Under the pieces are notes generated by a model that saw only the letters and a program-made list of their open reading frames with translations, was not told where the DNA came from and ran no database searches. This document shows, in pieces, positions 1 through 64,000 of a stretch of DNA of 64,000 nucleotides (positions within the stretch are counted from its first letter, which is position 1; every line of letters begins with the position of its first letter). Source of the DNA: Roseibium sp. (GTDB lineage Bacteria; Pseudomonadota; Alphaproteobacteria; Rhizobiales; Stappiaceae); assembly GCA_017643215.1 (NCBI GenBank), contig JAEPNV010000021.1:1-64000 (forward strand), written 5' to 3'. The translations under genes and the position numbers were made by a program.

Positions 1-46
1 CACCGAAACACCTTGCAGATCCCGACCAAGCGGCCGGCGAGAGTGG

Positions 47-72
47 ATCCCGGCTCGGGGGCCGGGATGACG
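47..72. repeat. REP-like palindrome, unit 1
   Basis: The arms ATCCCGGC and GCCGGGAT flank a short loop, and GACG follows. The same ATCCC...GGGAT frame recurs at 124-153 and 526-562. This arrangement resembles the extragenic palindromes common in alphaproteobacterial genomes. Confidence 0.55.
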
Positions 73-123
73 TTTCGTGGGGGCGGGCACCGGGCAAAGG
101 CGCGATCTCGCCCCACCCTCGAT

Positions 124-153
124 CGTCATCCCATGGCTTGACCATGGGATCCA
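124..153. repeat. REP-like palindrome, unit 2
   Basis: The arms ATCCCATGG and CCATGGGAT are perfect inverted repeats around a 5-base loop. The unit has the same ATCCC/GGGAT ends as its neighbours but a different inner arm. Confidence 0.55.
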
Positions 154-365
154 TCCCGTTTGGGTCCCGCTTGCACGATCGTCCGTAAGGCAAGATCACG
201 GATTGGATCAACCCCGGGTCAAGCCTGGGGCAGGCTCTATCAAGTCCGGCAATGACGAAGGCAGGGATCGGGGCGGCCTATGGCATTGAACCAATTGCGC
301 TTTGCGCGGCCCATACGCGCAAGGTCACGCCATCTGACATAGGCGTGGCCCATCATTCAATGCCG

Positions 366-475
366 TCCCGGAGGCCGCGCAGCGGCCGTCCGGGACCCAG
401 CAACCACTGCATTTTGTTCTGGAAAACAACACCTTCCGCAAAGTGCTGGGCCCCGGCTCGGTGGCCGGGGCGGCA
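366..475 (+). repeat. 110-bp dispersed element with two terminal hairpins, copy A
   Basis: This stretch matches the reverse complement of 14294-14403 over 110 bases, with about eight mismatches by hand count and no gaps. The left end folds as TCCCGGA..TCCGGGA around a perfect GGCCGC/GCGGCC stem. The right end folds as GCCCCGGC/GCCGGGGC. The centre is less GC-rich (around ATTTTGTTCTGG). Two hairpins flanking a linker resemble a REP doublet or small MITE. No coding potential. Confidence 0.8.
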
Positions 476-525
476 GGGGGCCAGGCCGCAGGAATGAAGA
501 GCTACCGCGGCCACAGTGGCTCGCC

Positions 526-562
526 GATCCCGGGTCGCGCCTTTGGCTTGCCCGGGATGACG
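526..562. repeat. REP-like palindrome, unit 3
   Basis: The arms GATCCCGGG and CCCGGGAT flank a loop of about 15 bases, and GACG follows as in unit 1. It lies about 50 bases downstream of the 110-bp element. Confidence 0.5.
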
Positions 563-810
563 TCCCGCGGGAGCGGGAGCAGGTGCGATCAGGCCGCCGC
601 GAGGACCACCGGCGTGTCTGCGTGAATGGCCTGCGGTCCGCCGCGACCTTGCGAAAAAGGGGTTGCCCTGACCGGACGGCTTTCGGCGCGCCGGGACGGG
701 CCGGTTTCGGCTTTAGATCCGCGTCACAGACCGCCCTTGCCGGGACCTTGTTTGACGTTTACGTAAAAGGCGGGTTTGAAATGCGATAAGGTACGGGGAA
801 AGGGGACGAC

Positions 811-1236
811 ATGCAGCCGGTCATGACGGGCGACGAGGTGATGGCCTTGCTGGACAGGGAATTCCCGCAAATCCATGCCGGCGGGCGGGTCTATGCGATC
901 GACAGCATCGCGCCGGACGAAGCGGTCGTGCGGTTTACGGCGAACGATCTTCACCTGCGGCCCGGCGGGACCGTCTCCGGCCCCTCCTTGATGGCGCTGG
1001 CGGATCTTGCCGCTTACGTCGTGATCCTGGCCCATATCGGCCCGGTCGCCCTGGCGGTCACCACAAATCTCAACATCAATTTCCTGCGCAAACCGGGGCC
1101 GGGCGATCTTCTGAGCACCTGCCGGCTGCTGAAACTCGGCAAGCGGCTTGCTGTCGTGGACTGCGGCATTGCCGCCGAGGGGGATGAGGATCTGGCCGCC
1201 CATGCGACCGCCACCTATTCGGTCCCGCCGCGCTGA
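811..1236 (+). CDS. PaaI-family hotdog thioesterase
   Basis: A 141-residue protein of single-hotdog size. Residues 51-70 (PGGTVSGPSLMALADLAAYV) match the PaaI-type signature, with the helix that normally carries the catalytic acid at Asp65, and NLNINFLRKP follows in the usual place. The family hydrolyses acyl- or aryl-CoA thioesters in the cytoplasm; the substrate cannot be told. The ATG follows GAAAGGGG. It stands alone ahead of rplM on the same strand. This gene order, thioesterase then rplM-rpsI, is familiar to me from related alphaproteobacteria. Confidence 0.85.
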   Translation: MQPVMTGDEVMALLDREFPQIHAGGRVYAIDSIAPDEAVVRFTANDLHLRPGGTVSGPSLMALADLAAYVVILAHIGPVALAVTTNLNINFLRKPGPGDLLSTCRLLKLGKRLAVVDCGIAAEGDEDLAAHATATYSVPPR

Positions 1237-1340
1237 CACGAAGCGCCGACATTCTCGCGCTCATTTGTGGTAATATGATACCGTTTTTCTAGTCGATTGT
1301 TTTCATTGTTGAATTTTGACCGAAGCTCAAACAAACGTGC

Positions 1341-1369
1341 TTGACGGCCGGTTGCGCCTGACTTATACA
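1341..1369 (+). promoter_or_regulatory. Predicted sigma-70 promoter of rplM-rpsI
   Basis: TTGACG at 1341-1346 and TATACA at 1364-1369 are separated by exactly 17 bases, close to the housekeeping consensus. The rplM start lies about 90 bases downstream, leaving a leader of roughly 80 bases. Confidence 0.65.
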
Positions 1370-1457
1370 GCGCGTCAACCGAATGCGCGGCCCGTTTCCG
1401 GATGTGTCTCACCCAGGCGGGCCCTTGTTCTTAACCGATCAGACACGGGAAATTCCC

Positions 1458-1928
1458 ATGAAGACCTTCTCTGCCAAGCCGGCCGAGGTCGAGAAAAAGT
1501 GGATCTTGATCGACGCGGACGGCATGGTGGTCGGGCGTCTCGCCGCCTATATCGCCAACCATCTGCGCGGCAAGCATCTGCCGACCTACACGCCCCATGT
1601 CGATTGCGGCGACAACGTCATCGTCATCAATGCCGACAAGGTGGTGTTCACCGGCAAGAAATACCAGAACAAGACCTACTACTGGCACACCGGCCATCCG
1701 GGCGGCATCAAGGAGCGCACGGCGCGCAAGATCCTGGAAGGCCGGTTCCCGGAGCGCGTCCTCGAAAAGGCCGTGCAACGCATGATGCCGGGCGGGCCGC
1801 TGTCGAACAAACAGCTGAAAAACCTGAAGGTTTACGCCGGGCCGACCCATCCGCATGATGCTCAGTCACCCGAATTGGTCGACGTCAAGAGCCTCAACGC
1901 AAAGAACAACGGATTGAGGGCTGAATAA
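1458..1928 (+). CDS. rplM: 50S ribosomal protein L13
   Basis: A 156-residue protein with the L13 hallmarks [16 protein letters not shown] near the N terminus, then [12 protein letters not shown] and [22 protein letters not shown] near the C terminus. It binds 23S rRNA early in large-subunit assembly. The frame is open upstream to 1383, but homologues begin at MKTFSAKP, preceded here by GGGAAATTCCC. The stop overlaps the rpsI start (TAATG), so the two genes are translationally coupled, as is usual for this pair. Confidence 0.97.
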
Positions 1929-2404
1929 TGGCTGAGCTGCAATCTTTGGAAGAGTTGGGCGGCGCCGTAGAAACCGCTGCCCCCGAAGCCCCGGTCCATG
2001 TCCAGAAGCTGGACGCGCAGGGCCGTGCCTATGCCACCGGCAAGCGGAAAGACGCGGTCGCCCGCGTGTGGGTCAAGCCGGGCACCGGCAAGATCATGGT
2101 CAACAAAAAGGACTTTTCGGAGTATTTCGCCCGGCCGGTCCTGCAGATGATCCTGAAGCAGCCGATCATGCTGACGGACCGCGATGGCCAGTATGATGTC
2201 ATCGTCACGGTTGCGGGCGGTGGCCTGTCCGGCCAGGCCGGCGCGGTGCGCCACGGCATCTCCAAGGCTCTGACGCACTATGAGCCGGAGCTGCGCGGCA
2301 TCTTGAAGAAGAACGGCTTCCTGACCCGCGACAGCCGCGTGGTGGAGCGCAAGAAATTCGGCAAGCGCAAGGCCCGCCGGTCGTTCCAGTTCTCCAAGCG
2401 CTGA
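1928..2404 (+). CDS. rpsI: 30S ribosomal protein S9
   Basis: A 158-residue protein. Residues about 1-33 are an acidic, alanine-rich N-terminal extension of the kind seen in Rhizobiales S9. The core then starts at [18 protein letters not shown] and ends in the basic [16 protein letters not shown] tail that reaches the ribosomal P site. The first base of its ATG is the last base of the rplM stop codon. A strong intrinsic terminator follows at once. Confidence 0.97.
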
Positions 2405-2440
2405 TTTTTCGGTCCAACCGGACCTGCCAACCTCCCAAAA

Positions 2441-2469
2441 ACCCGCCGGCGCTGTCCGGCGGGTTTTTT
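2441..2469 (+). terminator. Intrinsic terminator after rpsI
   Basis: ACCCGCCGG and CCGGCGGGT form a perfect nine-pair stem with a six-base loop, followed by a run of T. It is preceded by AAAA, so the stem could extend further. It starts 36 bases after the rpsI stop. Confidence 0.93.
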
Positions 2470-2670
2470 CGTTGGGGACGGGCGCGGGATGTGGATTGGC
2501 GTCTTGCGCTGAGAGCGGGGACCTGCGCTGACCAGTTCGGATGTCGGTTCCCGGCGCTAAATCAACCGGCAATCCGAACACACGATCAGCCTCCGCCCGG
2601 TCAAGCTAGACAATGATTTGGCCACATGAGTCGAGCGGCACGCGTCAGAGGCGCAGGTGGTCTGGTTGTC

Positions 2671-3045
2671 CTATTCGCTCTGTTGGGCGGCGTAGGATTT
2701 GACGATGGCCGAATGCACTTCGATCTGAAGCCTTTGAGTGTTCTGGCGCAGTTCCCCCAGGGTGGCGGCTATGGCGTCGATGTCCGGCTGATCCTGTTCC
2801 ATCAGGTTTTGCAGCTTCCGCCGCGTTTGTTGCAATGCGTCCCGGGCATTGCTGATCCCGCCGTCATCTTGTCGGGCGTCTCGGCGCAAATTCCGCCGAA
2901 CATCTTCAGGCAAGGAGAAAAAGACACCGGCGAGCGACCCTTCGTTGGATCTCAGGTAGACGCGGGTGGCGATGCCGGCGAACACCACGTTGAACAGGAC
3001 CGAGACCACCCCAACCGCGATTAGCACTATCCGCAATCGTTTCAT
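2671..3045 (-). CDS. Periplasmic heavy-metal-sensor-like protein (Metal_resist/CpxP-type fold)
   Basis: A 124-residue protein. Residues about 5-28 (IVLIAVGVVSVLFNVVFAGIA) form one N-terminal membrane anchor or uncleaved signal. The rest is a helical, charged periplasmic part with the pattern LPEDVRRNLRR..ARDALQQTRRKLQNLM..DIDAIAATLGELRQ typical of the CnrR/ZraP/Spy-like Metal_resist family. It is third in an ECF sigma / anti-sigma / sensor operon; its ATG overlaps the preceding stop by one base. By analogy with CnrYXH it may sense metal or envelope stress and act through the anti-sigma factor. There is no histidine-rich stretch, so the signal is unknown. Confidence 0.7.
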   Translation of the reverse strand: MKRLRIVLIAVGVVSVLFNVVFAGIATRVYLRSNEGSLAGVFFSLPEDVRRNLRRDARQDDGGISNARDALQQTRRKLQNLMEQDQPDIDAIAATLGELRQNTQRLQIEVHSAIVKSYAAQQSE

Positions 3046-3365
3046 CAGCGCGTCTCCTGAAGGCCGAGAACCAGCGACATGTCCCCCAGCGCAAACCTGA
3101 TTGCGTCATCGCCGCCGAATTCGGCCGGTTCGAAAGGAATCGCAAGGCCAAGGACAAACGCGCCGGCGAGACAAACTGTTATTGCGCGAGCCGGATGCAG
3201 CAGGACGAAGCCCTGCAAGCGGCCGCCAAAACCGGCATGTCCGCCGGGATTTGCGATCCGCTCCCGGATCCGGCGTTCGATCCGTGCTTCATCGACATCA
3301 TAATCCAGCACCTGCTTGAGTGCCTGGTCAAAGGCGGTGTCCCTGTCTTCGGAGCCGGATGTCAT
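3045..3365 (-). CDS. Predicted membrane anti-sigma factor
   Basis: A 106-residue protein. The N-terminal part (to about residue 50) is charged and cytosolic, with a helix DYDVDEARIERRIRERI. One membrane helix follows (about 58-80, ARAITVCLAGAFVLGLAIPF), then a short acidic periplasmic tail. The lack of an obvious ZAS zinc motif is in line with the small CnrY-like anti-sigma factors. The call relies mainly on position: it lies 17 bases downstream of the ECF sigma gene and overlaps the metal-sensor-like gene. Confidence 0.6.
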   Translation of the reverse strand: MTSGSEDRDTAFDQALKQVLDYDVDEARIERRIRERIANPGGHAGFGGRLQGFVLLHPARAITVCLAGAFVLGLAIPFEPAEFGGDDAIRFALGDMSLVLGLQETR

Positions 3366-3382
3366 GGCTGAACTCCTCTTGG

Positions 3383-3958
3383 TTAAGGCCGTGTCTCAAA
3401 CGCGACCGCCTGGCGCAAGCGCTTGCGGGCACGGACAAGAAGCTGCTCGGTCGCTCCTTCGCTTGTCTTGAGAACACGGGCGATTTCGCGCACGGGCAAA
3501 TCAGCGACCGCACTCAGCAGCAAGGCGAGGCGCTGTCTTTCGGGAAGGCGATGAAGCGCTTCGACCGTCCGGCGAAGTTCTTGTCGGTTTTCAACCACCT
3601 GTGTCGGCGACGGTGCATCAACGAAGAGATCGAACGTTTTATCGTCGAGCCCAACCATTTGCCGGAGCTGGCGTTTGCGAATGACATCGATGCAGCGGTT
3701 GCGGGCGATCGTGTAAAGCCAGGTCTTCGGAGACGCTTTGTTGCCGTCGAAGGTATGCGCCTTCTGCCAGACGTCGACAAAGACCTGCTGGGCGACGTCT
3801 TCGCCATCGCTTCGGGTTGCCAGAAACCGCGTGGTGAACACGGTGAGTTGCTTAAGGTTGGCGCTCATAAACTTGGAGAATGCGGTCTGATCGCCATTGG
3901 CGATCAGACCGACCAGCACGACATCGTCCAGATTGCGTTGGGGGGGAACTGGCGACAT
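3383..3958 (-). CDS. ECF-family RNA polymerase sigma factor
   Basis: A 191-residue protein with the two ECF domains and no region 3. Region 2 (about 20-95) carries DVAQQVFVDVWQKAHTFD and TWLYTIARNRCIDVIRKRQ. Region 4 (about 130-182) carries LPERQRLALLLSAVADLPVREIA, then the helix-turn-helix with SEGATEQLLVRARKRLR. It directs transcription of an envelope-stress regulon and is presumably held by the downstream anti-sigma protein. The upstream SH3-domain gene ends only 38 bases before it, so the four genes may share a transcript and the SH3 protein may be a regulon member. Confidence 0.92.
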   Translation of the reverse strand: MSPVPPQRNLDDVVLVGLIANGDQTAFSKFMSANLKQLTVFTTRFLATRSDGEDVAQQVFVDVWQKAHTFDGNKASPKTWLYTIARNRCIDVIRKRQLRQMVGLDDKTFDLFVDAPSPTQVVENRQELRRTVEALHRLPERQRLALLLSAVADLPVREIARVLKTSEGATEQLLVRARKRLRQAVAFETRP

Positions 3959-3996
3959 GCATGCTGACTGAAGTCTGGAGGTTGATGACCGCTCGC

Positions 3997-4722
3997 TCAG
4001 CGGCGCCAGCGTCGTGGTGAAACGGCGTTGTCAACTGCGGGTCCGGTCAACGTGCGCGTCGCTGAATTGCCAGCGGGGCCTGTTCTGGTCACATTGCATG
4101 AAAGATCATTGGCGCTGCAAGTCCGGGTACGAGACGCGCTATAACCCTGGGGGCCCGCCACTTCCCTTGTCGCCGAGCATTCGCCACCACTGCACGTCCG
4201 CGTGTTTGTTGCTGAGCCACCGTAGAGTCCCGTGGCAGACCGCGTGGCCGTGCAAGTCCCGTCAACACACTCCACCGACCGGTCGTAGGAGGTAAGTCTT
4301 GGCGGTGGTGCGACACGGTAGGGCGGAACTGCGCGGTAGTACCGTGGCCATGCCCTATACCAAGGGTAGGCACGATAGTACGTGTCCCAATACAGTCTGT
4401 TGAACGTGACCACAGCCAATCCGACCCGGGGCGCGATGACCGGCGTGATGACCGTGGGTACGCCGTTGTAGACCACCTGAATGTAGCGCGCAGACATCCA
4501 GCCTCGGGAGACCCCGAACGAGACGTCGCACCAGGAGTAATCCGCGGTGCAGCCGTATGTCGCAAGTCTTGAACCTGCCGGCACAACCGTAATGACCAGA
4601 AAACTGACTGCCGGACCAGCGCGCAGATTGACGTTCCCTGTGGTCACGGCAAGATGGGCGGCCAATGCAGCTGACCCGTTCATCAGTACAATTGCCAATG
4701 TGAGCGCAAATCTTTTCAGCAT
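3997..4722 (-). CDS. Secreted SH3-domain protein with cysteine-repeat tail
   Basis: A 241-residue protein. A signal peptide (1-22, ending SAALAA) is followed by a bacterial SH3 domain (about 23-90) with NVNLRAGPAVSFLVITVVPAGSRL and the WCDVSFGVSRGWM turn. A tyrosine/tryptophan/proline-rich middle (YPWYRAWPRYYR) comes next. The C-terminal 90 residues contain about three repeats of a unit of roughly 24 residues with paired cysteines and an ATR..GP.G.SA pattern. The family usually binds peptidoglycan in the periplasm. The ribosome site AGGAAGACAGGAA precedes the ATG. It sits just upstream of the ECF sigma operon, pointing to a cell-envelope role. The repeat tail is unfamiliar to me. Confidence 0.75.
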   Translation of the reverse strand: MLKRFALTLAIVLMNGSAALAAHLAVTTGNVNLRAGPAVSFLVITVVPAGSRLATYGCTADYSWCDVSFGVSRGWMSARYIQVVYNGVPTVITPVIAPRVGLAVVTFNRLYWDTYYRAYPWYRAWPRYYRAVPPYRVAPPPRLTSYDRSVECVDGTCTATRSATGLYGGSATNTRTCSGGECSATREVAGPQGYSASRTRTCSANDLSCNVTRTGPAGNSATRTLTGPAVDNAVSPRRWRR

Positions 4723-4863
4723 TTCCTGTCTTCCTCAAACATTTGTGCTTTGCGGTCCAAGGGTTTCCTCTTTGGAGACCTATTCCGGCCTGAATGTTTC
4801 ATGGTCAGTGGTTCTCCCGTCGTTGAGCGGCTCGTCTTGTCGGCACGGCGTCCTGGGCCAAGG

Positions 4864-5295
4864 TCAATTCCGCAAACGCTTGAAACGATCGAGAAGGTCG
4901 GCTGCTTCAACGTCGGATATCTGACCGTCTTCGTTCACGTCAAAGATCGCAAAAAGCCCCGGCGCCACGCCGAACTCGTCCTTTGTGATGGTTCCGTCCC
5001 CGTCTGAATCGAGCTGTGACGCGGCAAGGGCCATGGCCGATTGGCGGAACTCCAGGCGCATTTGCATGATGTGCTGACGCTCGACGATTTCAGTGGCGGT
5101 GATCACGCCGTCGCGGTTGGCGTCCAGACGGTCGAAGACGAGCGCGCGAAACGCATTCGCTTCTTGACGTGAAACCAGGCCATCGGCGTTCGTATCGAGC
5201 CTTTTAAGACCTGCCATGCCGTCCACCGATGCCAAATCGCCGTAAGCGGTTGCCGCCATCAAGAGGCCGAGGCCGGCGAACATGAAGGTCTCCAT
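4864..5295 (-). CDS. Secreted EF-hand calcium-binding protein
   Basis: A 143-residue protein from METFMFAGLGLL, an N-terminal hydrophobic signal. Loops of the DxNxDG type are seen at DTNADGLVSRQE, DANRDGVITATE, DSDGDGTITKDE and DVNEDGQISDVE, so four EF-hand-like loops cover almost the whole mature protein. This suggests periplasmic calcium binding or buffering. The frame is open further upstream, but that extension is arginine-rich and unlike a leader. It is divergent from a second EF-hand gene at 5449. Confidence 0.8.
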   Translation of the reverse strand: METFMFAGLGLLMAATAYGDLASVDGMAGLKRLDTNADGLVSRQEANAFRALVFDRLDANRDGVITATEIVERQHIMQMRLEFRQSAMALAASQLDSDGDGTITKDEFGVAPGLFAIFDVNEDGQISDVEAADLLDRFKRLRN

Positions 5296-5352
5296 GGGCG
5301 TTCTCCGTTCAAAACTGTCTGCTCGAAAGGTCGTACGAACGCGAACGCGGAG

Positions 5353-5375
5353 ACCTACGGAAAAAAATCGTAGGT
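5353..5375. promoter_or_regulatory. Inverted repeat between divergent EF-hand genes
   Basis: ACCTACG and CGTAGGT are perfect seven-base arms around GAAAAAAAT. It lies in the 153-base gap between two divergent EF-hand genes and could be an operator or a small hairpin. There is no T tract of terminator type. Confidence 0.35.
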
Positions 5376-5448
5376 GAAGGTGGGCTGGCGCGTAGTGGAG
5401 GTGTGCACCGTGCCGTGTGCAACGCGCCAAGACGGGAGTATCCAAGCC

Positions 5449-5856
5449 ATGGCAAATGCGAAACCGCTTGTGTTGTTGTGCGTGACAATGGTCCTGTTTC
5501 CGCAACTGTCCCACGCGCAATCCAACCGCCAAATGCTGCGGGAAATTGATGTGAACCGGGATCGGTTGATCCAGTTCACGGAATTGCAGGCGTTTCGAGC
5601 ACGCCTCTTCGATCAGATCGACCGCGACGGAAATGGCATCCTGGGACCCGCAGAGCTTACGCTGCTGCGGGATTCCGTCGGCCAGAATCGCAACAGGGGT
5701 GGGGCCGTGGGCCTTAACCCCTTCAACGCCGACCTCAATGGAGATGGCGTATTAACGCGGTCAGAATTCGTAACCCACATTCCGCAACGGCTCTTGCTGG
5801 CAGATCAGAACGGTGACCGCGCGCTGTCGAGATCGGAGTTGCGGAGGTCCAGATAG
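5449..5856 (+). CDS. Secreted EF-hand calcium-binding protein
   Basis: A 135-residue protein. A signal peptide (about 1-24, LVLLCVTMVLFPQLSHAQ) is followed by EF-hand-like loops DVNRDRLIQFTE, DRDGNGILGPAE, DLNGDGVLTRSE and DQNGDRALSRSE. The first and last lack the central glycine, so two or three sites may bind well. The start at 5449 gives a clean leader and has GGGAG upstream. The protein resembles its divergent partner at 4864-5295 in layout, which suggests old duplication and joint control from the shared gap. Confidence 0.8.
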   Translation: MANAKPLVLLCVTMVLFPQLSHAQSNRQMLREIDVNRDRLIQFTELQAFRARLFDQIDRDGNGILGPAELTLLRDSVGQNRNRGGAVGLNPFNADLNGDGVLTRSEFVTHIPQRLLLADQNGDRALSRSELRRSR

Positions 5857-6144
5857 CCCCTGGACCTGTCACAAAAGCGAGGAAGGCTTCTGGCCGTGAA
5901 TCCGAATTGAATGATTTCTTTCTTTGCTAGGCGGTGTGGACGAATTGGAGGCGTATGTCGTGGGAAGAGGTTGGCGTCAAAATACTGGATATTCTCGCGC
6001 CGATCCTCGGAGACCGCAGCGGGCACCTGATCCGTCTGTGCCTATACGGCGGCTTCGAAGTGCCCGGGCTTCAAACGCGTGTCTGATTGCTGACCCGATC
6101 AGCACCAAAACGGTCGAACTGGTCCCGGCGGATGGGTGACATGA
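5857..6144. other. Gap without clear gene
   Basis: No supported gene. The reading frame beginning near 5957 (MSWEEVGVKILDILAP...) runs for some 45 codons toward the MmgE/PrpD remnant and might be its decayed N-terminal part. The match is too weak to assert. Confidence 0.4.
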
Positions 6145-6813
6145 GTGTTCAAGACACGACCGGGCGCGCGCCAGATTGCGCGTTTCGTGCTCGGTTTCGA
6201 AGTCCAGGTGAAAACCGCCGGGGCCATTCTCCCGGATCATTTCGCCGGCGGACGGATGATTCACGCCAGTGGAACGATCGGCGTCCTTGGCGCCGTTGTC
6301 GCCGCCTCCAGACTGATAGGATTGTCTGAGGTGCACATGGTCACGTTCTTGCCATGGCGGCAACCATGGCGGCCGGCCCTGGTATGAACCACGGGACGAT
6401 GTCGAGACCCTTGAACATGGGCCGCGGCCGAGACCGGCGTCACCGCGGCGCTTGAGGCAAAGTTCTGCGCCGCGGTCCAGATGGCAGCCATCATTTTGCG
6501 CCGAAAAGCCGGTCTCGCGGGGTTTTCAGATGGCTTTGTGATGTTCAACGCCTGCCAGGCGTTTCAACGCAAGGTCATCGAGGATATCGATCCGTAAACA
6601 GACGCCCTTGGCAAGAGCAAGGTGGTCATTGACGTGACCACGGTGACCCGGGATGGGCAGACATGGACGCAACGTTCTGAAGAACACCATCGCGCTGGTC
6701 CGAAAAACCCGCTGAACCGGGACGGCCTGTGCGCGAAATTCATCGACTGCGCGGCGTCGTTGAGTGGCGATGCGGACCGGACCCGTTTCCTTGAGGCTCT
6801 CCAGAACCTGTAA
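6145..6813 (+). pseudogene. Decayed MmgE/PrpD-family gene
   Basis: A single + frame, interrupted by stops near 6385, 6412 and 6595, reads as pieces of the MmgE/PrpD family (2-methylcitrate dehydratase, cis-aconitate decarboxylase and relatives). The first block contains ARFVLGFEVQVK and then ASGTIGVLGAVVAASRLIGLS, the family's active-site region. After a deletion, a second block contains LEAKFCAAVQMAAIILRRKAGL. The last block ends PKNPLNRDGLCAKFIDCAA, the usual C terminus. About 220 codons remain of roughly 450, so a large central stretch and the N terminus are lost. No function is expected. Confidence 0.75.
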
Positions 6814-6952
6814 AAACCTGTCCGAGATCTCCGCGCTTCCCAAGCCGGTTTCCAATTAATTTCGGGCGCCGCAGAAGCGCGCCGGGCGCAATGAACCTGC
6901 ATCAATTGTCGACGTTATCCATTTTTTTATGCATGCTCATGGCTTGGAATGA

Positions 6953-7729
6953 ATGGAACTCGATACAATGGATTCGGAACGCATTTCGTCCGCGGTGCGC
7001 CTGTTCGAACAGAGCGAAACCGCCCATGCGGTCATCCGGGCGTTTGTATCGATCATAGATCACTACGGCTTTCAGGGCTTTACCGCAGCGGACTACGATG
7101 TGAGCGACCGGTGGAAGCTCCTGCTCTACACGTCGATGCCGGCATTCTTCGGACCGCTGGACGAGGAGAGCCCGTGGTGGTCCGACGACCCTGCGGTCGC
7201 GGAACTTGCCACCGGCACCATGCGGCCCTTCCGCATTGAAGACGCCTGGGCCAACCCGCTGCCGTCCGCTGCGCCACGCTGGAACCATATTGTCGACCAA
7301 GGCTATGGCCGGGGCTGGGTGTTTCCCACCTCCAAACCGGGTTTTATCGGCGGCGTGCACCTGATTTCCCGGCTCAACGAGGCGGAGATCGCCCGGCAGA
7401 CCCATTTCCTCGGTGAACTGCACATGCTGGCCACCTATTTCCATGCCTTCGTGACGGAACGCGACCCGGACGCCGACCATCAGGGCATTGTGCGCAACAC
7501 GCTAGGCCTGCGCCCCTATGATGGCCGCAAGACCAAACTCTCACCGCGCGAAGTGGACTGCCTGCGCTGGTGCGCCTTCGGCAAGACCGCGGAGGAGATC
7601 GGGATCATCGAGGGCATCAGCGTGCACACAGCGCGGGACTATTTACGCTCCGCCATGGCGAAGCTCGACAGCCGTACCCAGGCCCAGGCCGTTGCCCGCG
7701 GGCTGAAATACGGGCTCTTCACGATCTAG
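6953..7729 (+). CDS. Solo LuxR-family transcriptional regulator
   Basis: A 258-residue protein. Residues about 10-170 form an autoinducer-binding-type domain. WWSDDPAVAELA and FRIEDAW keep the Asp-Pro pair and the later Trp of the acyl-homoserine-lactone pocket, but the aromatic pair before them looks replaced. Residues about 190-255 are the GerE helix-turn-helix: KLSPREVDCLRWCAFGKTAEEIG, then ISVHTARDYLRSAMAKLDSRTQAQAVARG. No luxI-like synthase is present in the window, so it is an orphan receptor, perhaps for a foreign or non-lactone signal. Its target could be the outer-membrane protein gene 226 bases downstream. An alternative start lies at 6968. Confidence 0.88.
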   Translation: MELDTMDSERISSAVRLFEQSETAHAVIRAFVSIIDHYGFQGFTAADYDVSDRWKLLLYTSMPAFFGPLDEESPWWSDDPAVAELATGTMRPFRIEDAWANPLPSAAPRWNHIVDQGYGRGWVFPTSKPGFIGGVHLISRLNEAEIARQTHFLGELHMLATYFHAFVTERDPDADHQGIVRNTLGLRPYDGRKTKLSPREVDCLRWCAFGKTAEEIGIIEGISVHTARDYLRSAMAKLDSRTQAQAVARGLKYGLFTI

Positions 7730-7955
7730 TGCAGTTGCGCTTTGCCATTGTCTCGGCGGCACGGTCGCGAAACCTCCCTGTAACGCTCGCATACGCTATT
7801 GGAACGCTGTCGCGCGTTTGCCACACTGTGTGGTGAACCCATAACTGTCGCCGCTCAAACCCCAGCAAACGCGCCATACCCCCCACAATTGCGGGAGTTG
7901 TGCCGTTCCACGCTCCCCGCTCTTTATGGAGCCATCTGCGAAAGTTGGGGGCGTC

Positions 7956-10274
7956 ATGCAGAACCGTTTCAAGCCATGCCGGCGAAAAATACCGCCGGTT
8001 TGCGGGCCGTTCGCGAAATCGCGCGGGCTTGTTCTTCCTGTCGGGTTGAAGGGCGTACTTGCCGCGCTCGTCGCGGCCGGCGGCGCCATGGCCGTTCCAG
8101 GTCACGCCCACGCTTTTGATAGCTGTAACGGTTTCACCGCCTTTCTGCAGTCCGATGGATCATCGAATTCCGTTCGTACCACCCAATTCAACCTGACCCA
8201 TGGCGATGTCATTTCCGGGACGGTGTCCGGGGTCCCCGATGGGCTGACGGCAAGGGTGTGGGTTGCAACGACCGGGCGCGATCCCCAGAACTTCTTCATC
8301 AGCGCGCCCGGCGGAACCTACACATTTACCGCAAACCTTGCCTCACGCGAGGACGCACTGGGACAACAAGAAGCGCGAGTCGGCCTGCAGGGCGCGTCCA
8401 CCAGCATTGGCGCGACGGTCTCTTGCGTCGGAACAAGCACCCCGGATCCAGAGCCGGAGCCCGAGCCAGAACCCGATCCGGACCCGGGAGAGCAGCCCGA
8501 CCCCGAGCCGGATCCGGAAGAGGACCCGGATACACCACCCGACCCGGAAGACACGCCGGACGACCCAGGCGGCGACGAGCCCCCAAGCGAGGACACCCCC
8601 GCGACGGGAACGCCGACCCAGCAAACCTCTCAAGAAGAGACAGAGGGCGTGGTTCAGGGGCGTTTTGGCATTTCGGGGTCCGACGATTGGCTCCCGCCCA
8701 CCGGCGAAGGGTCGGAATGGGATGAATTTAGCGAGGACAATCCGGAGCTCTGGACCTGGAATCAAATCACGGGACGGTTCAACAACCGTAATATCGGGCC
8801 AGAGGTTACCCGCCTGATGGCGCGGCAAGAACAACTGTCGCAAGAACAAACACAGCTTCAAAGCGAAAGCGCTCAGAACGACCGAGAAAAAACTGAGCTC
8901 TCCAGAAATTTATTGAATACCAGAACAAGAATTTCGGAGCTGGAAGACCAATTGGGTGAGCTGCTGTTTCAACACGATCATCTGAAGAACAGTCCCATCC
9001 CCAATGATCCTTACGTTCAAGAAGATTTTGGCAAGGTATCCGGTCAGATCGCTGCTGTGCAAAACCGCCTCAATCAGTTGCGGCAAACCCGAAACGAGCA
9101 GCAGGCGCGACTCGAGCAGTTGGAGAGAGAACGGTACAAACTGGATGATGATTTAGCGGGTGTGAATCGTGCGTTTGAGTCAGTCAAGGCTCAGCTGGGC
9201 CGGCTGCTATCACTGGCCGGTGATACGTCGCCGACAGGCTATTACGAAACGGGCGCATCGTCTGGTGGATCAGCATATGGCGCCTCCGGTCCCTTCGGGC
9301 TGTTCAATCTATCCGAAAACTCGATCTCCTTTTCCGCGTCCTTGCGGGCGTGGCGCGAACGCCGGAAATCCAAAGCGCGTTCAGCATCAAGCCGCATTGA
9401 AAATGCCTTCTTTGAGGCGGGGCGCCCCCGGTATGCGGATCCTGGCCTGCCAGGATTGCTGGGCGATCGGCGCTTCAATGCCTGGATCGATGGTTCTTAT
9501 ACCTGGACAGATGACGATCGCACAGGTGCGGAAGCCAAAAGTGAGGCGGGAATCTTGCGTGCCGGTCTCCACTACACCCTACTTCCGCGCGTTGGCGTGG
9601 GCGCCATCGTCCGATATGCCTTCAGCGAATCGACGCGTTCCGACCGATCGGTGGTGACTGACGGCGACGGCTTTGGGGCGTCTGTCTACTCCCAATTCCG
9701 CCTTCCCCATGGCGCGGTGCTGTCACCCGTCTTTGCCTATGAACGGACCGACACCGACATTGCCATTGCCGGCGGGGGAACGACCGTTACGGGTAATTTC
9801 GACACGGATATCTTCACGTTTGGCGGAACATTGAACCGGCGCTTTCAGATCGATACCGGCATGGAGAACACGGTGTTCTTTGTCGATCCCAATCTAACCT
9901 TGTCCTACATCACAGCCAAACGACGGCGTTATGTGAGAAATGACGGCGTGGTCATTCCCGGCGATACGACCAACCAGGGTACCTTCGTGTTCGGACCGAC
10001 AGTCGGGCTGCAAATCCGCAATGTGAGCGACAGCATCGCCCTGATTCAGCCCACGTTAGGTGTGAGCGGCAATTGGAATTTTGTTCGGCCGGATTCGTTC
10101 CTCTCCACCAGCAACACCGTTGTTTCCACACCAACAGCCTTCGGATCGCTCATGGGCGGGTTGAGCGTCGCGCTGACCAACGGGCTCAACGGCCAGATCA
10201 ACGGGTCCTATTCCGGCTTCGGGTCGGATGTGACCAGCACCTCGATCTTCGGACGGCTTTCAATGCCGTTCTAG
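7956..10274 (+). CDS. Autotransporter-type outer-membrane protein with acidic proline linker and coiled coil
   Basis: A 772-residue protein. A long signal peptide ends near AHAHA (about residue 52). A small beta-rich domain follows (about 53-160). Next is a linker of Pro-Asp/Glu repeats (about 163-215), then a helical, glutamine-rich coiled coil (about 285-410). A C-terminal beta-barrel (about 505-772) starts at FNAWIDGSYTW and ends in phenylalanine (RLSMPF), the BAM signature. There is no long beta-helix passenger; the displayed part is the small domain, linker and coiled coil. Start 7956 has TTGGGGGC upstream. It may be an adhesin or envelope tether. Confidence 0.8.
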   Translation: MQNRFKPCRRKIPPVCGPFAKSRGLVLPVGLKGVLAALVAAGGAMAVPGHAHAFDSCNGFTAFLQSDGSSNSVRTTQFNLTHGDVISGTVSGVPDGLTARVWVATTGRDPQNFFISAPGGTYTFTANLASREDALGQQEARVGLQGASTSIGATVSCVGTSTPDPEPEPEPEPDPDPGEQPDPEPDPEEDPDTPPDPEDTPDDPGGDEPPSEDTPATGTPTQQTSQEETEGVVQGRFGISGSDDWLPPTGEGSEWDEFSEDNPELWTWNQITGRFNNRNIGPEVTRLMARQEQLSQEQTQLQSESAQNDREKTELSRNLLNTRTRISELEDQLGELLFQHDHLKNSPIPNDPYVQEDFGKVSGQIAAVQNRLNQLRQTRNEQQARLEQLERERYKLDDDLAGVNRAFESVKAQLGRLLSLAGDTSPTGYYETGASSGGSAYGASGPFGLFNLSENSISFSASLRAWRERRKSKARSASSRIENAFFEAGRPRYADPGLPGLLGDRRFNAWIDGSYTWTDDDRTGAEAKSEAGILRAGLHYTLLPRVGVGAIVRYAFSESTRSDRSVVTDGDGFGASVYSQFRLPHGAVLSPVFAYERTDTDIAIAGGGTTVTGNFDTDIFTFGGTLNRRFQIDTGMENTVFFVDPNLTLSYITAKRRRYVRNDGVVIPGDTTNQGTFVFGPTVGLQIRNVSDSIALIQPTLGVSGNWNFVRPDSFLSTSNTVVSTPTAFGSLMGGLSVALTNGLNGQINGSYSGFGSDVTSTSIFGRLSMPF

Positions 10275-10426
10275 CAAGAACCGGCTGGGGGTCGGCTCGG
10301 TATTGTGGCGGAACCGTTAGAGCAACGGTTTACTTTCCCAGCTCCAGGCCGCTGCGCCACGAAAAGAGCCGCTTGACGGCGATCCGCCGACCTCCATCCG
10401 CCTAGCGCGCGTAGCGCCGGTGACCC

Positions 10427-10948
10427 GTGGTCAGCGACGACCATTGCGGCTTGAGGCGGGCGATCCGGGAGATCCTGCCGGAAGCGGCCTGGCAGCGCTG
10501 CTACGTTCACTTCCTCAGGAACGCGCTGGACTACGTGCCGCGCAAGGTCGACGATGACTGCCTGCAGGAGCTGAGATGGTTTTATGACCGGCGCAATCTC
10601 GGCGAGGTCCGACAAGACCTGGCGCGCTGGCTGGCCAAATGGCAGAGCAAATATCCCAAGCTGTGCGACTGGGTGGAGGAGACGCTGACCTACTACCGGC
10701 TGCCGCGCCAGCATCATAAGCACATGAAATCGACCAACATGCTGGAGCGGCTGAACCAGGAACTGAAGCGGCGCACCCATGTGGTGCGGATCTTCCCGGA
10801 CGATGGCAGTTGCCTAAGATTGATCCGGGCCCTGGCCGTTGAAATGCATGAAAACTGGCTGGAGGCGACGCGCTATCTCAACATGGCCCCCTTGGCCGAA
10901 CACAAGAAGGAGATGCTACGAAAGCTGGAAGAGCCAAAAGCCGCCTGA
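10427..10948 (+). pseudogene. IS256-family transposase, C-terminal remnant
   Basis: 173 codons match the C-terminal half of IS256/mutator-type transposases: VSDDHCGLRRAI at the start, WQRCYVHFLRNALDYVP in the middle and STNMLERLNQELKRRTHVVRIFP near the end, which holds the last catalytic Glu. A full transposase has about 400 residues. The N-terminal half with the first catalytic Asp is missing, and an in-frame TGA lies six bases upstream of the GTG. No terminal inverted repeats were found. It is inactive unless complemented. Confidence 0.85.
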
Positions 10949-11010
10949 CGGCGGCCGCCGGGTTAGGCGCCGTTGCGCCCCGGTCCTGTCAGACAGTCTC
11001 GCCGGACCCG

Positions 11011-12324
11011 TCAGCGGCCGGAACCCTTTTGTGCGTTTCCCGCCACATAGGTCTCGGCAACGGCCCGGTCATCGCCGAGCGTTTGCAGGACAAACAGTTC
11101 TTCGGCCAGCGTTTCGACGGTTTCCATTCGCAGAGCCATCGCCTGGGTCGCCCTTGCGTTCAGGACAATGACATCGGCCTCCGAGCCGGGTTCCAGATTG
11201 CCGATCTTGTCCGACAAAGACAGCGCCTCGGCGTTGCCGAGCGTGGCCCAGTAAAACGTTTCCAGCGGATGCAGGCGCTGGCGCTGGAGCTGCAGGATCT
11301 TGAAGCCCTCATCCAGCGTGCGCAGCAGCGAATAATTGGTACCGCCGCCGACATCGGTGGCGATCGCGGTGCGAATGCCCTGACCTTCAAGGCCCGCCTT
11401 GTCGAACAGGCCGCTGCCAAGGAAGAGATTGGACGTCGGACAAAAAACGGCGACCGAGCCAGTCTCCGCCATCCGGGTCTTTTCGCGGGGTTCCAGATGA
11501 ATGCAATGGCCGAAGAGGCTCTTCGGGCCCAAGAGACCATAGCTCTCATAGACCCCCAGATAGTCCGGTGCGTCCGGGTAGAGCTCTTTCGTATAGGCGA
11601 TCTCGTTGGGATTTTCCGACAGATGGGTCTGAAGATGGCAGTCGGGATGCTCGGATAAAAGCGCCCCGGCAGCCTCAAGCTGGGCCGGGGTGGACGTGAT
11701 CGCAAAACGGGGCGTGATCGCGTACAGCGCGCGCCCGCGGCCGCGCCATTTTTCAAGCAACGCCTTGGACTCGTCGTAGGAGGATTGCGCGGTGTCGCAG
11801 AGCGCCTCCGGCGCGCCGCGGTCCATCATCGTCTTGCCGCCGATCATGCGCATGCCCCGGCGGCCGGCTTCCTCAAAATACGCGTCCACCGAATTCGGGT
11901 GGCTGGAGCAATAGGCCACCGCCGTCGTGGTGCCGTGACCGATAAGGGCGTCGAAAAAGCCCTTGGCGATCCGTTCGCCATGCGCCTTGTCGGCGAACCG
12001 GATTTCCGCCGGGAACGTGTAGTCGTTGAGCCAGTCCAGCAGCTGGTCGGCCCAGGAGGCGATCACCTGCGCTTGGGGAAAGTGGATATGCGGGTCAATG
12101 AACCCGGCGGTGATCAGATGTGGCCGGTGGTCGGTGACCGGCACGCTTTCCGGCGCATCTGCAAGAACTTCGTTGAAACTCCCAAGCGCAATGATGCTCC
12201 CGGAGGCCATCAACACTGCGCCGTCTTCGATGTAGCGGAAGGCCTTTGTGTCGTCCGGGCCATCCGGTCGGCGGCGGAACGACAGGATGCGGCCGCGCAG
12301 AAGATGAGCATCGGAGATCGCCAT
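11011..12324 (-). CDS. guaD: Guanine deaminase
   Basis: A 437-residue amidohydrolase that converts guanine to xanthine and ammonia. Metal-binding HxH is in FIDPHIHFPQ (about residue 70). The typical guanine deaminase blocks follow: QTHLSENPNEIAY, LFGHCIHLEPRE, VFCPTSNLFLGSGLF and TDVGGGTNYSLLRTLDEG. The start at MAISDAHLLRGRIL has GGAAG eight bases upstream; an upstream GTG is possible. It is divergent from the agmatinase-type gene at 12542, and both release nitrogen from guanidine or purine compounds. Confidence 0.92.
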   Translation of the reverse strand: MAISDAHLLRGRILSFRRRPDGPDDTKAFRYIEDGAVLMASGSIIALGSFNEVLADAPESVPVTDHRPHLITAGFIDPHIHFPQAQVIASWADQLLDWLNDYTFPAEIRFADKAHGERIAKGFFDALIGHGTTTAVAYCSSHPNSVDAYFEEAGRRGMRMIGGKTMMDRGAPEALCDTAQSSYDESKALLEKWRGRGRALYAITPRFAITSTPAQLEAAGALLSEHPDCHLQTHLSENPNEIAYTKELYPDAPDYLGVYESYGLLGPKSLFGHCIHLEPREKTRMAETGSVAVFCPTSNLFLGSGLFDKAGLEGQGIRTAIATDVGGGTNYSLLRTLDEGFKILQLQRQRLHPLETFYWATLGNAEALSLSDKIGNLEPGSEADVIVLNARATQAMALRMETVETLAEELFVLQTLGDDRAVAETYVAGNAQKGSGR

Positions 12325-12541
12325 GGCTGGACTTCCAATTCCGGGGGGAGGGGCCACGCCGGGCCAAACCTGCGCGTTTTAGGCGTCAGCCGCCTGTGGC
12401 ACAAGGAAAATGAACGCACGCGACTGCGGATCAACATTCGGCCATCGCCTTTTTGCCCGCCATTTACCGGCCCGAATTGACGCTGGCGGCGCGCTGTGGA
12501 ACGAGGGTATGACCGCCCCTTGTCCGATATGGAACACGCCG

Positions 12542-13498
12542 ATGAGCCCGACCCGACCGCGCCCGACCGACAATGCCTTCCTCGGCTCTTCGCTGAAGGG
12601 CGGATCGCATGAACCCACCTATGCGGGGGCGCTCAGTTTCATGCGCCGGCGCTATTCCCGCGACCTTGCCGGTGTCGATGCGGCCGTGTGGGGCATTCCG
12701 TTCGACGCGGCCGTTTCCAACCGCCCCGGCGCGCGGTTCGGGCCGCAAGGCGTCCGGCGGGCCTCGGCCATCTTTGACGGCGATCCGCAATATCCGTTCA
12801 AGGCCGATCCGTTCGAGACCCTGGCCGTGGTCGACTATGGCGATTGCGTTTTTGACTATGGCCGGAACGCCGACATTCCGGCCTGTATCGAAACCCAGGC
12901 ACGGGAGATCCTGGACCAAGACGTGCACCTTTTTTCCATCGGCGGCGACCATTTCGTGACCTATCCGCTCCTGAAGGCCCATGCCGCCAAACATGGTCCG
13001 CTCGCCCTCGTTCAGTTCGACGCCCATCAGGACACCTGGGACGATGACGGAGACCGGATCGATCACGGCACGTTTGTCGGCCGGGCCGTGCGTGAGGGAC
13101 TGATTGACGCGGAAAAATCCATCCAGATCGGCATCCGGACCCATGCGCCGGAAACCTGCGGCATCGAAATCCTGACCGGCGAGGAGGTTGAGATGCTCGG
13201 CGTCAACAGCGTCGTGGACCTTGTCCTGGACCGGGTCGGCGACAGGAAAGCCTATATGACCTTTGATATCGATTGTCTCGATCCGGCCTTCGCGCCGGGC
13301 ACCGGAACGCCGGTCGCGGGCGGGCTTTCAAGCCGGGAGGCGTTGATGATCCTGCGCCGGCTCGGCAGTCTGGATTTCGTTGGCGGCGATGTCGTGGAAG
13401 TGGCGCCGGCCTATGACCATGCGGATATCACCTCGATTGCCGGGGCCACCGTCGCCCAGCACTATCTCGGTCTTCTGGCGGAAAAGAGGAGCGGCTGA
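12542..13498 (+). CDS. speB: Agmatinase / ureohydrolase family protein
   Basis: A 318-residue binuclear-manganese ureohydrolase. The metal ligands are visible in SIGGDHFVTYPL, in QFDAHQDTWDDD and in FDIDCLDPAFAPGTGTPVAGG. The family cleaves agmatine (or a related guanidino compound) to putrescine and urea; proclavaminate amidinohydrolase and guanidinobutyrase look alike, so the substrate is inferred. The frame is open upstream; 12542 gives the usual family length, and 12509 is an alternative. It is divergent from guaD, and an agmatine-deiminase-like gene lies at 41858. Confidence 0.85.
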   Translation: MSPTRPRPTDNAFLGSSLKGGSHEPTYAGALSFMRRRYSRDLAGVDAAVWGIPFDAAVSNRPGARFGPQGVRRASAIFDGDPQYPFKADPFETLAVVDYGDCVFDYGRNADIPACIETQAREILDQDVHLFSIGGDHFVTYPLLKAHAAKHGPLALVQFDAHQDTWDDDGDRIDHGTFVGRAVREGLIDAEKSIQIGIRTHAPETCGIEILTGEEVEMLGVNSVVDLVLDRVGDRKAYMTFDIDCLDPAFAPGTGTPVAGGLSSREALMILRRLGSLDFVGGDVVEVAPAYDHADITSIAGATVAQHYLGLLAEKRSG

Positions 13499-13514
13499 CG
13501 CTCAGCGTGGTTGT

Positions 13515-14117
13515 TCAAGCCGGGGGCATTGCGGCCTGGTCGACCGCGTTGTCATTGTCGGGATGAACGGACCAGAACCGGTAGAGCGGATGGGCGTCCC
13601 GCATCTTGTCGTAAAGCGCGGCCATGCGGTCCAGGAACGCGATCTTGCCGGCATAGGTCACGACGAGACCGGGCAGCAGCACGAGCAGATTGTTGGCAAG
13701 TGCGCCGATTAAAAGCGCCAGAAAACCGGATGCGGCGACAGCAGACAGGACCAATGCCATCTTGGCGTCCTCCGCCGGGATGGGAACGGTGAACCGGTTC
13801 AGCCAGATCCGTTCCCCAAACGTGGCGCGGGCCGCCCAGGTATCGGTGCGCCTGGGCGCTGGAAACAGCCGCGGATTGAGGTAAAGCCAGACCGAGACCG
13901 CCGCGACCGCAAGGAGAGCGAGCCATGGACCGATAACCGCATGGCTCCAGATGGCCGCCGCCAAAAAGGGCAGGGTCGCAAGCCGCGAATAAACGCTCCA
14001 GGGAGATGCGTGGCGCTGCCAAACACTCGGATCCATCCCAAGAAGGCGGATCGTGCCTGCGGGCATGGGCGCGGGAAGCGGGCTGTTGCGCTGTTCACGG
14101 CGGAGCGCCTGGCTCAT
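13515..14117 (-). CDS. Membrane protein of unknown function (DUF6653-like)
   Basis: A 200-residue protein. Four membrane segments are seen, two at about 45-85 (LATLPFLAAAIWSHAVIG, WLALLAVAAVSVWLYL) and two at about 118-155 (ALVLSAVAASGFLALLIG, NLLVLLPGLVVTYAGKIAF). WVNRF-like text (ERIWLNRFTVPIP) and LDRMAALYDKM..HPLYRFW are conserved-looking cytosolic blocks that recall the DUF6653 family. No function is known to me. It is convergent with the agmatinase gene; the start MSQALRREQ is chosen because the upstream extension is basic and implausible. Confidence 0.65.
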   Translation of the reverse strand: MSQALRREQRNSPLPAPMPAGTIRLLGMDPSVWQRHASPWSVYSRLATLPFLAAAIWSHAVIGPWLALLAVAAVSVWLYLNPRLFPAPRRTDTWAARATFGERIWLNRFTVPIPAEDAKMALVLSAVAASGFLALLIGALANNLLVLLPGLVVTYAGKIAFLDRMAALYDKMRDAHPLYRFWSVHPDNDNAVDQAAMPPA

Positions 14118-14215
14118 GGGCACGCCCTTGGGATTGACGGTCGGTTTGGACACGCGGAGACTATACCGTCTTGGCAACGGCCCGGCAACGCACGTTAACG
14201 CGCCCGATGGCCGCA

Positions 14216-14524
14216 TCAGCCTCCAGTTGCGCCCACTTCTGTCCGGTTTAACCCGGTTGTGGGATGTTCATTGTCAGCCCGCGTGCCTCACCGTGCCGCC
14301 CCGGCCCCCGAGCCGGGGCCCGGCACTTTGCGGAAGGTGTTGGTTTCCAGAACAAAATTCAGGGGTTGCTGGGTCCCGGACGGCCGCCGTGCGTCCTCCG
14401 GGAAAGCACAGAACTGCTTGTAGCCCCAAGCCAATTCCATGTCCTTGCGCGTTTTGGCCGCGCAATGCGCAATTGGTTCAAGGACATCGGCCTGCCCCCG
14501 GATTTCAAACCGTATAGCCGTGGA
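14216..14524. other. Intergenic region with dispersed element
   Basis: No gene. It holds the second copy of the 110-bp dispersed element and the 3' flank of phaC. Confidence 0.6.
14294..14403 (-). repeat. 110-bp dispersed element with two terminal hairpins, copy B
   Basis: This is the reverse complement of 366-475, with about eight mismatches in 110 bases counted by hand. The GCCCCGGC/GCCGGGGC hairpin is intact, with its loop changed. The TCCCGGA/TCCGGGA ends are kept, while the inner stem of that hairpin has two changes. It lies between phaC and the DUF6653-like gene, about 120 bases after the phaC stop. Confidence 0.8.
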
Positions 14525-16330
14525 TCACACCCGGGTTCTCACATAGGATCCGGGGGCGTCGCCGAGGATCTTCATCCGGTAGGCGCCGGGTTTGCGGGGT
14601 TTTGCCGCACGATCGTCGTTCTGGCGGATCCAGCCGTCCCAATGCGGCCACCACGAGCCCGGGTGTTCTTCCGCGTCCGCAAGCCAGGTCGTGAGTTCGC
14701 CCTTGGGTTCGCCGTTTGTCCAATACTGGTACTTGTTCTTGTGCGGTGGATTGACGACGCCCGCAATGTGCCCGGATCCGGACAGAACGTAGTCGACCGG
14801 TCCGCCGAAGCAGGACGATCCGAGAAAGACGGATTGCGGCGGGGCGATGTGGTCTTCCCGGGTTGCCAGATTGTAGATCGGGATCGTCACCTTCTTCAGG
14901 TCAAGCGTGACGTTGTCGATCACCATTTCACCCTTGGCGAGCCGGTTCTCCAGATAGCAATTGCGCAGATAGAAGGAATGGTTGGACGCGGGCATCCGGG
15001 TGGAATCGGAATTCCAGTACAACAGGTCGAAGGGGAACGGTTCCTTGCCCTTCAGGTAGTTGTTAACGACATAGGACCAGATCAGGTCGTTCGAGCGCAG
15101 CATGTTGAAGGCCGAGGACATTTTGCTGCCGTCCAGATAGCCCTGTTCGGCCATCCGCTTTTCGAGGATTTCGATCTGCTCTTCGTCGACAAACACCTTC
15201 AGGTCGCCGGCATGGGTGAAATCGACCTGGGTGGTGAAGAACGTGGCGGTTTTAATGCGCTCATCGCGCACGGCGGCCATATAGGCGAGCGTGACGGCCA
15301 ACAGCGTCCCGCCGACGCAATATCCAATGGCGTTGACCTCCTCCTGGCGGGTCGCACGCTTGATCACGTCAAGCGTGTTGAGGATGCCTTCCTTCATATA
15401 GTGTTCGAAGCTTTTTTCCGCCTGGCGTTCATCCGGATTCACCCAGGAAATGACAAACACCGTATGACCCTGGTCCACGGCCCACTTGATGAAAGACTTT
15501 TCCGCCGTCAGATCCAAAATGTAGAATTTGTTGATCCACGGCGGAACGATCAAAAGCGGGCGTTTGAGCACCTCGTCCGTGGTCGGCGTGTACTGGATGA
15601 CCTGGCAAACGTCGTTTTCGGAAATCACCTTGCCCGGCGTTGTCGCAAGGTTTTCACCAACGGCGAATTTTGACGGATCCGTCTGCCGGATGCGCACATC
15701 GCCATGCCCCGCCCGAATGTCCTCCACCAGATGCTGCATGCCTTTGACCAGGTTCTCGCCGTTGCTTTCCATGGTCAAACGCAACAGTTCGGGATTGGTC
15801 AGGACAAAATTCGAGGGCGAGACTGCGTTGGAAATCTGTGTGACGTAAAAACTCGCCTTGTGCCGGGTGTGATCATCCAGGCCTTCGGCCTCGTGAACCA
15901 TGTCCTCGGCCCACTTGCTGGTGATCAGATAAAGCTGCTTGATGAAATCGAAGAAATGGTTCTCCGACCAGTCCGGATCGGCAAAGCGCCGGTCGCGCGG
16001 CGGCGCTTCAACGGCCGGTCCTGCCTGTTCACCCATCATCCGTTTGAGCGAGGAATTCCACAGATCGATATAGCCGGTCCACAGACGGGACTGCGCTTCC
16101 ACGGCCCGTTGGGGATCGGAGACCCAGTATTCACTGACCTGCGCCAACGTCTTGACCACACCCGTCAGTTCGTCGGTCCCGTCCTGCTTGATCTCGCCCT
16201 TTTCGCGCGGCTCCAGATAAGCCGCCAACGCCTTGCCGGCGTGTTCGAGCGTCTTTGCAAGGTTTTGGGCAAAGGCCTCGGGATTGTTGATAATGTATTG
16301 CAGCATCGGGTGCTGGCGGTCATCAGCCAT
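14525..16330 (-). CDS. phaC: Class I poly(3-hydroxyalkanoate) synthase
   Basis: A 601-residue enzyme that polymerises (R)-3-hydroxyacyl-CoA on storage granules. The lipase-like box GYCVGGTLL places the nucleophilic Cys near residue 338. Family blocks include [40 protein letters not shown] and, near the C terminus, [20 protein letters not shown] with the catalytic His. The length fits class I (PhaC alone, without PhaE or PhaR). The start [13 protein letters not shown] follows GGAGGGAA. No phaA, phaB or phasin is in the window. Confidence 0.95.
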
Positions 16331-16604
16331 AGGTACGCGTTCCCTCCGACGTCCTTCTTGCGGCCCCTTGTCAGACAAGGATTCGGACCCAACATTTGTG
16401 GCAGATCGGGTGTGCCGCTGAGGTGCCGATCCTTGGGTTTTCAGCCAATTTCCGGCAATATCAGCTATTTATGACACAGGTTGTGCCTGCCCGTCGAATA
16501 TGAAATCCCATTCTTCGGTGCCAGAGTCTATCGGGACAATTGCGACCCTTTCGCCGATGTTCCGGGTTTGCGTCGGAGCATGTGCGCCGCAGCGGGATTA
16601 GAAG

Positions 16605-16997
16605 ATGGTGATGACAGTCGTGAGGTACGTGGGGATCGCAGCAGGTGCCATCGGTCTGCTTGCCGCGTGCGCGGCCGGGCCTGATGTTACGCTGGCCGAT
16701 GCGCTGGGCGCCGGCCCACCGGGTGGGGCAGCGGCGGAATGGGCGACAGGCGAGGAGACCGACACACCGCCGATGCCCGGTGACAAGCCAGTGTTGTTTT
16801 CTGGCGAACCAAGCGGTCTGGTCAATCCCGAGGACCGTGAGGCCACGCTGGTGAGGCTGCGGACGCTGGCCGATGACCGGAGCCGCGGGGCAGCGCCATC
16901 GGCCGCCGCGCTGAGTGCCGCGGAGCTTTTACGGCTAAGAGACACCCACGGCGCCAACGCCCTTGAGGACATTGAGGAGGCTGAGGCCGGCCGCTGA
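16605..16997 (+). CDS. Predicted lipoprotein of unknown function
   Basis: A 130-residue protein whose N terminus (MVMTVVRYVGIAAGAIGL, then LAAC at about 18-21) is a lipoprotein signal with lipidation at Cys21. The mature part is small, acidic and proline/alanine-rich, with no recognised domain; residues about 75-115 may form a helix. An inner start at 16611 is possible. It lies between phaC (divergent) and the aminotransferase. The position, more than the sequence, supports it as a conserved small gene. Confidence 0.6.
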   Translation: MVMTVVRYVGIAAGAIGLLAACAAGPDVTLADALGAGPPGGAAAEWATGEETDTPPMPGDKPVLFSGEPSGLVNPEDREATLVRLRTLADDRSRGAAPSAAALSAAELLRLRDTHGANALEDIEEAEAGR

Positions 16998-17152
16998 GCG
17001 GTAAGGCCCGTCGACGGCCGATTTTCAGGACTGGCCGAGAAAGACGGGTGCAGTCCGTCAAAGAGGCTGTTACAAGGGCGCGGAGCCGGGTGCGCCGACC
17101 GCGCGGCAGTGCCCGGACCGACCGGCATTTGATGATCGCAAGGACCCGCGCC

Positions 17153-18370
17153 ATGGAGGAATTTCACAAGACCAAGAGGCTTCCGCCTTATGTCTTTGAG
17201 CAGGTGAACCGGCTGAAGGCAAAGGCGCGGGCGGCGGGCTCGGACATCATCGATCTGGGCATGGGCAATCCGGACCTGCCGACCCCTTCGCATATCGTCG
17301 ACAAGCTGACCGAGGTGGTGCAAGATCCGCGCACGCACCGGTATTCCGCATCCAAGGGGATCCAGGGTCTGCGCAAGGCCCAGGCGGCCTATTATGACCG
17401 CCGGTTCGGCGTGAAGCTCGATCCGGACACCCAGGTCGTCGCGACGCTGGGTTCCAAGGAGGGCTTTGCCAACATGGCGCAGGCGATCAGCGCGCCGGGC
17501 GACGTCATTCTCAGTCCCAATCCGAGCTATCCCATTCATACATTTGGTTTTTTGATGGCCGGCGCCTCGATCCGCTCGATCCCGGCCGAACCGGGCCCGG
17601 ATCTCTTCCACGCGCTGGAACGGGCCGTCATCCACTCCGTGCCGAAACCGATCGCCGTGATCCTGTGTTATCCGGCAAATCCCACCGCTTGTTGCGCCGA
17701 TCTTGAGTTTTATCGGGATGTGGTGGCGTTCGCCCGCAAGCATGACATTTTCATCCTGTCAGATCTGGCCTACTCGGAAATCTACTTCACCGACACGCCG
17801 CCGCCGTCCGTCCTTCAGGTGCCGGGTGCGATGGATGTCACGGCCGAGTTCACGTCGCTCTCCAAGACCTTCTCCATGCCGGGCTGGCGCATGGGGTTCG
17901 CGGTCGGGAATGAGCGGCTGATCGGCGCGCTCGCCCGGGTTAAATCCTATCTCGACTACGGCGCCTTCACCCCGATCCAGGTGGCGGCGACGGCGGCATT
18001 GAACGGACCGGAAGGCTGCATTGCCGACACCCGCATGACCTACAAGAAACGCCGGGACGTGGTCGTGGAATCCTTCGGCCGCGCGGGCTGGGAGATTCCA
18101 GCGCCCGACGCCAGCATGTTCTGCTGGGCGCCGATCCCGCAGCGCTTCAAACCGCTCGGCAGTTTGGAGTTTTCCAAGCTGCTTCTAGAAAAAGCGGAAG
18201 TCGCCGTCGCGCCCGGTCTCGGGTTCGGGGAACACGGTGATGAGTTTGTTCGCATCGGACTTGTTGAAAACGAGCAGCGTTTGCGCCAGGCGGCGCGGAA
18301 TATCCGCCGGTTTCTTGAAAGCGCGCCGGAAACATTGCACAACGTGGTCCCGCTCGGAGCCTCGGGCTGA
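17153..18370 (+). CDS. Class I/II PLP-dependent aminotransferase (AlaC/DAP-aminotransferase type)
   Basis: A 405-residue fold-type I aminotransferase. N-terminal YVFEQVNRLKAKARAAGSDIIDLGMGNPDLPTP is typical of the AlaC/LL-diaminopimelate aminotransferase group. CYPANPTACCAD carries the substrate/PLP contact Asn, LSDLAYSEIYF the Asp-Tyr pair, and SLSKTFSMPGWRMGFAVG the Schiff-base Lys. The start at 17153 has AAGGA nine bases upstream. It lies 27 bases before hom, probably co-transcribed, in an amino-acid synthesis context. Alanine or diaminopimelate as substrate is undecided. Confidence 0.85.
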   Translation: MEEFHKTKRLPPYVFEQVNRLKAKARAAGSDIIDLGMGNPDLPTPSHIVDKLTEVVQDPRTHRYSASKGIQGLRKAQAAYYDRRFGVKLDPDTQVVATLGSKEGFANMAQAISAPGDVILSPNPSYPIHTFGFLMAGASIRSIPAEPGPDLFHALERAVIHSVPKPIAVILCYPANPTACCADLEFYRDVVAFARKHDIFILSDLAYSEIYFTDTPPPSVLQVPGAMDVTAEFTSLSKTFSMPGWRMGFAVGNERLIGALARVKSYLDYGAFTPIQVAATAALNGPEGCIADTRMTYKKRRDVVVESFGRAGWEIPAPDASMFCWAPIPQRFKPLGSLEFSKLLLEKAEVAVAPGLGFGEHGDEFVRIGLVENEQRLRQAARNIRRFLESAPETLHNVVPLGASG

Positions 18371-18397
18371 ACCGGATCGAATTGGATTTCATAGTAG

Positions 18398-19711
18398 ATG
18401 GCTAAAGCGTTGAAAGTGGGGGTGGCCGGCCTCGGCACCGTGGGGGCGTCGCTGGTCCGCCTGTTGTCCGTTCATGGGGCCAAGATCGCCAAGAACGCGG
18501 GACGCGCCGTGGAGGTGAGCGCGGTCAGCGCCCGGGACAAGACCCGCGACCGCGGCGTCGACCTGTCCGCCATGACCTGGTTCTCCGATCCGGTTGAAAT
18601 GGCACGGAGCGCGAAGATCGATGTCTTCGTTGAATTGATCGGCGGCGACAGCGGCCCGGCCGAAGACAGTGTGCGGGCAGCGCTTGCCCGCGGCGTTCAT
18701 GTCGTGACCGCCAACAAGGCGCTTTTGGCCCGCCACGGGGTTTCGCTGGCCGGTCTTGCCGAGGCCAACGGCGTTTGCCTCAACTATGAGGCGGCCGTGG
18801 CCGGCGGCATCCCGATCGTCAAAACCATGCGCGAAACGCTGGCGGGCAATGAAGTGTCGCGCGTCTACGGCATCTTGAACGGCACCTGCAACTACATCCT
18901 CACGCGCATGGAAGCGGAAGGGATCAGCTTTGAGGACTGTCTTGCCGAAGCCCAGCGGCTTGGTTACGCGGAAGCCGATCCAACGTTCGACATTGAAGGC
19001 AATGACACGGCGCACAAGCTTGCGATCCTGACAAGCCTTGCCTTCGGAACCAAGATCTCGGACGACACGATCTACATCGAAGGCATCACCTCGATCACCA
19101 CCGCCGACATTCAGGCCGCCGATGAACTCGGCTACCGGATCAAACTGCTTGGCGTTGCCCAGCGGACCGACACCGGGATCGAGCAACGGGTCCATCCGAC
19201 CATGGTGCCGAAATCCTCGGCGATCGCGCGCATTGACGGCGTACTGAACGCGGTGGCCGTGGACGGCGATTTTGTCGGCGAGGTGGTTCTTGTCGGGCCC
19301 GGTGCCGGCGGGTCGGCGACTGCGTCATCCGTTGCCGCCGATATTGCCGACATCGCGCGCGGCGACCGGACGCCGGTTCTGGGCGCGCCGGCGGGCGAGC
19401 TTGAGGATTACATCCGTGCGCGGATGCGCAAGCATGAGGGCGGCTACTATATCCGCCTTGCCGTTTACGACCGTCCTGGCGCGTTCGCCGAAATCGCCAC
19501 CTGCATGGCAACGGCCGGGATCTCGCTGGAATCGATTGTCCAGCGCCGCAACGGCACGCCCTATGACGTTCAGGACGCGGCGCCGCAGCCGGTGATCCTT
19601 ATCACGCACGAAACCACCGAAGAGGCGGTCAAGGCGGCGCTGGAGGTAATCCTGTCCAAGGGTGTGGTGGCGGATCAGCCGCAAATGATCCGTATCGAGA
19701 ATATGAACTGA
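18398..19711 (+). CDS. hom: Homoserine dehydrogenase
   Basis: A 437-residue enzyme that reduces aspartate semialdehyde to homoserine on the path to threonine and methionine. Residues 1-130 form the NAD(P) domain with VGVAGLGTVGASLVRLL. The catalytic part has VTANKALLA, YEAAVAGGIPIVKTMRE and NGTCNYILTRME..GISFEDCLAEAQ. A C-terminal ACT domain (about 350-425, RLAVYDRPGAFAEIA) points to feedback control by threonine. It lies between the aminotransferase and glpX in one plus-strand run. Confidence 0.96.
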   Translation: MAKALKVGVAGLGTVGASLVRLLSVHGAKIAKNAGRAVEVSAVSARDKTRDRGVDLSAMTWFSDPVEMARSAKIDVFVELIGGDSGPAEDSVRAALARGVHVVTANKALLARHGVSLAGLAEANGVCLNYEAAVAGGIPIVKTMRETLAGNEVSRVYGILNGTCNYILTRMEAEGISFEDCLAEAQRLGYAEADPTFDIEGNDTAHKLAILTSLAFGTKISDDTIYIEGITSITTADIQAADELGYRIKLLGVAQRTDTGIEQRVHPTMVPKSSAIARIDGVLNAVAVDGDFVGEVVLVGPGAGGSATASSVAADIADIARGDRTPVLGAPAGELEDYIRARMRKHEGGYYIRLAVYDRPGAFAEIATCMATAGISLESIVQRRNGTPYDVQDAAPQPVILITHETTEEAVKAALEVILSKGVVADQPQMIRIENMN

Positions 19712-19764
19712 AGCCGGACGACAGGCGGGCTGATCCCGCGATCCGGCGAGGCTTGGAGACATAG

Positions 19765-20760
19765 ATGGCTGGTACCGAGGGCGGGGCAACGAGCGGTTTG
19801 GACCGGATTTTGACGCTGGAACTGGCGCGGGTCAGCGAATGGGCCGCCGTGGCGGCTGCGCGCCTGCGCGGGCGCGGCGATGAAATGGCGGCGGACCAAG
19901 CGGCGGTGGACGCCATGCGCCGCGAGTTGAACCGGCTGCCGATCGACGGGACGGTCGTGATCGGGGAAGGCGAACGCGATGAAGCGCCCATGCTCTATAT
20001 CGGCGAGAATGTCGGCACCAAGAACGGGCCCAAGGTCGACATCGCGCTCGACCCGCTGGAAGGCACCACGATCTGCGCCAAGAACCTGCCGAATTCGCTG
20101 GCGGTGATCGCGCTGGCGCCCGAGGGCGACCTCTTGAATGCGCCGGACAGCTACATGGACAAGATCGCGATCGGGCCTGGCTATCCGAAGGGCATAATCG
20201 ATCTGGATGCGCCGATCGCTGAGAACCTGGCGGCGGTTGCCAAGGAAAAGGGCGTCAAGATCAACGAGGTGACCGCCTGTGTGCTGGACCGGCCGCGGCA
20301 TGCTCGTCTGATCGAGGAAATCCGCACGACGGGCGCGGCGATCCGCCTGATCGGCGACGGCGATGTTGCCGGGGTCATCCACACGACCGATCCCGACGAG
20401 ACCGGCGTGGACCTTTATGTCGGCATTGGCGGCGCGCCGGAAGGTGTCCTGGCCGCGGCGGCGCTGCGCTGCATCGGCGGGCAAATGCAATCGCGCCTGG
20501 TGATCACGCGGGACGAACAGGTGGACCGGGCTCACCGGATGGGCATTGAGGACGTCAAGCGCAAATACGAGCTTGAGGAGATGGCCGGTCCGGATGTGCT
20601 GTTTGCCGCGACCGGTGTCACCGACGGCAATTTCCTGCAAGGTGTGAGATTCGGCCGTGAGCAGATCATCACCCACACCGTGGTCATGCGGTCCTCGACC
20701 GGGACGGTGCGGTACATCAAGGCGCAGCATCAGCAACTGGAAAAATTCCATCTCGGCTAA
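19765..20760 (+). CDS. glpX: Class II fructose-1,6-bisphosphatase
   Basis: A 331-residue GlpX-type phosphatase of gluconeogenesis. Metal and substrate motifs are seen at VVIGEGERDEAPMLYIGE (about 72-89) and at DIALDPLEGTT. GDGDVAGVI and GIGGAPEGVLAAAALRCIGG follow as in the family. Class II enzymes are unrelated to the Fbp type. The gene starts 53 bases after hom and ends 48 before recJ, a cluster I associate with Rhizobiales. Confidence 0.96.
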   Translation: MAGTEGGATSGLDRILTLELARVSEWAAVAAARLRGRGDEMAADQAAVDAMRRELNRLPIDGTVVIGEGERDEAPMLYIGENVGTKNGPKVDIALDPLEGTTICAKNLPNSLAVIALAPEGDLLNAPDSYMDKIAIGPGYPKGIIDLDAPIAENLAAVAKEKGVKINEVTACVLDRPRHARLIEEIRTTGAAIRLIGDGDVAGVIHTTDPDETGVDLYVGIGGAPEGVLAAAALRCIGGQMQSRLVITRDEQVDRAHRMGIEDVKRKYELEEMAGPDVLFAATGVTDGNFLQGVRFGREQIITHTVVMRSSTGTVRYIKAQHQQLEKFHLG

Positions 20761-20808
20761 GGGCTTGACGGTGCATCAGACCACCGCACCACAGCGCGGG
20801 GGCCGGTC

Positions 20809-22632
20809 GTGACCGGAACTACGGAAAACGGTGCCCCGGGGCGGCTTGTTCTGGGCGTTCACCGGTCCGCCAATGACAATGCTTGGCGCGAGCGCCTGTC
20901 CGACACGGAAACCCGCCACGCGCTCGCCATTGCCCAGCGCCTGGGCGTTCCGGATGTTCTGGCGCGGGTGATGGCCGCGCGGGGCGTGCTGCCGGACGCC
21001 GCGGAAGCCTTCTTGGCGCCGTCTTTGAAATCGCTGATGCCGGATCCGTCCAATCTGGTGGATATGGACAAGGCCATTGAGCGCATTGCCGATGCGATCC
21101 AGGCGGGAAAACGCCTTGCCATTTTCGGCGACTACGACGTGGACGGTGCCACGTCCTGCGCCGTTCTTGCCCGCTATCTGCGCTGGCTTGGACTTGATCC
21201 GGTCATTCACATTCCAGATCGCATCATTGAAGGATACGGGCCCAACGGGCCGGCTCTGGAAGCCCTGCGAGCGGGCGGCGCCGACATGCTTCTCACGGTG
21301 GATTGCGGCAGCACCTCGTTCGAGGCGTTCGAGACGGCCAGGAAACTCGGGCTCGATGTGGTCGTCATCGACCACCACCAGGTCGGCGAACAGCTTCCCG
21401 ATGTTCATGCGCTGGTCAATCCGAACCGGCAGGACGACCTGTCAGGCCAGGGCCATCTCGCCGCTGTCGGCGTTTCGTTCCTGTTTCTGGTTGGCCTGAA
21501 CCGCGAACTGCGCCGGCGCGGCGCTTTTGCCGGCCGGTCCGAGCCCGATCTCATGGCGCTCCTTGATTTGGTCGCGCTCGGAACCGTGTGCGATGTGGTG
21601 CCGCTCAAAGGGCTGAACCGCGCCTATGTCCTCCGCGGGCTTGCCATCATGCACCAGCGCAAGAATGCCGGCCTGGCATCCCTCGCCGATGTCGCTCGCG
21701 TTGTCGGGAAGGCGACGCCTTATCATTTGGGATATCTGCTGGGTCCACGCATCAATGCCGGCGGGCGGATCGGTGATGCCGCGCTCGGCGCCCGGCTGTT
21801 GACCTGCGAGGATCATGCCGACGCACGCGATATCGCCGAGCGGCTGCACCAGCTCAACGCCGAGCGGCAGGCGATGGAAGCCCTGATGCTGGAGGAGGCC
21901 GGTGCCCAGGCGGCGCTGACCATGGATGCGATCGACCCGGCTGTCCTCATCACCGGGTCGCAGGAGTGGCATCCGGGGATCGTCGGGCTGATCGCCTCCC
22001 GCCTGAAGGACGCCCACCGGCGCCCGGCTTTTGCCATTGCCTACGATGAAACGGGAAAGGGCACCGGATCGGGCCGGTCCATCCCGGGCGTCGATCTTGG
22101 CGCGGCGGTGCGCGCGGCCGTCGACGAGGGGCTCTTGGAAAAGGGTGGCGGGCACGCCATGGCCGCCGGTTTGACGATGCAGCGGGACCGGCAGGCCGCC
22201 ATCAACGCGTTTTTCGACGCCCGTCTGAAGGCGGCGGTGGAGGTTGCCGGCGCGGCGCGGGACATCAAGATCGATGGCGCATTGACCGCAAGCGGCGCGC
22301 GCCTCGATCTGCTTGAGCAATTGGAGAAGGCCGGGCCTTACGGGGCCGGCCATTCCGAACCGGTCTTTGCGTTTCCGGCCCATCGGGTGGCCTTCGCCGA
22401 TGTCGTAGGCAATGGTCATGTCCGGGCAAGTCTTTCGTCGCCCGACGGCACACAGTTGAAGGCGATTGCCTTCAAGGCCGAGGACAAGCCGCACGGCAAG
22501 GCCTTGCTTGCCAAGCGCGGCCAGTCGGTCCATGCGGCGGGCACGTTGTCGGTCGATACCTGGCAGGGGACGCCGCGCGTTCAGCTCAAGATCCTGGATG
22601 TCGCCGATCCACACACGGCACGCCGGTCCTAA
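20809..22632 (+). CDS. recJ: Single-stranded-DNA-specific exonuclease RecJ
   Basis: A 607-residue 5'-3' single-strand exonuclease of recombination and mismatch repair. DHH-superfamily motifs are in order: GDYDVDGATSCAVL, LLTVDCGSTSF, VIDHHQVGEQLP, GPRINAGGRIGD and the DHHA1 motif GGGHAMAAG; an OB-like C terminus follows. Translation appears to start at GTG (20809), since the next in-frame ATGs fall inside the conserved region. It is the last gene of the aminotransferase-hom-glpX-recJ run. Confidence 0.96.
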   Translation: MTGTTENGAPGRLVLGVHRSANDNAWRERLSDTETRHALAIAQRLGVPDVLARVMAARGVLPDAAEAFLAPSLKSLMPDPSNLVDMDKAIERIADAIQAGKRLAIFGDYDVDGATSCAVLARYLRWLGLDPVIHIPDRIIEGYGPNGPALEALRAGGADMLLTVDCGSTSFEAFETARKLGLDVVVIDHHQVGEQLPDVHALVNPNRQDDLSGQGHLAAVGVSFLFLVGLNRELRRRGAFAGRSEPDLMALLDLVALGTVCDVVPLKGLNRAYVLRGLAIMHQRKNAGLASLADVARVVGKATPYHLGYLLGPRINAGGRIGDAALGARLLTCEDHADARDIAERLHQLNAERQAMEALMLEEAGAQAALTMDAIDPAVLITGSQEWHPGIVGLIASRLKDAHRRPAFAIAYDETGKGTGSGRSIPGVDLGAAVRAAVDEGLLEKGGGHAMAAGLTMQRDRQAAINAFFDARLKAAVEVAGAARDIKIDGALTASGARLDLLEQLEKAGPYGAGHSEPVFAFPAHRVAFADVVGNGHVRASLSSPDGTQLKAIAFKAEDKPHGKALLAKRGQSVHAAGTLSVDTWQGTPRVQLKILDVADPHTARRS

Positions 22633-22740
22633 AGCACAGTCTGGGAGCGTTGGTGCGCCCGGAGTTAATCGGCGTTAACGCTTTGGCAATCGCCGCAAGA
22701 TTATCCTTTTCACGGCTGAAGGAATCGGCGGAGACGGATC

Positions 22741-22929
22741 ATGGCTCAGGATGAGCTCAAAGTGCTTTTTCATGAAATCGATATGCGTTCGGACCGCGCA
22801 CTGGAAGGTGTCCGGGCCGTCCGTCGGGCCCGCAAGCTTGAGGCGCTTCCCGGCGAACCGCGCACCCGGGCGATGGGCAGCGCGTTTGTTTTCACGGTTA
22901 TTGCGGTCATGGCCCTGCTTTTGGACTGA
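22741..22929 (+). CDS. Small predicted membrane protein
   Basis: A 62-residue protein. Residues 1-43 are charged and helical. One C-terminal membrane segment follows (about 46-61, SAFVFTVIAVMALLLD), leaving almost nothing on the far side, so it is a tail-anchored layout. The ATG follows GGCGGAGACGGATC. It stands alone after recJ. I recognise no family; the ribosome site and amphipathic pattern support a real gene. Confidence 0.55.
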   Translation: MAQDELKVLFHEIDMRSDRALEGVRAVRRARKLEALPGEPRTRAMGSAFVFTVIAVMALLLD

Positions 22930-23044
22930 TTGCAGCCCGAAGCGGCGGGCCGATATCGGGCCCGGATGCGCCGAGGCCCCTTGAAAACGACCGGCCTTGG
23001 CGGCATGCGTTTTGGAACCTTAACGCTGCTGCGGACCCTGTGTC

Positions 23045-23938
23045 ATGCCAGATTACAAGATTGCGCTCTGGTCGCTTCATCTTGGATTTTCTCCTGCCGA
23101 TACCGCGGCATTTGCCGCCCATGTGGAGGCCGGTCTTGCGCGCGCGGCCGACGCGGGCGCCCGATTACTCATGCTGCCGGAATATGCCATCGAGGCCTGT
23201 CTGGCATTCAAACCGGATGGCTTGCCGGAAACATCCGAAATCCCGTTTCTGGCCGACTGCGGCGCGGAGCTCGTCGGCCGTCTGAGGGACCTTCCCGCCC
23301 GCCACGGTGTGTCCTTGCTCATGGGTACGATGCCGGTGCGCGTCGGTGATGGCGGTTACACCAACACAGCGATCCTCTTGACGCCGGACGGGCGGGAGAT
23401 CCGGCAGGACAAACTGTGTCTGACGCCAGGCGAGCAGGATCCGGGCAGTTGGTCGCTCCAGCCCGGCCGTGTCCTTCATACATTCGAGCTGGACGGTTTG
23501 AAGATGGCCATCCTGATCTGCCTCGATGTTGAACTCCCCGCCCTTTCCTGTCTTCTGGCGGGCGAAGATCTGGACCTTCTTCTGGTGCCGTCCATGACCG
23601 AGCGCCTTGCGGGCCATCACCGGGTTTATGACTGCGCCAAGGCCCGGGCGGTCGAATTGATGACATGCGTCACCGTTTGCGGTACGGTCGGGGCCGCGCG
23701 CGGAACAACCCAGAACCTGACGAATGTCTCGGGCGCGGCGGTCTATACGCCGTGCGAGGCGGAACTCGGCCATACCGGCCTTGCGGCATTTGCAGCACCA
23801 ACGGATGGCGCGGACGGGGAAGAGCCGTTCTTGGTCGCCGATGTTCCCGTCGAATCGGTCCGCAGATTGCGGCGCGGCGGTGCCGAAGTCTGGCCCGGAG
23901 CATGGCGGGCAGGGCATGTCGCCTTGGAAAGGCGATAG
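23045..23938 (+). CDS. Carbon-nitrogen hydrolase (nitrilase superfamily)
   Basis: A 297-residue protein with the Glu-Lys-Cys triad in the right spacing: Glu46 in LMLPEYAIE, Lys123 in IRQDKLCLTPGE and Cys159 in AILICLDVELPAL. The superfamily cleaves amides, nitriles or carbamoyl groups. The C-terminal part (VDVPVESVRRLRR) is like the amidase branches, but the substrate is unknown. It lies between a small membrane protein and a Nudix hydrolase with no obvious operon. Confidence 0.88.
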   Translation: MPDYKIALWSLHLGFSPADTAAFAAHVEAGLARAADAGARLLMLPEYAIEACLAFKPDGLPETSEIPFLADCGAELVGRLRDLPARHGVSLLMGTMPVRVGDGGYTNTAILLTPDGREIRQDKLCLTPGEQDPGSWSLQPGRVLHTFELDGLKMAILICLDVELPALSCLLAGEDLDLLLVPSMTERLAGHHRVYDCAKARAVELMTCVTVCGTVGAARGTTQNLTNVSGAAVYTPCEAELGHTGLAAFAAPTDGADGEEPFLVADVPVESVRRLRRGGAEVWPGAWRAGHVALERR

Positions 23939-24053
23939 ACATCAACAAGAAAACGTGTCCTGGGTGCACAATGTGCATCTCTTGTCTGGACACGATCCGG
24001 CGCGTGCATATATTCAGGCGAATTCTTTCCGGTTTTGAAAGACTTATGATCCA

Positions 24054-24554
24054 ATGACCAGCATGGACACGACCTTGGCGCCGACCGCCTCGTGGCTGCA
24101 GACGTTGAAAGGGCTGTTTATCCGGCCCACGCGTTTGCAGGTCGCCGCGCTGTGTCACCGGTCCGCGAGCGGCGAACCGGACGTGCTGCTGGTCACGTCG
24201 CGGGACAAAGGCCGGTGGATCCTGCCAAAGGGATGGCCGGAACCGGACCTGGAAGCGCATGAAACGGCCGCTCTTGAGGCCTTCGAGGAGGCGGGGGTCC
24301 GGGGCGACGTCGACCAAACGATGTATGGCAGCTTCCGGTCCCACAAAGGCATGGCCAACGGGTCGAAAATCCCGACCAGGGTCCTTGTCTATCGCATCGC
24401 GTTCGGCGAACAGGTCGAAACCTTTCGGGAAAAGGGCCAGCGGCAGGTCGTCTGGATGTCCGTTTCGCGCGCGATCGAAACCGCCGATGAACCGGGCCTT
24501 CGGCGCTTGTTGAAACGGTTCAGGGCCGACATGCGCCGGTCGGCGGCGATCTGA
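24054..24554 (+). CDS. Nudix hydrolase
   Basis: A 166-residue protein with a Nudix box at about 61-86: RWILPKGWPEPD, then HETAALEAFEEAGVRGD. The Arg of the consensus is replaced by Leu, but the EExG core is kept, as in several diadenosine/diphosphoinositol-polyphosphate-like members. The N terminus (residues 1-30) has a short extension. Its substrate cannot be read from sequence. It is convergent with tupA. Confidence 0.87.
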   Translation: MTSMDTTLAPTASWLQTLKGLFIRPTRLQVAALCHRSASGEPDVLLVTSRDKGRWILPKGWPEPDLEAHETAALEAFEEAGVRGDVDQTMYGSFRSHKGMANGSKIPTRVLVYRIAFGEQVETFREKGQRQVVWMSVSRAIETADEPGLRRLLKRFRADMRRSAAI

Positions 24555-24612
24555 CAATACATGCCGTCAAGCCGACTGGTTTGCCCGCCGTGCCCTTTTC
24601 GCGCGGGCGCCG

Positions 24613-25455
24613 TCAGTTCGTGGTTGAGCCTCGGGCGTTTGGAAAGAACAACTGCTCGCCGCCGATCTTGAAGCTTGCGATGGCCTTTTGGCCGTCCGGC
24701 CCGGTCAGCCAGTCAATGAACTTCTGGCCAAGGCCGGCCTTCACCGACGGATGCCTGTCCGGATTGACCAGAATGATGCCGTATTGGTTGAACAGACGGT
24801 CATCGCCTTCGGCGAGAATCGCAAGGTTGCCTTTGTTGTTGAAGGCGAGCCAGGTGGCCCGGTCGGACATCGTATAGGCGCCTTTGCCGGCCGCCAGGTT
24901 CAAGGTCGCGCCCATGCCTGAGCCGGTTTCCCGGTACCAGGTGCCCGATGCGTCGGCCGGATCGATGCCCGCCTCCGTCCACAGCGCCAGCTCCTTCTTG
25001 TGGGTGCCGCTGTCGTCGCCGCGCGAGGCAAACACGGCCTCGGCTCCGGCGATTTGTTTCATCGCTGCCGGTGCGTCGGTCATGCCCTTGATGCCGGCCG
25101 GGTCGTCAGCGGGGCCGACAATCACGAAGTCATTGTACATGACGTCGAGACGCTCCACGCCGAAGCCATCGGCGACGAATGTGAGTTCCGCCGGTTTGGC
25201 GTGTACCAGAAGCACGTCGCCATCGCCGTTGGCCGCGTTCTTGAGCGCCTGCCCGGTGCCGACGGCAACAACCCGCACGTCGATGCCGGTCTTTTCTTCA
25301 AATTCCGGCAGGATCGCGTCGAACAGTCCGGAGTTCTGTGTGGATGTCGTCGACTGGACAACGATGAAATCCGTCGCCTGAGCCGTCAATCCAGGTCCCG
25401 TCAGGACTATCCCCGCTGCCAGAAATCCGGCGCATAGAAACTTTACAAGTTTCAT
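24613..25455 (-). CDS. tupA: Tungstate ABC transporter, substrate-binding protein
   Basis: A 280-residue periplasmic protein with signal peptide (about 1-27, ending LTAQA). Mature residues begin with DFIVVQSTTSTQNSGLF; the TTST motif is the TupA anion-binding signature. ASRGDDSGTHKKEL, GSGMGATLNLA and YTMSDRATWLAF also fit. TupA binds tungstate much more tightly than molybdate in studied cases. It is the last gene of the operon, 24 bases after tupC; tupA more often comes first. Confidence 0.9.
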   Translation of the reverse strand: MKLVKFLCAGFLAAGIVLTGPGLTAQATDFIVVQSTTSTQNSGLFDAILPEFEEKTGIDVRVVAVGTGQALKNAANGDGDVLLVHAKPAELTFVADGFGVERLDVMYNDFVIVGPADDPAGIKGMTDAPAAMKQIAGAEAVFASRGDDSGTHKKELALWTEAGIDPADASGTWYRETGSGMGATLNLAAGKGAYTMSDRATWLAFNNKGNLAILAEGDDRLFNQYGIILVNPDRHPSVKAGLGQKFIDWLTGPDGQKAIASFKIGGEQLFFPNARGSTTN

Positions 25456-25479
25456 TCAGTTTTCTCCCGAAAATGATGA

Positions 25480-26244
25480 TTAAACGAGGATCTTTCCGTT
25501 TAAGTATGCCTCTGCCTCGGCGGATTGCGGTTGATTGAAAAAGAGATCCGCCGGGCTGTGTTCGCTCACCCGGCCCTTGTGAAGAAACACGACTTCCTCG
25601 CCGAGGCGCCTGGCCTGATGGGCATCGTGCGTGACAAGGATGATCTTCACGCCGGACGCGCGGACACGTCCGATCACGTCCTCGATCATGAGAACCGATG
25701 CCGGATCGAGATTGGCGGTGGGTTCGTCCAGGAACAACACCTTCGGGTCCAGGATCAGCGCCCGCGCCAGGGCGAGCCGCTGCTGCTCGCCGCCGGACAG
25801 GACGCGGGCCGGGCGGTCGGCAAGGTCAGCCAGGCCGGAGTCCGCCAAGGCTTGTTCCAGCCGCGCGCTGCGATTGACAAAGCCGCGCAGGCCCAGCGCG
25901 AAGGAAAGATTGGCGCGCACGCTCCGCCGCAGCAACACAGGCTTTTGAAACACAAGTGCTTGGCTACGGCGCACGGCCTTTGACAGCGGCGCGCCGTCCC
26001 AGCGGATGTCGCCGGAACTTGGTTGTAACAGGCCGTGAATGAGCCGCAGAAACACGCTTTTACCGGCTCCGTTCGGGCCCATCAGAACGGTCAGGTCGTT
26101 GCTCTCCAGCGACAGGTTAACCCCACGCAGGATATCGATGCCTTCCGTGCGGAAGGTGAGCTGGCGGACCGAAAGCGGCAATGCCGAGCGCCCGGTCCGG
26201 GCTTTGAGCGGGGCATGGCCGGGGAAGGACAAGACCTCAGACAC
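25480..26244 (-). CDS. tupC: Tungstate ABC transporter, ATP-binding protein
   Basis: From a GTG at 26244 it is 254 residues. Walker A is GPNGAGKS, the Q-loop lies in LVFQKPVLLRRSVRANL, the ABC signature is VLSGGEQQRLALARAL, Walker B is KVLFLDEPTANLD and the switch His is in LVTHDAHQARRLGEEV. The N-terminal 25 residues are an extra segment. The GTG lies inside the end of tupB (8-base overlap) and has AAGGAGCC nine bases upstream, which favours it over the upstream in-frame start. Confidence 0.9.
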   Translation of the reverse strand: MSEVLSFPGHAPLKARTGRSALPLSVRQLTFRTEGIDILRGVNLSLESNDLTVLMGPNGAGKSVFLRLIHGLLQPSSGDIRWDGAPLSKAVRRSQALVFQKPVLLRRSVRANLSFALGLRGFVNRSARLEQALADSGLADLADRPARVLSGGEQQRLALARALILDPKVLFLDEPTANLDPASVLMIEDVIGRVRASGVKIILVTHDAHQARRLGEEVVFLHKGRVSEHSPADLFFNQPQSAEAEAYLNGKILV

Positions 26245-26944
26245 GGACCAGGCTCCTTTCCGCGCCGCGCAAGAGGGCGACGGAGCCGTTGACCGCAAAT
26301 GCAATCAAAAGCAACACGATGCCGAGGGCGAGAGCGAGCGCAAGTTCGCCCTTTGAGGTCTCGAGCGCGATCGCGGTGGTCATCACCCGTGTGACGTGAT
26401 TGATGTTGCCGCCAACGATCATGACCGCGCCGACTTCGGCGATCGCCCGTCCGAATCCGGCCAAAAGCACAGTCATCAGCGAATACCGCGCGTCCCACAG
26501 GAGCGCGGCCACGGCGGTGTGACCGGGCACGACCATGGACCGGAACGTGTCGGAATAATCCTGATGGAGGTCCGCGATCACCTGGCGGGTGAGGGCGATG
26601 ATGATCGGCGTGATCAGGATCGATTGGGCGATCACCATGGCGGTCGGCGTGTATAAAAGCCCCAGCACGCCGAGCGGGCCGGCATTGGACAAGAGCATGT
26701 AGACCGTGAGGCCGACGACGACCGGCGGAAGGCCCATCAGCGCGTTCGACAGGACGACCAAGACCATGCGGCCGGGAAACCGCGCAATGGCCAGGATGGC
26801 GCCCAACGGCAATCCGATCGCCGCCGATACCACAAGGGCCGTGGCGGTGACCTGCAGCGACAGGCCGACAATTTCCACCAGCGCAGCATCGGCTTGCAGG
26901 ATCAGGTTCCCGGCCAGCACAAAACTGTGCGCGAAATCCTGCAT
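26237..26944 (-). CDS. tupB: Tungstate ABC transporter, permease
   Basis: A 235-residue inner-membrane protein with about five to six hydrophobic segments. The permease EAA-like loop GRAIAEVGAVMIVGGNI (about 170-186) is the site that contacts the ATPase and is typical of the Tup/Wtp/Mod permeases. It is the first gene of the operon: tupB, tupC and tupA, with overlap and short gaps. GGAG lies upstream of the ATG. The product would supply tungstate to tungsto-enzymes such as certain formate or aldehyde dehydrogenases, none of which is in this window. Confidence 0.92.
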   Translation of the reverse strand: MQDFAHSFVLAGNLILQADAALVEIVGLSLQVTATALVVSAAIGLPLGAILAIARFPGRMVLVVLSNALMGLPPVVVGLTVYMLLSNAGPLGVLGLLYTPTAMVIAQSILITPIIIALTRQVIADLHQDYSDTFRSMVVPGHTAVAALLWDARYSLMTVLLAGFGRAIAEVGAVMIVGGNINHVTRVMTTAIALETSKGELALALALGIVLLLIAFAVNGSVALLRGAERSLVRV

Positions 26945-27106
26945 ATTTTTACTTAATCTCCAGAATTATTCTTAAAAATGATCCTAGTGCAAATAAAACA
27001 GGCAGGAAAGCGATTCCGGTCGCGGACAACGGTAAAAGTGACTGTCGAATTCAGCCAAAATCGCATCACGGCTCGGATTTTGGTCAAAGCGGCCCGAAAA
27101 CGCCCG

Positions 27107-27868
27107 CTACGTGGCCGCCTGTTCGGATGGCGCTGGCGGCGCGTGCGCATGGTTCCGGGCCGCCGGGTGGCCATGGGCGATCGACAGGGTCGCCCAGACC
27201 GGCAGGTGATCGGAGGCGATTCGGGCGGTTTCAGACCGGTGGACGCCCGCTTCATGAACGGTGATTTCCGGGCTTGTGACGATCCGGTCCAGATTGGCGA
27301 CGGGAAGCGGCGCGGGAAAACTGCGGCCGGGCGTTGTCACCTGATAGTGCGGATTGAAGATTTTCAGGCTTTGCGCGGTGTCCCACCACTCGTTCAGGTC
27401 ACCCACCAGGATGGTCGGCAGATCGTAGGAGTGGCGGTGGAGTTGCGCCATCAGTGATGCGATCTGGCGCTTGCGATAGGTGGACAGGACGCTGAGATGC
27501 ATGGCCGAGACGCGGATAAGCTGGCCATTGACCTTCACATCGGCCATGACCGCGCCGCGCGGCTCAAGGGTCGGCAATTCAAGCCGCTTGAAATCGACAA
27601 TGCTGATTGACCGGCGCACGAGAATGGCGTTGCCGTGCCAGCCGAGACTGTGTTGCCGGCGGGCCAAAGGCACGACCTTGTAGTCGGTCATCTCAGCGAT
27701 CAGTTCCGGGCGCAAGGTTGACTTGCGCGGCCCGAAGCGTTTGTCGGCTTCCTGGAGGGCGACAATGTCGCAATCCATCTCGTTGAGGACCTTCAGCGTC
27801 CGCTCGGGGCGGCGGCGTGCGTCGACACCGATGCTTTTTTGGATGTTGTAGGAGCCGATTTTCAGCAT
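27107..27868 (-). CDS. Endonuclease/exonuclease/phosphatase family protein
   Basis: From MLKIGSYNIQ it is 253 residues. EEP-fold motifs are in order: SYNIQKSIG (metal Asn), VALQEADKRFG (metal Glu), LVGDLNEWWDT (Asp-x-Asn) and ASDHLPVWATL (catalytic Asp-His). The family includes DNases, sphingomyelinase-like and phosphoinositide phosphatases; no signal peptide is seen, so a cytosolic nuclease or phosphodiesterase is likely. The frame is open 18 codons further upstream. Confidence 0.87.
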   Translation of the reverse strand: MLKIGSYNIQKSIGVDARRRPERTLKVLNEMDCDIVALQEADKRFGPRKSTLRPELIAEMTDYKVVPLARRQHSLGWHGNAILVRRSISIVDFKRLELPTLEPRGAVMADVKVNGQLIRVSAMHLSVLSTYRKRQIASLMAQLHRHSYDLPTILVGDLNEWWDTAQSLKIFNPHYQVTTPGRSFPAPLPVANLDRIVTSPEITVHEAGVHRSETARIASDHLPVWATLSIAHGHPAARNHAHAPPAPSEQAAT

Positions 27869-27948
27869 GGGGCGGAAAAGACGTGACAGCGCGGCAGTGA
27901 GAATTATGTGTTTGGCCAACACTATCGGCTAAAAATGTAAAAGTCCCG

Positions 27949-28524
27949 CTACGCCGCCTTCAATTCATCGGCCGCCTGGACAAGAAGCCCGGTGACGTAC
28001 TCCATGAAGGAACCCCAGGCTTCGATGACAAAGCTGTCGGGTCCTGTCCTCCAGATCATGATCGGCACCTTGTGAAACACCGTCCGGGTGATGGTGCCGA
28101 GCGGAAAGGCATCCGCATGCAGATCGATCGGGACGCCGGTGTTCAGGAGCCAGGCGGCTTTGGCCCCACTGACGATGATCGCGTCCTGGCGATGGGAAAT
28201 GTCGACAAGCGCATGCGGCTGATCGGCCAAGGCCGTTTCACAGGCGTCCATTACCTGATCCAGATGGCTTTCCGGGGCGACCAGCATCCATTCATCCGGT
28301 CCAAGCCAGAACGCGGCCCGGTTCGGCGCCGTCTCCGATGCCAGCGGCTCGATGGGCAACGACAGGCCGAATGCCGTTCCGGCCGGCGCTACGCCGGTCT
28401 CCCGGCAGCGCAGGGACAGCCGGGCAAGCGGCGCGCAAGCCAGAACCGAGACCGCATCGAGGTTAAGCAGCGGTGCCGCACTGGCATCCGGGCCGAACAG
28501 TTCGTCCGTTTGAAAGTCAGCCAT
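27949..28524 (-). CDS. soxG: Sarcosine oxidase, gamma subunit
   Basis: A 191-residue subunit of heterotetrameric sarcosine oxidase. LGPDEWMLVAPE, HALVDISHRQDAIIVSGAKAA and DLHADAFPLGTITRTVF are family blocks. Gamma is structural and related to aminomethyltransferase folds. Its start overlaps the end of soxA by eight bases. It is the last gene of the operon soxB-cupin-soxD-soxA-soxG. Confidence 0.93.
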   Translation of the reverse strand: MADFQTDELFGPDASAAPLLNLDAVSVLACAPLARLSLRCRETGVAPAGTAFGLSLPIEPLASETAPNRAAFWLGPDEWMLVAPESHLDQVMDACETALADQPHALVDISHRQDAIIVSGAKAAWLLNTGVPIDLHADAFPLGTITRTVFHKVPIMIWRTGPDSFVIEAWGSFMEYVTGLLVQAADELKAA

Positions 28525-31516
28525 TCAGGCGGGCTCCGTCCTTGTCGTAAAACACCGGGTCGACCACCTCCACGGCAATCGCGCCGGCCGGCATGGGAAT
28601 GTTCAGCGTTTCGCCCTTGAGCGACCGGCCGTCCTTGACGAGCGCCATCGCGATGGAGCGCCCGGCCGCCGGGCTGAAATAAGCGGAGGTGACATGGCCC
28701 TCGGCTGGTGTTCCGGCCGGCGGTTTGGCCAGTTTGGTCACCTGGGCGCCTTCCTCCAGAACAATCTTCGGATCCTTTGTTAAAAGGCCGACCAGTTGCT
28801 TGCGTCCGCCGGCCACCAGATCGGGGCGGGCGAGGCCGCGTTTTCCGACAAAATCCGGTTTCTTCTTGCCGATCGCCCAGGTCAGGCCGGCGTCGTCCGG
28901 GGTGACGGTGCCATCGGTTTCCTGGCCTACGATGATGTAGCCCTTGTCGGCGCGCAGCACATGCATCGTCTCCGTGCCATAGACCACGCCGTCGTGTTTT
29001 TCGATTTCGGTGCTGAGCGTGTCCCAGACCATCTTGCCGTGGCGGCGGTGGACATTGACTTCAAAGCCGAGTTCGCCGGTGAAGGATATCCGGAACAGCC
29101 GGCAAGGCACGCCGTTGAACGTGCCCGTCGCAACGCTCATATGGGGAAACGCCTCCGCCGACAGATCGATGCCATCGATATAAGGTGCGATCACCTCGCG
29201 CGCCTTCGGACCCTGAAGGGCGGCCACCGCATATTGCTCGGTCGTGGAGGTGATCCAGACGTCAAGATCCGGCCACTCGGTCTGGAGATAGTCCTCCATG
29301 GTCGCGAACACATGCGCCGCGCCGCCCGTTGTGGTCGTCACATGGAAGCGGTCGTCGGCAAGACGGCCGATGACGCCGTCATCGATGATGAACCCGGCGT
29401 CGTTGAGCATCAGCCCGTATCGGCAGCGCCCGGGCGCCAGTTTCTTCCAGGGATTGGTGTACATGCGTTCCAGGAACTCGGCCGCATCCGGTCCGACAAC
29501 CTCGATCTTGCCGAGCGTGGAGGCATCGAACAGGCCGACGGACTTGCGCACGACTTCGCACTCGCGGGCCACGGCCGCGTGCATGTCCTCGCCGGACTCC
29601 GCGAAATACCAGGCGCGCTTCCATTGGCCAACATCCTCAAAAGCGCCGCCCTTTTCCTCGACGAAGCCATGCGAGGGTGTCTTGCGGACCGGATCGAAAA
29701 AGTCTCCGCGCGAAACATTGGCGAAGATCCCGAACGTCGTCGGCGTGTAAGGCTGGCGGAACGTGGTCAGGCCCACGTCGATCAATGGTTTTTCCAGCGC
29801 ATCGGCCGCGATTTGAAGCGCGTTCAGGTTGGACAGCCGGCCCTGGTCCGTCGCCATACCGGTGGTCGTATAGCGCTTGATGTGTTCAATCGAATGCATG
29901 CCTTCGCGGACGGCGAGTTTCACGTCCTTGGCGGTCACATCGTTCTGATAGTCGACAAACGCCTTCACCTTCGACGCATTGCGGTCATGGGGCAGGGTCC
30001 CCAGAACGCCGCCGGTGCCCGCGTCCGCGCCATTGGATGATGCGCGCGCGAGCGCTGCCGTTTTTCCCGTGGCCGCCTTGGCCGCGGCCTCGCCGGCCGC
30101 ATAGCCGTCCTCCAGCGTTGCGGCAAGACCATAGACGCCGCGGCAGGCCCCCGCCGAGCGTTCGTTTTGAACGGAAACGCCAGGCACAAAGGCGCCAACC
30201 GCCTCGTCCCAGACAACCTTTCCGCGGGACTGGGAATAAAGGCTGACGGTGGGCGTCCAGCCGCCCGACATCAACAGGGCGTCACAGGCAACATCGCCGG
30301 CCGAGGTGACGCCGCCCTCGACGATCCGCCCAAGCAACGCCGACTTGACGCGCTTGCGCCCATTGGTTCCGGTCACCACGCAGCCGGTCTCAACCCGAAG
30401 GCCGCGGGCCTGGGCGATGGCCTGAAGGGCGTCGGGCGGATTGGGCCGCATGTCGGCAATCGCGGCGATTTCGACACCGTGGTCGGCCAGGTCGAACGCG
30501 GCCTGCCAGGCCGTGTCGCAGGCGGTGGCGACCAGCACCTTGTGCCCGACCTTCACGCCATAGCGGTTGAGATAGGTGCGCCCGGCATCGGCAAGCATGA
30601 TGCCCGGACGGTCGTTTTCCGGGAACACCATCGGCCGCTCCAACGCGCCGGCCGCGATAACCACCTCCCGGGCCCGGACCTGCCAGAGGCGCTCGCGCGG
30701 CACGTTGGGATCCGGTTCGGAAATGTGGTCGGTCAAGCGCTCGGCAAGGGCGACGAAATTCTGCGCGAAATAACCGAAGGCCGTGGTTCTCGCCAGCAAG
30801 GTGACATTGTCCTTGGCGCCGAGCGCGGCGATCGTCTCTCCGGCCCAATCGGGCGCCAATTTGCCGTCGATCGTCGCTGAGCCTTCCGACAAAAGAGATC
30901 CGCCGAGTTCGGCCTGTTCATCGCATAGGATCACTCTGGCGCCGGTCTCGGCGGCGGCGAGCGCGGCGGCAAGGCCGGCGGGCCCCGATCCGATGACGAG
31001 AACGTCGCAATGGGCATACAAATTGCCATAACGGTCGTGATCGGGGTTTTTCGGCGGCTTGCCAAGGCCGGCGGCCGCGCGGATCACCGGTTCGTAGACC
31101 CGGTCCCAGAACGCCTTCGGCCACTTGAAGGTCTTGTAGTAAAAGCCGGCCGGAAAGAACGGCGACATCAGGTCGTTGACCGCCCCGACATCCAGTCCGA
31201 GCGCGGGAAACCGGTTCTGGCTGATCGCTTCAAGCCCGCCATAAAGCTCGACCTGGGTTGCCCGCAAGTTCGGCGTCTGGTCGCCGTTTCGATAGATGCC
31301 GACCAGCGCGTTGGGCTCCTCCGACCCGGCGGTCAGGATACCGCGCGGCCGGTGGTATTTGAAGGATCTGCCGACCAAGTGCACACCATTGGCCAGAAGT
31401 GCCGAGGCCAGCGTGTCGCCGCCGTGACCGGTCATGCCTTCACCGTCGAAGGTGAAGGAGATTTCGGCGGCGCGGTCGATGCGGCCGCCTTTTTCGGTGC
31501 GAAACGGCTGGCTCAC
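28517..31516 (-). CDS. soxA: Sarcosine oxidase, alpha subunit
   Basis: A 999-residue subunit. N-terminal residues (about 15-100) form the ferredoxin-like part with GRSFKYHRPRGIL. A dinucleotide-binding domain starts at DVLVIGSGPAGLAAALAAAE (about 171). The C-terminal 400 residues form a GcvT-like folate domain (GLFDASTLGKIEVVGPDAAEFL..). In the enzyme, alpha holds NAD and binds tetrahydrofolate, so the methyl of sarcosine leaves as 5,10-methylene-tetrahydrofolate or formaldehyde. The start overlaps the soxD stop (ATGA). Confidence 0.96.
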   Translation of the reverse strand: MSQPFRTEKGGRIDRAAEISFTFDGEGMTGHGGDTLASALLANGVHLVGRSFKYHRPRGILTAGSEEPNALVGIYRNGDQTPNLRATQVELYGGLEAISQNRFPALGLDVGAVNDLMSPFFPAGFYYKTFKWPKAFWDRVYEPVIRAAAGLGKPPKNPDHDRYGNLYAHCDVLVIGSGPAGLAAALAAAETGARVILCDEQAELGGSLLSEGSATIDGKLAPDWAGETIAALGAKDNVTLLARTTAFGYFAQNFVALAERLTDHISEPDPNVPRERLWQVRAREVVIAAGALERPMVFPENDRPGIMLADAGRTYLNRYGVKVGHKVLVATACDTAWQAAFDLADHGVEIAAIADMRPNPPDALQAIAQARGLRVETGCVVTGTNGRKRVKSALLGRIVEGGVTSAGDVACDALLMSGGWTPTVSLYSQSRGKVVWDEAVGAFVPGVSVQNERSAGACRGVYGLAATLEDGYAAGEAAAKAATGKTAALARASSNGADAGTGGVLGTLPHDRNASKVKAFVDYQNDVTAKDVKLAVREGMHSIEHIKRYTTTGMATDQGRLSNLNALQIAADALEKPLIDVGLTTFRQPYTPTTFGIFANVSRGDFFDPVRKTPSHGFVEEKGGAFEDVGQWKRAWYFAESGEDMHAAVARECEVVRKSVGLFDASTLGKIEVVGPDAAEFLERMYTNPWKKLAPGRCRYGLMLNDAGFIIDDGVIGRLADDRFHVTTTTGGAAHVFATMEDYLQTEWPDLDVWITSTTEQYAVAALQGPKAREVIAPYIDGIDLSAEAFPHMSVATGTFNGVPCRLFRISFTGELGFEVNVHRRHGKMVWDTLSTEIEKHDGVVYGTETMHVLRADKGYIIVGQETDGTVTPDDAGLTWAIGKKKPDFVGKRGLARPDLVAGGRKQLVGLLTKDPKIVLEEGAQVTKLAKPPAGTPAEGHVTSAYFSPAAGRSIAMALVKDGRSLKGETLNIPMPAGAIAVEVVDPVFYDKDGARLNG

Positions 31517-31833
31517 TTGCCGGTCTCCCCCTTTTGGGCATCGCGCGCCAGAGCGTCCAGATCGGGCTTGGGTTCGCCGGCTTTATAAACGGTCAGGAAC
31601 TTGTCGCTGACAGTGTCGCGGACGGCATTGAAGAACCGGCCGCAGCCATGGATATGGCGCCAGCGCTCGGCATAGATCCCCTTGACGTTGGTCCTAAGAT
31701 ACAAGAATGCCTCCCACTCCTCATCGGTGGTGGCGGAGGGATGAAGCGGGCGGGCGATATGGGCTTCGCCGCCGCAGCGGAATTCCAGCTCCGGGCGGTC
31801 CACGCCGCAATAGGGGCAGTGAATGAGCAGCAC
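31513..31833 (-). CDS. soxD: Sarcosine oxidase, delta subunit
   Basis: A 106-residue zinc-binding subunit. The zinc ligands CPYCGVDRPELEFRCGGEAHIARP are at the N terminus, and WRHIHGCGRFFNAVRDTVSDKF is the other conserved block. It lies between the cupin gene and soxA, overlapping soxA by four bases. Confidence 0.95.
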   Translation of the reverse strand: MLLIHCPYCGVDRPELEFRCGGEAHIARPLHPSATTDEEWEAFLYLRTNVKGIYAERWRHIHGCGRFFNAVRDTVSDKFLTVYKAGEPKPDLDALARDAQKGETGK

Positions 31834-31842
31834 GGTTCGACC

Positions 31843-32199
31843 TCAAATCCTGGTTTTGACGGCGGCGGTGTCCGGATCGCCGGTGTTGGGGGTTCCCGCG
31901 GGTTCAATCAGCAAAAGATGCGTTTCCACGTCCGCCTTGGGACAGTGCTCCACGCCTTTCGGCACCACAAAAATCTCGCCGGGACGCAGGGTGACATCGC
32001 CGTCGCGCATCTGGATGACGAGTTCGCCGGACAAGACCATGAAAAAGTCATCCGTGTCCGGATGGCTGTGCCAGGTGAACTCGCCCTTCACCTTGACGAC
32101 CATGAGATCGTTGCCGTTGAAGCCGCCGACGATTTTCGGCGACCAATGCTCGGTAAACTCGCCGAGCTTGTCGGCCAGATTGATCGCGTGTCTGTCCAT
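31843..32199 (-). CDS. Small cupin protein inside the sarcosine oxidase operon
   Basis: A 118-residue single cupin. The metal-type motif is visible: WHSHPDTDDFFMVLSGELVIQM (two His, then a Glu position), with a second motif PGEIFVVPKGVEHCPKA. The start MDRHAINLADKLGE is 11 bases after soxB. A cupin between soxB and soxD is not part of the classic soxBDAG set; it may sense or detoxify a product, or act on a methylated amine. Catalytic role unknown. Confidence 0.85.
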   Translation of the reverse strand: MDRHAINLADKLGEFTEHWSPKIVGGFNGNDLMVVKVKGEFTWHSHPDTDDFFMVLSGELVIQMRDGDVTLRPGEIFVVPKGVEHCPKADVETHLLLIEPAGTPNTGDPDTAAVKTRI

Positions 32200-32210
32200 C
32201 GCCCGGTCCT

Positions 32211-33464
32211 TCAATGCGCCACGGCGGCGGCCGCCGCCTCGTCGATCAGGCGGCCGGTGCGGAACCGTTCCAGCGTGAACGGGGCGGCGATGGGGTGGGG
32301 TTCGTCCCTGGCGATGGTGTGGGCAAAGACATGCGCCGAGCCCGGGGTCGCCTTGAACCCGCCGGTGCCCCAGCCGCAATTGACGAACAGCCCCGAAACC
32401 GGCGTTTTGGCGATGATCGGCGAGCGGTCCGGCGTGACGTCGACAATGCCGCCCCAGTTGCGCAGCATGCGCATGCGCCGGAACATCGGGAAGAGTTCGC
32501 AGATCGCGTCGATCGTGTGGTTGGTGATGTGGATGCCGCCGGTCTGACTGTAGGAGACGAACTGGTCCGTGCCCGCGCCGATCACCAGTTCACCCTTGTC
32601 CGACTGCGAGATATAGGCGTGGATGGTGTTGGACATGACCACACACGGGAAGGCCGGCTTCACCGGTTCCGACACCAGCGCCTGGAGCGGATTGGATTCC
32701 AGCGGCATGCGCACGCCGGCCATCTCCATCAGGACTGAGGTGTGGCCGGCGGCGACGATGCCGACCTTTTTCGCCTTGATGAATCCCTTAGCGGTCTCAA
32801 CACCTTCAACCGATCCATCGGCTGCGCGCCGGATCCCGGTCACCGCGCAGTTCTGGATGATGTCAACGCCCAGATCATCCGCGCCCCGGGCATAACCCCA
32901 GGCTACCGCATCGTGGCGCGCGGTGCCGCCCACCCGCTGGAGCGCCGCGCCGATAACCGGATAGCGGATGTTTTTAGAGATGTTCAGCGGCGGGCAGTAG
33001 TCCTTCGCTTGTTCCGGCGTCAGCCATTCGTTCTGCACTCCGGCCAGGCGGTTGGCGTGCACATGACGCTTGAATACCTGGATGTCATGGACGGTGTGCG
33101 CCAGCATCATCACGCCGCGCGGGGAGTACATGACATTGTAGTTGAGATCCTGGGAGAGGCCGTCCCACATCTTGACCGCGTGGTTGTAGAGCGCGGCGCT
33201 TTCCTCCCACAGGTAATTGGAGCGGATAATCGTCGTGTTGCGGCCGGTGTTGCCGCCGCCGAGCCAGCCCTTTTCCAGCACCGCGATGTTCTTGATGCCG
33301 TGTTCCTTGGCCAGATAATAGGCCGTGCCAAGGCCATGTCCGCCGGCACCGACGATGACAACGTCATATTCGCTCTTGGGTTCCGGCGCGCGCCACTGCC
33401 GGCCCCAATTCTGGTGCGCGGAAAACGCGTTTTTGGCCAGTTCCAAAAATGAATATCGCTTCAT
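32211..33464 (-). CDS. soxB: Sarcosine oxidase, beta subunit
   Basis: A 417-residue flavoprotein of the DAO family. [20 protein letters not shown] is the FAD-binding fold near residue 33, and [20 protein letters not shown] is the family's flavin-contact region. C-terminal [20 protein letters not shown] is typical of SoxB. It oxidises the N-methyl group with FAD/FMN. The start [14 protein letters not shown] is chosen by homology; the frame is open 30 codons further. First gene of the operon, divergent from frmA across 319 bases. Confidence 0.95.
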
Positions 33465-33783
33465 GAAGCCGCTGCCCCAAAAGGTCCGTCGCCAGAGTAT
33501 TCTTGCCGAAACGCCCGTCAGCCTGTGATCTGCAAGGGAGCACGTCTCCTTCAACCGGGCAAGCGAAGGTACGCTCCGCCGGCCGCATTATTGCGATCCG
33601 TGGGCTGACGGCATACCGGGTTTCGGTCGCTGGCTTGTACAAAAGCGACATGGCCACGGCGCCGGATCCGGCATGAACCGCGCCGCAATCAAGGCGGTTT
33701 CCCCAGACCTCTTGTGGCTGTATCAAAAGACGGATCGAATGGGCGGCAAACCGTCCGCAAACAAATCAGGGGAGGTCAGAGCG
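33465..33783. promoter_or_regulatory. Divergent control region between soxB and frmA
   Basis: 319 bases separate the two starts with no supported gene. It must hold promoters for both the sarcosine oxidase operon and the formaldehyde-oxidation genes. No clear consensus promoter or operator was found by eye. The frmA ribosome site GGGGAGGTCAGAGCG ends it. Confidence 0.5.
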
Positions 33784-34896
33784 ATGGAAGTGCGTGCAGC
33801 GGTGGCAGTCGGGGCGGGCAAGCCGCTTGAGGTGACAACCGTCAACCTGGAAGGTCCGCAAGCCTTTGAGGTGCTGGTCGAGGTCAAAGCCACCGGCATT
33901 TGCCACACCGACGAATTCACCTTGTCCGGCGCCGACCCGGAAGGCCTGTTTCCGGCGATCCTCGGCCATGAGGGCGCGGGTGTCGTCGTCGAGGTCGGCA
34001 AGGGCGTGACGACCCTGAAGCCCGGCGACCACGTGATCCCGCTCTATACGCCCGAATGCCGCAATTGCGAGTACTGCCTCAACCCAAAAACCAACCTGTG
34101 CCAGGCGATCCGCTCGACCCAAGGCCAGGGGCTGATGCCGGACGGGTCCTCAAGGTTTTCAACGCTCGATGGTGATCCGATCCTGCACTATATGGGCACG
34201 TCGACCTTTGCCAATTACACGGTCGTCCCGGAGATCGCGCTTGCCAAGATCCACCCCGACGCGCCCTTCGACAAGGTCTGTTACATCGGCTGCGGCGTGA
34301 CCACAGGGATCGGCGCGGTGATCAACACCGCGAAGGTGGAAATCGGCTCCCGCGCGATCGTCTTCGGGCTCGGTGGCATCGGTCTGAATGTGATCCAGGG
34401 GCTTCGGCTGGCCGGGGCGGATCAGATCGTCGGTGTCGACATCAACCCGTCGAAAAAGGAGATGGCGGAGCGGTTCGGCATGACTGATTTCGTCAATCCG
34501 ACTGAGGTTGAGGGTGACTTGGTGCCGTATCTGGTCGACCTGACCAAGGGCGGCGCGGATTACACGTTCGATGCGACCGGTAATGTCAGCGTGATGCGCA
34601 CCGCGCTGGAATCGGCCCATAAGGGCTGGGGCGAATCGATCATCATCGGCGTCGCGCCAGCGGGCGCGGAAATCGCCACCCGGCCATTCCAGCTTGTCAC
34701 CGGCCGGGTCTGGAAAGGCACCGCGTTCGGCGGCGCGCGGGGCCGGACCGATGTGCCGAGGATCGTCGACTGGTACATGGAGGGCAAGATCGAGATCGAT
34801 CCGATGATTACCCACACCATGCCGCTCGACGAGATCAACACGGGATTCGATCTCATGCATGCGGGCGAATCCATCCGGTCGGTGGTGATCTACTGA
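33784..34896 (+). CDS. frmA: S-(hydroxymethyl)glutathione dehydrogenase (class III alcohol dehydrogenase)
   Basis: A 370-residue zinc enzyme that oxidises the formaldehyde-glutathione adduct to S-formylglutathione with NAD. Catalytic zinc ligands are in GICHTDEF and GHEGAGVV. The structural zinc lies in [35 protein letters not shown] is the NAD fold. [14 protein letters not shown] is typical of class III. The ATG at 33784 follows GGGGAGG. It lies opposite the sarcosine oxidase operon, which makes formaldehyde, and just before a GNAT gene and fghA. Confidence 0.96.
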
Positions 34897-34900
34897 CCTG

Positions 34901-35404
34901 ATGACCGACATCGTTCTTCGCGCCGTTCGGTCCGGGGATGAAGACGCGCTTTGGGCCATGCTGGAGCCGGTCTTCAGGGCCGGCGACACCTATACCGTCG
35001 ACCGCGACATTTCCCGCGAAAACGCGCTTTGTTTCTGGCGGGACGGCCATGAGGTGTTCATGGCCGAGGCGGCTGGGAGTCCGGCGCCGCTTGGCAGCTA
35101 TTACCTGTGCCCGAACCAGAAGGGCGGCGGCCGGCATGTGTGCAATTGCGGCTTTGTCACCGCGGTCGCCGCGCGCGGCAAAGGCGTCGCGCGGCGGATG
35201 TTGGAACACGCCCTGGAAACAGCCGTTCAGCGCGGATACCGCGCCATGCAGTTCAACTTCGTGGTGTCCACCAACACGCGGGCGATCGCGATCTGGGAGA
35301 CCTACGGCTTTGAGGTTGTCGGCCGGCTTCCGGACGCCTTCAATCATCCGACCGCTGGTATTGTCGACGCATTGGTGATGTACAAAACGCTGGTGGAGAA
35401 TTGA
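34901..35404 (+). CDS. GNAT-family N-acetyltransferase
   Basis: A 167-residue single-domain GNAT protein. The acetyl-CoA pyrophosphate-binding loop VAARGKGVARRMLEHALE is at about 88-105, and TRAIAIWETYGFEVVGRLPDAF is the typical C-terminal strand/helix. It starts four bases after frmA and ends 34 before fghA, so it is co-transcribed with the formaldehyde-oxidation genes. GNAT genes occur with frmA/fghA in related genomes as I recall them; the substrate is unknown. Confidence 0.9.
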   Translation: MTDIVLRAVRSGDEDALWAMLEPVFRAGDTYTVDRDISRENALCFWRDGHEVFMAEAAGSPAPLGSYYLCPNQKGGGRHVCNCGFVTAVAARGKGVARRMLEHALETAVQRGYRAMQFNFVVSTNTRAIAIWETYGFEVVGRLPDAFNHPTAGIVDALVMYKTLVEN

Positions 35405-35438
35405 GCCCCGTTTCCGGTGGCATGAACAGGATCATTCG

Positions 35439-36266
35439 ATGAAAACCGTTTCTGAAAACAAGGCGTTTGGCGGTGTGCAGGGCGTTTATACGCACAGTTC
35501 GGCGGCCTGTTCCTGCGAGATGACCTTCGCGGTCTACCTGCCGCCGCAGGCCGAAAAAGGCCCGGTGCCGTGTTTGTGGTATCTGTCCGGTCTGACCTGC
35601 ACCCACGAAAACGCCATGGTGAAGGCCGGCCTTCAGGCCCACGCGTCCGCGCACGGGCTGGCGGTGGTGTTTCCCGACACCAGCCCGCGCGGCGAGGGCA
35701 TTGCCGATGACGAGGCCTATGACCTTGGCCAGGGCGCCGGGTTTTACGTTGACGCGACCGAAGCGCCGTGGGCCGCGCATTTCAAGATGGAAACCTACAT
35801 CGCCAGCGAGTTGCGCGATCTGGTTCAGGAACGGTTTCCGGTCTCCGTGCGCCAGGGAATCACCGGCCATTCCATGGGCGGGCACGGCGCGCTGACACTC
35901 GCAATGAAGTATCCCGGCCACTACCAGTCCCTGTCGGCCTTCGCGCCGATCGTCAATCCCTCAGAAAGCGACTGGGGCCGCAAGCAATTCGGCGCCTATT
36001 TGGGCGGCGACGAAAGCCAGTGGCGGGCGCATGACGCGACGCTCTTGTTGCAGAAAAAAGGGTGGGGCTCCGACATCCTGATCGACCAGGGCAGCAACGA
36101 CCAGTTTCTCGAATTCTTGAAACCGGAGGCGTTTTCAGCCGCGCTGGCACGTATCCGGACGCCGTCGGTGTTCCGCATGCAGGAGGGCTATGACCACTCC
36201 TATTACTTCGTCTCGACCTTTGGCGGCGATCATGTCGCCTGGCACGCGGAGCGCCTGACCGGCTGA
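35439..36266 (+). CDS. fghA: S-formylglutathione hydrolase
   Basis: A 275-residue esterase-D family enzyme. The nucleophile elbow is GHSMGGHGAL (Ser near residue 147). Oxyanion-side LWYLSGLTCTHENAMVKAG and the catalytic His in GYDHSYYFVSTF complete the family pattern. It cleaves S-formylglutathione to formate and glutathione after FrmA. Together they clear formaldehyde from sarcosine oxidation. Confidence 0.96.
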   Translation: MKTVSENKAFGGVQGVYTHSSAACSCEMTFAVYLPPQAEKGPVPCLWYLSGLTCTHENAMVKAGLQAHASAHGLAVVFPDTSPRGEGIADDEAYDLGQGAGFYVDATEAPWAAHFKMETYIASELRDLVQERFPVSVRQGITGHSMGGHGALTLAMKYPGHYQSLSAFAPIVNPSESDWGRKQFGAYLGGDESQWRAHDATLLLQKKGWGSDILIDQGSNDQFLEFLKPEAFSAALARIRTPSVFRMQEGYDHSYYFVSTFGGDHVAWHAERLTG

Positions 36267-36275
36267 GCCCGGGCC

Positions 36276-37361
36276 TCAGTCAATACCGGTTGCAAGCCGC
36301 GTGGCGTAAGCACCGGTTTCGAAATCGGGCGGCAGGCGCACTTCGCACAGCATGTACCATTCCTCGATGTTGGCGAGCACAAGCGGTTCGAAGATGGCGT
36401 TGAGGGCGGCGACGGTCTCGGCGACCGGGTAGGTTTTCCCGGCCCGTTCCAGCGGCGGGCAGATGGTGAGGCGGAACCGCGCCCCGTCCAGGCGGTGCAG
36501 GTAAACGGGCACGAGCGTGCCGCCGGTCGCATTTGCGAGCTTGATGGCCACGACCGCGTTGCCGGCTTCAGGCATGAGCCGGCCGAAGCAGGGGAAATGA
36601 ACCTGGCGGTCGCGCACTTCGTCGATGAAGATCGTCATCGACGCTTCCCCGGCGGCCAGCAGCCGGCGCAGGTGAAAGGCGGAGCGCCGGCCGGGCGGAA
36701 ACAGGTACTGGTTGCGGGCTTTTCTGAGGCCGTAGACGATCCGGTTGGTGAACCGGCTGGGTTCGGGCTGGAACGGGCCGATGCTCGGGCCTGCAAATCC
36801 TTCGTGAATGGCGACAAACACCGCTTCCCAGGTGGCCAGATGAACGGAGGTGAAAAGGACCGGCCCGCCGCGGGCCTTCGCGGCCTCCAGGTGCTCCAGG
36901 CCGGCCACCTCGATCCGGCCTTCGCGCCACAGCCGGTTGACGATGGAAAACTCCGCGTTCGAGCGGCCGATATTGCGCCACCAGCGCAGGAGCCCGGCGT
37001 TTTTATCCTCGTCATCCTGCCAGCGGCCGGGCGTCAAGGCGGCAAAGTTCCGCGCGATCCGCTTTGCGAAAATCCGGCGCCGGTAGCGCCAAAACGCAAG
37101 TGGCGCCAATCGCGCGCCGAAGCCTGACACGAACGACGCGGGCAGTGCGGCCAACCCGTGATGCGCGATCGTATTCAGCCAGCCGTCAAACGGATGCCAG
37201 ATCCAATGGAGCCTTGCCGCCCGCTTGCGCACCGGATCCTGTGACCAAAGGTCGGAGATGGGCGGTGCGGGCGGTTCCTCCGGGCGGGTCTCGGAAAACG
37301 GAATGTCCGACAGCCGCGCCCGTTTCGCCGCCGTCCCGGCCGGCGGCCCGTCGTTCGTCAT
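36276..37361 (-). CDS. LpxL/HtrB-like lysophospholipid acyltransferase
   Basis: A 361-residue protein. A disordered, proline-rich N terminus (about 1-40) precedes the acyltransferase core. The catalytic HX4E motif is HLATWE at 174-179, after GPVLFTSV. Conserved downstream text includes FIDEVRDRQVHFPCFG and GTLVPVYLHRLDGARFRL. The family adds acyl chains to lipid A or to similar lipids at the inner membrane. The start overlaps the P450 stop (ATGA), so the two are coupled. The N-terminal hydrophobic anchor of LpxL is weak here (about 64-92). Confidence 0.82.
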   Translation of the reverse strand: MTNDGPPAGTAAKRARLSDIPFSETRPEEPPAPPISDLWSQDPVRKRAARLHWIWHPFDGWLNTIAHHGLAALPASFVSGFGARLAPLAFWRYRRRIFAKRIARNFAALTPGRWQDDEDKNAGLLRWWRNIGRSNAEFSIVNRLWREGRIEVAGLEHLEAAKARGGPVLFTSVHLATWEAVFVAIHEGFAGPSIGPFQPEPSRFTNRIVYGLRKARNQYLFPPGRRSAFHLRRLLAAGEASMTIFIDEVRDRQVHFPCFGRLMPEAGNAVVAIKLANATGGTLVPVYLHRLDGARFRLTICPPLERAGKTYPVAETVAALNAIFEPLVLANIEEWYMLCEVRLPPDFETGAYATRLATGID

Positions 37362-38764
37362 GAATGTCTCGGATGCAGCGTCATCGGCAGGTCTTCACCC
37401 GGCCGCAGGGTGAGACGGGCAACAGGTTGCACGTCGGTCCCGGGCGCCAGTCGCAGCTCGAACTGCTGGGCCAGGATCGCCAGGCTGAGGATCGCCTCCG
37501 TCAGCCCGAACTGCAGGCCCGCGCAGATCCGCGGGCCGATGCTGAAGGGCACATAGCCGTATTTGTTCGGTTTCCTGGCGTCGGGGTCGGTAAACCGTTC
37601 CGGGGTGAAGGCGTCCGGATCGTCCCACAGCTCCGGATTGCGGTGCATCAGCCAGGGCACGACCATGACCAGCGAGCCCTTGCGGATCGGCTTCTGGCTG
37701 ATGACCGTGTCCGCCATCGCCTCTCGGGCCAGAATCGGAACCGGCGGATAGAGCCGCAAGGTCTCCTCGATCACCGCACGCGTGTAGGGCAAGGTCTGAA
37801 CGTCCTTGAAACCCGGCATTTTGCCAGCGAGCACCGTGTCGAGTTCGTCGTGCAGTTTGGTCCGGACGCGGTCGGATTGCGACAGCAGGAACCAGGCCCA
37901 GGCGAGGGTGTTCGCCGTCGTTTCGTGCCCGGCCATGAAGATCACGGCCGCCTCGCTGCGGATCGCTTCGCGGCTGAGCGGCTTGCCGTCTTCATCGCGC
38001 GCTTCCAACAGACCGCCGATCACGGAGGCCTCGCCCTTTTCCTTTTGCGCCGCGTAGCTGTCGATGATCTCGTCCAGAACGGCCATGATCCGTTTCACCG
38101 AACTCTTGATGGCCCGGCCGCGGAATCGCGGCAGCCATTCGGGCAGGCCGAACATGGAAATCAGATCGACCTGGTCGATGTGGCGCTGATAGTCGGTGAA
38201 TCCCTCAACCACCTCGGCCGCGTAGTTCTCTCCCAAATTCCGGCCGAAGATCGTCCGGCAGATGATTTCAGCGGTCAAATGGGCCATGTCGGCCAGCGCA
38301 TCAACCGGCGCGCCGTCACCCTTTTTTTGCCACTCGGCCCGTTGTTCGGCGATGGTTTCCACCATGATCGGCGCAAATCCGGGCACCCTTGAGCCGTGAA
38401 TGATCGGCGCGACCACCTTGCGGCGCTTGGCCCAGATCTGGGTGTCGCTGACAAACAGACCGTCCCCGAGGAGCGGTTCCAGCGCATGTCGCATTTGCGG
38501 GCTCTTGCGCTGGAGCGCTTCGTGTTTGGTCTGGAAGGCTTCACGGACGACGTCCGGGCGGTTGCAGACCACGATTTCGCGCGACAGGACCTTCTGGCTG
38601 CGCAAGCGCCCCTTGAAGTCGTCCACCCCCCAGATCGACAGGAAATTCTTCCGCGCCATGCCGATCAAGGTCCAGATCGGCGGCATGTCGGTGTAGCGGA
38701 ACGGATAGGGCGGAACGTAGTCGGAAGACCCGCTTCGCTGCGCTTCCAATGCCTCGGCCGTCAA
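37358..38764 (-). CDS. Cytochrome P450
   Basis: A 468-residue P450. I-helix oxygen-binding motif AGHETTAN is at about 290, the K-helix is EETLRLYPPVP, and the heme loop is FSIGPRICAGLQFGLTEA with the thiolate Cys. It lacks a membrane anchor and a fused reductase, so it needs separate redox partners. The look is that of CYP4/CYP102-like fatty-acid or alkane hydroxylases, but substrate is not provable. It is directly coupled to a lipid acyltransferase gene, which supports a lipid substrate. Confidence 0.92.
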   Translation of the reverse strand: MTAEALEAQRSGSSDYVPPYPFRYTDMPPIWTLIGMARKNFLSIWGVDDFKGRLRSQKVLSREIVVCNRPDVVREAFQTKHEALQRKSPQMRHALEPLLGDGLFVSDTQIWAKRRKVVAPIIHGSRVPGFAPIMVETIAEQRAEWQKKGDGAPVDALADMAHLTAEIICRTIFGRNLGENYAAEVVEGFTDYQRHIDQVDLISMFGLPEWLPRFRGRAIKSSVKRIMAVLDEIIDSYAAQKEKGEASVIGGLLEARDEDGKPLSREAIRSEAAVIFMAGHETTANTLAWAWFLLSQSDRVRTKLHDELDTVLAGKMPGFKDVQTLPYTRAVIEETLRLYPPVPILAREAMADTVISQKPIRKGSLVMVVPWLMHRNPELWDDPDAFTPERFTDPDARKPNKYGYVPFSIGPRICAGLQFGLTEAILSLAILAQQFELRLAPGTDVQPVARLTLRPGEDLPMTLHPRHS

Positions 38765-38826
38765 AGCAAAGATCCTTTTGTCAAAACGGCTCTTGTCTTA
38801 GCGCCAATGGCGCGCGCTTGGAAGGT

Positions 38827-39231
38827 CTATCGGGGACGCACCCGGATCGCGGCAAGGGCAATGGCGGCCCAGCCGGCGATGATCAGCGTGCCGCCGGCCG
38901 GCGCGGACATGGGAAACAGGCGGCGGTCGGCGAAAGCCCGGCTTAACAGATCGCCGCAGAAGAGGGTCAGTCCGGCCGCCAGAAGCAACAGCGCGACGGG
39001 CAGGAACGGGATGCGGCGGACCTGAGCGAGACCGCCAAGCGCCAGGATCACCGGCGCATGGAACAACAGCATTTCCGCCGCCGTGCGCACCAAACCTGTT
39101 GTGTCGATATGGGCGGCGAGCGCCATCAGGATGACACCGGCGGCGCCAGCCAGCCCGCCGAGGATCAGGCACAGGCGCAAGACCGGCGTTGTCGGATCAT
39201 CCATCGTGGCGGGCATCTGGAGGCTCGTCAT
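38827..39231 (-). CDS. DUF423-like membrane protein
   Basis: A 134-residue protein. About four membrane helices: LRLCLILGGLAGAAGVILMALAA, MLLFHAPVILALGGLA, PVALLLLAAGLTLFCGDLL and GGTLIIAGWAAIALAAI. The layout and SAPAGGTLIIAGWAAIA near the end match small DUF423 proteins (YgdD-like). No function is established that I know of. The start MTSLQMPATMDD is chosen because upstream sequence is arginine-rich. It lies 55 bases after the M3 peptidase gene. Confidence 0.75.
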   Translation of the reverse strand: MTSLQMPATMDDPTTPVLRLCLILGGLAGAAGVILMALAAHIDTTGLVRTAAEMLLFHAPVILALGGLAQVRRIPFLPVALLLLAAGLTLFCGDLLSRAFADRRLFPMSAPAGGTLIIAGWAAIALAAIRVRPR

Positions 39232-39286
39232 CGCACGGTCCTTCTGGCCTGAGATCTGGACCCGGTGCGGCCGGGCCCTTCTCCCA

Positions 39287-41332
39287 TCATGCGGCCGTGA
39301 GCCCGCGTTTTTCAAGAAGCGCGTCGATCGTCGGTGCCCGGCCCCGGAACGCCTTGTAGGTTTCGGCAGGATCGGGCCGCCCGCCGGCCGAATAGATGTG
39401 CTGTCGCAACCGGTCGGCCGTCGCCGGATCGAAAACGTCGCCGCTTTCCTCGAACGCCCCGAATGCGTCCGCATCCATCACCTCCGACCACATGTAACTG
39501 TAGTAGCCGGCCGAATAACCGTCGCCGGTGAAGACGTGGGAAAAATGCGGCACCCGGTGGCGCATGATGATGGCGCCGGGCATGCCGATCTTCTCCAGGG
39601 CCTGTCGCTCAAACACGCCGGGATCGAAATCCGAAAGGTCGGTTTGCAGATGCAGCTCCAGATCGACCAAGGCCGATGCCGTGTATTCGACCGTCGCGAA
39701 CCCCTGATTGAAATTCTCCGCCGCCAGGACCTTGTCCAAGAGCGCCTTGGGCATCGGCTCGCCGGTCTGATAGTGGACCGCGAACCTGGACAGCACCTCC
39801 GGCTGCGACAGCCAGTGCTCGTAAAGCTGCGAGGGCAGCTCCACAAAATCGCGCGCCACGCGGGTGCCGGCGATCATGGGATAGGTCACATCCGACAACA
39901 GCCCGTGCAGGCCATGCCCGAATTCGTGGAACAGGGTGCGCGCGTCCTCGAAGGTGAGCAGTGCCGGCTGTCCATCCGGCGCCTTGGCGAAGTTCATCAC
40001 ATTGACGATGATCGGTTTTTGATCGGCGTCGACGCGTTGCTGGGTGCGAAAGGCGCTCATCCAGGCTCCGGACCGTTTCGATGGCCGGGCGAAATAGTCG
40101 CCCAAAAACAGCCCGACATGCTCGCCATCGGCGCCCATTACCTCAAAGACGCGGACATCCGGGTGATAGACCGGCAGACCGGAGAGTTCCTTGAACGAAA
40201 TGCCGAACAGGCGATGGGCCGTGTCGAAGGCGGCGTCGATGATCTTGTCGAGCTGCAGATACGGCTTCAGTTCCGCCTCGTTGAGGTCGTGTTTTTCGAT
40301 CCGGACTTTTTCCGCGTAGTGGCGCCAATCCCATGGCTCGATGGTGATGTTGTCACCGCGCCGGCGGGCGTAGTCCGCAAGATCGGTTTCTTCAGCGCGC
40401 GCCTTTTCAACGCCGGGCGCCCACACGCTCGTTAAAAGATCCCGAACGGCTTCGGGCGTTTTCGCCATGCTGTCGTCCAGTTTGAAATGCGCGAACGTAT
40501 CAAAGCCAAGCAGCCGGGCCTTTTCGGCGCGCAGAGACAGCGTCTCTGAAATGATCGCCCGATTGTCGGTGTCACCGCCGTTTTCGCCGCGGCTGGCCCA
40601 GGTGGTGAACGCCTCTTCGCGCAGGGCGCGGTTTTCGGAAAACTGCAAAAACGGCTCGATGAGCGAGCGGGACAGTGTGATCACATGTTTGCCGTCCTGA
40701 CCGCGCTCATGCGCGGCGCCGGCCGCCGCATCCAGCAGAAAACCGGGAAGTCCGGCCTTGTCCTCATCCGTTTCAAGGACAAGCTGATAATCCGCCTCGT
40801 CCTTCAAGATGTTCTGGGAAAACTGGGTTCCGAGCGTTGCCAGCCGCTGGGAGATGTCGGCCATCCGTGCCTTGCCGGTTTCATCGAGGCCCGCGCCGGC
40901 ACGCTGGAACATCGTGTGATAGCGCTCAAGAACCCGGGCCTGTTCCTCGTCAAGGTCCAGGGACGCGCGCGTGTCCCAAAGGCGCGCGATGCGGTCATGG
41001 AGCGCGGCGTTCAACAGCGTGTCGGAGGAATGTTTGGCAAGTTTGGGGGCAAGCGCCCGTTCGATCGCCTGCAGGTCGGGATTGGTGTGGGCCCCGGTCA
41101 GATTGTAGAAGGTGCTGGCGACCCGGGTGAGGCTCTTTCCCGATTTTTCCAGCGCTGCCACCGTGTTTTCAAAGGTTGGCGGGGCGTCCTGGCCGGCGAT
41201 GGTATCGATTTCCGCGCGGGCGTCCGTCATCGCCTGGTCGAAGGCCGGTTCAAAATGGTCCGGCGAAAGGTCCATGAACGGCGGCAGTTCAAACGGAGTG
41301 GACCAGTCGGTGAGAAGCGGATTGGCGGTCAT
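39287..41332 (-). CDS. M3-family oligopeptidase (oligopeptidase A / Dcp type)
   Basis: A 681-residue zinc metallopeptidase. The active site is FHEFGHGLHGLLSD (HEXXH) near residue 465, and the third ligand Glu lies in NFNQGFATVEYTASALVDLELH. N-terminal PLLTDWSTPFELPPFMDLSPDHFEPAF is typical of PrlC/Dcp. It degrades short peptides in the cytosol; no signal peptide. It heads a closely spaced minus-strand series with DUF423, P450 and acyltransferase genes. Confidence 0.95.
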   Translation of the reverse strand: MTANPLLTDWSTPFELPPFMDLSPDHFEPAFDQAMTDARAEIDTIAGQDAPPTFENTVAALEKSGKSLTRVASTFYNLTGAHTNPDLQAIERALAPKLAKHSSDTLLNAALHDRIARLWDTRASLDLDEEQARVLERYHTMFQRAGAGLDETGKARMADISQRLATLGTQFSQNILKDEADYQLVLETDEDKAGLPGFLLDAAAGAAHERGQDGKHVITLSRSLIEPFLQFSENRALREEAFTTWASRGENGGDTDNRAIISETLSLRAEKARLLGFDTFAHFKLDDSMAKTPEAVRDLLTSVWAPGVEKARAEETDLADYARRRGDNITIEPWDWRHYAEKVRIEKHDLNEAELKPYLQLDKIIDAAFDTAHRLFGISFKELSGLPVYHPDVRVFEVMGADGEHVGLFLGDYFARPSKRSGAWMSAFRTQQRVDADQKPIIVNVMNFAKAPDGQPALLTFEDARTLFHEFGHGLHGLLSDVTYPMIAGTRVARDFVELPSQLYEHWLSQPEVLSRFAVHYQTGEPMPKALLDKVLAAENFNQGFATVEYTASALVDLELHLQTDLSDFDPGVFERQALEKIGMPGAIIMRHRVPHFSHVFTGDGYSAGYYSYMWSEVMDADAFGAFEESGDVFDPATADRLRQHIYSAGGRPDPAETYKAFRGRAPTIDALLEKRGLTAA

Positions 41333-41437
41333 GAAGTTCCCTTTGGTCGGAAATCGTCTGGAATTGAATTGTCATATGGCGCAGCGGTTGCTTCAATCCA
41401 AATGACACGTCAGTCACCTATCGAATTTGGGGGCAAC

Positions 41438-41848
41438 ATGATCCGGTCAATGCCCATTTTGCAAGTCCGCGACGTCAATCACAGCGTGGCGTTTTATTGC
41501 GACAAACTCGGTTTCTTTTCGCATGGCACCTGGGGCGACGGACCGGATTTCGCGATCGTGCAAAACGGTGACGTCACAATCGCCCTTGACCGGGCGCAGG
41601 CCGACGGGCCGGTTCCAGCAAACCACTACTGGGCGGCGTATATCTATGTCGCAGATGCCGACGCGCTTTGCGCCCGCTACCGTTCAAACGGCGTGGAGAT
41701 CGTGCGCGAGCCGGAAGACGCGTTTTACGGCCTGCGCGATTTTGACGTCCGCGATCCGGACGGACACATCCTCGCCTTCGGGCACGATCTGGATGTCGGC
41801 AATCCACGTCCAGGTCTCATCAACCTGGACAACGATTCTGCAGGCTAA
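41438..41848 (+). CDS. VOC-family (glyoxalase/bleomycin-resistance fold) protein
   Basis: A 136-residue protein with the paired beta-alpha-beta modules of the VOC fold: MPILQVRDVNHSVAFYCDKLGF at the start and FYGLRDFDVRDPDGHILAFGHDL near the end, with metal-type Glu/His positions only partly kept. It may bind a small toxic compound or act as a dioxygenase-like enzyme. It is divergent from the M3 peptidase and convergent with the agmatine-deiminase-like gene. Confidence 0.85.
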   Translation: MIRSMPILQVRDVNHSVAFYCDKLGFFSHGTWGDGPDFAIVQNGDVTIALDRAQADGPVPANHYWAAYIYVADADALCARYRSNGVEIVREPEDAFYGLRDFDVRDPDGHILAFGHDLDVGNPRPGLINLDNDSAG

Positions 41849-41857
41849 AGGCGGCAC

Positions 41858-42958
41858 TCACGATACGGCTGGCTGCTGCTGGGTCGCGCAGTGAATACCG
41901 CCGCCGACCTCGCCGATCGGATCGACATTCAGCATGACGATCTCGCGGTCCGGATAGGTTTCACGCAATATCGCCTCGGCTTCAGCGTCCGTCTCCGGAT
42001 CACCGAATTCGGCCGCCACAACTCCGCCGTTGCAGACATAGTAGTTGACATAAGACGCCACAAAGTCGTGCGAGCGCACGCGCGGCGCATGCGGCGTTGG
42101 GACTTCTGTCAGTTCAAGACGCCGTCCTTTGGCATCCGTTGCCCGGCTGAGAATGTCATAGGTCGTTCTGGCGGAGACGGAAAACGGATCATCGTCGCCG
42201 TCCGGCGGAACCTGGAACAAAATCTGCCCCGGCGCCGCAAATCGGGCCAGCGCATCAATATGATCGTCGGTGATGTCGGATCCGGGAAGCCCCGGCGCCC
42301 AGATCATCTTCTCCGCGCCATAGGCGGCAAGCAGGCGGGCCTCGATCTCCGGTCGCGTCAGGGTGTTCCGGTTCGGATTCACCCAGCAGCTTTCCTGGGC
42401 GATCAAGGTGCCGTCGCCGTCGCTTTCCACGCCGCCCGGCTCGCCGACGAGTCCGCTGTCGAATACCCGGAGCCCGAGCCGGTTCGCGACCTGCCGCGCG
42501 ATTCGGCCGTCATTCACATGCACCTGCTTGTTGCCCCAGCCGTTGAAGTTCAACGAGCAGATGGCCAGTTCGCCCTCTTCGCCGATCACAAACAGAGGTC
42601 CGGAATCGCGGGCCCATAAATCGTCGGTGGGGATGTCCCAGATGTCGATATCGCCGGAAAGCCGGCGCCGGGCTTTCGCGACATGTTCGGGCGCCATCAG
42701 CATGACGACCGGCTCGAACGTTGCGATCGTGTTGGCAAGCCGGGCGATGGCGCCTTGAAGGTCCTCTAAAAACCACCGGTCGGGGTGGACGGTCCGGTTC
42801 ACCGGCCATTGCATGAACGTGCGCGCGTGGGCGTGTTCTTCCGCCGGGACATAGAACCCGTCCGGCGGACCGAACGGCATCGCCTGACCGGTCATGGGCA
42901 GACCTCCAACGGCAAGAAGGGTGGTCGATACCGTCAGGAAACGGCGGCGCGAGATCAT
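41858..42958 (-). CDS. Agmatine-deiminase-family protein with Tat signal
   Basis: A 366-residue protein. The N terminus MISRRRFLTVSTTLLAVGG is a twin-arginine signal (SRRxFL), cleaved near residue 26. The mature part matches the peptidyl-arginine-deiminase-type guanidino hydrolases: WDIPTDDLWARDSGPLFV, GGVESDGDGTLIAQESC, DDHIDALARF, and the nucleophilic Cys in GGGIHCATQQQP. The cytosolic agmatine deiminase AguA lacks such a signal. So agmatine or another guanidine would be hydrolysed in the periplasm, giving an N-carbamoyl amine. It is 670 bases from, and divergent to, the ABC importer. Confidence 0.85.
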   Translation of the reverse strand: MISRRRFLTVSTTLLAVGGLPMTGQAMPFGPPDGFYVPAEEHAHARTFMQWPVNRTVHPDRWFLEDLQGAIARLANTIATFEPVVMLMAPEHVAKARRRLSGDIDIWDIPTDDLWARDSGPLFVIGEEGELAICSLNFNGWGNKQVHVNDGRIARQVANRLGLRVFDSGLVGEPGGVESDGDGTLIAQESCWVNPNRNTLTRPEIEARLLAAYGAEKMIWAPGLPGSDITDDHIDALARFAAPGQILFQVPPDGDDDPFSVSARTTYDILSRATDAKGRRLELTEVPTPHAPRVRSHDFVASYVNYYVCNGGVVAAEFGDPETDAEAEAILRETYPDREIVMLNVDPIGEVGGGIHCATQQQPAVS

Positions 42959-43631
42959 GGCCGTCTTCCGGCAAGTGGCGACGTGCCTGAATGGTCCACG
43001 GTATGATCTCCCGCGGCCGTGATCACAGAAGGTCGTCCCGGTATTCCATAAAGCGTCTCAAGCTGCGCGATGCTGGACACACGATCCATTCCTTCTGCTC
43101 CCTGCCTCGGCGTGCGGCAATCGCCTCTTGTATGCGGTCTTGGCGGCACCCCGGTTGCCGGATCCATTCCGGGCACCGAGGGCGCACGTACCGCAACGGG
43201 AATATGATGACATCGGTTTCAAAACGGTGTCCGTTCGGCGTCGGACGGGTCCCTGGTCTTATAACTTTTGGCTAATGTGGCGTCCCGCTTTTTCGTCAGT
43301 GAATGCCAATGGTCGGATGTTGCACTGCATATAAATCTGGCCCGAAACCTAGTAAAACATGAACGAATTCCTTGTATTGCGGCGCATCAAATCGAGGTTT
43401 TCCTTTGACGCCTAAGATGACGTTTTTGGAAGGCCGTCCAGCGGTGCCCGGGATACCCGCGCCGATAGTCGTATTGCTTGGCCTTTGCGCTTCTTCTTAG
43501 AGTTTCGTCAGCTTGCAGCCGAGCGATGAGGGGTTGGGAAACCGGCCGGGGAAGCGCCTCGGGTTCTGCCGGCACGCTGCATTTCATTGATGCAGAATTT
43601 CATTGGCATTGGGCCTTTCTGGGAGGAAAGC
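42959..43631. other. Long intergenic region upstream of the ABC importer
   Basis: About 670 bases with no supported gene. Short open frames on the minus strand (42955-43176 and 43387-43587) lack ribosome sites and recognisable sequence. The stretch around 43260-43400 is relatively AT-rich and probably holds the promoter of the importer operon. Just before the importer the word ATTTCATTG is repeated at 43581 and 43597. Confidence 0.5.
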
Positions 43632-44987
43632 ATGACCCTGATTCGTAAACCACTGAGCCGTCGTTCTGTTCTGCGTGCAGGCGCGGCCGGCGGTGCATTG
43701 CTTGCAACACCAACACTTCTGACAAGCCGCGCATGGGCGCAAGGTTACCTCAACGAGCCAACCGGCTCGACGGTGACCCTTGGCTTCAACGTTCCGCAGA
43801 CCGGTCCCTACGCGGACGAGGGTGCGGATGAGCTGCGCGCCTACGAACTGGCGGTCGAGCATCTGAACGGCGAAGGCGATGGCGGCATGCTTGGCACCTT
43901 CTCGTCGAAGGCGCTCAAGGGCAACGGCATCCTCGGCAAGAAGGTCGAGTACGTGACCGGCGACACGCAGACCAAGTCGGACGCCGCCCGTGCATCGGCC
44001 AAGTCGATGATCGAAAAAGACGGCGCGATCATGATCACCGGCGGTTCGTCCTCCGGCGTGGCCGTGGCCGTGCAGGCGCTTTGCCAGGAAGCCGGCGTCA
44101 TCTTCATGGCCGGTCTGACCCATTCCAATGACACCACCGGCAAGGACAAACGGGCCAACGGGTTCCGTCACTTCTTCAACTCGTATATGTCCGGCGCGGC
44201 CCTCGCTCCGGTGTTGAAAAATGCTTACGGCGCCGACCGTAAGGCCTATCACCTGACGGCCGACTACAACTGGGGCTACACCACCGAACAGGCGGTGCGC
44301 GAATCAACCGAGGCGCTTGGCTGGGACACCGTCGAAACGGTGAAGACGCCACTCGCGGCGACCGACTTCTCAGCCTACATCACGCCGGTCCTCCAGTCCG
44401 ACGCCGACGTGCTCGTTCTGAACCACTATGGCGGCAACATGGTGAACTCGCTCACCAACGCGGTTCAGTTCGGTCTGCGCGACAAGGTCGTCAACGGCAA
44501 GAACTTCGAGATCATCGTGCCGCTTTACTCGCGCCTGATGGCCAAAGGTGCCGGCGCGAACGTTAAGGGTATCTTCGGGTCCACGAACTGGCACTGGTCG
44601 TTGCAAGACGAAGGCTCCAAGGCATTCGTGCGCTCGTTCGGCCAGAAGTACGGCTTCCCGCCGAGCCAGGCCGCGCACACCTGCTACGTCCAGGCGCTGC
44701 TTTATGCTGATGCCTGTGAGCGGGCCGGCACTTTCAATCCGTGCGGTGTCGTGGAAGCCCTGGAAGGCTTCGAGTTCGACGGTCTGGGCAACGGCCCGAC
44801 CCTTTACCGTGCCGAAGACCACCAGTGCTTCAAGGACGTCCTGGTCGTGAAGGGCAAGGAAAACCCGAGCTCTGAATTCGACCTTCTGGAGATCGTCGAA
44901 GTCACGCCGGTCGAGCAGGTGACCTACGCACCTGATCATCCCCAATTCGCTGGCGGCGCACTCGGCAGCTGCAACTCGGGCGCTTAA
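43632..44987 (+). CDS. Branched-chain-type (HAAT) ABC transporter, substrate-binding protein
   Basis: A 451-residue periplasmic protein. The N terminus has a twin-arginine signal, LSRRSVLRAGAAGGALL, ending near ASRAWAQ. The mature domain is a type I periplasmic-binding fold: VTLGFNVPQTGPYADEG at its start and GGSSSGVAVAVQALCQEAGVIFM in the first lobe. The family takes branched-chain amino acids, amides or urea; the Tat signal and the C-terminal CNSGA tail are unlike LivJ. GGGAGG lies before the ATG. It is first of a five-gene importer operon. Confidence 0.9.
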   Translation: MTLIRKPLSRRSVLRAGAAGGALLATPTLLTSRAWAQGYLNEPTGSTVTLGFNVPQTGPYADEGADELRAYELAVEHLNGEGDGGMLGTFSSKALKGNGILGKKVEYVTGDTQTKSDAARASAKSMIEKDGAIMITGGSSSGVAVAVQALCQEAGVIFMAGLTHSNDTTGKDKRANGFRHFFNSYMSGAALAPVLKNAYGADRKAYHLTADYNWGYTTEQAVRESTEALGWDTVETVKTPLAATDFSAYITPVLQSDADVLVLNHYGGNMVNSLTNAVQFGLRDKVVNGKNFEIIVPLYSRLMAKGAGANVKGIFGSTNWHWSLQDEGSKAFVRSFGQKYGFPPSQAAHTCYVQALLYADACERAGTFNPCGVVEALEGFEFDGLGNGPTLYRAEDHQCFKDVLVVKGKENPSSEFDLLEIVEVTPVEQVTYAPDHPQFAGGALGSCNSGA

Positions 44988-44997
44988 TGCCCCATGT

Positions 44998-45023
44998 CCG
45001 GCAGGGCGTTCGCGCCCTGCCGG
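44998..45023 (+). terminator. Intercistronic hairpin after the binding-protein gene
   Basis: CCGGCAGGGCG and CGCCCTGCCGG form a perfect 11-pair stem with a TTCG loop; only a short TTTCCTTT follows. It begins ten bases after the stop of the binding-protein gene and precedes the permease genes. Such hairpins usually stabilise the upstream message or partly stop transcription, so the binding protein is made in excess. Confidence 0.8.
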
Positions 45024-45083
45024 TTTCCTTTGAAAACGCGCGGGGGGCTCAGGCTCGCGCGCTCCTGATCCGAGCTGAGAGCT

Positions 45084-46115
45084 ATGGACGCGATACTTCT
45101 TCAAATTCTGAACGGTCTGGATAAAGGCTCAGCCTACGCGCTGATCGCCCTTGGTCTGACGCTCATCTTCGGGACGCTGGGTGTGGTGAATTTCGCCCAC
45201 GGCGCCCTGTTCATGATCGGCGCGTTCTGCGCCGTGACGCTCAGCCGGATCCTGACGCTGTCGTTCACGACCATCGATCCCGAACGGACCGATTTCCTCG
45301 GCAATCCACTCAAGGTGGAAACGCCTTATGTGGAATCCTGGTTCGGGCCGGAAATAGGGACGGCGATCATAGACTGGTCGGTCCCGCTCGCGATCCTGTT
45401 CTCCATTCCGATCATGGCCATGGTCGGCCTCGTCATGGAACGCGGGCTGATCAAGTATTTCTACAAGCGTCCGCACGCCGACCAGATCCTGGTGACGTTC
45501 GGTCTGGCGATCGTGTTGCAGGAGATCATCAAGTACTTCTTCGGCGCCAACCCGATCCCGACACCGGCACCGCCTGCCTTCTCAGGCAGCTTCGACTTTG
45601 GCGCGCTGATCGGCTTTGATCCCAACCTGATCATCTATCCCTATTGGCGGATCGTCTACTTCCTGTTCGCGGGTGTCATCATCGGCGCGGTGTTTGCGTT
45701 CCTGCAATTCACGACGTTCGGCATGGTGGTCCGCGCAGGCATGGCTGACCGCCAGACCGTTGGCCTCCTGGGCATCGATATCGACAAGCGGTTCACCGTC
45801 ATGTTCGCGATCGCCGCCATCGTGGCCGGGCTCGCGGGGGTGATGTACGCGCCAATCAATTCGCCCAATTACCACATGGGCATGGACTTCCTCGTGCTGA
45901 GCTTCGTGGTCGTCGTGGTGGGCGGCATGGGGTCATTGCCCGGCGCCGTTCTGGCCGGCTTCCTGCTCGGCATTCTGGAAAGCTTCGCCTCCATGGCACA
46001 GGTTGTCGCGCTGTTGCCCGGCATCAACCAGATCATCATCTACCTGGTCGCCATCATCATCTTGTTGACCCGTCCCCGGGGCCTTATGGGCCGCAAGGGC
46101 GTGATGGAGAACTGA
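45084..46115 (+). CDS. Branched-chain-type ABC transporter, permease (LivH-like)
   Basis: A 343-residue membrane protein with about eight hydrophobic helices. It opens with LNGLDKGSAYALIALGLTLIFGTLGVVNFAHGALFMIG, the LivH signature, and has MLFAIAAIVAGLAGVMYAP-like text and FVVVVVGGMGSLPGAVLAGFLLG near the end, the region contacting the ATPases. It lies 96 bases after the binding-protein gene, beyond a hairpin, and three bases before the second permease. Confidence 0.94.
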   Translation: MDAILLQILNGLDKGSAYALIALGLTLIFGTLGVVNFAHGALFMIGAFCAVTLSRILTLSFTTIDPERTDFLGNPLKVETPYVESWFGPEIGTAIIDWSVPLAILFSIPIMAMVGLVMERGLIKYFYKRPHADQILVTFGLAIVLQEIIKYFFGANPIPTPAPPAFSGSFDFGALIGFDPNLIIYPYWRIVYFLFAGVIIGAVFAFLQFTTFGMVVRAGMADRQTVGLLGIDIDKRFTVMFAIAAIVAGLAGVMYAPINSPNYHMGMDFLVLSFVVVVVGGMGSLPGAVLAGFLLGILESFASMAQVVALLPGINQIIIYLVAIIILLTRPRGLMGRKGVMEN

Positions 46116-46118
46116 GCC

Positions 46119-47318
46119 ATGTTTGGGCTAGACAAAAAAGACACGTCCCTGTTCTTCCTCGTGGTCGTTCTCGTCGCGCTGGCGCCGTTCCTTCTGAATC
46201 CGTTCCCGGAAAACTCGGAACTGGCGCAGTTCAACGCCGGCTATCCGGATCTGATGCAGCGGTTCCTGATCTTCGGGATCTTCGCGATCGGCTTCAACAT
46301 CCTGTTCGGCCTCACCGGGTATCTGAGCTTCGGCCACGCGGCCTTCCTCGGCGTCGGCTCCTATGCCGGTGTCTGGATGATGAAGCTTTTGACCATGAAC
46401 GTGATCCCGGCCATCTTCATGTCGGTCGTGTTCGCCGGTCTGTTCTCGCTCTTGGTCGGCTACATCTCGCTGCGCCGGTCGGGCATCTATTTCTCGATCC
46501 TGACACTGGCCTTTGCGCAAATGTCGTTCTCGCTCGCTTATTCGGTGCTGACGCCAATCACCGCCGGTGAAACGGGTCTTCAGCTTGCGCTCGACGATCC
46601 GCGGATCATCGGGGTGAGCGCCGTCGACGGCTCGATTCCGGCGGCAAACCTCTTCGGACTGCCGATGCGCGAGAGCTTCGAATTGGCGATGGGCGGGTGG
46701 CTGTTTACGTTCAACGCCGGATACTATCTGTGCGCGGTTGTGATGCTTGCGGCGTTTTATGTCGCCATCCGGATCTTCCGCTCGCCGTTCGGCATGATGC
46801 TTCGGGCGGTGAAGTCCAATCAGCAGCGGATGAACTTCACCGGCGTGAACAGCAAACCCTACACGCTGGCTGCCTTTGTCATCTCGGGCATGTATGCGGG
46901 CCTCGCCGGCGGCCTGATGGTGGCCATGGATCCGCTCGCCGGTGCGGAGCGCATGCAGTGGACTGCGTCGGGCGAAGTGGTTCTCATGACCATTCTCGGC
47001 GGGGCAGGCACCTTGATCGGTCCGGTGCTCGGCGCCGGCTTCATCAAGTACTTTGAGAACATCTTCTCCAAGATCAACGACAACGTCCTTTACGAGTGGT
47101 TTTCCGCTTTGCCGGACGGTCTGGCTGACGTCCTCGTGTTCGTCATCCACCCGTTCATCGGCAAGGGCTGGCACCTGACACTCGGCATCATGTTCATGCT
47201 GATCGTGATCTTCCTGCCAGGTGGCATCATGGAAGGCATCGAGCGGCTGGGACGGTTGTTCTCGCGCAAGAAGAAATCCGAAACGCCGTCCCGTGCGGCA
47301 CCCGCCCCGGCTGAGTGA
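46119..47318 (+). CDS. Branched-chain-type ABC transporter, permease (LivM-like)
   Basis: A 399-residue membrane protein. [27 protein letters not shown] and [17 protein letters not shown] are LivM blocks. [22 protein letters not shown] is the ATPase contact. About nine helices are visible; the C terminus is a charged tail. It follows the first permease by three bases. Confidence 0.94.
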
Positions 47319-47329
47319 GGTTTAAGGAC

Positions 47330-48085
47330 ATGGAAATCTTGAAAGTCGAGGGTGTGAACAAGTCGTTCGGCGGCCTGAAAGCCCTCAACAACGTCAACTT
47401 CTCGGTCGAAGAGGGCACGGTTCAGGCGATCATCGGTCCGAACGGGGCAGGTAAGTCGACGTTCTTGAACTGCATGATCGGGCGGCTTGCCCCGGACACG
47501 GGAACCGTCATGTTCGGTGACATTTCGCTCACCGGCCTGAAGCCCCATGAGATCAATCAGGTGGGCGTGTCCCGGGTGTTTCAGACGCCGGAAATCTTCG
47601 GCGACCTGACGCTTCTGGAAAACATCATGATCCCGGCGCTGGCCAAACGGGACGGGGAGTTTGCCCTCCATGCGTTTGCCCGGGTCGATCAGGATGCCGA
47701 GATCCGGGACAAGGCCACGCACATGCTTGAGGATGTGGGGCTGGCGGAAAAGAAGGACACGATTGCCGGCAGTCTGTCGCGCGGCGACAAGCGGCGCCTG
47801 GAACTGGCCATGTGCCTGTCGCAGGACCCGAAGCTGCTGCTCCTCGACGAGCCGACCGCCGGCATGTCGCGGGCCGACACCAACAACACGATCGATCTCC
47901 TCAAACGCATCGGCGATCGCGGCATCACCAAGGTGGTGATCGAACACGACATGCATGTGGTGTTCTCGCTCGCGGAAAAGGTGACGGTTCTGGCGCAGGG
48001 CACGATCATCGCGGAAGGCAAGCCGGAAGACATCAAAGGCGATCCGCGCGTTCAGGAAGCCTATCTGGGAGGAGCGCACCTGTGA
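47330..48085 (+). CDS. Branched-chain-type ABC transporter, ATP-binding protein (LivG-like)
   Basis: A 251-residue ATPase. Walker A GPNGAGKST is near residue 40, the Q-loop lies in GVSRVFQTPEIFGDLTLLENIM, the signature is SLSRGDKRRLELAMCL (an SRGDK variant of LSGGQ), Walker B is PKLLLLDEPTAGMS and the switch His is VVIEHDMHVVF. The start could also be a GTG at 47315. It overlaps the next gene (GTGA). Confidence 0.93.
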   Translation: MEILKVEGVNKSFGGLKALNNVNFSVEEGTVQAIIGPNGAGKSTFLNCMIGRLAPDTGTVMFGDISLTGLKPHEINQVGVSRVFQTPEIFGDLTLLENIMIPALAKRDGEFALHAFARVDQDAEIRDKATHMLEDVGLAEKKDTIAGSLSRGDKRRLELAMCLSQDPKLLLLDEPTAGMSRADTNNTIDLLKRIGDRGITKVVIEHDMHVVFSLAEKVTVLAQGTIIAEGKPEDIKGDPRVQEAYLGGAHL

Positions 48086-48861
48086 CCATTCTCGACGATC
48101 AGTTCACCGGCAAGACCGCGCCCGCGGTGCCGCCGCACAAGGCGCGTGGAGGTGCTCCGGCGTTTTTCTCCGCCTGGGACATGCACGGCTACTACGGCGA
48201 AAGCTACATCGTGCAAGGCGTCCGGTTCGACGTGCGGGAAGGCGAGATCCTTGCCCTTTTGGGCCGGAACGGCGCGGGCAAGACGTCAACACTTCGGTGT
48301 ATTGCCCGCATGGACGACCCGATGCTGACCCATGGCGAAATCTGGCTGGATCACAAGCCGCTTCACGAGATGAAAAGCCATGACGCGGCCCGCAACGGGG
48401 TCGGTCTTGTGCCGGAAGACCGGCGCATCATCCAGGGCCTGACGGTTCAGGAAAACCTGGAGCTTGCGCAGATCGCCGAGCCGAAGGGCTGGTCGCTCGA
48501 GCGGATCTACGAGCATTTTCCCCGCCTTGCCGAACGGCGCAACCAGGACGGCGTCACGATGTCCGGCGGGGAACAGCAGATGCTGGCGGTTGCCCGAATT
48601 CTCGCGCGGGACATCAAGCTGTTGTTGCTCGACGAGCCCTATGAGGGCCTTGCCCCGGTGATCGTCCAGGAGATCGAACGGATCCTGGAAGGTGTCAAGG
48701 ATCTCGGCATCACGACGATCATCGTGGAGCAGAACGCGATCGCGGCGCTGCACCTGGCCGACCGGGCCGTCATTCTCGACATGGGCGAGGTGGTGTTTGA
48801 CGGCACAGCCCAGGATGTGCTCGACAACGCGGAGCTGCGGCAGGAATATCTGGCGATCTGA
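48082..48861 (+). CDS. Branched-chain-type ABC transporter, ATP-binding protein (LivF-like)
   Basis: A 259-residue ATPase from a GTG at 48082, four bases inside the preceding gene and after GGGAGGAGC. Walker A GRNGAGKTST is near residue 67, then VGLVPEDRRIIQGLTVQENLEL, signature TMSGGEQQMLAVAR and Walker B IKLLLLDEPYEGLAPVI. An N-terminal extension of about 25 residues, compared with LivF, is seen. Confidence 0.93.
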   Translation: MTILDDQFTGKTAPAVPPHKARGGAPAFFSAWDMHGYYGESYIVQGVRFDVREGEILALLGRNGAGKTSTLRCIARMDDPMLTHGEIWLDHKPLHEMKSHDAARNGVGLVPEDRRIIQGLTVQENLELAQIAEPKGWSLERIYEHFPRLAERRNQDGVTMSGGEQQMLAVARILARDIKLLLLDEPYEGLAPVIVQEIERILEGVKDLGITTIIVEQNAIAALHLADRAVILDMGEVVFDGTAQDVLDNAELRQEYLAI

Positions 48862-48945
48862 GCCGCGTGGTGTTTTGCGTCAATTGAGCCGGTGCTCAGC
48901 GGAGCGCCGGCTTCTTTATGCCGCACAAGCCAAGGGGATCCGCCC

Positions 48946-49899
48946 ATGCTGGTGTTGTCCGAAGCCGAAACCGCAAAGGCCCTGCCGTTCGCCGCGCTGA
49001 TCGACGCGCTCGACGGCATGTTTCGAACCGGCTGCGAAATGCCGGTGCGCCATCATCACGACATGGCCGTTCCGGGCGAGGCGGACGCGACACTGTTGTT
49101 GATGCCGGCCTGGGTGCCGGGCGCCTATTCGGGCGTGAAGATCGTTCACGTCGTTCCGGGGAATTCCAACCGGGGCTTGCCGGCTGTCTCCGCGTCTTAC
49201 CTCTTGTCCGATGCGCGGACCGGCGCGGCCCTTGCGCTTGTCGATGGCGGCGAACTCACGGCCCGGCGCACGGCCGCGGCCTCCGCGCTCGCTGCCCGGT
49301 TTTTGGCCCGGACCGGTGCGGAGGATCTTCTGATGGTCGGGACCGGACGGCTGTCCCTCAATCTGATCGGGGCGCATTGCGCTGTGCGGCCGATCAAGAC
49401 CGTGTCGGTCTGGGGCCGGTCGCCGGACAAGGCGGCCAATGTCGCACGCGCCGCGGAAGAGGCCTATGGGGTGACGGCGCGCGCGGTCACCGAGCTTGAG
49501 ACGGCGTGCCGTATGGCCGACATCGTGTCCACCGCGACCTTGTCGTCGGCGCCGCTCGTGTACGGGGATTGGCTCAAGCCCGGTGCGCATCTGGACCTGG
49601 TCGGGGCGTTCAAGCCCGGCATGCGCGAAAGCGACGACACGGCGGTCCGCCGGGCCTCGGTTTTTGTCGATACACGGGACGGCTGTACCAAGGAGGGCGG
49701 CGATATCGTGCAACCGATCCGAAACGGTGTGCTCGATCCGTCGGAAATCCGCGGCGATCTTTATGATTTGACCCGGGGCCTGCACCCTGGCCGTGAAACA
49801 GGTGACGAGATCACCCTGTTCAAATCGGTCGGGGCCGCGCTGGAGGACCTGGCCGGGGCGATCCTGGCCTATCAAGGCGCAAAAGCGACCGGATCCTGA
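48946..49899 (+). CDS. Ornithine cyclodeaminase / mu-crystallin family protein
   Basis: A 317-residue NAD(P)-dependent protein. LLMPAWVPGAYSGVKIVHVVPGN, DGGELTARRTAAASALAARFLAR and the dinucleotide loop MVGTGRLSLNLIGAH fit the family, which includes ornithine cyclodeaminase, alanine dehydrogenase and imine reductases. The start at 48946 follows AAGGGGA. It lies 84 bases after the importer genes and probably ends the operon, so the imported compound is likely an amino acid or cyclic imine. Confidence 0.88.
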   Translation: MLVLSEAETAKALPFAALIDALDGMFRTGCEMPVRHHHDMAVPGEADATLLLMPAWVPGAYSGVKIVHVVPGNSNRGLPAVSASYLLSDARTGAALALVDGGELTARRTAAASALAARFLARTGAEDLLMVGTGRLSLNLIGAHCAVRPIKTVSVWGRSPDKAANVARAAEEAYGVTARAVTELETACRMADIVSTATLSSAPLVYGDWLKPGAHLDLVGAFKPGMRESDDTAVRRASVFVDTRDGCTKEGGDIVQPIRNGVLDPSEIRGDLYDLTRGLHPGRETGDEITLFKSVGAALEDLAGAILAYQGAKATGS

Positions 49900-49903
49900 C
49901 CCC

Positions 49904-50755
49904 TTATCCCAGTTCGAAGGTGGTCACGCCGAAGATCCGGTTGAGCGGCAGGTCGGGCGCCGCGCCCTTGTACATGCGCGCGGTTTCAAAGACCGGCGAG
50001 AGTTCATAACGCTCGGCCAAGGCGAGAGCGCCGGCATTGGGCTCAGGCGTATCCAGTATCACCGTCTGGCCCTTGACCTGACCGGCCAGCGCCCGAAACA
50101 GGATGTCCGCGTCCTCGTCGGTGTCGGCAAAAAGCGGACCGATCTTGAAGCCATCCGGGCATTTCCGGATCACGCCATAACCTGTCAGCCTGCCGTCCTC
50201 CACGAGCGCGAAACCGCGCCGGCTCGGCTGTCCGGGTGCCGTCCAATGCTGCAAAAACGCCGTCCGCGGGGCCCAAAAGCAGGTCTGGTCATAGTCGCGG
50301 ACGGAGGGGAAAAGTCCGCGTCCGAGCGGCGCAAGCCGCGGATCCATGGGCGTATCGACAAGCGCCAGTCCTTCCTGGCGGAGGTTGCGGTGGGCGAGTT
50401 CGAAACCTGATTTTTTATAGTTGTCCTGTTGGTCGATGACGCCGTCGAGGCCGACCGTCCGGCCCTTCAGGTGCTCAAGCGCATGGCTCCAGAGAGCCAT
50501 GCCGTAGCCGTTTCCGCGATGATCGGGATGACAGATGTAAAAGCCGATGAACCCGAACGTCTCGCCATAACGGACCGCCGAGATGACCGCGACCGGTTCA
50601 TTGGCCCGCCGGCCCATGAAAAACCCTTGCGGATCGGCGGCATGGAACGGCGGGATGTCCTCATCGCCCGGGTTCCAGCCCTCATCCAGCGCCCATTGAA
50701 TGGCCGTCTGCATGTCCGTCTCGGACATTGTCTGAATGGTGAGGGTGTCTTCCAT
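49904..50755 (-). CDS. GNAT-family N-acetyltransferase (two-lobed)
   Basis: A 283-residue protein. The N-terminal lobe (about 1-130) is a clear GNAT domain with GFYICHPDHRGNGYGMALWSHALEHL, the acetyl-CoA loop. The C-terminal lobe (about 150-280) is a second GNAT-like fold with SRRGFALVEDGRLTGYGVIRKC, as in the YitH/HsmA-like tandem proteins. The start MEDTLTIQTM is chosen; the upstream frame looks random. It is convergent with the ornithine-cyclodeaminase-like gene, five bases apart. Confidence 0.85.
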   Translation of the reverse strand: MEDTLTIQTMSETDMQTAIQWALDEGWNPGDEDIPPFHAADPQGFFMGRRANEPVAVISAVRYGETFGFIGFYICHPDHRGNGYGMALWSHALEHLKGRTVGLDGVIDQQDNYKKSGFELAHRNLRQEGLALVDTPMDPRLAPLGRGLFPSVRDYDQTCFWAPRTAFLQHWTAPGQPSRRGFALVEDGRLTGYGVIRKCPDGFKIGPLFADTDEDADILFRALAGQVKGQTVILDTPEPNAGALALAERYELSPVFETARMYKGAAPDLPLNRIFGVTTFELG

Positions 50756-50862
50756 CGCGGCTTGCCCATGATGACGTTCATCTTGGACCACAATGCATGT
50801 GTGCCGGGCGAATGCAAATGCCCGCCGCCGACGGCAATTGTGCGCAAATTTCAAGGGAAAAA

Positions 50863-50938
50863 TGGCACGCCCAACGGGACTCGAACCCGTGTTTCCGCCG
50901 TGAAAGGGCGGCGTCCTAGACCGCTAGACGATGGGCGC
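50863..50938 (-). tRNA. tRNA-Glu (anticodon TTC)
   Basis: A 76-base gene with the 3' CCA encoded. The acceptor arms are GCGCCCA and TGGGCGT, with a G discriminator. The D-arm has TCTAGCGGTCTAGGA, the anticodon loop is CTTTCAC with TTC, and the T-arm is ACGGG/CCCGT around TTCGAGT. A run of T follows on the transcribed strand. Confidence 0.97.
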
Positions 50939-50966
50939 GCGGTCGACGCTCGTGCGTCGTTCGGCG

Positions 50967-50995
50967 CTTATAAGCGGGTTTGCGTCTCCCCGCAA
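50967..50995 (-). promoter_or_regulatory. Predicted promoter of tRNA-Glu
   Basis: On the minus strand TTGCGG and TATAAG are separated by exactly 17 bases, and TATAAG lies 28 bases before the mature tRNA 5' end. This is a good sigma-70-type match. Confidence 0.65.
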
Positions 50996-51062
50996 GAGCT
51001 AGGTTCAAAAAATCCCGCGGCCCCGCCAATCAGCGGTGGCGGGCCCGCAAATCCCTGTGATC

Positions 51063-51503
51063 TCACCAGGTTCCGGTGTTTTCCATCGACGCCCAGGGCT
51101 CTTTTTTGTCGAGTGACTCGCCCTTTTGAAGGAGTTCGATCGAAATGTTGTCCGGCGAGCGTATGAAGGCCATGTAGCCGTCCCGGGGCGGACGGTTGAT
51201 GGTCACGCCCTCGCCCTGGAGCCGGGCGCATGTCTCGTAAATGTCGTCGACCTCAAAAGCGAGGTGGCCGAAATTGCGGCCGCCGTCATAATCCTCCGGA
51301 TCCCAGTTGTGGGTCAGCTCCAAAAGCGGGGCCTTGGTCTGGGCGGCGTTGCCGGCGTCATTGGGTGCGGCGAGAAAGATCAGCGTGAACCGGCCCTTCT
51401 CGTTGTCATAACGCCGGACTTCCCTCATGCCCAACTTGTTGCAATAAAAGTCGAGTGACGCGTCAACGTCGCTGACACGGACCATGGTGTGCAAATAACG
51501 CAT
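51063..51503 (-). CDS. gloA: Lactoylglutathione lyase (glyoxalase I)
   Basis: A 146-residue VOC enzyme. HTMVRVSDVDASLDFYCNKLGMREVRRYDNEKGRFTL at the start, LLELTHNWDPEDY (metal Glu) and GHLAFEVDDIYETCARL in the second half are glyoxalase I blocks. It converts the methylglyoxal-glutathione adduct to S-lactoylglutathione, using a metal bound by His and Glu. It is divergent from the sirtuin gene across 52 bases. Confidence 0.93.
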   Translation of the reverse strand: MRYLHTMVRVSDVDASLDFYCNKLGMREVRRYDNEKGRFTLIFLAAPNDAGNAAQTKAPLLELTHNWDPEDYDGGRNFGHLAFEVDDIYETCARLQGEGVTINRPPRDGYMAFIRSPDNISIELLQKGESLDKKEPWASMENTGTW

Positions 51504-51555
51504 GTCATATCCTCATATGCGCGATACCGGGCAGGGCCGGAGCATTAAACATTCT

Positions 51556-52320
51556 ATGACCATCATCACAAGTCTCACGGAAGCTCAAGAGTTCGCCGCT
51601 CAGCTTGCCCGTGATCGGGACCGGCGGATCGTGGCGTTGACGGGCGCCGGCATTTCGACCGAAAGCGGCATTCCAGATTTCCGCTCGCCGGGCGGGATAT
51701 GGTCCACGCGCGCACCGGTTCAATACCAGGATTTCCTGGCTTTTGAAGAAAGCCGTCTGGAAGACTGGACCCGCCGGTTCGAAATGCAGGCCGTTTTCCA
51801 AAAGGCCGAGCCGAACGCGGCGCATCTTGCCCTGGCGTTTCTGGCGAGATCGGGCGTCCTGACCCTCCTGATCACACAAAATGTCGACGGACTGCATCAG
51901 CGTTCGGGTGTTCCACAAGAGCAATTGGTGGAACTCCACGGAAACGCGACGTTCGCGTCGTGTCTGTCCTGTGGCCGGCGCGCGGAGTTGGACGATCAAA
52001 GGACGGTTGTTGAGGCCGGTGAAAGCCCGGTCTGCGCGGCGTGCGGCGGGTTCTTGAAAGCAGCCGTGATCAACTTCGGGCAGCAGATGCCTGAGGAGGA
52101 AATGGAACGGGCGGCCGAGGCCTGCCAGTCCTGCGACCTGTTTTTGGTCCTGGGCTCGTCGCTGCTAGTTCATCCGGCGGCCCAGCTGCCGGTTCACGCG
52201 GTGCGCCACCGTGCGGACCTGGCGATTCTCAACCGGGAGGCGACACCGGTTGATGAACTGGCTGAAACGATCATTCGAACCCCGCTGGCAGAGACATTTG
52301 CCAATTTCCCCATGATTTAG
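51556..52320 (+). CDS. cobB: NAD-dependent protein deacylase (sirtuin)
   Basis: A 254-residue Sir2-type enzyme. NAD-binding GAGISTESGIPDFRSPGGIW, the TQNVDGLHQRSG motif, catalytic His in VELHGN, and a zinc site CLSCG followed by CAACGG are all seen. NREATPVDELAE ends the nucleotide site. It removes acyl groups from lysine and so tunes metabolic enzymes. The start at 51556 (MTIITSLTEAQEF) is chosen over an upstream ATG that lies in the divergent promoter region. Confidence 0.94.
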   Translation: MTIITSLTEAQEFAAQLARDRDRRIVALTGAGISTESGIPDFRSPGGIWSTRAPVQYQDFLAFEESRLEDWTRRFEMQAVFQKAEPNAAHLALAFLARSGVLTLLITQNVDGLHQRSGVPQEQLVELHGNATFASCLSCGRRAELDDQRTVVEAGESPVCAACGGFLKAAVINFGQQMPEEEMERAAEACQSCDLFLVLGSSLLVHPAAQLPVHAVRHRADLAILNREATPVDELAETIIRTPLAETFANFPMI

Positions 52321-52475
52321 ACTGAATTGCCGCAAATGGCCTGTGGTTAGCGCCAGAAAGGGCCTTCTCGCCTGAAGGCTGAATGTTATCCTTTTGTTTA
52401 GGAATCAGCCGGTGCGGATTCTTCGGACTGCCCAAGCCGGCTTGTTGATGCGGATCAGACACGGGACATTTGGCT

Positions 52476-53057
52476 ATGGGGGGAAAGACCGCAACGGATC
52501 CCCGCGTTCTGGAGATCGAAACGGACGATGTCGCCGTTGACGTCTTTGAGGTCGCTGGCAAGATCAAGTGGTTCGACGTGGCAAAGGGCTACGGGTTTAT
52601 CGTACCCGACAATGGCGATGCGGATGTTCTCCTGCATGTGACCTGTCTGAGGCGGGATGGCTACCAGACCGCCTACGAAGGCGCCCGCGTGGTCTGTGAA
52701 GTGCTGGACCGGCCGCGCGGCCTGCAGGCGTTCCGGATCCTGTCCATGGATGAATCGACCGCGCAGCACCCCTCCCAGCTTCCGCCCTCAAGGACCCATG
52801 TCCAGGTCGTGCCGGAGACCGGGTTTGAACAGGCGACGGTCAAGTGGTTCAACCGGGTCAAAGGCTTCGGTTTTCTGACCCAGGGCGAGGGCACCGACGA
52901 TATCTTCATTCACATGGAGACCTTGCGCCGGTTCGGCATTGCCGAGCTTCGTCCCGGCCAGGAGGTTCTCGTGCGGTTCGGGACCGGCCCGAAGGGCAAG
53001 ATGGCCGCTGAAATCCGCCCAATGGGGGCGGGCACGCATATCCCGGCCTCGCACTGA
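52476..53057 (+). CDS. Double cold-shock-domain protein
   Basis: A 193-residue protein with two cold-shock domains. The first (about 26-92) has GKIKWFDVAKGYGFIVPDNG; the second (about 119-182) has ATVKWFNRVKGFGFLTQGEG. The RNP1 (K-G-F/Y-G-F-I/L) is present in both, and DIFIH of RNP2 in the second, but LLH in the first. Such proteins bind single-stranded nucleic acid; the tandem form is common in alphaproteobacteria. It stands alone behind the sirtuin gene. Confidence 0.93.
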   Translation: MGGKTATDPRVLEIETDDVAVDVFEVAGKIKWFDVAKGYGFIVPDNGDADVLLHVTCLRRDGYQTAYEGARVVCEVLDRPRGLQAFRILSMDESTAQHPSQLPPSRTHVQVVPETGFEQATVKWFNRVKGFGFLTQGEGTDDIFIHMETLRRFGIAELRPGQEVLVRFGTGPKGKMAAEIRPMGAGTHIPASH

Positions 53058-53209
53058 TTTTTTTCGGACTTGCGGACATTTGAACGCTTTTGGTGCCGGG
53101 CGGCATGCGCAATAGGGTCTGCCACGCGCCACAGAAAGGCGCTGGCTTGACGCAGCGGACCGCGCTATGGCTTTTCAAAGGCTTGGCAATGCCAGCCAGA
53201 GTTTGAAGG

Positions 53210-53719
53210 GTGCTGTCCGTGATCCAAAAGCTCCGATTGGTCTCAAGTCCCATAACACGCCTGGCCGCCGCGGTCATGCTCGCGGCCGTTGTTCTGGCGG
53301 TGCAAAGCCACGCTGAGGAAACAGCGCCCGCTGCTTCCGCGTTTCCGGTTGATGAGCTCATCGTCGAAACGGCGTCCGGTCCGCGCACCTTCACGGTGGA
53401 GGTGGCGGCCAACGACGCCGACCGCGCGCAGGGCCTGATGCACCGGCAGGATATGGCCGCCGATGAGGGCATGCTGTTTGTGTTTGACGGCATGGGCGAA
53501 CGGTTTTTCTGGATGAAAAACACGCCGCTGTCGCTGGATATCATTTTCATATCGGATCGCGGCGTGATCACCCACATCGCCGACAACACGGTTCCTTATT
53601 CGGAACGGGTGATTCCGTCTGAAGGCGCGGCGCAATATGTTTTGGAAATCCTGGCGGGCACCAGCGCGGCGATCGGCATCAAACCTGGCGACCGCGTCCG
53701 GTCCGAGGCGATGGAGTGA
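53210..53719 (+). CDS. DUF192-family exported protein
   Basis: A 169-residue protein. A signal peptide or anchor (about 15-35, TRLAAAVMLAAVVLAVQSHA) is followed by a DUF192 domain: RAQGLMHRQDMAADEGMLFVF, FFWMKNTPLSLDIIFI and ILAGTSAAIGIKPGDRV. The family's biochemical role is unsettled. The gap before it (53058-53209) shows no other gene. It is convergent with the protease gene. Confidence 0.88.
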   Translation: MLSVIQKLRLVSSPITRLAAAVMLAAVVLAVQSHAEETAPAASAFPVDELIVETASGPRTFTVEVAANDADRAQGLMHRQDMAADEGMLFVFDGMGERFFWMKNTPLSLDIIFISDRGVITHIADNTVPYSERVIPSEGAAQYVLEILAGTSAAIGIKPGDRVRSEAME

Positions 53720-53749
53720 TCGTTTCACGTCTGGTCGCAGGACGTCACT

Positions 53750-55438
53750 TTAAATGAGTGGATCGGCTGGGTCGTCGTTCATTCCCACAAGACCGACATC
53801 GGGCCAAAGGTCCTCCGCCGCCGACATCAACATGGCAGGCGAATTTGCCGTCTCCTCGTCCGGATAAGGCGTGGCCGCGGCCATGGATCCGTCCGCCAGG
53901 AGCGGCGCGGCGCCGTCATAGACGCTGGAAAGCGTCTGTGCGTCCGCGGCCTGTTTCTTGAGGTTTTCGACCGCGCTGGCGGAGCGGTTCTGGAATTCCT
54001 GGGAGTTTGAGAATCCGATCAGGATCTCATGGGCGTCCTGACCGGTCGCGATCCAGGCATCAACTTCCTGAGACGTCGACGCCCGTCCCAGAACGTTCTG
54101 ATAGAGCACGACCAGATACCCTGCGGACACCGAATTGGTGCCGTAAAGGTTCAAGAACTCGGCCGAATTGGTGAAGCCGGCGGCGGCCGCATAAAGGTTC
54201 AGCGAGCCGTCCACCAGCCCGTCCACCCAGCCGTTGATTCCGGCCGCGTCCGGGACCCGGTTGAAGGCGGCCTGATAAAGGCGAATGACCTGGTCGACGA
54301 AGGTGACCGCTTCGGACGACGTGACGAGTGCGTCCCGGACTTCCGTGAGGGTCATGGCGCCACTGTCGACCAGGGCGCTGAAGGAGTCCAGTTCCGCGTC
54401 TGTCGCATCGCGCATGAGAATGTGGTTGTAGTAGCGCGCGATGACGTCCGCCGTGCTGCCGGGCGCCAGGACGGCGATCTCGACCGTGGCCGTGTCGGCC
54501 CCCGAATTGCCGTCGCTGACCGTGTACGTGAAGGTGTCCGTGCCGGAAAACGCGGCCGCGGGCGTGTAGGTGAACGATCCGTCCTGCAAAATGGTCAGTG
54601 ATCCACTGCCGCGATAGTCATAGGATTCAACGCGCAACAGATCGCCGTCGAGATCCGTGTCATTGGCAAGCAGGCCGGCCAGGCTGGTAATGGCCAGCGA
54701 TCCGCCGCTCGCGGTGCTGTAGGTATCGGCGTTCGCCGTCGGGGCCCGGTTGCTCCAGTCCGCCAGGAAGCGGTCGTTTTCGACCATCGCCGGGGCGAGC
54801 CAGCTTTCATGGCCGCCGATTTCCGACGCCGTGAAACGTGTCGAGACGATGCCGACGGCAAAACTGCCCTCGGCGGTGGTGTAGTAGATCGGACCGCCGG
54901 AATTGCCGGCGTTGATGTCAAGGTCGAGGGAGATGTTGAACGTGTCGTCGACGGCGTCGAGATAGGCGGTGCCCGTGTCGTGGGTGAGGCGTTGGTCGTT
55001 GGCGCCCGGGTGACCGAGGACCGCGACCTCCCCGCCGTCATGCTGATAGTCGATGTCGAACCAGCCGTATTGATCTCCAAGCGGCACGTCCATGGAGAGC
55101 AGCGCGATATCGAGCTCGACCCCGCTTTGGGTGTCGAACCGGTTGTCGCCAGCCGAAATGCGGCCGTCGCCATCGGGGTCGAAGTTGCTGAAATAATTGA
55201 AGTTGACGGGATTGTAGACCGGCTCGTCGAATATGTCTGCCGGGTCATAGGACGGGATGACCTCGACCTGATCGGCCAGTCCGCCGAGCGCCTGATTGTA
55301 GATGACATGCGACGCGGTCAGGACATCGTTGCGGCCGACCAGAAAGCCGGTTCCGGTCACGGTCTCGCTGCCCCAGGTCGAGCGGATGAACACCACCGCC
55401 GAGCCCGGATAAATGTCATCGTCGAAATCTGTCGACAC
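53750..55438 (-). CDS. Trypsin-like serine protease with cadherin-like and DUF4214 domains
   Basis: A 562-residue protein. The trypsin-like domain (about 10-230) shows the triad: His in LTASHVIYN, Asp in ELDIALLSMD and Ser in INAGNSGGPIYY. A cadherin/VCBS-like domain follows (about 232-325; ANDTDLDGDLL, DTFTYTVSDGNSGADTATV). The C-terminal half is a DUF4214 domain (about 335-490; YNHILMRDATDAELD, YQAAFNRVPDAAGINGWVDGL). No signal peptide is present; DUF4214 proteins are often exported by type I systems, which would explain that. It is the last chromosomal gene before the prophage junction. Confidence 0.88.
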   Translation of the reverse strand: MSTDFDDDIYPGSAVVFIRSTWGSETVTGTGFLVGRNDVLTASHVIYNQALGGLADQVEVIPSYDPADIFDEPVYNPVNFNYFSNFDPDGDGRISAGDNRFDTQSGVELDIALLSMDVPLGDQYGWFDIDYQHDGGEVAVLGHPGANDQRLTHDTGTAYLDAVDDTFNISLDLDINAGNSGGPIYYTTAEGSFAVGIVSTRFTASEIGGHESWLAPAMVENDRFLADWSNRAPTANADTYSTASGGSLAITSLAGLLANDTDLDGDLLRVESYDYRGSGSLTILQDGSFTYTPAAAFSGTDTFTYTVSDGNSGADTATVEIAVLAPGSTADVIARYYNHILMRDATDAELDSFSALVDSGAMTLTEVRDALVTSSEAVTFVDQVIRLYQAAFNRVPDAAGINGWVDGLVDGSLNLYAAAAGFTNSAEFLNLYGTNSVSAGYLVVLYQNVLGRASTSQEVDAWIATGQDAHEILIGFSNSQEFQNRSASAVENLKKQAADAQTLSSVYDGAAPLLADGSMAAATPYPDEETANSPAMLMSAAEDLWPDVGLVGMNDDPADPLI

Positions 55439-55795
<357 letters not shown>

Positions 55796-56935
55796 TTATT
55801 TTTGACCCGCCTTTTGGGAGTTATGGCCCATTCCGGGACTATTCCGGGATTCCAGGGCTTCCAGCCCGTCCCGGACGTCCTCATCGAGCACATGCGCATA
55901 GCGCACGGTCGACGCGATGTCGGAATGCATGAGGGATTTTTGCACCAGGGCGAGGTCCCGCGTGGCGCGCAAGAGCTTTGACGCGAACTCGTGCCGCAGG
56001 TCATGGATCCTGAAGTCGGTGATGCGGGCCGCCTTGAGGGCCGTCGCCATCGTCCGCTTCAGGCTTTCATAGCTGATCGGCCGGCGCTTGCCGCGATTCG
56101 GATGGCGCTGCATTTCATAGCTCCATACCGCCTTGCCCGGCGCCCTGGCGGCCTCGGCCACGATCGTTGCCATCTGGCCCCGCGTGACCGGGATCCAGAC
56201 AAGGCCGTCGCCCTTGCGCCAAATCCGGATCCGGCACCGCGGCTCGTCCAGATCCTCCTTGGTCATGCCGATCGCGGCATTGACGCGAAGGCCCCTTGCG
56301 GCCAGGAACAAGAGGAACGGGACATAGTCCGGCCGGAGCGCGGCCCAGAACCGGTCCGCCTCGTCGCTGACGAATTCCCGCACGCGCTCTTTCGGTTCCT
56401 TCAGGGCGAGCTGCCGCCAGTCGAACTGCTCCAGATCGATGCTCACATGCCAGACCTTGCGCGCCCGCCGCAGGATCTGGCGCATGGGTTCGATGATCTG
56501 GCGGTTGACCGTTGCCGGAGCGACGGGTTTGTGATTGCGCTTTCCCTTGGTTTCGCCGGCGCGCTTTCGAACGGCGAGCGCTATGTCATTGGGCGTGATC
56601 GACATGAGCCGCTTTTGATCCCCGATCAACCGGCCGCAGTGTGCAAACGCGATCAGGGAATCGACCTCGGACCGCTGACCCTGGACGACTTCATCGAAAT
56701 AGCGAAGGCAAGCCTCGCCGAGCGTCATGCGGTCGTTCGGCTTTTCCGTCCTTAGTCGCCGTTTTTCCTGCCGTTCGAACTCTTGTGCGCGGCCGCGCGC
56801 CGTTTCGCCAGTTGAGCCGTGAAATCGACGACGCTCCCCGTCGATCTGGAGGACGAAGTCGAACTGATAGTACGGCGACTTGAGGATGGTTTTGCCGGTT
56901 TTTGGGTCTTTCTTTCTGGCAAGATAGACGGACAT
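55796..56935 (-). CDS. Tyrosine-type integrase
   Basis: A 379-residue site-specific recombinase. An N-terminal arm-binding domain (MSVYLARKKDPKTGKTILKS..) is followed by a SAM-like core-binding region (about 70-175) and the catalytic domain. The catalytic residues are Arg in AARGLRVNAAIGM, HxxR in IHDLRHEFAS, His in SLMHSDIASTVR and the nucleophile Tyr in RYAHVLDEDV. It lies 38 bases from the tRNA-Pro fragment and reads towards it. It is the last gene of the minus-strand phage operon. Confidence 0.95.
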   Translation of the reverse strand: MSVYLARKKDPKTGKTILKSPYYQFDFVLQIDGERRRFHGSTGETARGRAQEFERQEKRRLRTEKPNDRMTLGEACLRYFDEVVQGQRSEVDSLIAFAHCGRLIGDQKRLMSITPNDIALAVRKRAGETKGKRNHKPVAPATVNRQIIEPMRQILRRARKVWHVSIDLEQFDWRQLALKEPKERVREFVSDEADRFWAALRPDYVPFLLFLAARGLRVNAAIGMTKEDLDEPRCRIRIWRKGDGLVWIPVTRGQMATIVAEAARAPGKAVWSYEMQRHPNRGKRRPISYESLKRTMATALKAARITDFRIHDLRHEFASKLLRATRDLALVQKSLMHSDIASTVRYAHVLDEDVRDGLEALESRNSPGMGHNSQKAGQK

Positions 56936-57156
56936 GACACGTCCCCTGCGATAAAGGCGGCCAGGTCCTCCCGGATATAAGCCCGCCGTGTTCCTCTGAG
57001 GCGATAGAAAATCTCACCATTGTCGCCATACCGGGTCAACGTCTTTATATCGACGCCGAGGAAACTGGCGGCAGCGGTATGGGTCACCCAGACCTGATCG
57101 TTAAACAGCATGTCGAGCCGTTTTTCGACACTGCCGGGAACCGGGCTCATCCTCAC
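56752..57156 (-). CDS. Excisionase-like DNA-binding protein
   Basis: A 134-codon frame. Residues about 20-65 resemble a MerR/excisionase-type winged helix: WVTHTAAASFLGVDIKTLTRYG..GEIFYRLRGTRRAYIREDL. The C-terminal half (about 73-134) overlaps the integrase start by 184 bases in another frame and is low-complexity, basic and serine-rich. The true function likely sits in the first 70 residues. Its start overlaps the preceding stop (ATGA). Such a protein normally steers the integrase toward excision. Confidence 0.65.
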   Translation of the reverse strand: MRMSPVPGSVEKRLDMLFNDQVWVTHTAAASFLGVDIKTLTRYGDNGEIFYRLRGTRRAYIREDLAAFIAGDVSCPSILPERKTQKPAKPSSSRRTISSTSSSRSTGSVVDFTAQLAKRRAAAHKSSNGRKNGD

Positions 57157-57776
57157 CCCCTCACAGGAACGCCGATGAGGCCAAGGCGCTTGATAAGTTC
57201 GCCGCGGGCCTTGTCGGGTCCCCAGGCCTTGACCGACTGCGGGAAGGGCTCCGGCAGGCGCCAGTGGCCGGGCCTGCGGCAGGTGGCCATCAGGTCCCGG
57301 ACCTCGGTGGCGGTCAGCGTCTTGTCGAGCGCGGAAAGATAGGACAACTGATCGAGGAGGGCCGCGTCGCTCAGCTCGACGGGCACCCGCGCGGCCGCGT
57401 AGATCGCCGCCGTCACGGTGTCGCGGGCCTCGCGGACATGATCCATGAAGATGTCCGGATCGCCGGAAAGCTGCGCGGCGAGGCCTAAGAACGGCCGCGT
57501 GGGCTCGCCCAGATAGGCGGCGTGGAAGTCGGCGAGCAGCGCCGCCGCCCGGTGGCGCTCGTCCGCCCGGTCATGCATCAGGCAGCAATGCTGGGCGACC
57601 GTATAGGTCACATGCGGTGTTGCGCCGTTGAAGCGCGGGATCTTGGAGAGCGCCTCGACAATGTCCGGAAAGTGGATGTCGTCGGCGGTGAGGTTCGCCA
57701 GATCCACGATCCTTCCGGACGCCATCTGGCAGGGCGCGGTCAGGACGGGCACGTCGCCGGCAAGGGGAAAGGTCAT
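57153..57776 (-). CDS. HD-like phosphohydrolase with altered metal motif
   Basis: A 207-residue phage-type protein. The text matches the YfbR-like HD hydrolases often found in phages: YTVAQHCCLMHDRA, then LLADFHAAYLGEPTRPFLGLAAQ. The usual HD pair is replaced by Asp-Phe-His, so the metal site looks altered, although the first and later His residues remain. If active it would dephosphorylate nucleotides. It overlaps neighbours by four bases on both sides. Confidence 0.6.
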   Translation of the reverse strand: MTFPLAGDVPVLTAPCQMASGRIVDLANLTADDIHFPDIVEALSKIPRFNGATPHVTYTVAQHCCLMHDRADERHRAAALLADFHAAYLGEPTRPFLGLAAQLSGDPDIFMDHVREARDTVTAAIYAAARVPVELSDAALLDQLSYLSALDKTLTATEVRDLMATCRRPGHWRLPEPFPQSVKAWGPDKARGELIKRLGLIGVPVRG

Positions 57777-58036
57777 CGTCCGTTCCTTATGGCGTCGACC
57801 GCGCGGATCGCCTCGCAGTGGACGTTCAAGGCCTTGGTCTTGAAGGTGTCCACCACGGTCAGAATCCGCGCCCGGTCATGGGGGGTGAGGTCCAGGCAGG
57901 CCTTGAGGTCGCCCTGGAGCGTTTGGAGATCGGCGACCAGCGCGCCGGTCTCGTCAAGAAAGCGCATGGCGCGGTCCGCGGCCGGCGGCGCGGTGCGTCT
58001 GGCGTCCTCGATCTCGATCGCGCTCGGCCGTTTCAT
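57773..58036 (-). CDS. Small phage protein of unknown function
   Basis: An 87-residue helical protein beginning MKRPSAIEIEDARRTAPPAADRAMRFLDE. The rest is amphipathic (LQTLQGDLKACLDLTPHDRARILTVVD) with no recognised domain. Both ends overlap neighbours by four bases, which, with GGGAG upstream, makes it a likely gene. Confidence 0.55.
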   Translation of the reverse strand: MKRPSAIEIEDARRTAPPAADRAMRFLDETGALVADLQTLQGDLKACLDLTPHDRARILTVVDTFKTKALNVHCEAIRAVDAIRNGR

Positions 58037-58212
58037 GAACCGCTCCCGCGAAGGGCCCTGTTGTCGGCGTGGAGCTGCTTGCACGTCCCGCGCGCGGCGG
58101 CCAGCGAGCGGATCAGTTCAGCCACGATCTGGGCGTCGGCATGCCGGCCCTCGGCCGTGAGCCGGTCCCGCAGCTTCTTGCCGTTGTCCGTCCGTCGTTC
58201 AGCCCGGTTCAT
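58033..58212 (-). CDS. Small phage protein of unknown function
   Basis: A 59-residue protein starting MNRAERRTDNGKKLRDRLTA. It is basic at the N terminus and helical. AAGGGAGACCGCTC lies just before the ATG, and the stop overlaps the next start (ATGA), so it is a strong candidate despite its size. Function unknown. Confidence 0.55.
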   Translation of the reverse strand: MNRAERRTDNGKKLRDRLTAEGRHADAQIVAELIRSLAAARGTCKQLHADNRALRGSGS

Positions 58213-58339
58213 GAGCGGTCTCCCTTCTTACGTCCGTCCCGGCGATGGCTGGCCTTGCTGATATTTTGGCACCACGGGGCTCCCATGCCCTCAGACCGTC
58301 GCCAGCAGCCGTCGTCCTCCCTCCGGAACGGGTCTTTCT

Positions 58340-58708
58340 TCACACGGTCTGCGGAAGAGGTGAGTGCTTGGGCTTTGCAGCCTGCTTGGCACGGATCTGT
58401 TCGATCTTCGTCCAGACACGCGCAAGCTCATCTTCGGCGGCCTGTTGCATGTCGAGGTTCTTGGTTTCGCAAAGTGCAGCGAATGTCACCTGCACGCCGC
58501 CGGCCTCCTGATGCGGGTCGCCGATGTCCCGGTCAAAGACGTAATCGACAAGCTGGTGCGCTTCGGATCGTGTGCAGCCGGTGGATTGCACCAACTCCAG
58601 GGCTTCCTCAAGGAACCGGTGATTGCGCTCAACCAGATCGTCGGCGATTTGCTGTCCGAAGCACTCCAGCATCCACGCGTGCACTCGTTCTTGAAATCCA
58701 TTCAACAT
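58340..58708 (-). CDS. MazG-like phage protein
   Basis: A 122-residue helical protein. ERNHRFLEEALELVQSTG and GDPHQEAGGVQVTFAALC resemble the MazG-like nucleotide pyrophosphohydrolase helices seen in phages of alphaproteobacteria, with the EEALE cluster as candidate metal ligands. The C-terminal tail is basic. The start at MLNGFQERVHAWM is chosen since homologues begin there; the frame is open upstream. It lies 127 bases before the 59-residue gene and eight after the next upstream gene. Confidence 0.5.
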   Translation of the reverse strand: MLNGFQERVHAWMLECFGQQIADDLVERNHRFLEEALELVQSTGCTRSEAHQLVDYVFDRDIGDPHQEAGGVQVTFAALCETKNLDMQQAAEDELARVWTKIEQIRAKQAAKPKHSPLPQTV

Positions 58709-58716
58709 GCCGGTTC

Positions 58717-59007
58717 CTAACTTCGATTCCAGAGGAAGGCGGCAAAGTTCGCCACATCCACCGCATCGCCCTTTGCCACGTGATCGAACAGAGCGAGCCG
58801 GATGGCCTCGGGGTGCCAATTCGGGTCATCCCAACCGCTCTTTCCCCGCTCCATCGCCGCCAATCGAAGTTTGGATTTCATCGCGGCGGCGAACCGATCG
58901 ACCAATTGGTCGAGGGCGTCGAACTCGGCCGTGGCGTTGCAACTGCACTCGCCGGCCGAACGGCACCCACACGGCTTTCGGAAGTGATCTACGCTGACGC
59001 GCATCAT
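58717..59007 (-). CDS. Phage protein of unknown function
   Basis: A 96-residue protein with a cysteine-rich N terminus (KPCGCRSAGECSCNA, a possible zinc knuckle) and a C-terminal block with KGDAVDVANFAAFLWNRS, a motif that recurs in phage hypothetical proteins next to MazG-like genes. GAGGGA precedes the paired ATGs at 59007 and 59004. Function unknown. Confidence 0.55.
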   Translation of the reverse strand: MMRVSVDHFRKPCGCRSAGECSCNATAEFDALDQLVDRFAAAMKSKLRLAAMERGKSGWDDPNWHPEAIRLALFDHVAKGDAVDVANFAAFLWNRS

Positions 59008-59014
59008 CGGTCCC

Positions 59015-59395
59015 TCACCAGCTTCGCAACCGCAGGTGGGCAGCGTTTTGGGCGGCGTTGGCGACGGCGCGGATGTCGCGGGCGAGGGTATCGTCCCCTT
59101 GGCTCTCGGCGGACATCGCCAACGATTCAACATCGGAAAGGTAGTGCTCCGTCAGGTGCGTGGCCGTCAGGCGGCACCCTTTCGGAGCGGTTTTGCGGCG
59201 CGCCCAAAAATTCCTGCGGGGCCACCGGTCGGTGTTCCACGGGTTTTGCCAGCGGGCACCGGTGTAAACGGGGGTGTTGTATTCATACTGCCACCACAAA
59301 ACCCCGAGATACCGGCGCTTTCGGCCGGTCCAGTATGTTTTCGGCGGCTGGAGCGGCGGCAAGTCAGAGGCGGCATGGAACGGCTGGGCGGTCAT
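59015..59395 (-). CDS. Phage protein of unknown function
   Basis: A 126-residue protein. The first half is rich in Trp, Tyr and Arg (GVLWWQYEYNTPVYTGARW..WPRRNFWARR); the second half is helical (HLTEHYLSDVESLAMSAES). No domain is recognised. Its ATG overlaps the stop of the upstream membrane-protein gene. Confidence 0.5.
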   Translation of the reverse strand: MTAQPFHAASDLPPLQPPKTYWTGRKRRYLGVLWWQYEYNTPVYTGARWQNPWNTDRWPRRNFWARRKTAPKGCRLTATHLTEHYLSDVESLAMSAESQGDDTLARDIRAVANAAQNAAHLRLRSW

Positions 59396-59688
59396 GGCCG
59401 TGTCGTCCCCTTGGCAAAAAGGGCCCCATTGCCCAAACGCGCGGCAATGGGGCCAGTGCTCTTCAGGGAGGATGCGCCAGGTGTCCGGCCTGACGCGGGT
59501 GTCTCCCCCGATGCGGCGGGGGAGCGGGTAGGGCGCCGGTCTTTTGACCCGTCGCCAATGTCGCGGTCGAAGGATTTGAGCTGTTCGCGGCGCGCGATGA
59601 TCAACAGCGCCAGCACGAGGCACACAAACGAGGCGGCGAGCACGCCAATGAGCGCGGTGGCCTTCACGATCTGGAGGGTGGTGTCCAT
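59392..59688 (-). CDS. Small single-pass membrane protein (first gene of the integrase operon)
   Basis: A 98-residue protein. One membrane helix (about 10-33, ATALIGVLAASFVCLVLALLIIA) is followed by a charged, low-complexity tail. AAGGA lies seven bases before the ATG. Directly upstream lies the AT-rich operator-bearing region, so it begins the operon that ends with the integrase. Confidence 0.55.
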   Translation of the reverse strand: MDTTLQIVKATALIGVLAASFVCLVLALLIIARREQLKSFDRDIGDGSKDRRPTRSPAASGETPASGRTPGASSLKSTGPIAARLGNGALFAKGTTRP

Positions 59689-59725
59689 GTTGGGTCCTTG
59701 CGTCTATAACCAAACATGATGCAAT

Positions 59726-59766
59726 ATTACATATAATGCAATGTCAGAATTACATAAAATGTAATT
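59726..59766. promoter_or_regulatory. Tandem repressor-type operators upstream of the integrase operon
   Basis: Two 17-base sites. ATTACAT-ATA-ATGCAAT is at 59726-59742 with one mismatch between arms. ATTACAT-AAA-ATGTAAT is at 59749-59765, perfect, and extends to a 19-base palindrome (59748-59766). Their centres are 23 bases apart. They lie between the divergent starts at 59688 and 59790. The same word occurs at 61745-61761, beside the repressor gene. Confidence 0.75.
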
Positions 59767-59789
59767 CGACGAAAAAATGTTGATCTAAC

Positions 59790-60605
59790 ATGCGGACTCT
59801 CGACCCGGAATCGGCGACCTGTTTATATGACACTGCATGCGAGGCAGGGTTGGGATGCATGAGCAGGCCACCGATCGACAAACTGGAAATGCATAGGGCT
59901 GTCGGTCTGCTGACCGAAGAGCTCGACAAGATAGGTCCAATAAACCTTCGGTTTTCAAACGACGTATCGGGACTTGAGGCTGCGCACCGGATTCTAGGCA
60001 AGTCGGAAACAGGCGAAAACTTTCAGCGGGCTATGGATACACTTCCGCCGAACCGTTTCTTCTGGATCGGTGCTTTTATGGGCGACTCGGTTATCGGAAC
60101 GGTTGCGGCGCGTTGCGATGACAGTGCCTGGTCATTGCAACGATTCGTCAAGGAGTATTGGGAACGGACCTTCGATGCCGAGGGAGGAGGAAAAGTCTCC
60201 ATCATGCCGGACAGCCCGACGTCTGCGCGCAACTACTTTGGGCGTTTTGCCTATCTGGGTGAAGCCGTCACGCGGGACGATCTGCGTGGTAAGAACCTTT
60301 CCTACATACTCGTTCGGCTGGCTTTATTGTTTGCCCATGACGAATGGCGCCCCACCGTCGCGTATGGTTGGATGCGGGACTGGCATGCCTACGCCGGGCT
60401 TCCCATTCGTTGGGGGTTCAACCGCTGCGTCCAAAATGCCTTCGAGTGGCAGACACCGCCGCTGAAAAAAGATTGGCATAATCTGGCTTTTTTGCTGTGT
60501 GATCAGGACGGATTTGACCAACTAATGAAGCACCCCGCACCACGGGCACTGTTTGAGGCGCGAAAGAATACCCAAACAGGAAGCGTGACCCGCCCATCGT
60601 CCTGA
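59790..60605 (+). CDS. Predicted GNAT-like protein (prophage cargo)
   Basis: A 271-residue protein, or 248 from an alternative ATG at 59859. Residues about 90-215 look like an acyltransferase fold: FFWIGAFMGDSVIGTVAAR, then AVTRDDLRGKNLSYILVRLALLFA, where RGKNLS would sit at the acetyl-CoA loop. No family is firmly recognised. Codon use is less GC-rich than in neighbours. The last 188 bases overlap the PAS-like gene on the other strand. It is preceded by the operator pair, and no strong ribosome site is seen. Confidence 0.5.
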   Translation: MRTLDPESATCLYDTACEAGLGCMSRPPIDKLEMHRAVGLLTEELDKIGPINLRFSNDVSGLEAAHRILGKSETGENFQRAMDTLPPNRFFWIGAFMGDSVIGTVAARCDDSAWSLQRFVKEYWERTFDAEGGGKVSIMPDSPTSARNYFGRFAYLGEAVTRDDLRGKNLSYILVRLALLFAHDEWRPTVAYGWMRDWHAYAGLPIRWGFNRCVQNAFEWQTPPLKKDWHNLAFLLCDQDGFDQLMKHPAPRALFEARKNTQTGSVTRPSS

Positions 60606-61020
60606 CAGGAAGAATAAGCCTCTGATAAAAAACGCTGACTTTACGTCCGCATGTATCGCGCATCTCCGCCCGGACAACATCAAAGACGGGCACGGCAGTT
60701 TTAGCTGCCTCGAAATAACTCCGCCCAACCAGCTCGCAGTACTCCTTCCCAAGAAAGCTGCGGAATTCGTCCGTGCATTCAGCCCAGCCTGATCCAAGGA
60801 TCTTCACGGACAATGCGTCGTTTCCGCATAATAGCAGGTCCGGACTATCTCCGCGCTTTGGTGTGCCCTCGAACATGACTAAGCGAGGGAAGAGAGGAAC
60901 AAGGTCTTCGCACATCCGGCCTTCGTGCTGCCGCCAGACCTCTAGCAACCGTTGGGAATAGTCATCCCCGGCGCCCTGGTCGATGTGTTCGAGCGGCATG
61001 GTTTGGCAGAACTCTTTCAT
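60418..61020 (-). CDS. PAS-like protein (prophage cargo)
   Basis: A 200-residue protein. Residues about 68-150 recall the short alphaproteobacterial PAS-type domains: LSVKILGSGWAECTDEFRSFLGKEYCELVGRSYF..RKVSVFYQRLILPV..GSRFLFGYSF. The C-terminal 45 residues are weakly structured and lie antisense to the GNAT-like gene end. It may be a signal-binding moron protein. The start overlaps the stop of the 76-residue gene (ATGA), and it shares the repressor transcript. Confidence 0.5.
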   Translation of the reverse strand: MKEFCQTMPLEHIDQGAGDDYSQRLLEVWRQHEGRMCEDLVPLFPRLVMFEGTPKRGDSPDLLLCGNDALSVKILGSGWAECTDEFRSFLGKEYCELVGRSYFEAAKTAVPVFDVVRAEMRDTCGRKVSVFYQRLILPVRTMGGSRFLFGYSFAPQTVPVVRGASLVGQIRPDHTAKKPDYANLFSAAVSATRRHFGRSG

Positions 61021-61247
61021 ACCTTAAGGCTCCGCTGGACATGGCAAACAGAGATGAGCCTTTTCATGCGGGTGACGAATCTTTCTGCCTGTTCATCTGT
61101 CAGCGCATGTGGATTGGTGTGTAATGCGATGTTGAAGCACACAAGTTCCGGGATATCGTTGAGCCCGTCTCGCCGTGCGTCGTGCACTACATCAATAACC
61201 GCCTCTCGCAACGACTTGCGGTATTCTCTTAGAGGGCGCGTACTCAT
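61017..61247 (-). CDS. Small protein of unknown function in the repressor operon
   Basis: A 76-residue protein, MSTRPLREYRKSLREAVIDVVHDARRDG at the N terminus. It is helical with EQAERFVTRMKRLI near the end. No family is recognised. It follows the repressor gene by eight bases and overlaps the PAS-like gene by four, so the three form one transcript. Confidence 0.55.
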   Translation of the reverse strand: MSTRPLREYRKSLREAVIDVVHDARRDGLNDIPELVCFNIALHTNPHALTDEQAERFVTRMKRLISVCHVQRSLKV

Positions 61248-61255
61248 GACCCGTC

Positions 61256-61666
61256 CTAGTTTTCAACGCTCTTAGTCTCTTCTATAAACCGATAAATCGC
61301 ATAGAGGAGACGTTTGACACTAGAGCTTTTGGCGTGGCCATTCGCATATCTTTGATCAAGGTTACGGGCTTCTTCGAAAGCGAGTTCGAACAACTCTGAT
61401 TCGACCAGCAACGGTTCGTCAGCTGCAACACCGGCAAAATTGCCCGCTCCTGGACGGACATCCAGATCCCCGGCAAGCAGGCTATAAAACTCCTGCTCGG
61501 AGACATTACATATTTCGGCCAGCTTTTTGATGTGGTCAGTCGTGGTCGGGCTCTTCCCTGTTTTAAGCCTGGATACATGTGGTGCAGAAACGCCGAGCCG
61601 TTCTGCAAGCTCTTCGCCCTTCAAGCCTGTTAAATCAGATGCGAGTTTGACCGGTGTTTTGCCCAT
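61256..61666 (-). CDS. Phage repressor-type XRE regulator
   Basis: A 136-residue protein. Residues about 5-60 form an XRE helix-turn-helix: KGEELAERLGVSAPHVSRLKTGKSPTTTDHIKKLAEICNVSEQEF. The C-terminal part (about 65-130) is helical and acidic and may dimerise. It is read away from the operator-like region at 61.7 kb, opposite the Cro-type gene, the layout of a CI/Cro switch. The start at MGKTPVKL is used; an upstream in-frame ATG falls within the operators. Confidence 0.8.
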   Translation of the reverse strand: MGKTPVKLASDLTGLKGEELAERLGVSAPHVSRLKTGKSPTTTDHIKKLAEICNVSEQEFYSLLAGDLDVRPGAGNFAGVAADEPLLVESELFELAFEEARNLDQRYANGHAKSSSVKRLLYAIYRFIEETKSVEN

Positions 61667-61689
61667 AGGCGAATTATCCGCCAGCGCGG

Positions 61690-61761
61690 ATGTAATGCCA
61701 TAACGCCAAGAGAAATCAGTTGATGTAATATTTTGCATATCAATATTGCATATTATGTAAT
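61690..61761. promoter_or_regulatory. Operator region of the repressor/Cro switch
   Basis: A full site ATTGCAT-ATT-ATGTAAT lies at 61745-61761 (one mismatch). Two half sites ATGTAAT lie at 61690-61696 and 61723-61729, spaced 33 and 32 bases along, about three helical turns. The region sits between the divergent starts at 61666 and 61781 and shares its consensus ATTRCAT-N3-ATGYAAT with 59726-59766. Confidence 0.7.
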
Positions 61762-61780
61762 TTTGAGGCAGGGTGCCGGC

Positions 61781-62155
61781 ATGACCCTTGACGAATTTCT
61801 CATCGAGGAAGGCATGACGGCAAAGGCATTTGCCGAACTTGCAAAGACCTCAGAGCCGCATTTGTCCCGCATCCGACGTGGCACAACCCGCCCGAGTTGG
61901 GAGCTTGCGAAGCGAATCTCGCAACTGACCAGAGGGCGGATCACTGCCTCTAGTCTGATGGAGGTTGCAGCGGAAGGGGGAGAAACAACGAATGGCATTT
62001 TGGGTCCTGTCTGTGAAGGGAGTGGTCAAGGCCTCGCCGTGAAGGTCACTGATCGCATCGGACCGGAAGACAGCCCTGTGGCCGCACCGTCGACGGAAGT
62101 GTCTCAAAGCGCACGGGACGCGTCATCGGATAAAATCGAGGAATTTATGCGATGA
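61781..62155 (+). CDS. Cro-type helix-turn-helix regulator
   Basis: A 124-residue protein. Residues 1-60 form a helix-turn-helix: MTLDEFLIEEGMTAKAFAELAKTSEPHLSRIRRGTTRPSWELAKRISQ. The rest is an unstructured tail. GAGGCAGGG lies 10 to 15 bases upstream. It is opposite the repressor gene and overlaps the CII-like gene by four bases, so it would be the first lytic-phase regulator. Confidence 0.75.
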   Translation: MTLDEFLIEEGMTAKAFAELAKTSEPHLSRIRRGTTRPSWELAKRISQLTRGRITASSLMEVAAEGGETTNGILGPVCEGSGQGLAVKVTDRIGPEDSPVAAPSTEVSQSARDASSDKIEEFMR

Positions 62156-62640
62156 CCGTGCGCCCGACGACCGAGCACGACCGCGCGGCGTTGAAGGCGG
62201 CGGTGCGCGCGCTCACCCGCGCCTGCGGCGGACAGGACCGGGCGGCAATGGCGACACGGGTCGGCCAGAGCACCTTGTCCCGCTACGGCTCGATCGCCCA
62301 TCCGCATGAGCATGTTCCGCTCGACGTTCTGATGGATCTGACCATCGACGCCGATGATCCGGACGTGGTGCGCACGCTGTGCCGCATGGCGAACGGGGTG
62401 TTCGTGCCGCTGCCCAAACCCTCGGTCGTGCCGACCACCTGGACGGCGGCGCTTGGCGCGGCGGTCAAAAGCGGCGGCGAGGCGGCCGACACGATCTGCC
62501 GGGCGCTGAATGATGACGGCCAGATCACGCCGGAAGAAATCGCCGATTTTGAAATCATCGAAAAGCTGTCGGCCGCGATCGAGGCGCTGGCGGTCCTGCA
62601 ACTCTACGCGCGCCAGGTTTGCGGGGAGGGGGAGGGATGA
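62152..62640 (+). CDS. CII-like phage regulator
   Basis: A 162-residue protein. RACGGQDRAAMATRVGQSTLSRYGSIAHPHEHVPLDVLMDLT (about 20-62) resembles the N-terminal helix-turn-helix of the phage CII/CP76 family. The C-terminal half (about 95-155) is helical and may form the oligomer. It begins within the stop of the Cro-type gene. It probably activates the repressor or integrase promoter. Confidence 0.6.
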   Translation: MTVRPTTEHDRAALKAAVRALTRACGGQDRAAMATRVGQSTLSRYGSIAHPHEHVPLDVLMDLTIDADDPDVVRTLCRMANGVFVPLPKPSVVPTTWTAALGAAVKSGGEAADTICRALNDDGQITPEEIADFEIIEKLSAAIEALAVLQLYARQVCGEGEG

Positions 62641-62684
62641 CGGGGCCAGTCGCCTGCCTAGGGCAAACGAACGCTACTCAACAA

Positions 62685-63248
62685 TCATGCGGTGGTGGTT
62701 TTGCGCTTCAGTCTTTCGGCGCGTTCCCACACTTTCTCATAGGTGTGGCCGTCAAAGGACAAAAGCCAGCCGAACGGCTTGTGGTGCCAGGGAACATAGA
62801 GCCGCTCCCGCCTGTCACCTTCTACCGCGTCGAGGGCGTCGTTATAGGCCTTGGCATCGATTGCGCGCAGGATGGGTGGTTCGGCGCTTGTGATGCGGAG
62901 CATCCGCGCATACCACGCTCCACATTCTGCCTCGTCATGCTGGGCGCTTTCTTCAATGTCGGCCAAGAGATTGTAATAGTCGCGCTGAAGCTGTTGGTGA
63001 TCCCGCGCCTGGCCGCCGTAGTCAAAGGCCAACTGGATCGCGCCAAAAACGGCAATGGCAAAGCCCAGCCAGATTGTGGCAAAGCCGAAATGGCTGGCCA
63101 CGTCGCTCATGGCGCTTGCGCCAAGAACCACGACAACAAAGCTTGTCATCCGGCTGAGCCTTTCGAAGAACTGGCGCCGGGCCGTGTGGTACAGCGCGTT
63201 GCGCAGCACGTTAAAGCGGATGTTGTCGCGGTCCCGTTCCATTTTCAC
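62685..63248 (-). CDS. SLATT-like two-transmembrane protein
   Basis: A 187-residue protein. An N-terminal helix (about 1-33, RFNVLRNALYHTARRQFFERL) is followed by two membrane helices (about 34-54 and 57-79, MTSFVVVVLGASAMS and IWLGFAIAVFGAIQLAFDYG). A long helical part comes after (QLQRDYYNLLADIEESAQ). This order is that of SLATT domains, which are proposed pore-forming effectors in bacterial conflict systems. The C terminus is not typical. It overlaps the small gene before it by four bases and reads against the phage early genes. Confidence 0.6.
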   Translation of the reverse strand: MKMERDRDNIRFNVLRNALYHTARRQFFERLSRMTSFVVVVLGASAMSDVASHFGFATIWLGFAIAVFGAIQLAFDYGGQARDHQQLQRDYYNLLADIEESAQHDEAECGAWYARMLRITSAEPPILRAIDAKAYNDALDAVEGDRRERLYVPWHHKPFGWLLSFDGHTYEKVWERAERLKRKTTTA

Positions 63249-63400
63249 TTTCCTTTCGATGGACCGGCCGGCGGTTTTGCCGGTTGGCGTGGCCCCGGAC
63301 CGGCATCCGGCTTGGGCGCTGAATACGTGGAGGGCTGGCGCGGGCCCATCGTATTGATGCCGGTTGTGAGGCCCGGCCTCACATTTGTTTTCGAAATCAT
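63245..63400 (-). CDS. Small proline-rich protein coupled to the SLATT-like gene
   Basis: A 51-residue protein, MISKTNVRPGLTTGIN at the N terminus, then a tail rich in Pro, Gly and Lys. It has no membrane segment. AAGGAG lies ten bases before the ATG, and the stop overlaps the next start (ATGA). It could be an antitoxin, chaperone or leader for the membrane protein; nothing in its sequence decides this. Confidence 0.5.
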   Translation of the reverse strand: MISKTNVRPGLTTGINTMGPRQPSTYSAPKPDAGPGPRQPAKPPAGPSKGK

Positions 63401-63448
63401 GCCGATCGTCTCCTTTTGGTGTTTGCAGAAGGGGGTGACAGGGGCTGG

Positions 63449-63466
63449 TTCGCTCGGCAAAGCGAA
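63449..63466. promoter_or_regulatory. Inverted repeat in the divergent promoter region
   Basis: TTCGCT and AGCGAA flank a six-base loop, between the divergent starts at 63400 and 63605. It may be an operator. The adjacent stretch (about 63480-63510) is AT-rich and suits a promoter. Confidence 0.3.
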
Positions 63467-63604
63467 TCAGTCCCGCCTATCGTGTACTCTTTTTGTTCTA
63501 TCCGCAATGAAATGTGCGTGGGGGTGTACGGCAACTTTAACGTTCACGGCCCGCCCCCCCGTTCAGAGCCGGGGGCAGGTCCCCGATCACGCCGGGGAGG
63601 GGCC

Positions 63605-63811
63605 ATGACCGACGCCGCGATCCTCGCAGGCACCCTGGACCGCCTTGCCGCAGACAAGCGCCGTGTCGCCGCGGCCGCGCAGCGGCTCGCCCGGGCGGGC
63701 CAGGCGGACCGCAAGGCGCTGAGATCCATGATTGCGCCGGCGCTGACCGACGCCGCCCGCCTGGAAGAGGTGGCCGCGCTGCTGCGCAAACCCGGGAGAC
63801 GCGGGTCATGA
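63605..63811 (+). CDS. Small helical phage protein
   Basis: A 68-residue protein, MTDAAILAGTLDRLAADKRR at the start, almost wholly helical and rich in Ala and Arg, ending KPGRRGS. GGGGAGG lies just before the ATG and the stop overlaps the next start. Function unknown. Confidence 0.55.
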   Translation: MTDAAILAGTLDRLAADKRRVAAAAQRLARAGQADRKALRSMIAPALTDAARLEEVAALLRKPGRRGS

Positions 63812-64000
63812 ACAAGGTGGCGTTTTCGCTCTTCGAACGGGTCCAGGCCGAGCGCGACTACTGGCGCGAGCGCGCCGCGCAGCTGGAAAAACAGCTCGTC
63901 GCCGACGTTCCGCTTCCCGCGGCCTGGGCGCTGTCGCCGGGCGAGGCGCGGGTGTTCCGCCATCTTTTGAAGCGCGGGCGGGCGAGCCACGACAGCCTGA
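63808..64000 (+). CDS. Phage winged-helix protein, partial at window edge
   Basis: 64 codons before the right edge. A short coiled coil (MNKVAFSLFERVQAERDYWRE) is followed by the start of a winged-helix domain, ALSPGEARVFRHLLKRGRASHDSL. It resembles regulators of phage early genes that pair a coiled coil with an HTH. The C terminus is outside the window, so the call is limited. Confidence 0.5.
   Translation, partial: MNKVAFSLFERVQAERDYWRERAAQLEKQLVADVPLPAAWALSPGEARVFRHLLKRGRASHDSL

Follow-up and report, generated by a model that had tools for sequence, protein, structure and literature searches.

Gene content and palindromes of the prophage end

The window (the whole 64-kb stretch analyzed here) belongs to a contig of 64,815 bases, the right part of which is the left end of an integrated prophage (cf. 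Table 1). The integrase gene, an excisionase-like gene (xis) and further ORFs are read from the minus strand and are followed by a first palindrome-bearing region (OL, named in keeping with the interpretation given below), a GNAT gene on the plus strand, the genes for a PAS-fold protein, a 76-aa protein and the repressor Rep on the minus strand, a second palindrome-bearing region (OR), and the genes for Cro and a CII-like regulator on the plus strand. An intact tRNA-Pro(tgg) is present in the same genome (contig C22:1900-1976). The GNAT gene probably starts at 59859 rather than at 59790, since its homologues begin there. The first ORF of the leftward operon gave no family match in PHROGs or PADLOC, and no S24 (LexA/CI) peptidase domain was found in Rep (136 aa), the 19 Pfam families listed at E up to 1 including no peptidase.

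Table 1. Features of the prophage end, with positions in the window
Feature	Position	Strand	Basis
tRNA-Pro(tgg), first 40 nt, probable left attachment site	55719..55758	+	98% match to tRNA-Pro bases 1-40
Tyrosine integrase (int), last gene of leftward operon	55796..56935	-	PF00589 2.2e-19; phrog_1 7.9e-41
Excisionase-like HTH protein (xis)	56752..57156	-	phrog_66 7.9e-7; HTH_17 slightly below cut-off
First ORF of leftward (int) operon	59392..59688	-	ORF; vicinity of N-terminus hydrophobic by eye
Half site ATGCAAT abutting OL site 1	59719..59725	+	exact half-site scan
Candidate OL operator site 1, ATTACATATAATGCAAT	59726..59742	.	exact, 0 mismatches
Candidate OL operator site 2, ATTACATAAAATGTAAT	59749..59765	.	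exact, 0 mismatches
Predicted GNAT-fold protein of immunity module	59859..60605	+	AlphaFold, Foldseek, VIA
Antisense overlap of GNAT and PAS coding ends, 188 bp	60418..60605	.	ORF coordinates
Predicted PAS-fold protein, last gene of rep operon	60418..61020	-	AlphaFold, Foldseek, VIA
Small 76-aa protein between rep and PAS genes	61017..61247	-	kept in module
XRE-type repressor (Rep), 136 aa	61256..61666	-	HTH_3 3.7e-10
OR half site ATGTAAT	61690..61696	+	exact half-site scan
OR half site ATGTAAT, with 6-of-7 left half at 61732-61738	61723..61729	+	half-site scan
Candidate OR full operator, ATTGCATATTATGTAAT	61745..61761	.	exact, 0 mismatches
Cro-like HTH protein	61781..62155	+	HTH_3 1.8e-5; phrog_35 2.4e-7
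CII-like regulator	62152..62640	+	PF06892 1.5e-6; phrog_101 8e-19

A sequence-only reading of this DNA had described the word ATTRCAT-N3-ATGYAAT as two full sites in the first region and as one full site plus two half sites in the second, each set being located between divergent starts. These coordinates were reproduced with 0 mismatches, and the divergent starts lie at 59688 (-) and 59859 (+) around OL and at 61666 (-) and 61781 (+) around OR. To the first region we add the half site that abuts site 1 and the distance of 23 bp between the two full sites. Sixteen exact half-site words (ATGYAAT/ATTRCAT) are present in the window, nine of which belong to the operator regions; a tenth is found inside rep. 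The half sites of OR are spaced by 33/32 bp, as had been reported; the suggested stacking on one face of the helix did not hold as a conserved rule, since among the four other OR regions with this word (class A, see below) a spacing of 32 bp is repeated in L015 alone (45 bp in L042 and 13 bp in both L040 and L041, counting exact half sites), so that it is kept in two of five.

Frequency of the palindrome

With up to two mismatches, the pattern occurs in the 64-kb window three times against 0.35 expected (one of 100 shuffles reached three), and no other place besides the three exact sites was found at this threshold. Allowing three mismatches gave five places against 3.1 expected, hence only the exact sites are informative. 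The genome-wide scan with the 17-base pattern that the sequence-only reading had proposed bore out its claim: in the 4.99-Mb genome, there were 13 places with up to two mismatches, of which three are exact and ten differ at two positions, a single mismatch being seen nowhere, compared with seven places for a reversed-pattern control, and all three exact copies are inside the prophage. Across 87 genomes of the family, the exact word was found at six places and the control at none. Five of the six are located at the module of this repressor family (the three of the window, and one each in G055 and G061), and the sixth is in G027, a genome with no detected relative of the repressor. The motif is therefore not one of random frequency. 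A chance origin from AT-rich intergenic DNA would fit the base composition of the operator regions and the near-background count at three mismatches, but it is contradicted by the genome-wide counts, i.e. by three exact 17-mers in 5 Mb and a control of 0 in 87 genomes, as well as by the pairing of palindromes in relatives described below, and we give it practically no weight. We take the palindromes to be real; they look functional, and their kind is a familiar one.

A conserved module between the two regions

A search with a GNAT profile yielded nine genome loci and 13 viral contigs, some of which represent one phage seen twice. The scan of genome contigs used a single peptide pattern and returned nine loci, so the relatives named here, from Stappia, Roseibium/Labrenzia and Pannonibacter, are a sample. 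In all 22 loci, the order is GNAT, then, in the opposite direction, PAS, the small protein (where present) and the repressor. In all 13 viral contigs found, the genes for the repressor, the small protein and the PAS protein are co-oriented and the GNAT gene converges on them from OL, the small protein being recognized as an ORF only in one contig, L051, where the profile did not match it and an 88-aa ORF occupies its place. Matches to the repressor were weak in L048 (2e-6) and L051 (0.007). The genes between the two operator sets, which had been taken for cargo, are instead a conserved immunity module. The same gene order is present in the isolated Labrenzia phage vB_LagS-V1 (host Roseibium aggregatum RF14), in which the repressor is annotated as 'repressor protein CI' and the other three module genes as hypothetical; the operators seen in this phage are suggestive.

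In a phage collection, we found no relative of the repressor at E 1e-5 and one record with a relative of GNAT, and an order-wide search for the repressor was positive in one of 397 genomes, namely the own genome of the window. Relatives were also seen in 13 plasmid records, and locus L032 is cut at a contig end.

Palindromes at the two ends of the module

In 17 loci, we searched for a palindrome common to two regions, one ahead of GNAT and the other ahead of the repressor gene, with 200 random window pairs from the same locus and 200 shuffles of the regions as controls. The within-locus controls never matched the observed pair in 13 of 17 loci and reached it in L040 (10 of 200), L041 (27), L016 (12) and L048 (5), while the shuffles reached it in L040 (5 of 200), L041 (11), L048 (3) and L051 (2) and in none of the other 13 loci. 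L049 beats all 200 within-locus controls by another palindrome and not by its class C word, so class words are supported in 12 of 17 loci; in these 12, the module is bracketed by an element-specific class palindrome, the two copies being separated by 2.0-2.4 kb.

The palindromes fall into classes, and since the loci within a class are related and not independent tests, the classes are the independent units. Class A (ATTRCAT-N3-ATGYAAT) comprises the window and L042; L040 and L041 show it weakly, with three mismatches in their OL site, and L015 has it at OR only, its OL being missing because the contig is cut. Class B (TGMACGC-N4-GCGTKCA) is found in eight loci, in two of which the two ends are identical in 18 of 18 letters. 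The class C word (TTRCC-N5-GGYAA) is that of L052; L049 has it exactly at OL only, with a one-mismatch form at OR. Class D (TAGCA-N4-TGCTA) is represented by L051, in the 10 kb of which it has only two sites with up to one mismatch. L048 possibly represents a fifth class.

Five whole viral contigs (34-44 kb, possibly incomplete) each contain the exact class B word twice, with three further two-mismatch places in these contigs against five in the control. In the 87 genomes, the class B word has 26 exact places (control, 3), of which 14 make up seven pairs with a spacing of 2324-2420 bp and a GNAT gene in between, and 12 are single; as the pattern was built partly from the same genomes, what counts here is the pairing and how seldom the word occurs elsewhere. 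On the L042 contig, all three class A sites with up to two mismatches lie within the module, and on each of the L040 and L041 contigs one of four such sites lies outside it. From centre to centre, OL and OR are separated by 2007.5 bp in the window and by 2017-2422 bp in 13 relatives.

The helix-turn-helix segments of Rep and Cro of the window are alike (APHVSRL and EPHLSRI), and one may ask whether each protein owns one region, the common palindrome reflecting common descent and not shared control. In that case the two ends should drift apart, whereas one palindrome is kept at both of them in several classes, and we regard separate ownership as highly improbable. The proposal that one regulator holds both the integrase operon and its own switch is well supported by this comparison, in which the paired palindromes change together across operator classes and the operator appears to track the repressor. 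In a temperate phage of marine Stappiaceae, the immunity region seems to be flanked on either side by the same palindrome for repressor binding, and the covariation of palindrome and repressor across phage relatives amounts to a natural experiment.

Probable exchange of the cassette between phage backbones

The integrase of the window is 69-71% identical to those of L044-L046, its excisionase-like protein 54-56% and its CII-like protein 63-65%. These three loci carry class B operators, and neither Rep nor Cro of the window matched them at E 1e-4. The nearest relatives of the cassette proteins are instead in L040-L042, with identities of 58-59% for Rep, 54-56% for Cro, 52-56% for GNAT and 49-50% for PAS; these loci carry class A operators, and the integrase, xis and CII of the window had no match in the 12-13 kb compared. 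Judged by these identities, the operator follows the repressor and not the integrase. These data are most simply read as a joint transfer of the whole cassette, OL through cro, with both its operators, since int, xis and CII are nearest to class B phages while Rep, Cro, GNAT and PAS are nearest to class A loci. Such a swap would have brought operators and repressor into a different integrase backbone. In a tree of 58 GNAT proteins, the window groups with L031, L040 and L041 (100/100), and the class B loci, the class C loci and the pair L048/L051 are on separate supported branches.

Promoter-like sites around the operators

In class B, a -35-like hexamer abuts the inner side of OR in eight of eight loci (e.g. 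TTGACA-16-CATTAT), and a leftward -35-like hexamer abuts the inner side of OL, also in eight of eight, though top-ranked in only four; both counts come from a script without shuffle control. With the hexamers in these positions, each class B operator would occupy the spacer of a promoter-like site that points outward. Beyond OL, four of the eight loci have a GNAT-ward match (TTGA-18-TAAAAT) and three have weaker forms of it, according to the same script without shuffle control. A promoter scan on one OL and one OR gave a GNAT-ward match in L045 and a rightward match in L043, a leftward match being absent; in the window, the picture is weaker, with no match at OL and one rep-ward match at OR. 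The arrangement in class B suggests that GNAT may be on while int and cro are off.

These data also bear on the question of which promoter the OL palindromes serve. If it were that of GNAT, Rep would repress or activate GNAT and int would be a mere neighbour. Indeed, in 12 loci of classes A and B the GNAT start codon is separated from OL by much the same distance (92-100 bp), and in L043 the divergent neighbour of GNAT is, by eye, not its integrase. However, the gap varies in other classes (64 bp in L049 and 209 bp in L051, with no valid start codon in L052), the GNAT-ward match of class B lies beyond the operator, which therefore does not cover it, and the hexamer that abuts the operator in this class is the leftward one. 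We consider control of GNAT as the sole function of OL to be unlikely, while an effect of Rep on both the leftward and the GNAT promoters is possible.

A probable lambda-type switch

The same palindrome occurs in two regions that flank the repressor gene, repressor and cro diverge at OR, and a leftward operon runs from OL to int, all of which is the layout of OL and OR. We therefore hold it to be very probable that the palindromes serve as operators (OL and OR) in an immunity region of the lambda type and that Rep represses through both. In the lysogen, the XRE-type Rep would bind OL and OR and thereby shut the leftward (xis, int) and rightward (cro, CII-like) promoters, and after induction Cro would probably read the same sites. 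Between OL and OR would lie a conserved, exchangeable cassette with rep, the small protein and PAS in one operon, which the GNAT gene would enter from the OL side, its end overlapping the PAS gene in antisense. GNAT would presumably be expressed in the lysogen, and OL and OR might, if at all, be brought together by looping. The products of GNAT and PAS most likely adjust the switch or protect the lysogen.

Phage lambda has three operators per region, whereas here there are two full sites or one. Other differences from lambda are (i) the small Rep without a peptidase domain, (ii) the GNAT gene, which comes in from OL and has an antisense overlap with the final gene of the repressor operon, and (iii) the small protein and the PAS protein in the position of rexAB. 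As in lambda, the repressor operon lies between the two regions, with cro and a CII-like gene rightward and xis and int leftward. The lambda operator sets are about 2.3 kb apart in the account consulted (PMC5880393), to which the one palindrome family in two regions 2.0-2.4 kb apart corresponds. A second account describes lambda CI as acting on PL and PR from OL and OR, and places the rex genes after cI (PMC11077077); here, too, the repressor gene is followed by further genes of its operon. The switch is of a known kind, and the immunity region, with its strongly conserved gene pair, is a new form of it.

The GNAT-PAS gene pair

The product of 59859..60605 is predicted to be a GNAT-fold protein with putative acyltransferase activity: its AlphaFold model (pLDDT 85.8) was matched to GNATs with a Foldseek probability of 1.00 and with a VIA Z of 11.2 (rmsd 2.9, 140 aligned). 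The model of the 200-aa PAS protein (pLDDT 80.4, residues 158-200 of low confidence) was matched to LOV/PAS domains with a Foldseek probability of 1.00, the best E being 1.7e-3 and none below 1e-3, and to PYP with a VIA Z of 8.9 (rmsd 2.9, 113 aligned). Neither protein of the window gave a Pfam, PHROGs or PADLOC match at E up to 1 or an NCBIfam match at E up to 5; matches of relatives were weak, with one of 16 GNATs hitting Acetyltransf_1 at 0.12. Against PDB sequences, the window GNAT had no match at E up to 5 and weak ones by profile.

Several assignments were rejected. LuxI (PF00765) was absent from the matches of 16 GNAT members, and hhalign gave it probabilities of 0.6% and 0.2%; there was also no LuxI structure among the 50 VIA matches listed for GNAT, which in itself excludes nothing. 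The PAS protein does not match LuxR receptors, in which the ligand domain is fused to a DNA-binding HTH: no HTH family was among the matches of 17 members, and 15 PAS ORFs of distant loci, inspected by eye for a LuxR-like fusion, have extra N-terminal sequence with no evident HTH. In toxin-antitoxin systems of the AtaT/TacT type, the toxin gene shares an operon with that of its antitoxin; the GNAT gene of the window is preceded by a gene of the opposite strand and extends into the PAS gene, which converges on it. True LuxI genes were found in eight of 31 relatives searched and not in the own genome.

Outside the window, a PAS-family gene converges on the 3' end of GNAT in 60 of 62 GNAT loci, among which are copies of one phage, the exceptions being L096 and L100; the two genes overlap in antisense in 58 of the 62 (14-239 bp). 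The PAS profile was iterated, with 61 sequences in the first round and 62 in the last. GNAT is present in 58 of 87 genomes of the family and 39 of 397 of the order. Eight chromosomal GNAT copies form one clade (100/100), and all eight adjoin tRNA-Pro(tgg); judged by this tree and location, the chromosomal copies are a resident host pair beside the tRNA-Pro that the prophage uses. In open-licence literature, screened by title or abstract start, we found no description of the pair. These data expose a sizeable family of gene pairs, located in immunity regions of phages as well as at one fixed place in host chromosomes; no significant match to it was found in the searched libraries, and the records seen assign it no function.

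As to function, the GNAT, PAS and small proteins might form a lysogenic-conversion or exclusion system that protects the lysogen and senses nothing. Their position between OL and OR corresponds to that of rexAB behind cI in lambda (PMC11077077), but a related pair is resident in host chromosomes at a fixed place beside tRNA-Pro, and five proteins gave no PADLOC match, which excludes little; we rate such a role as possible but unlikely. Fainter still is the prospect that GNAT is a synthase of an acylated signal which the PAS protein, with the small protein, senses in order to tune the repressor, in which case phage and host, which has a related pair beside the attachment tRNA of the phage, may cross-listen and the antisense overlap may lock synthase and receptor as one inherited unit. 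We grant it this modest chance in view of the linkage of the two partners, the existence of a version in the host and the use of XRE switches with LuxI/LuxR by prophages of Roseobacters, which belong to the same class (PMC13345283). Against it speaks that neither protein shows a relation to LuxI or LuxR.

The latter switches are described, in a preprint on Phaeobacter/Roseobacter prophages, as a four-gene quorum-sensing module (xre-luxR-luxI and hth; PMC13345283). By that account, they share with the present cassette (i) a location in alphaproteobacterial prophages, (ii) a lysogeny operon that starts with an XRE gene, together with an HTH gene of opposite orientation, (iii) exchange between phage backbones and (iv) a host that has its own version of the pair. 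Unlike in those switches, GNAT is not LuxI, no HTH was found with the PAS protein, the GNAT gene is convergent and outside the operon, and OL and OR are both present. Since the search in that work used PF00765, it should not see the GNAT family of the window; if the signalling proposal were true, LuxI-based searches for phage communication would miss the pair.

VqmA of vibriophage VP882, itself a transcription factor (PMC12802170), is likewise a phage-borne PAS-fold protein with a host relative, although a GNAT partner is not part of the VqmA system as described there. The likeness of the modelled window PAS protein to VqmA was seen at the level of fold, and the VIA comparison (Z 8.0, rmsd 3.7, 108 aligned) placed VqmA level with other PAS domains.

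Apparent integration site of the prophage and a second module copy in the same genome

The prophage appears to be inserted at a tRNA-Pro(tgg) gene, and contig C22 of the same genome, which carries an intact copy of this tRNA gene, is likely to hold the other prophage end. Next on C22, after the intact tRNA gene and this likely end, comes a resident GNAT-PAS gene pair. The genome also has a second copy of the module (locus L016), composed of GNAT, PAS, small protein and repressor genes, the last with 39% identity. By eye, the ORFs on either side of this copy were judged to be transposase-like.

Outside phage modules, convergent GNAT and PAS genes were found at loci L053-L065 and L080-L107; in a more distant family (f23), the PAS protein is longer and has an additional N-terminal part.

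Additional operator-like sites and other phage genes

One perfect half site lies within the rep coding sequence. Furthermore, the viral contigs L040 and L041 have in common an additional class A site with two mismatches outside the module, which might be a third operator.

The protein encoded past the CII-like gene gave Pfam matches to Tad (0.0037) and SLATT_1 (0.029), both below cut-offs, and no match in PADLOC. In the annotation of phage vB_LagS-V1 (L075, PP058680.1), a PAPS reductase gene is divergent from the GNAT gene and a cysteine dioxygenase is also listed; the two are possibly sulfur-metabolism genes.

Locations of the features described, in the window unless another contig is named
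Feature	Position	Strand	Match
First 40 nt of tRNA-Pro(tgg), apparent insertion site	55719-55758		
Relative of phage deoxyribonucleoside 5' monophosphate phosphatases, in int operon	57153-57776		phrog_318, 1.8e-29
Half site in rep	61505-61511		
Protein past CII-like gene	62685-63248	-	weak Pfam matches
Intact tRNA-Pro(tgg)	C22:1900-1976		
Second module copy (L016)	C39:88381-90243		
Two-mismatch class A site	L040 contig, 12503		
Two-mismatch class A site	L041 contig, 25074
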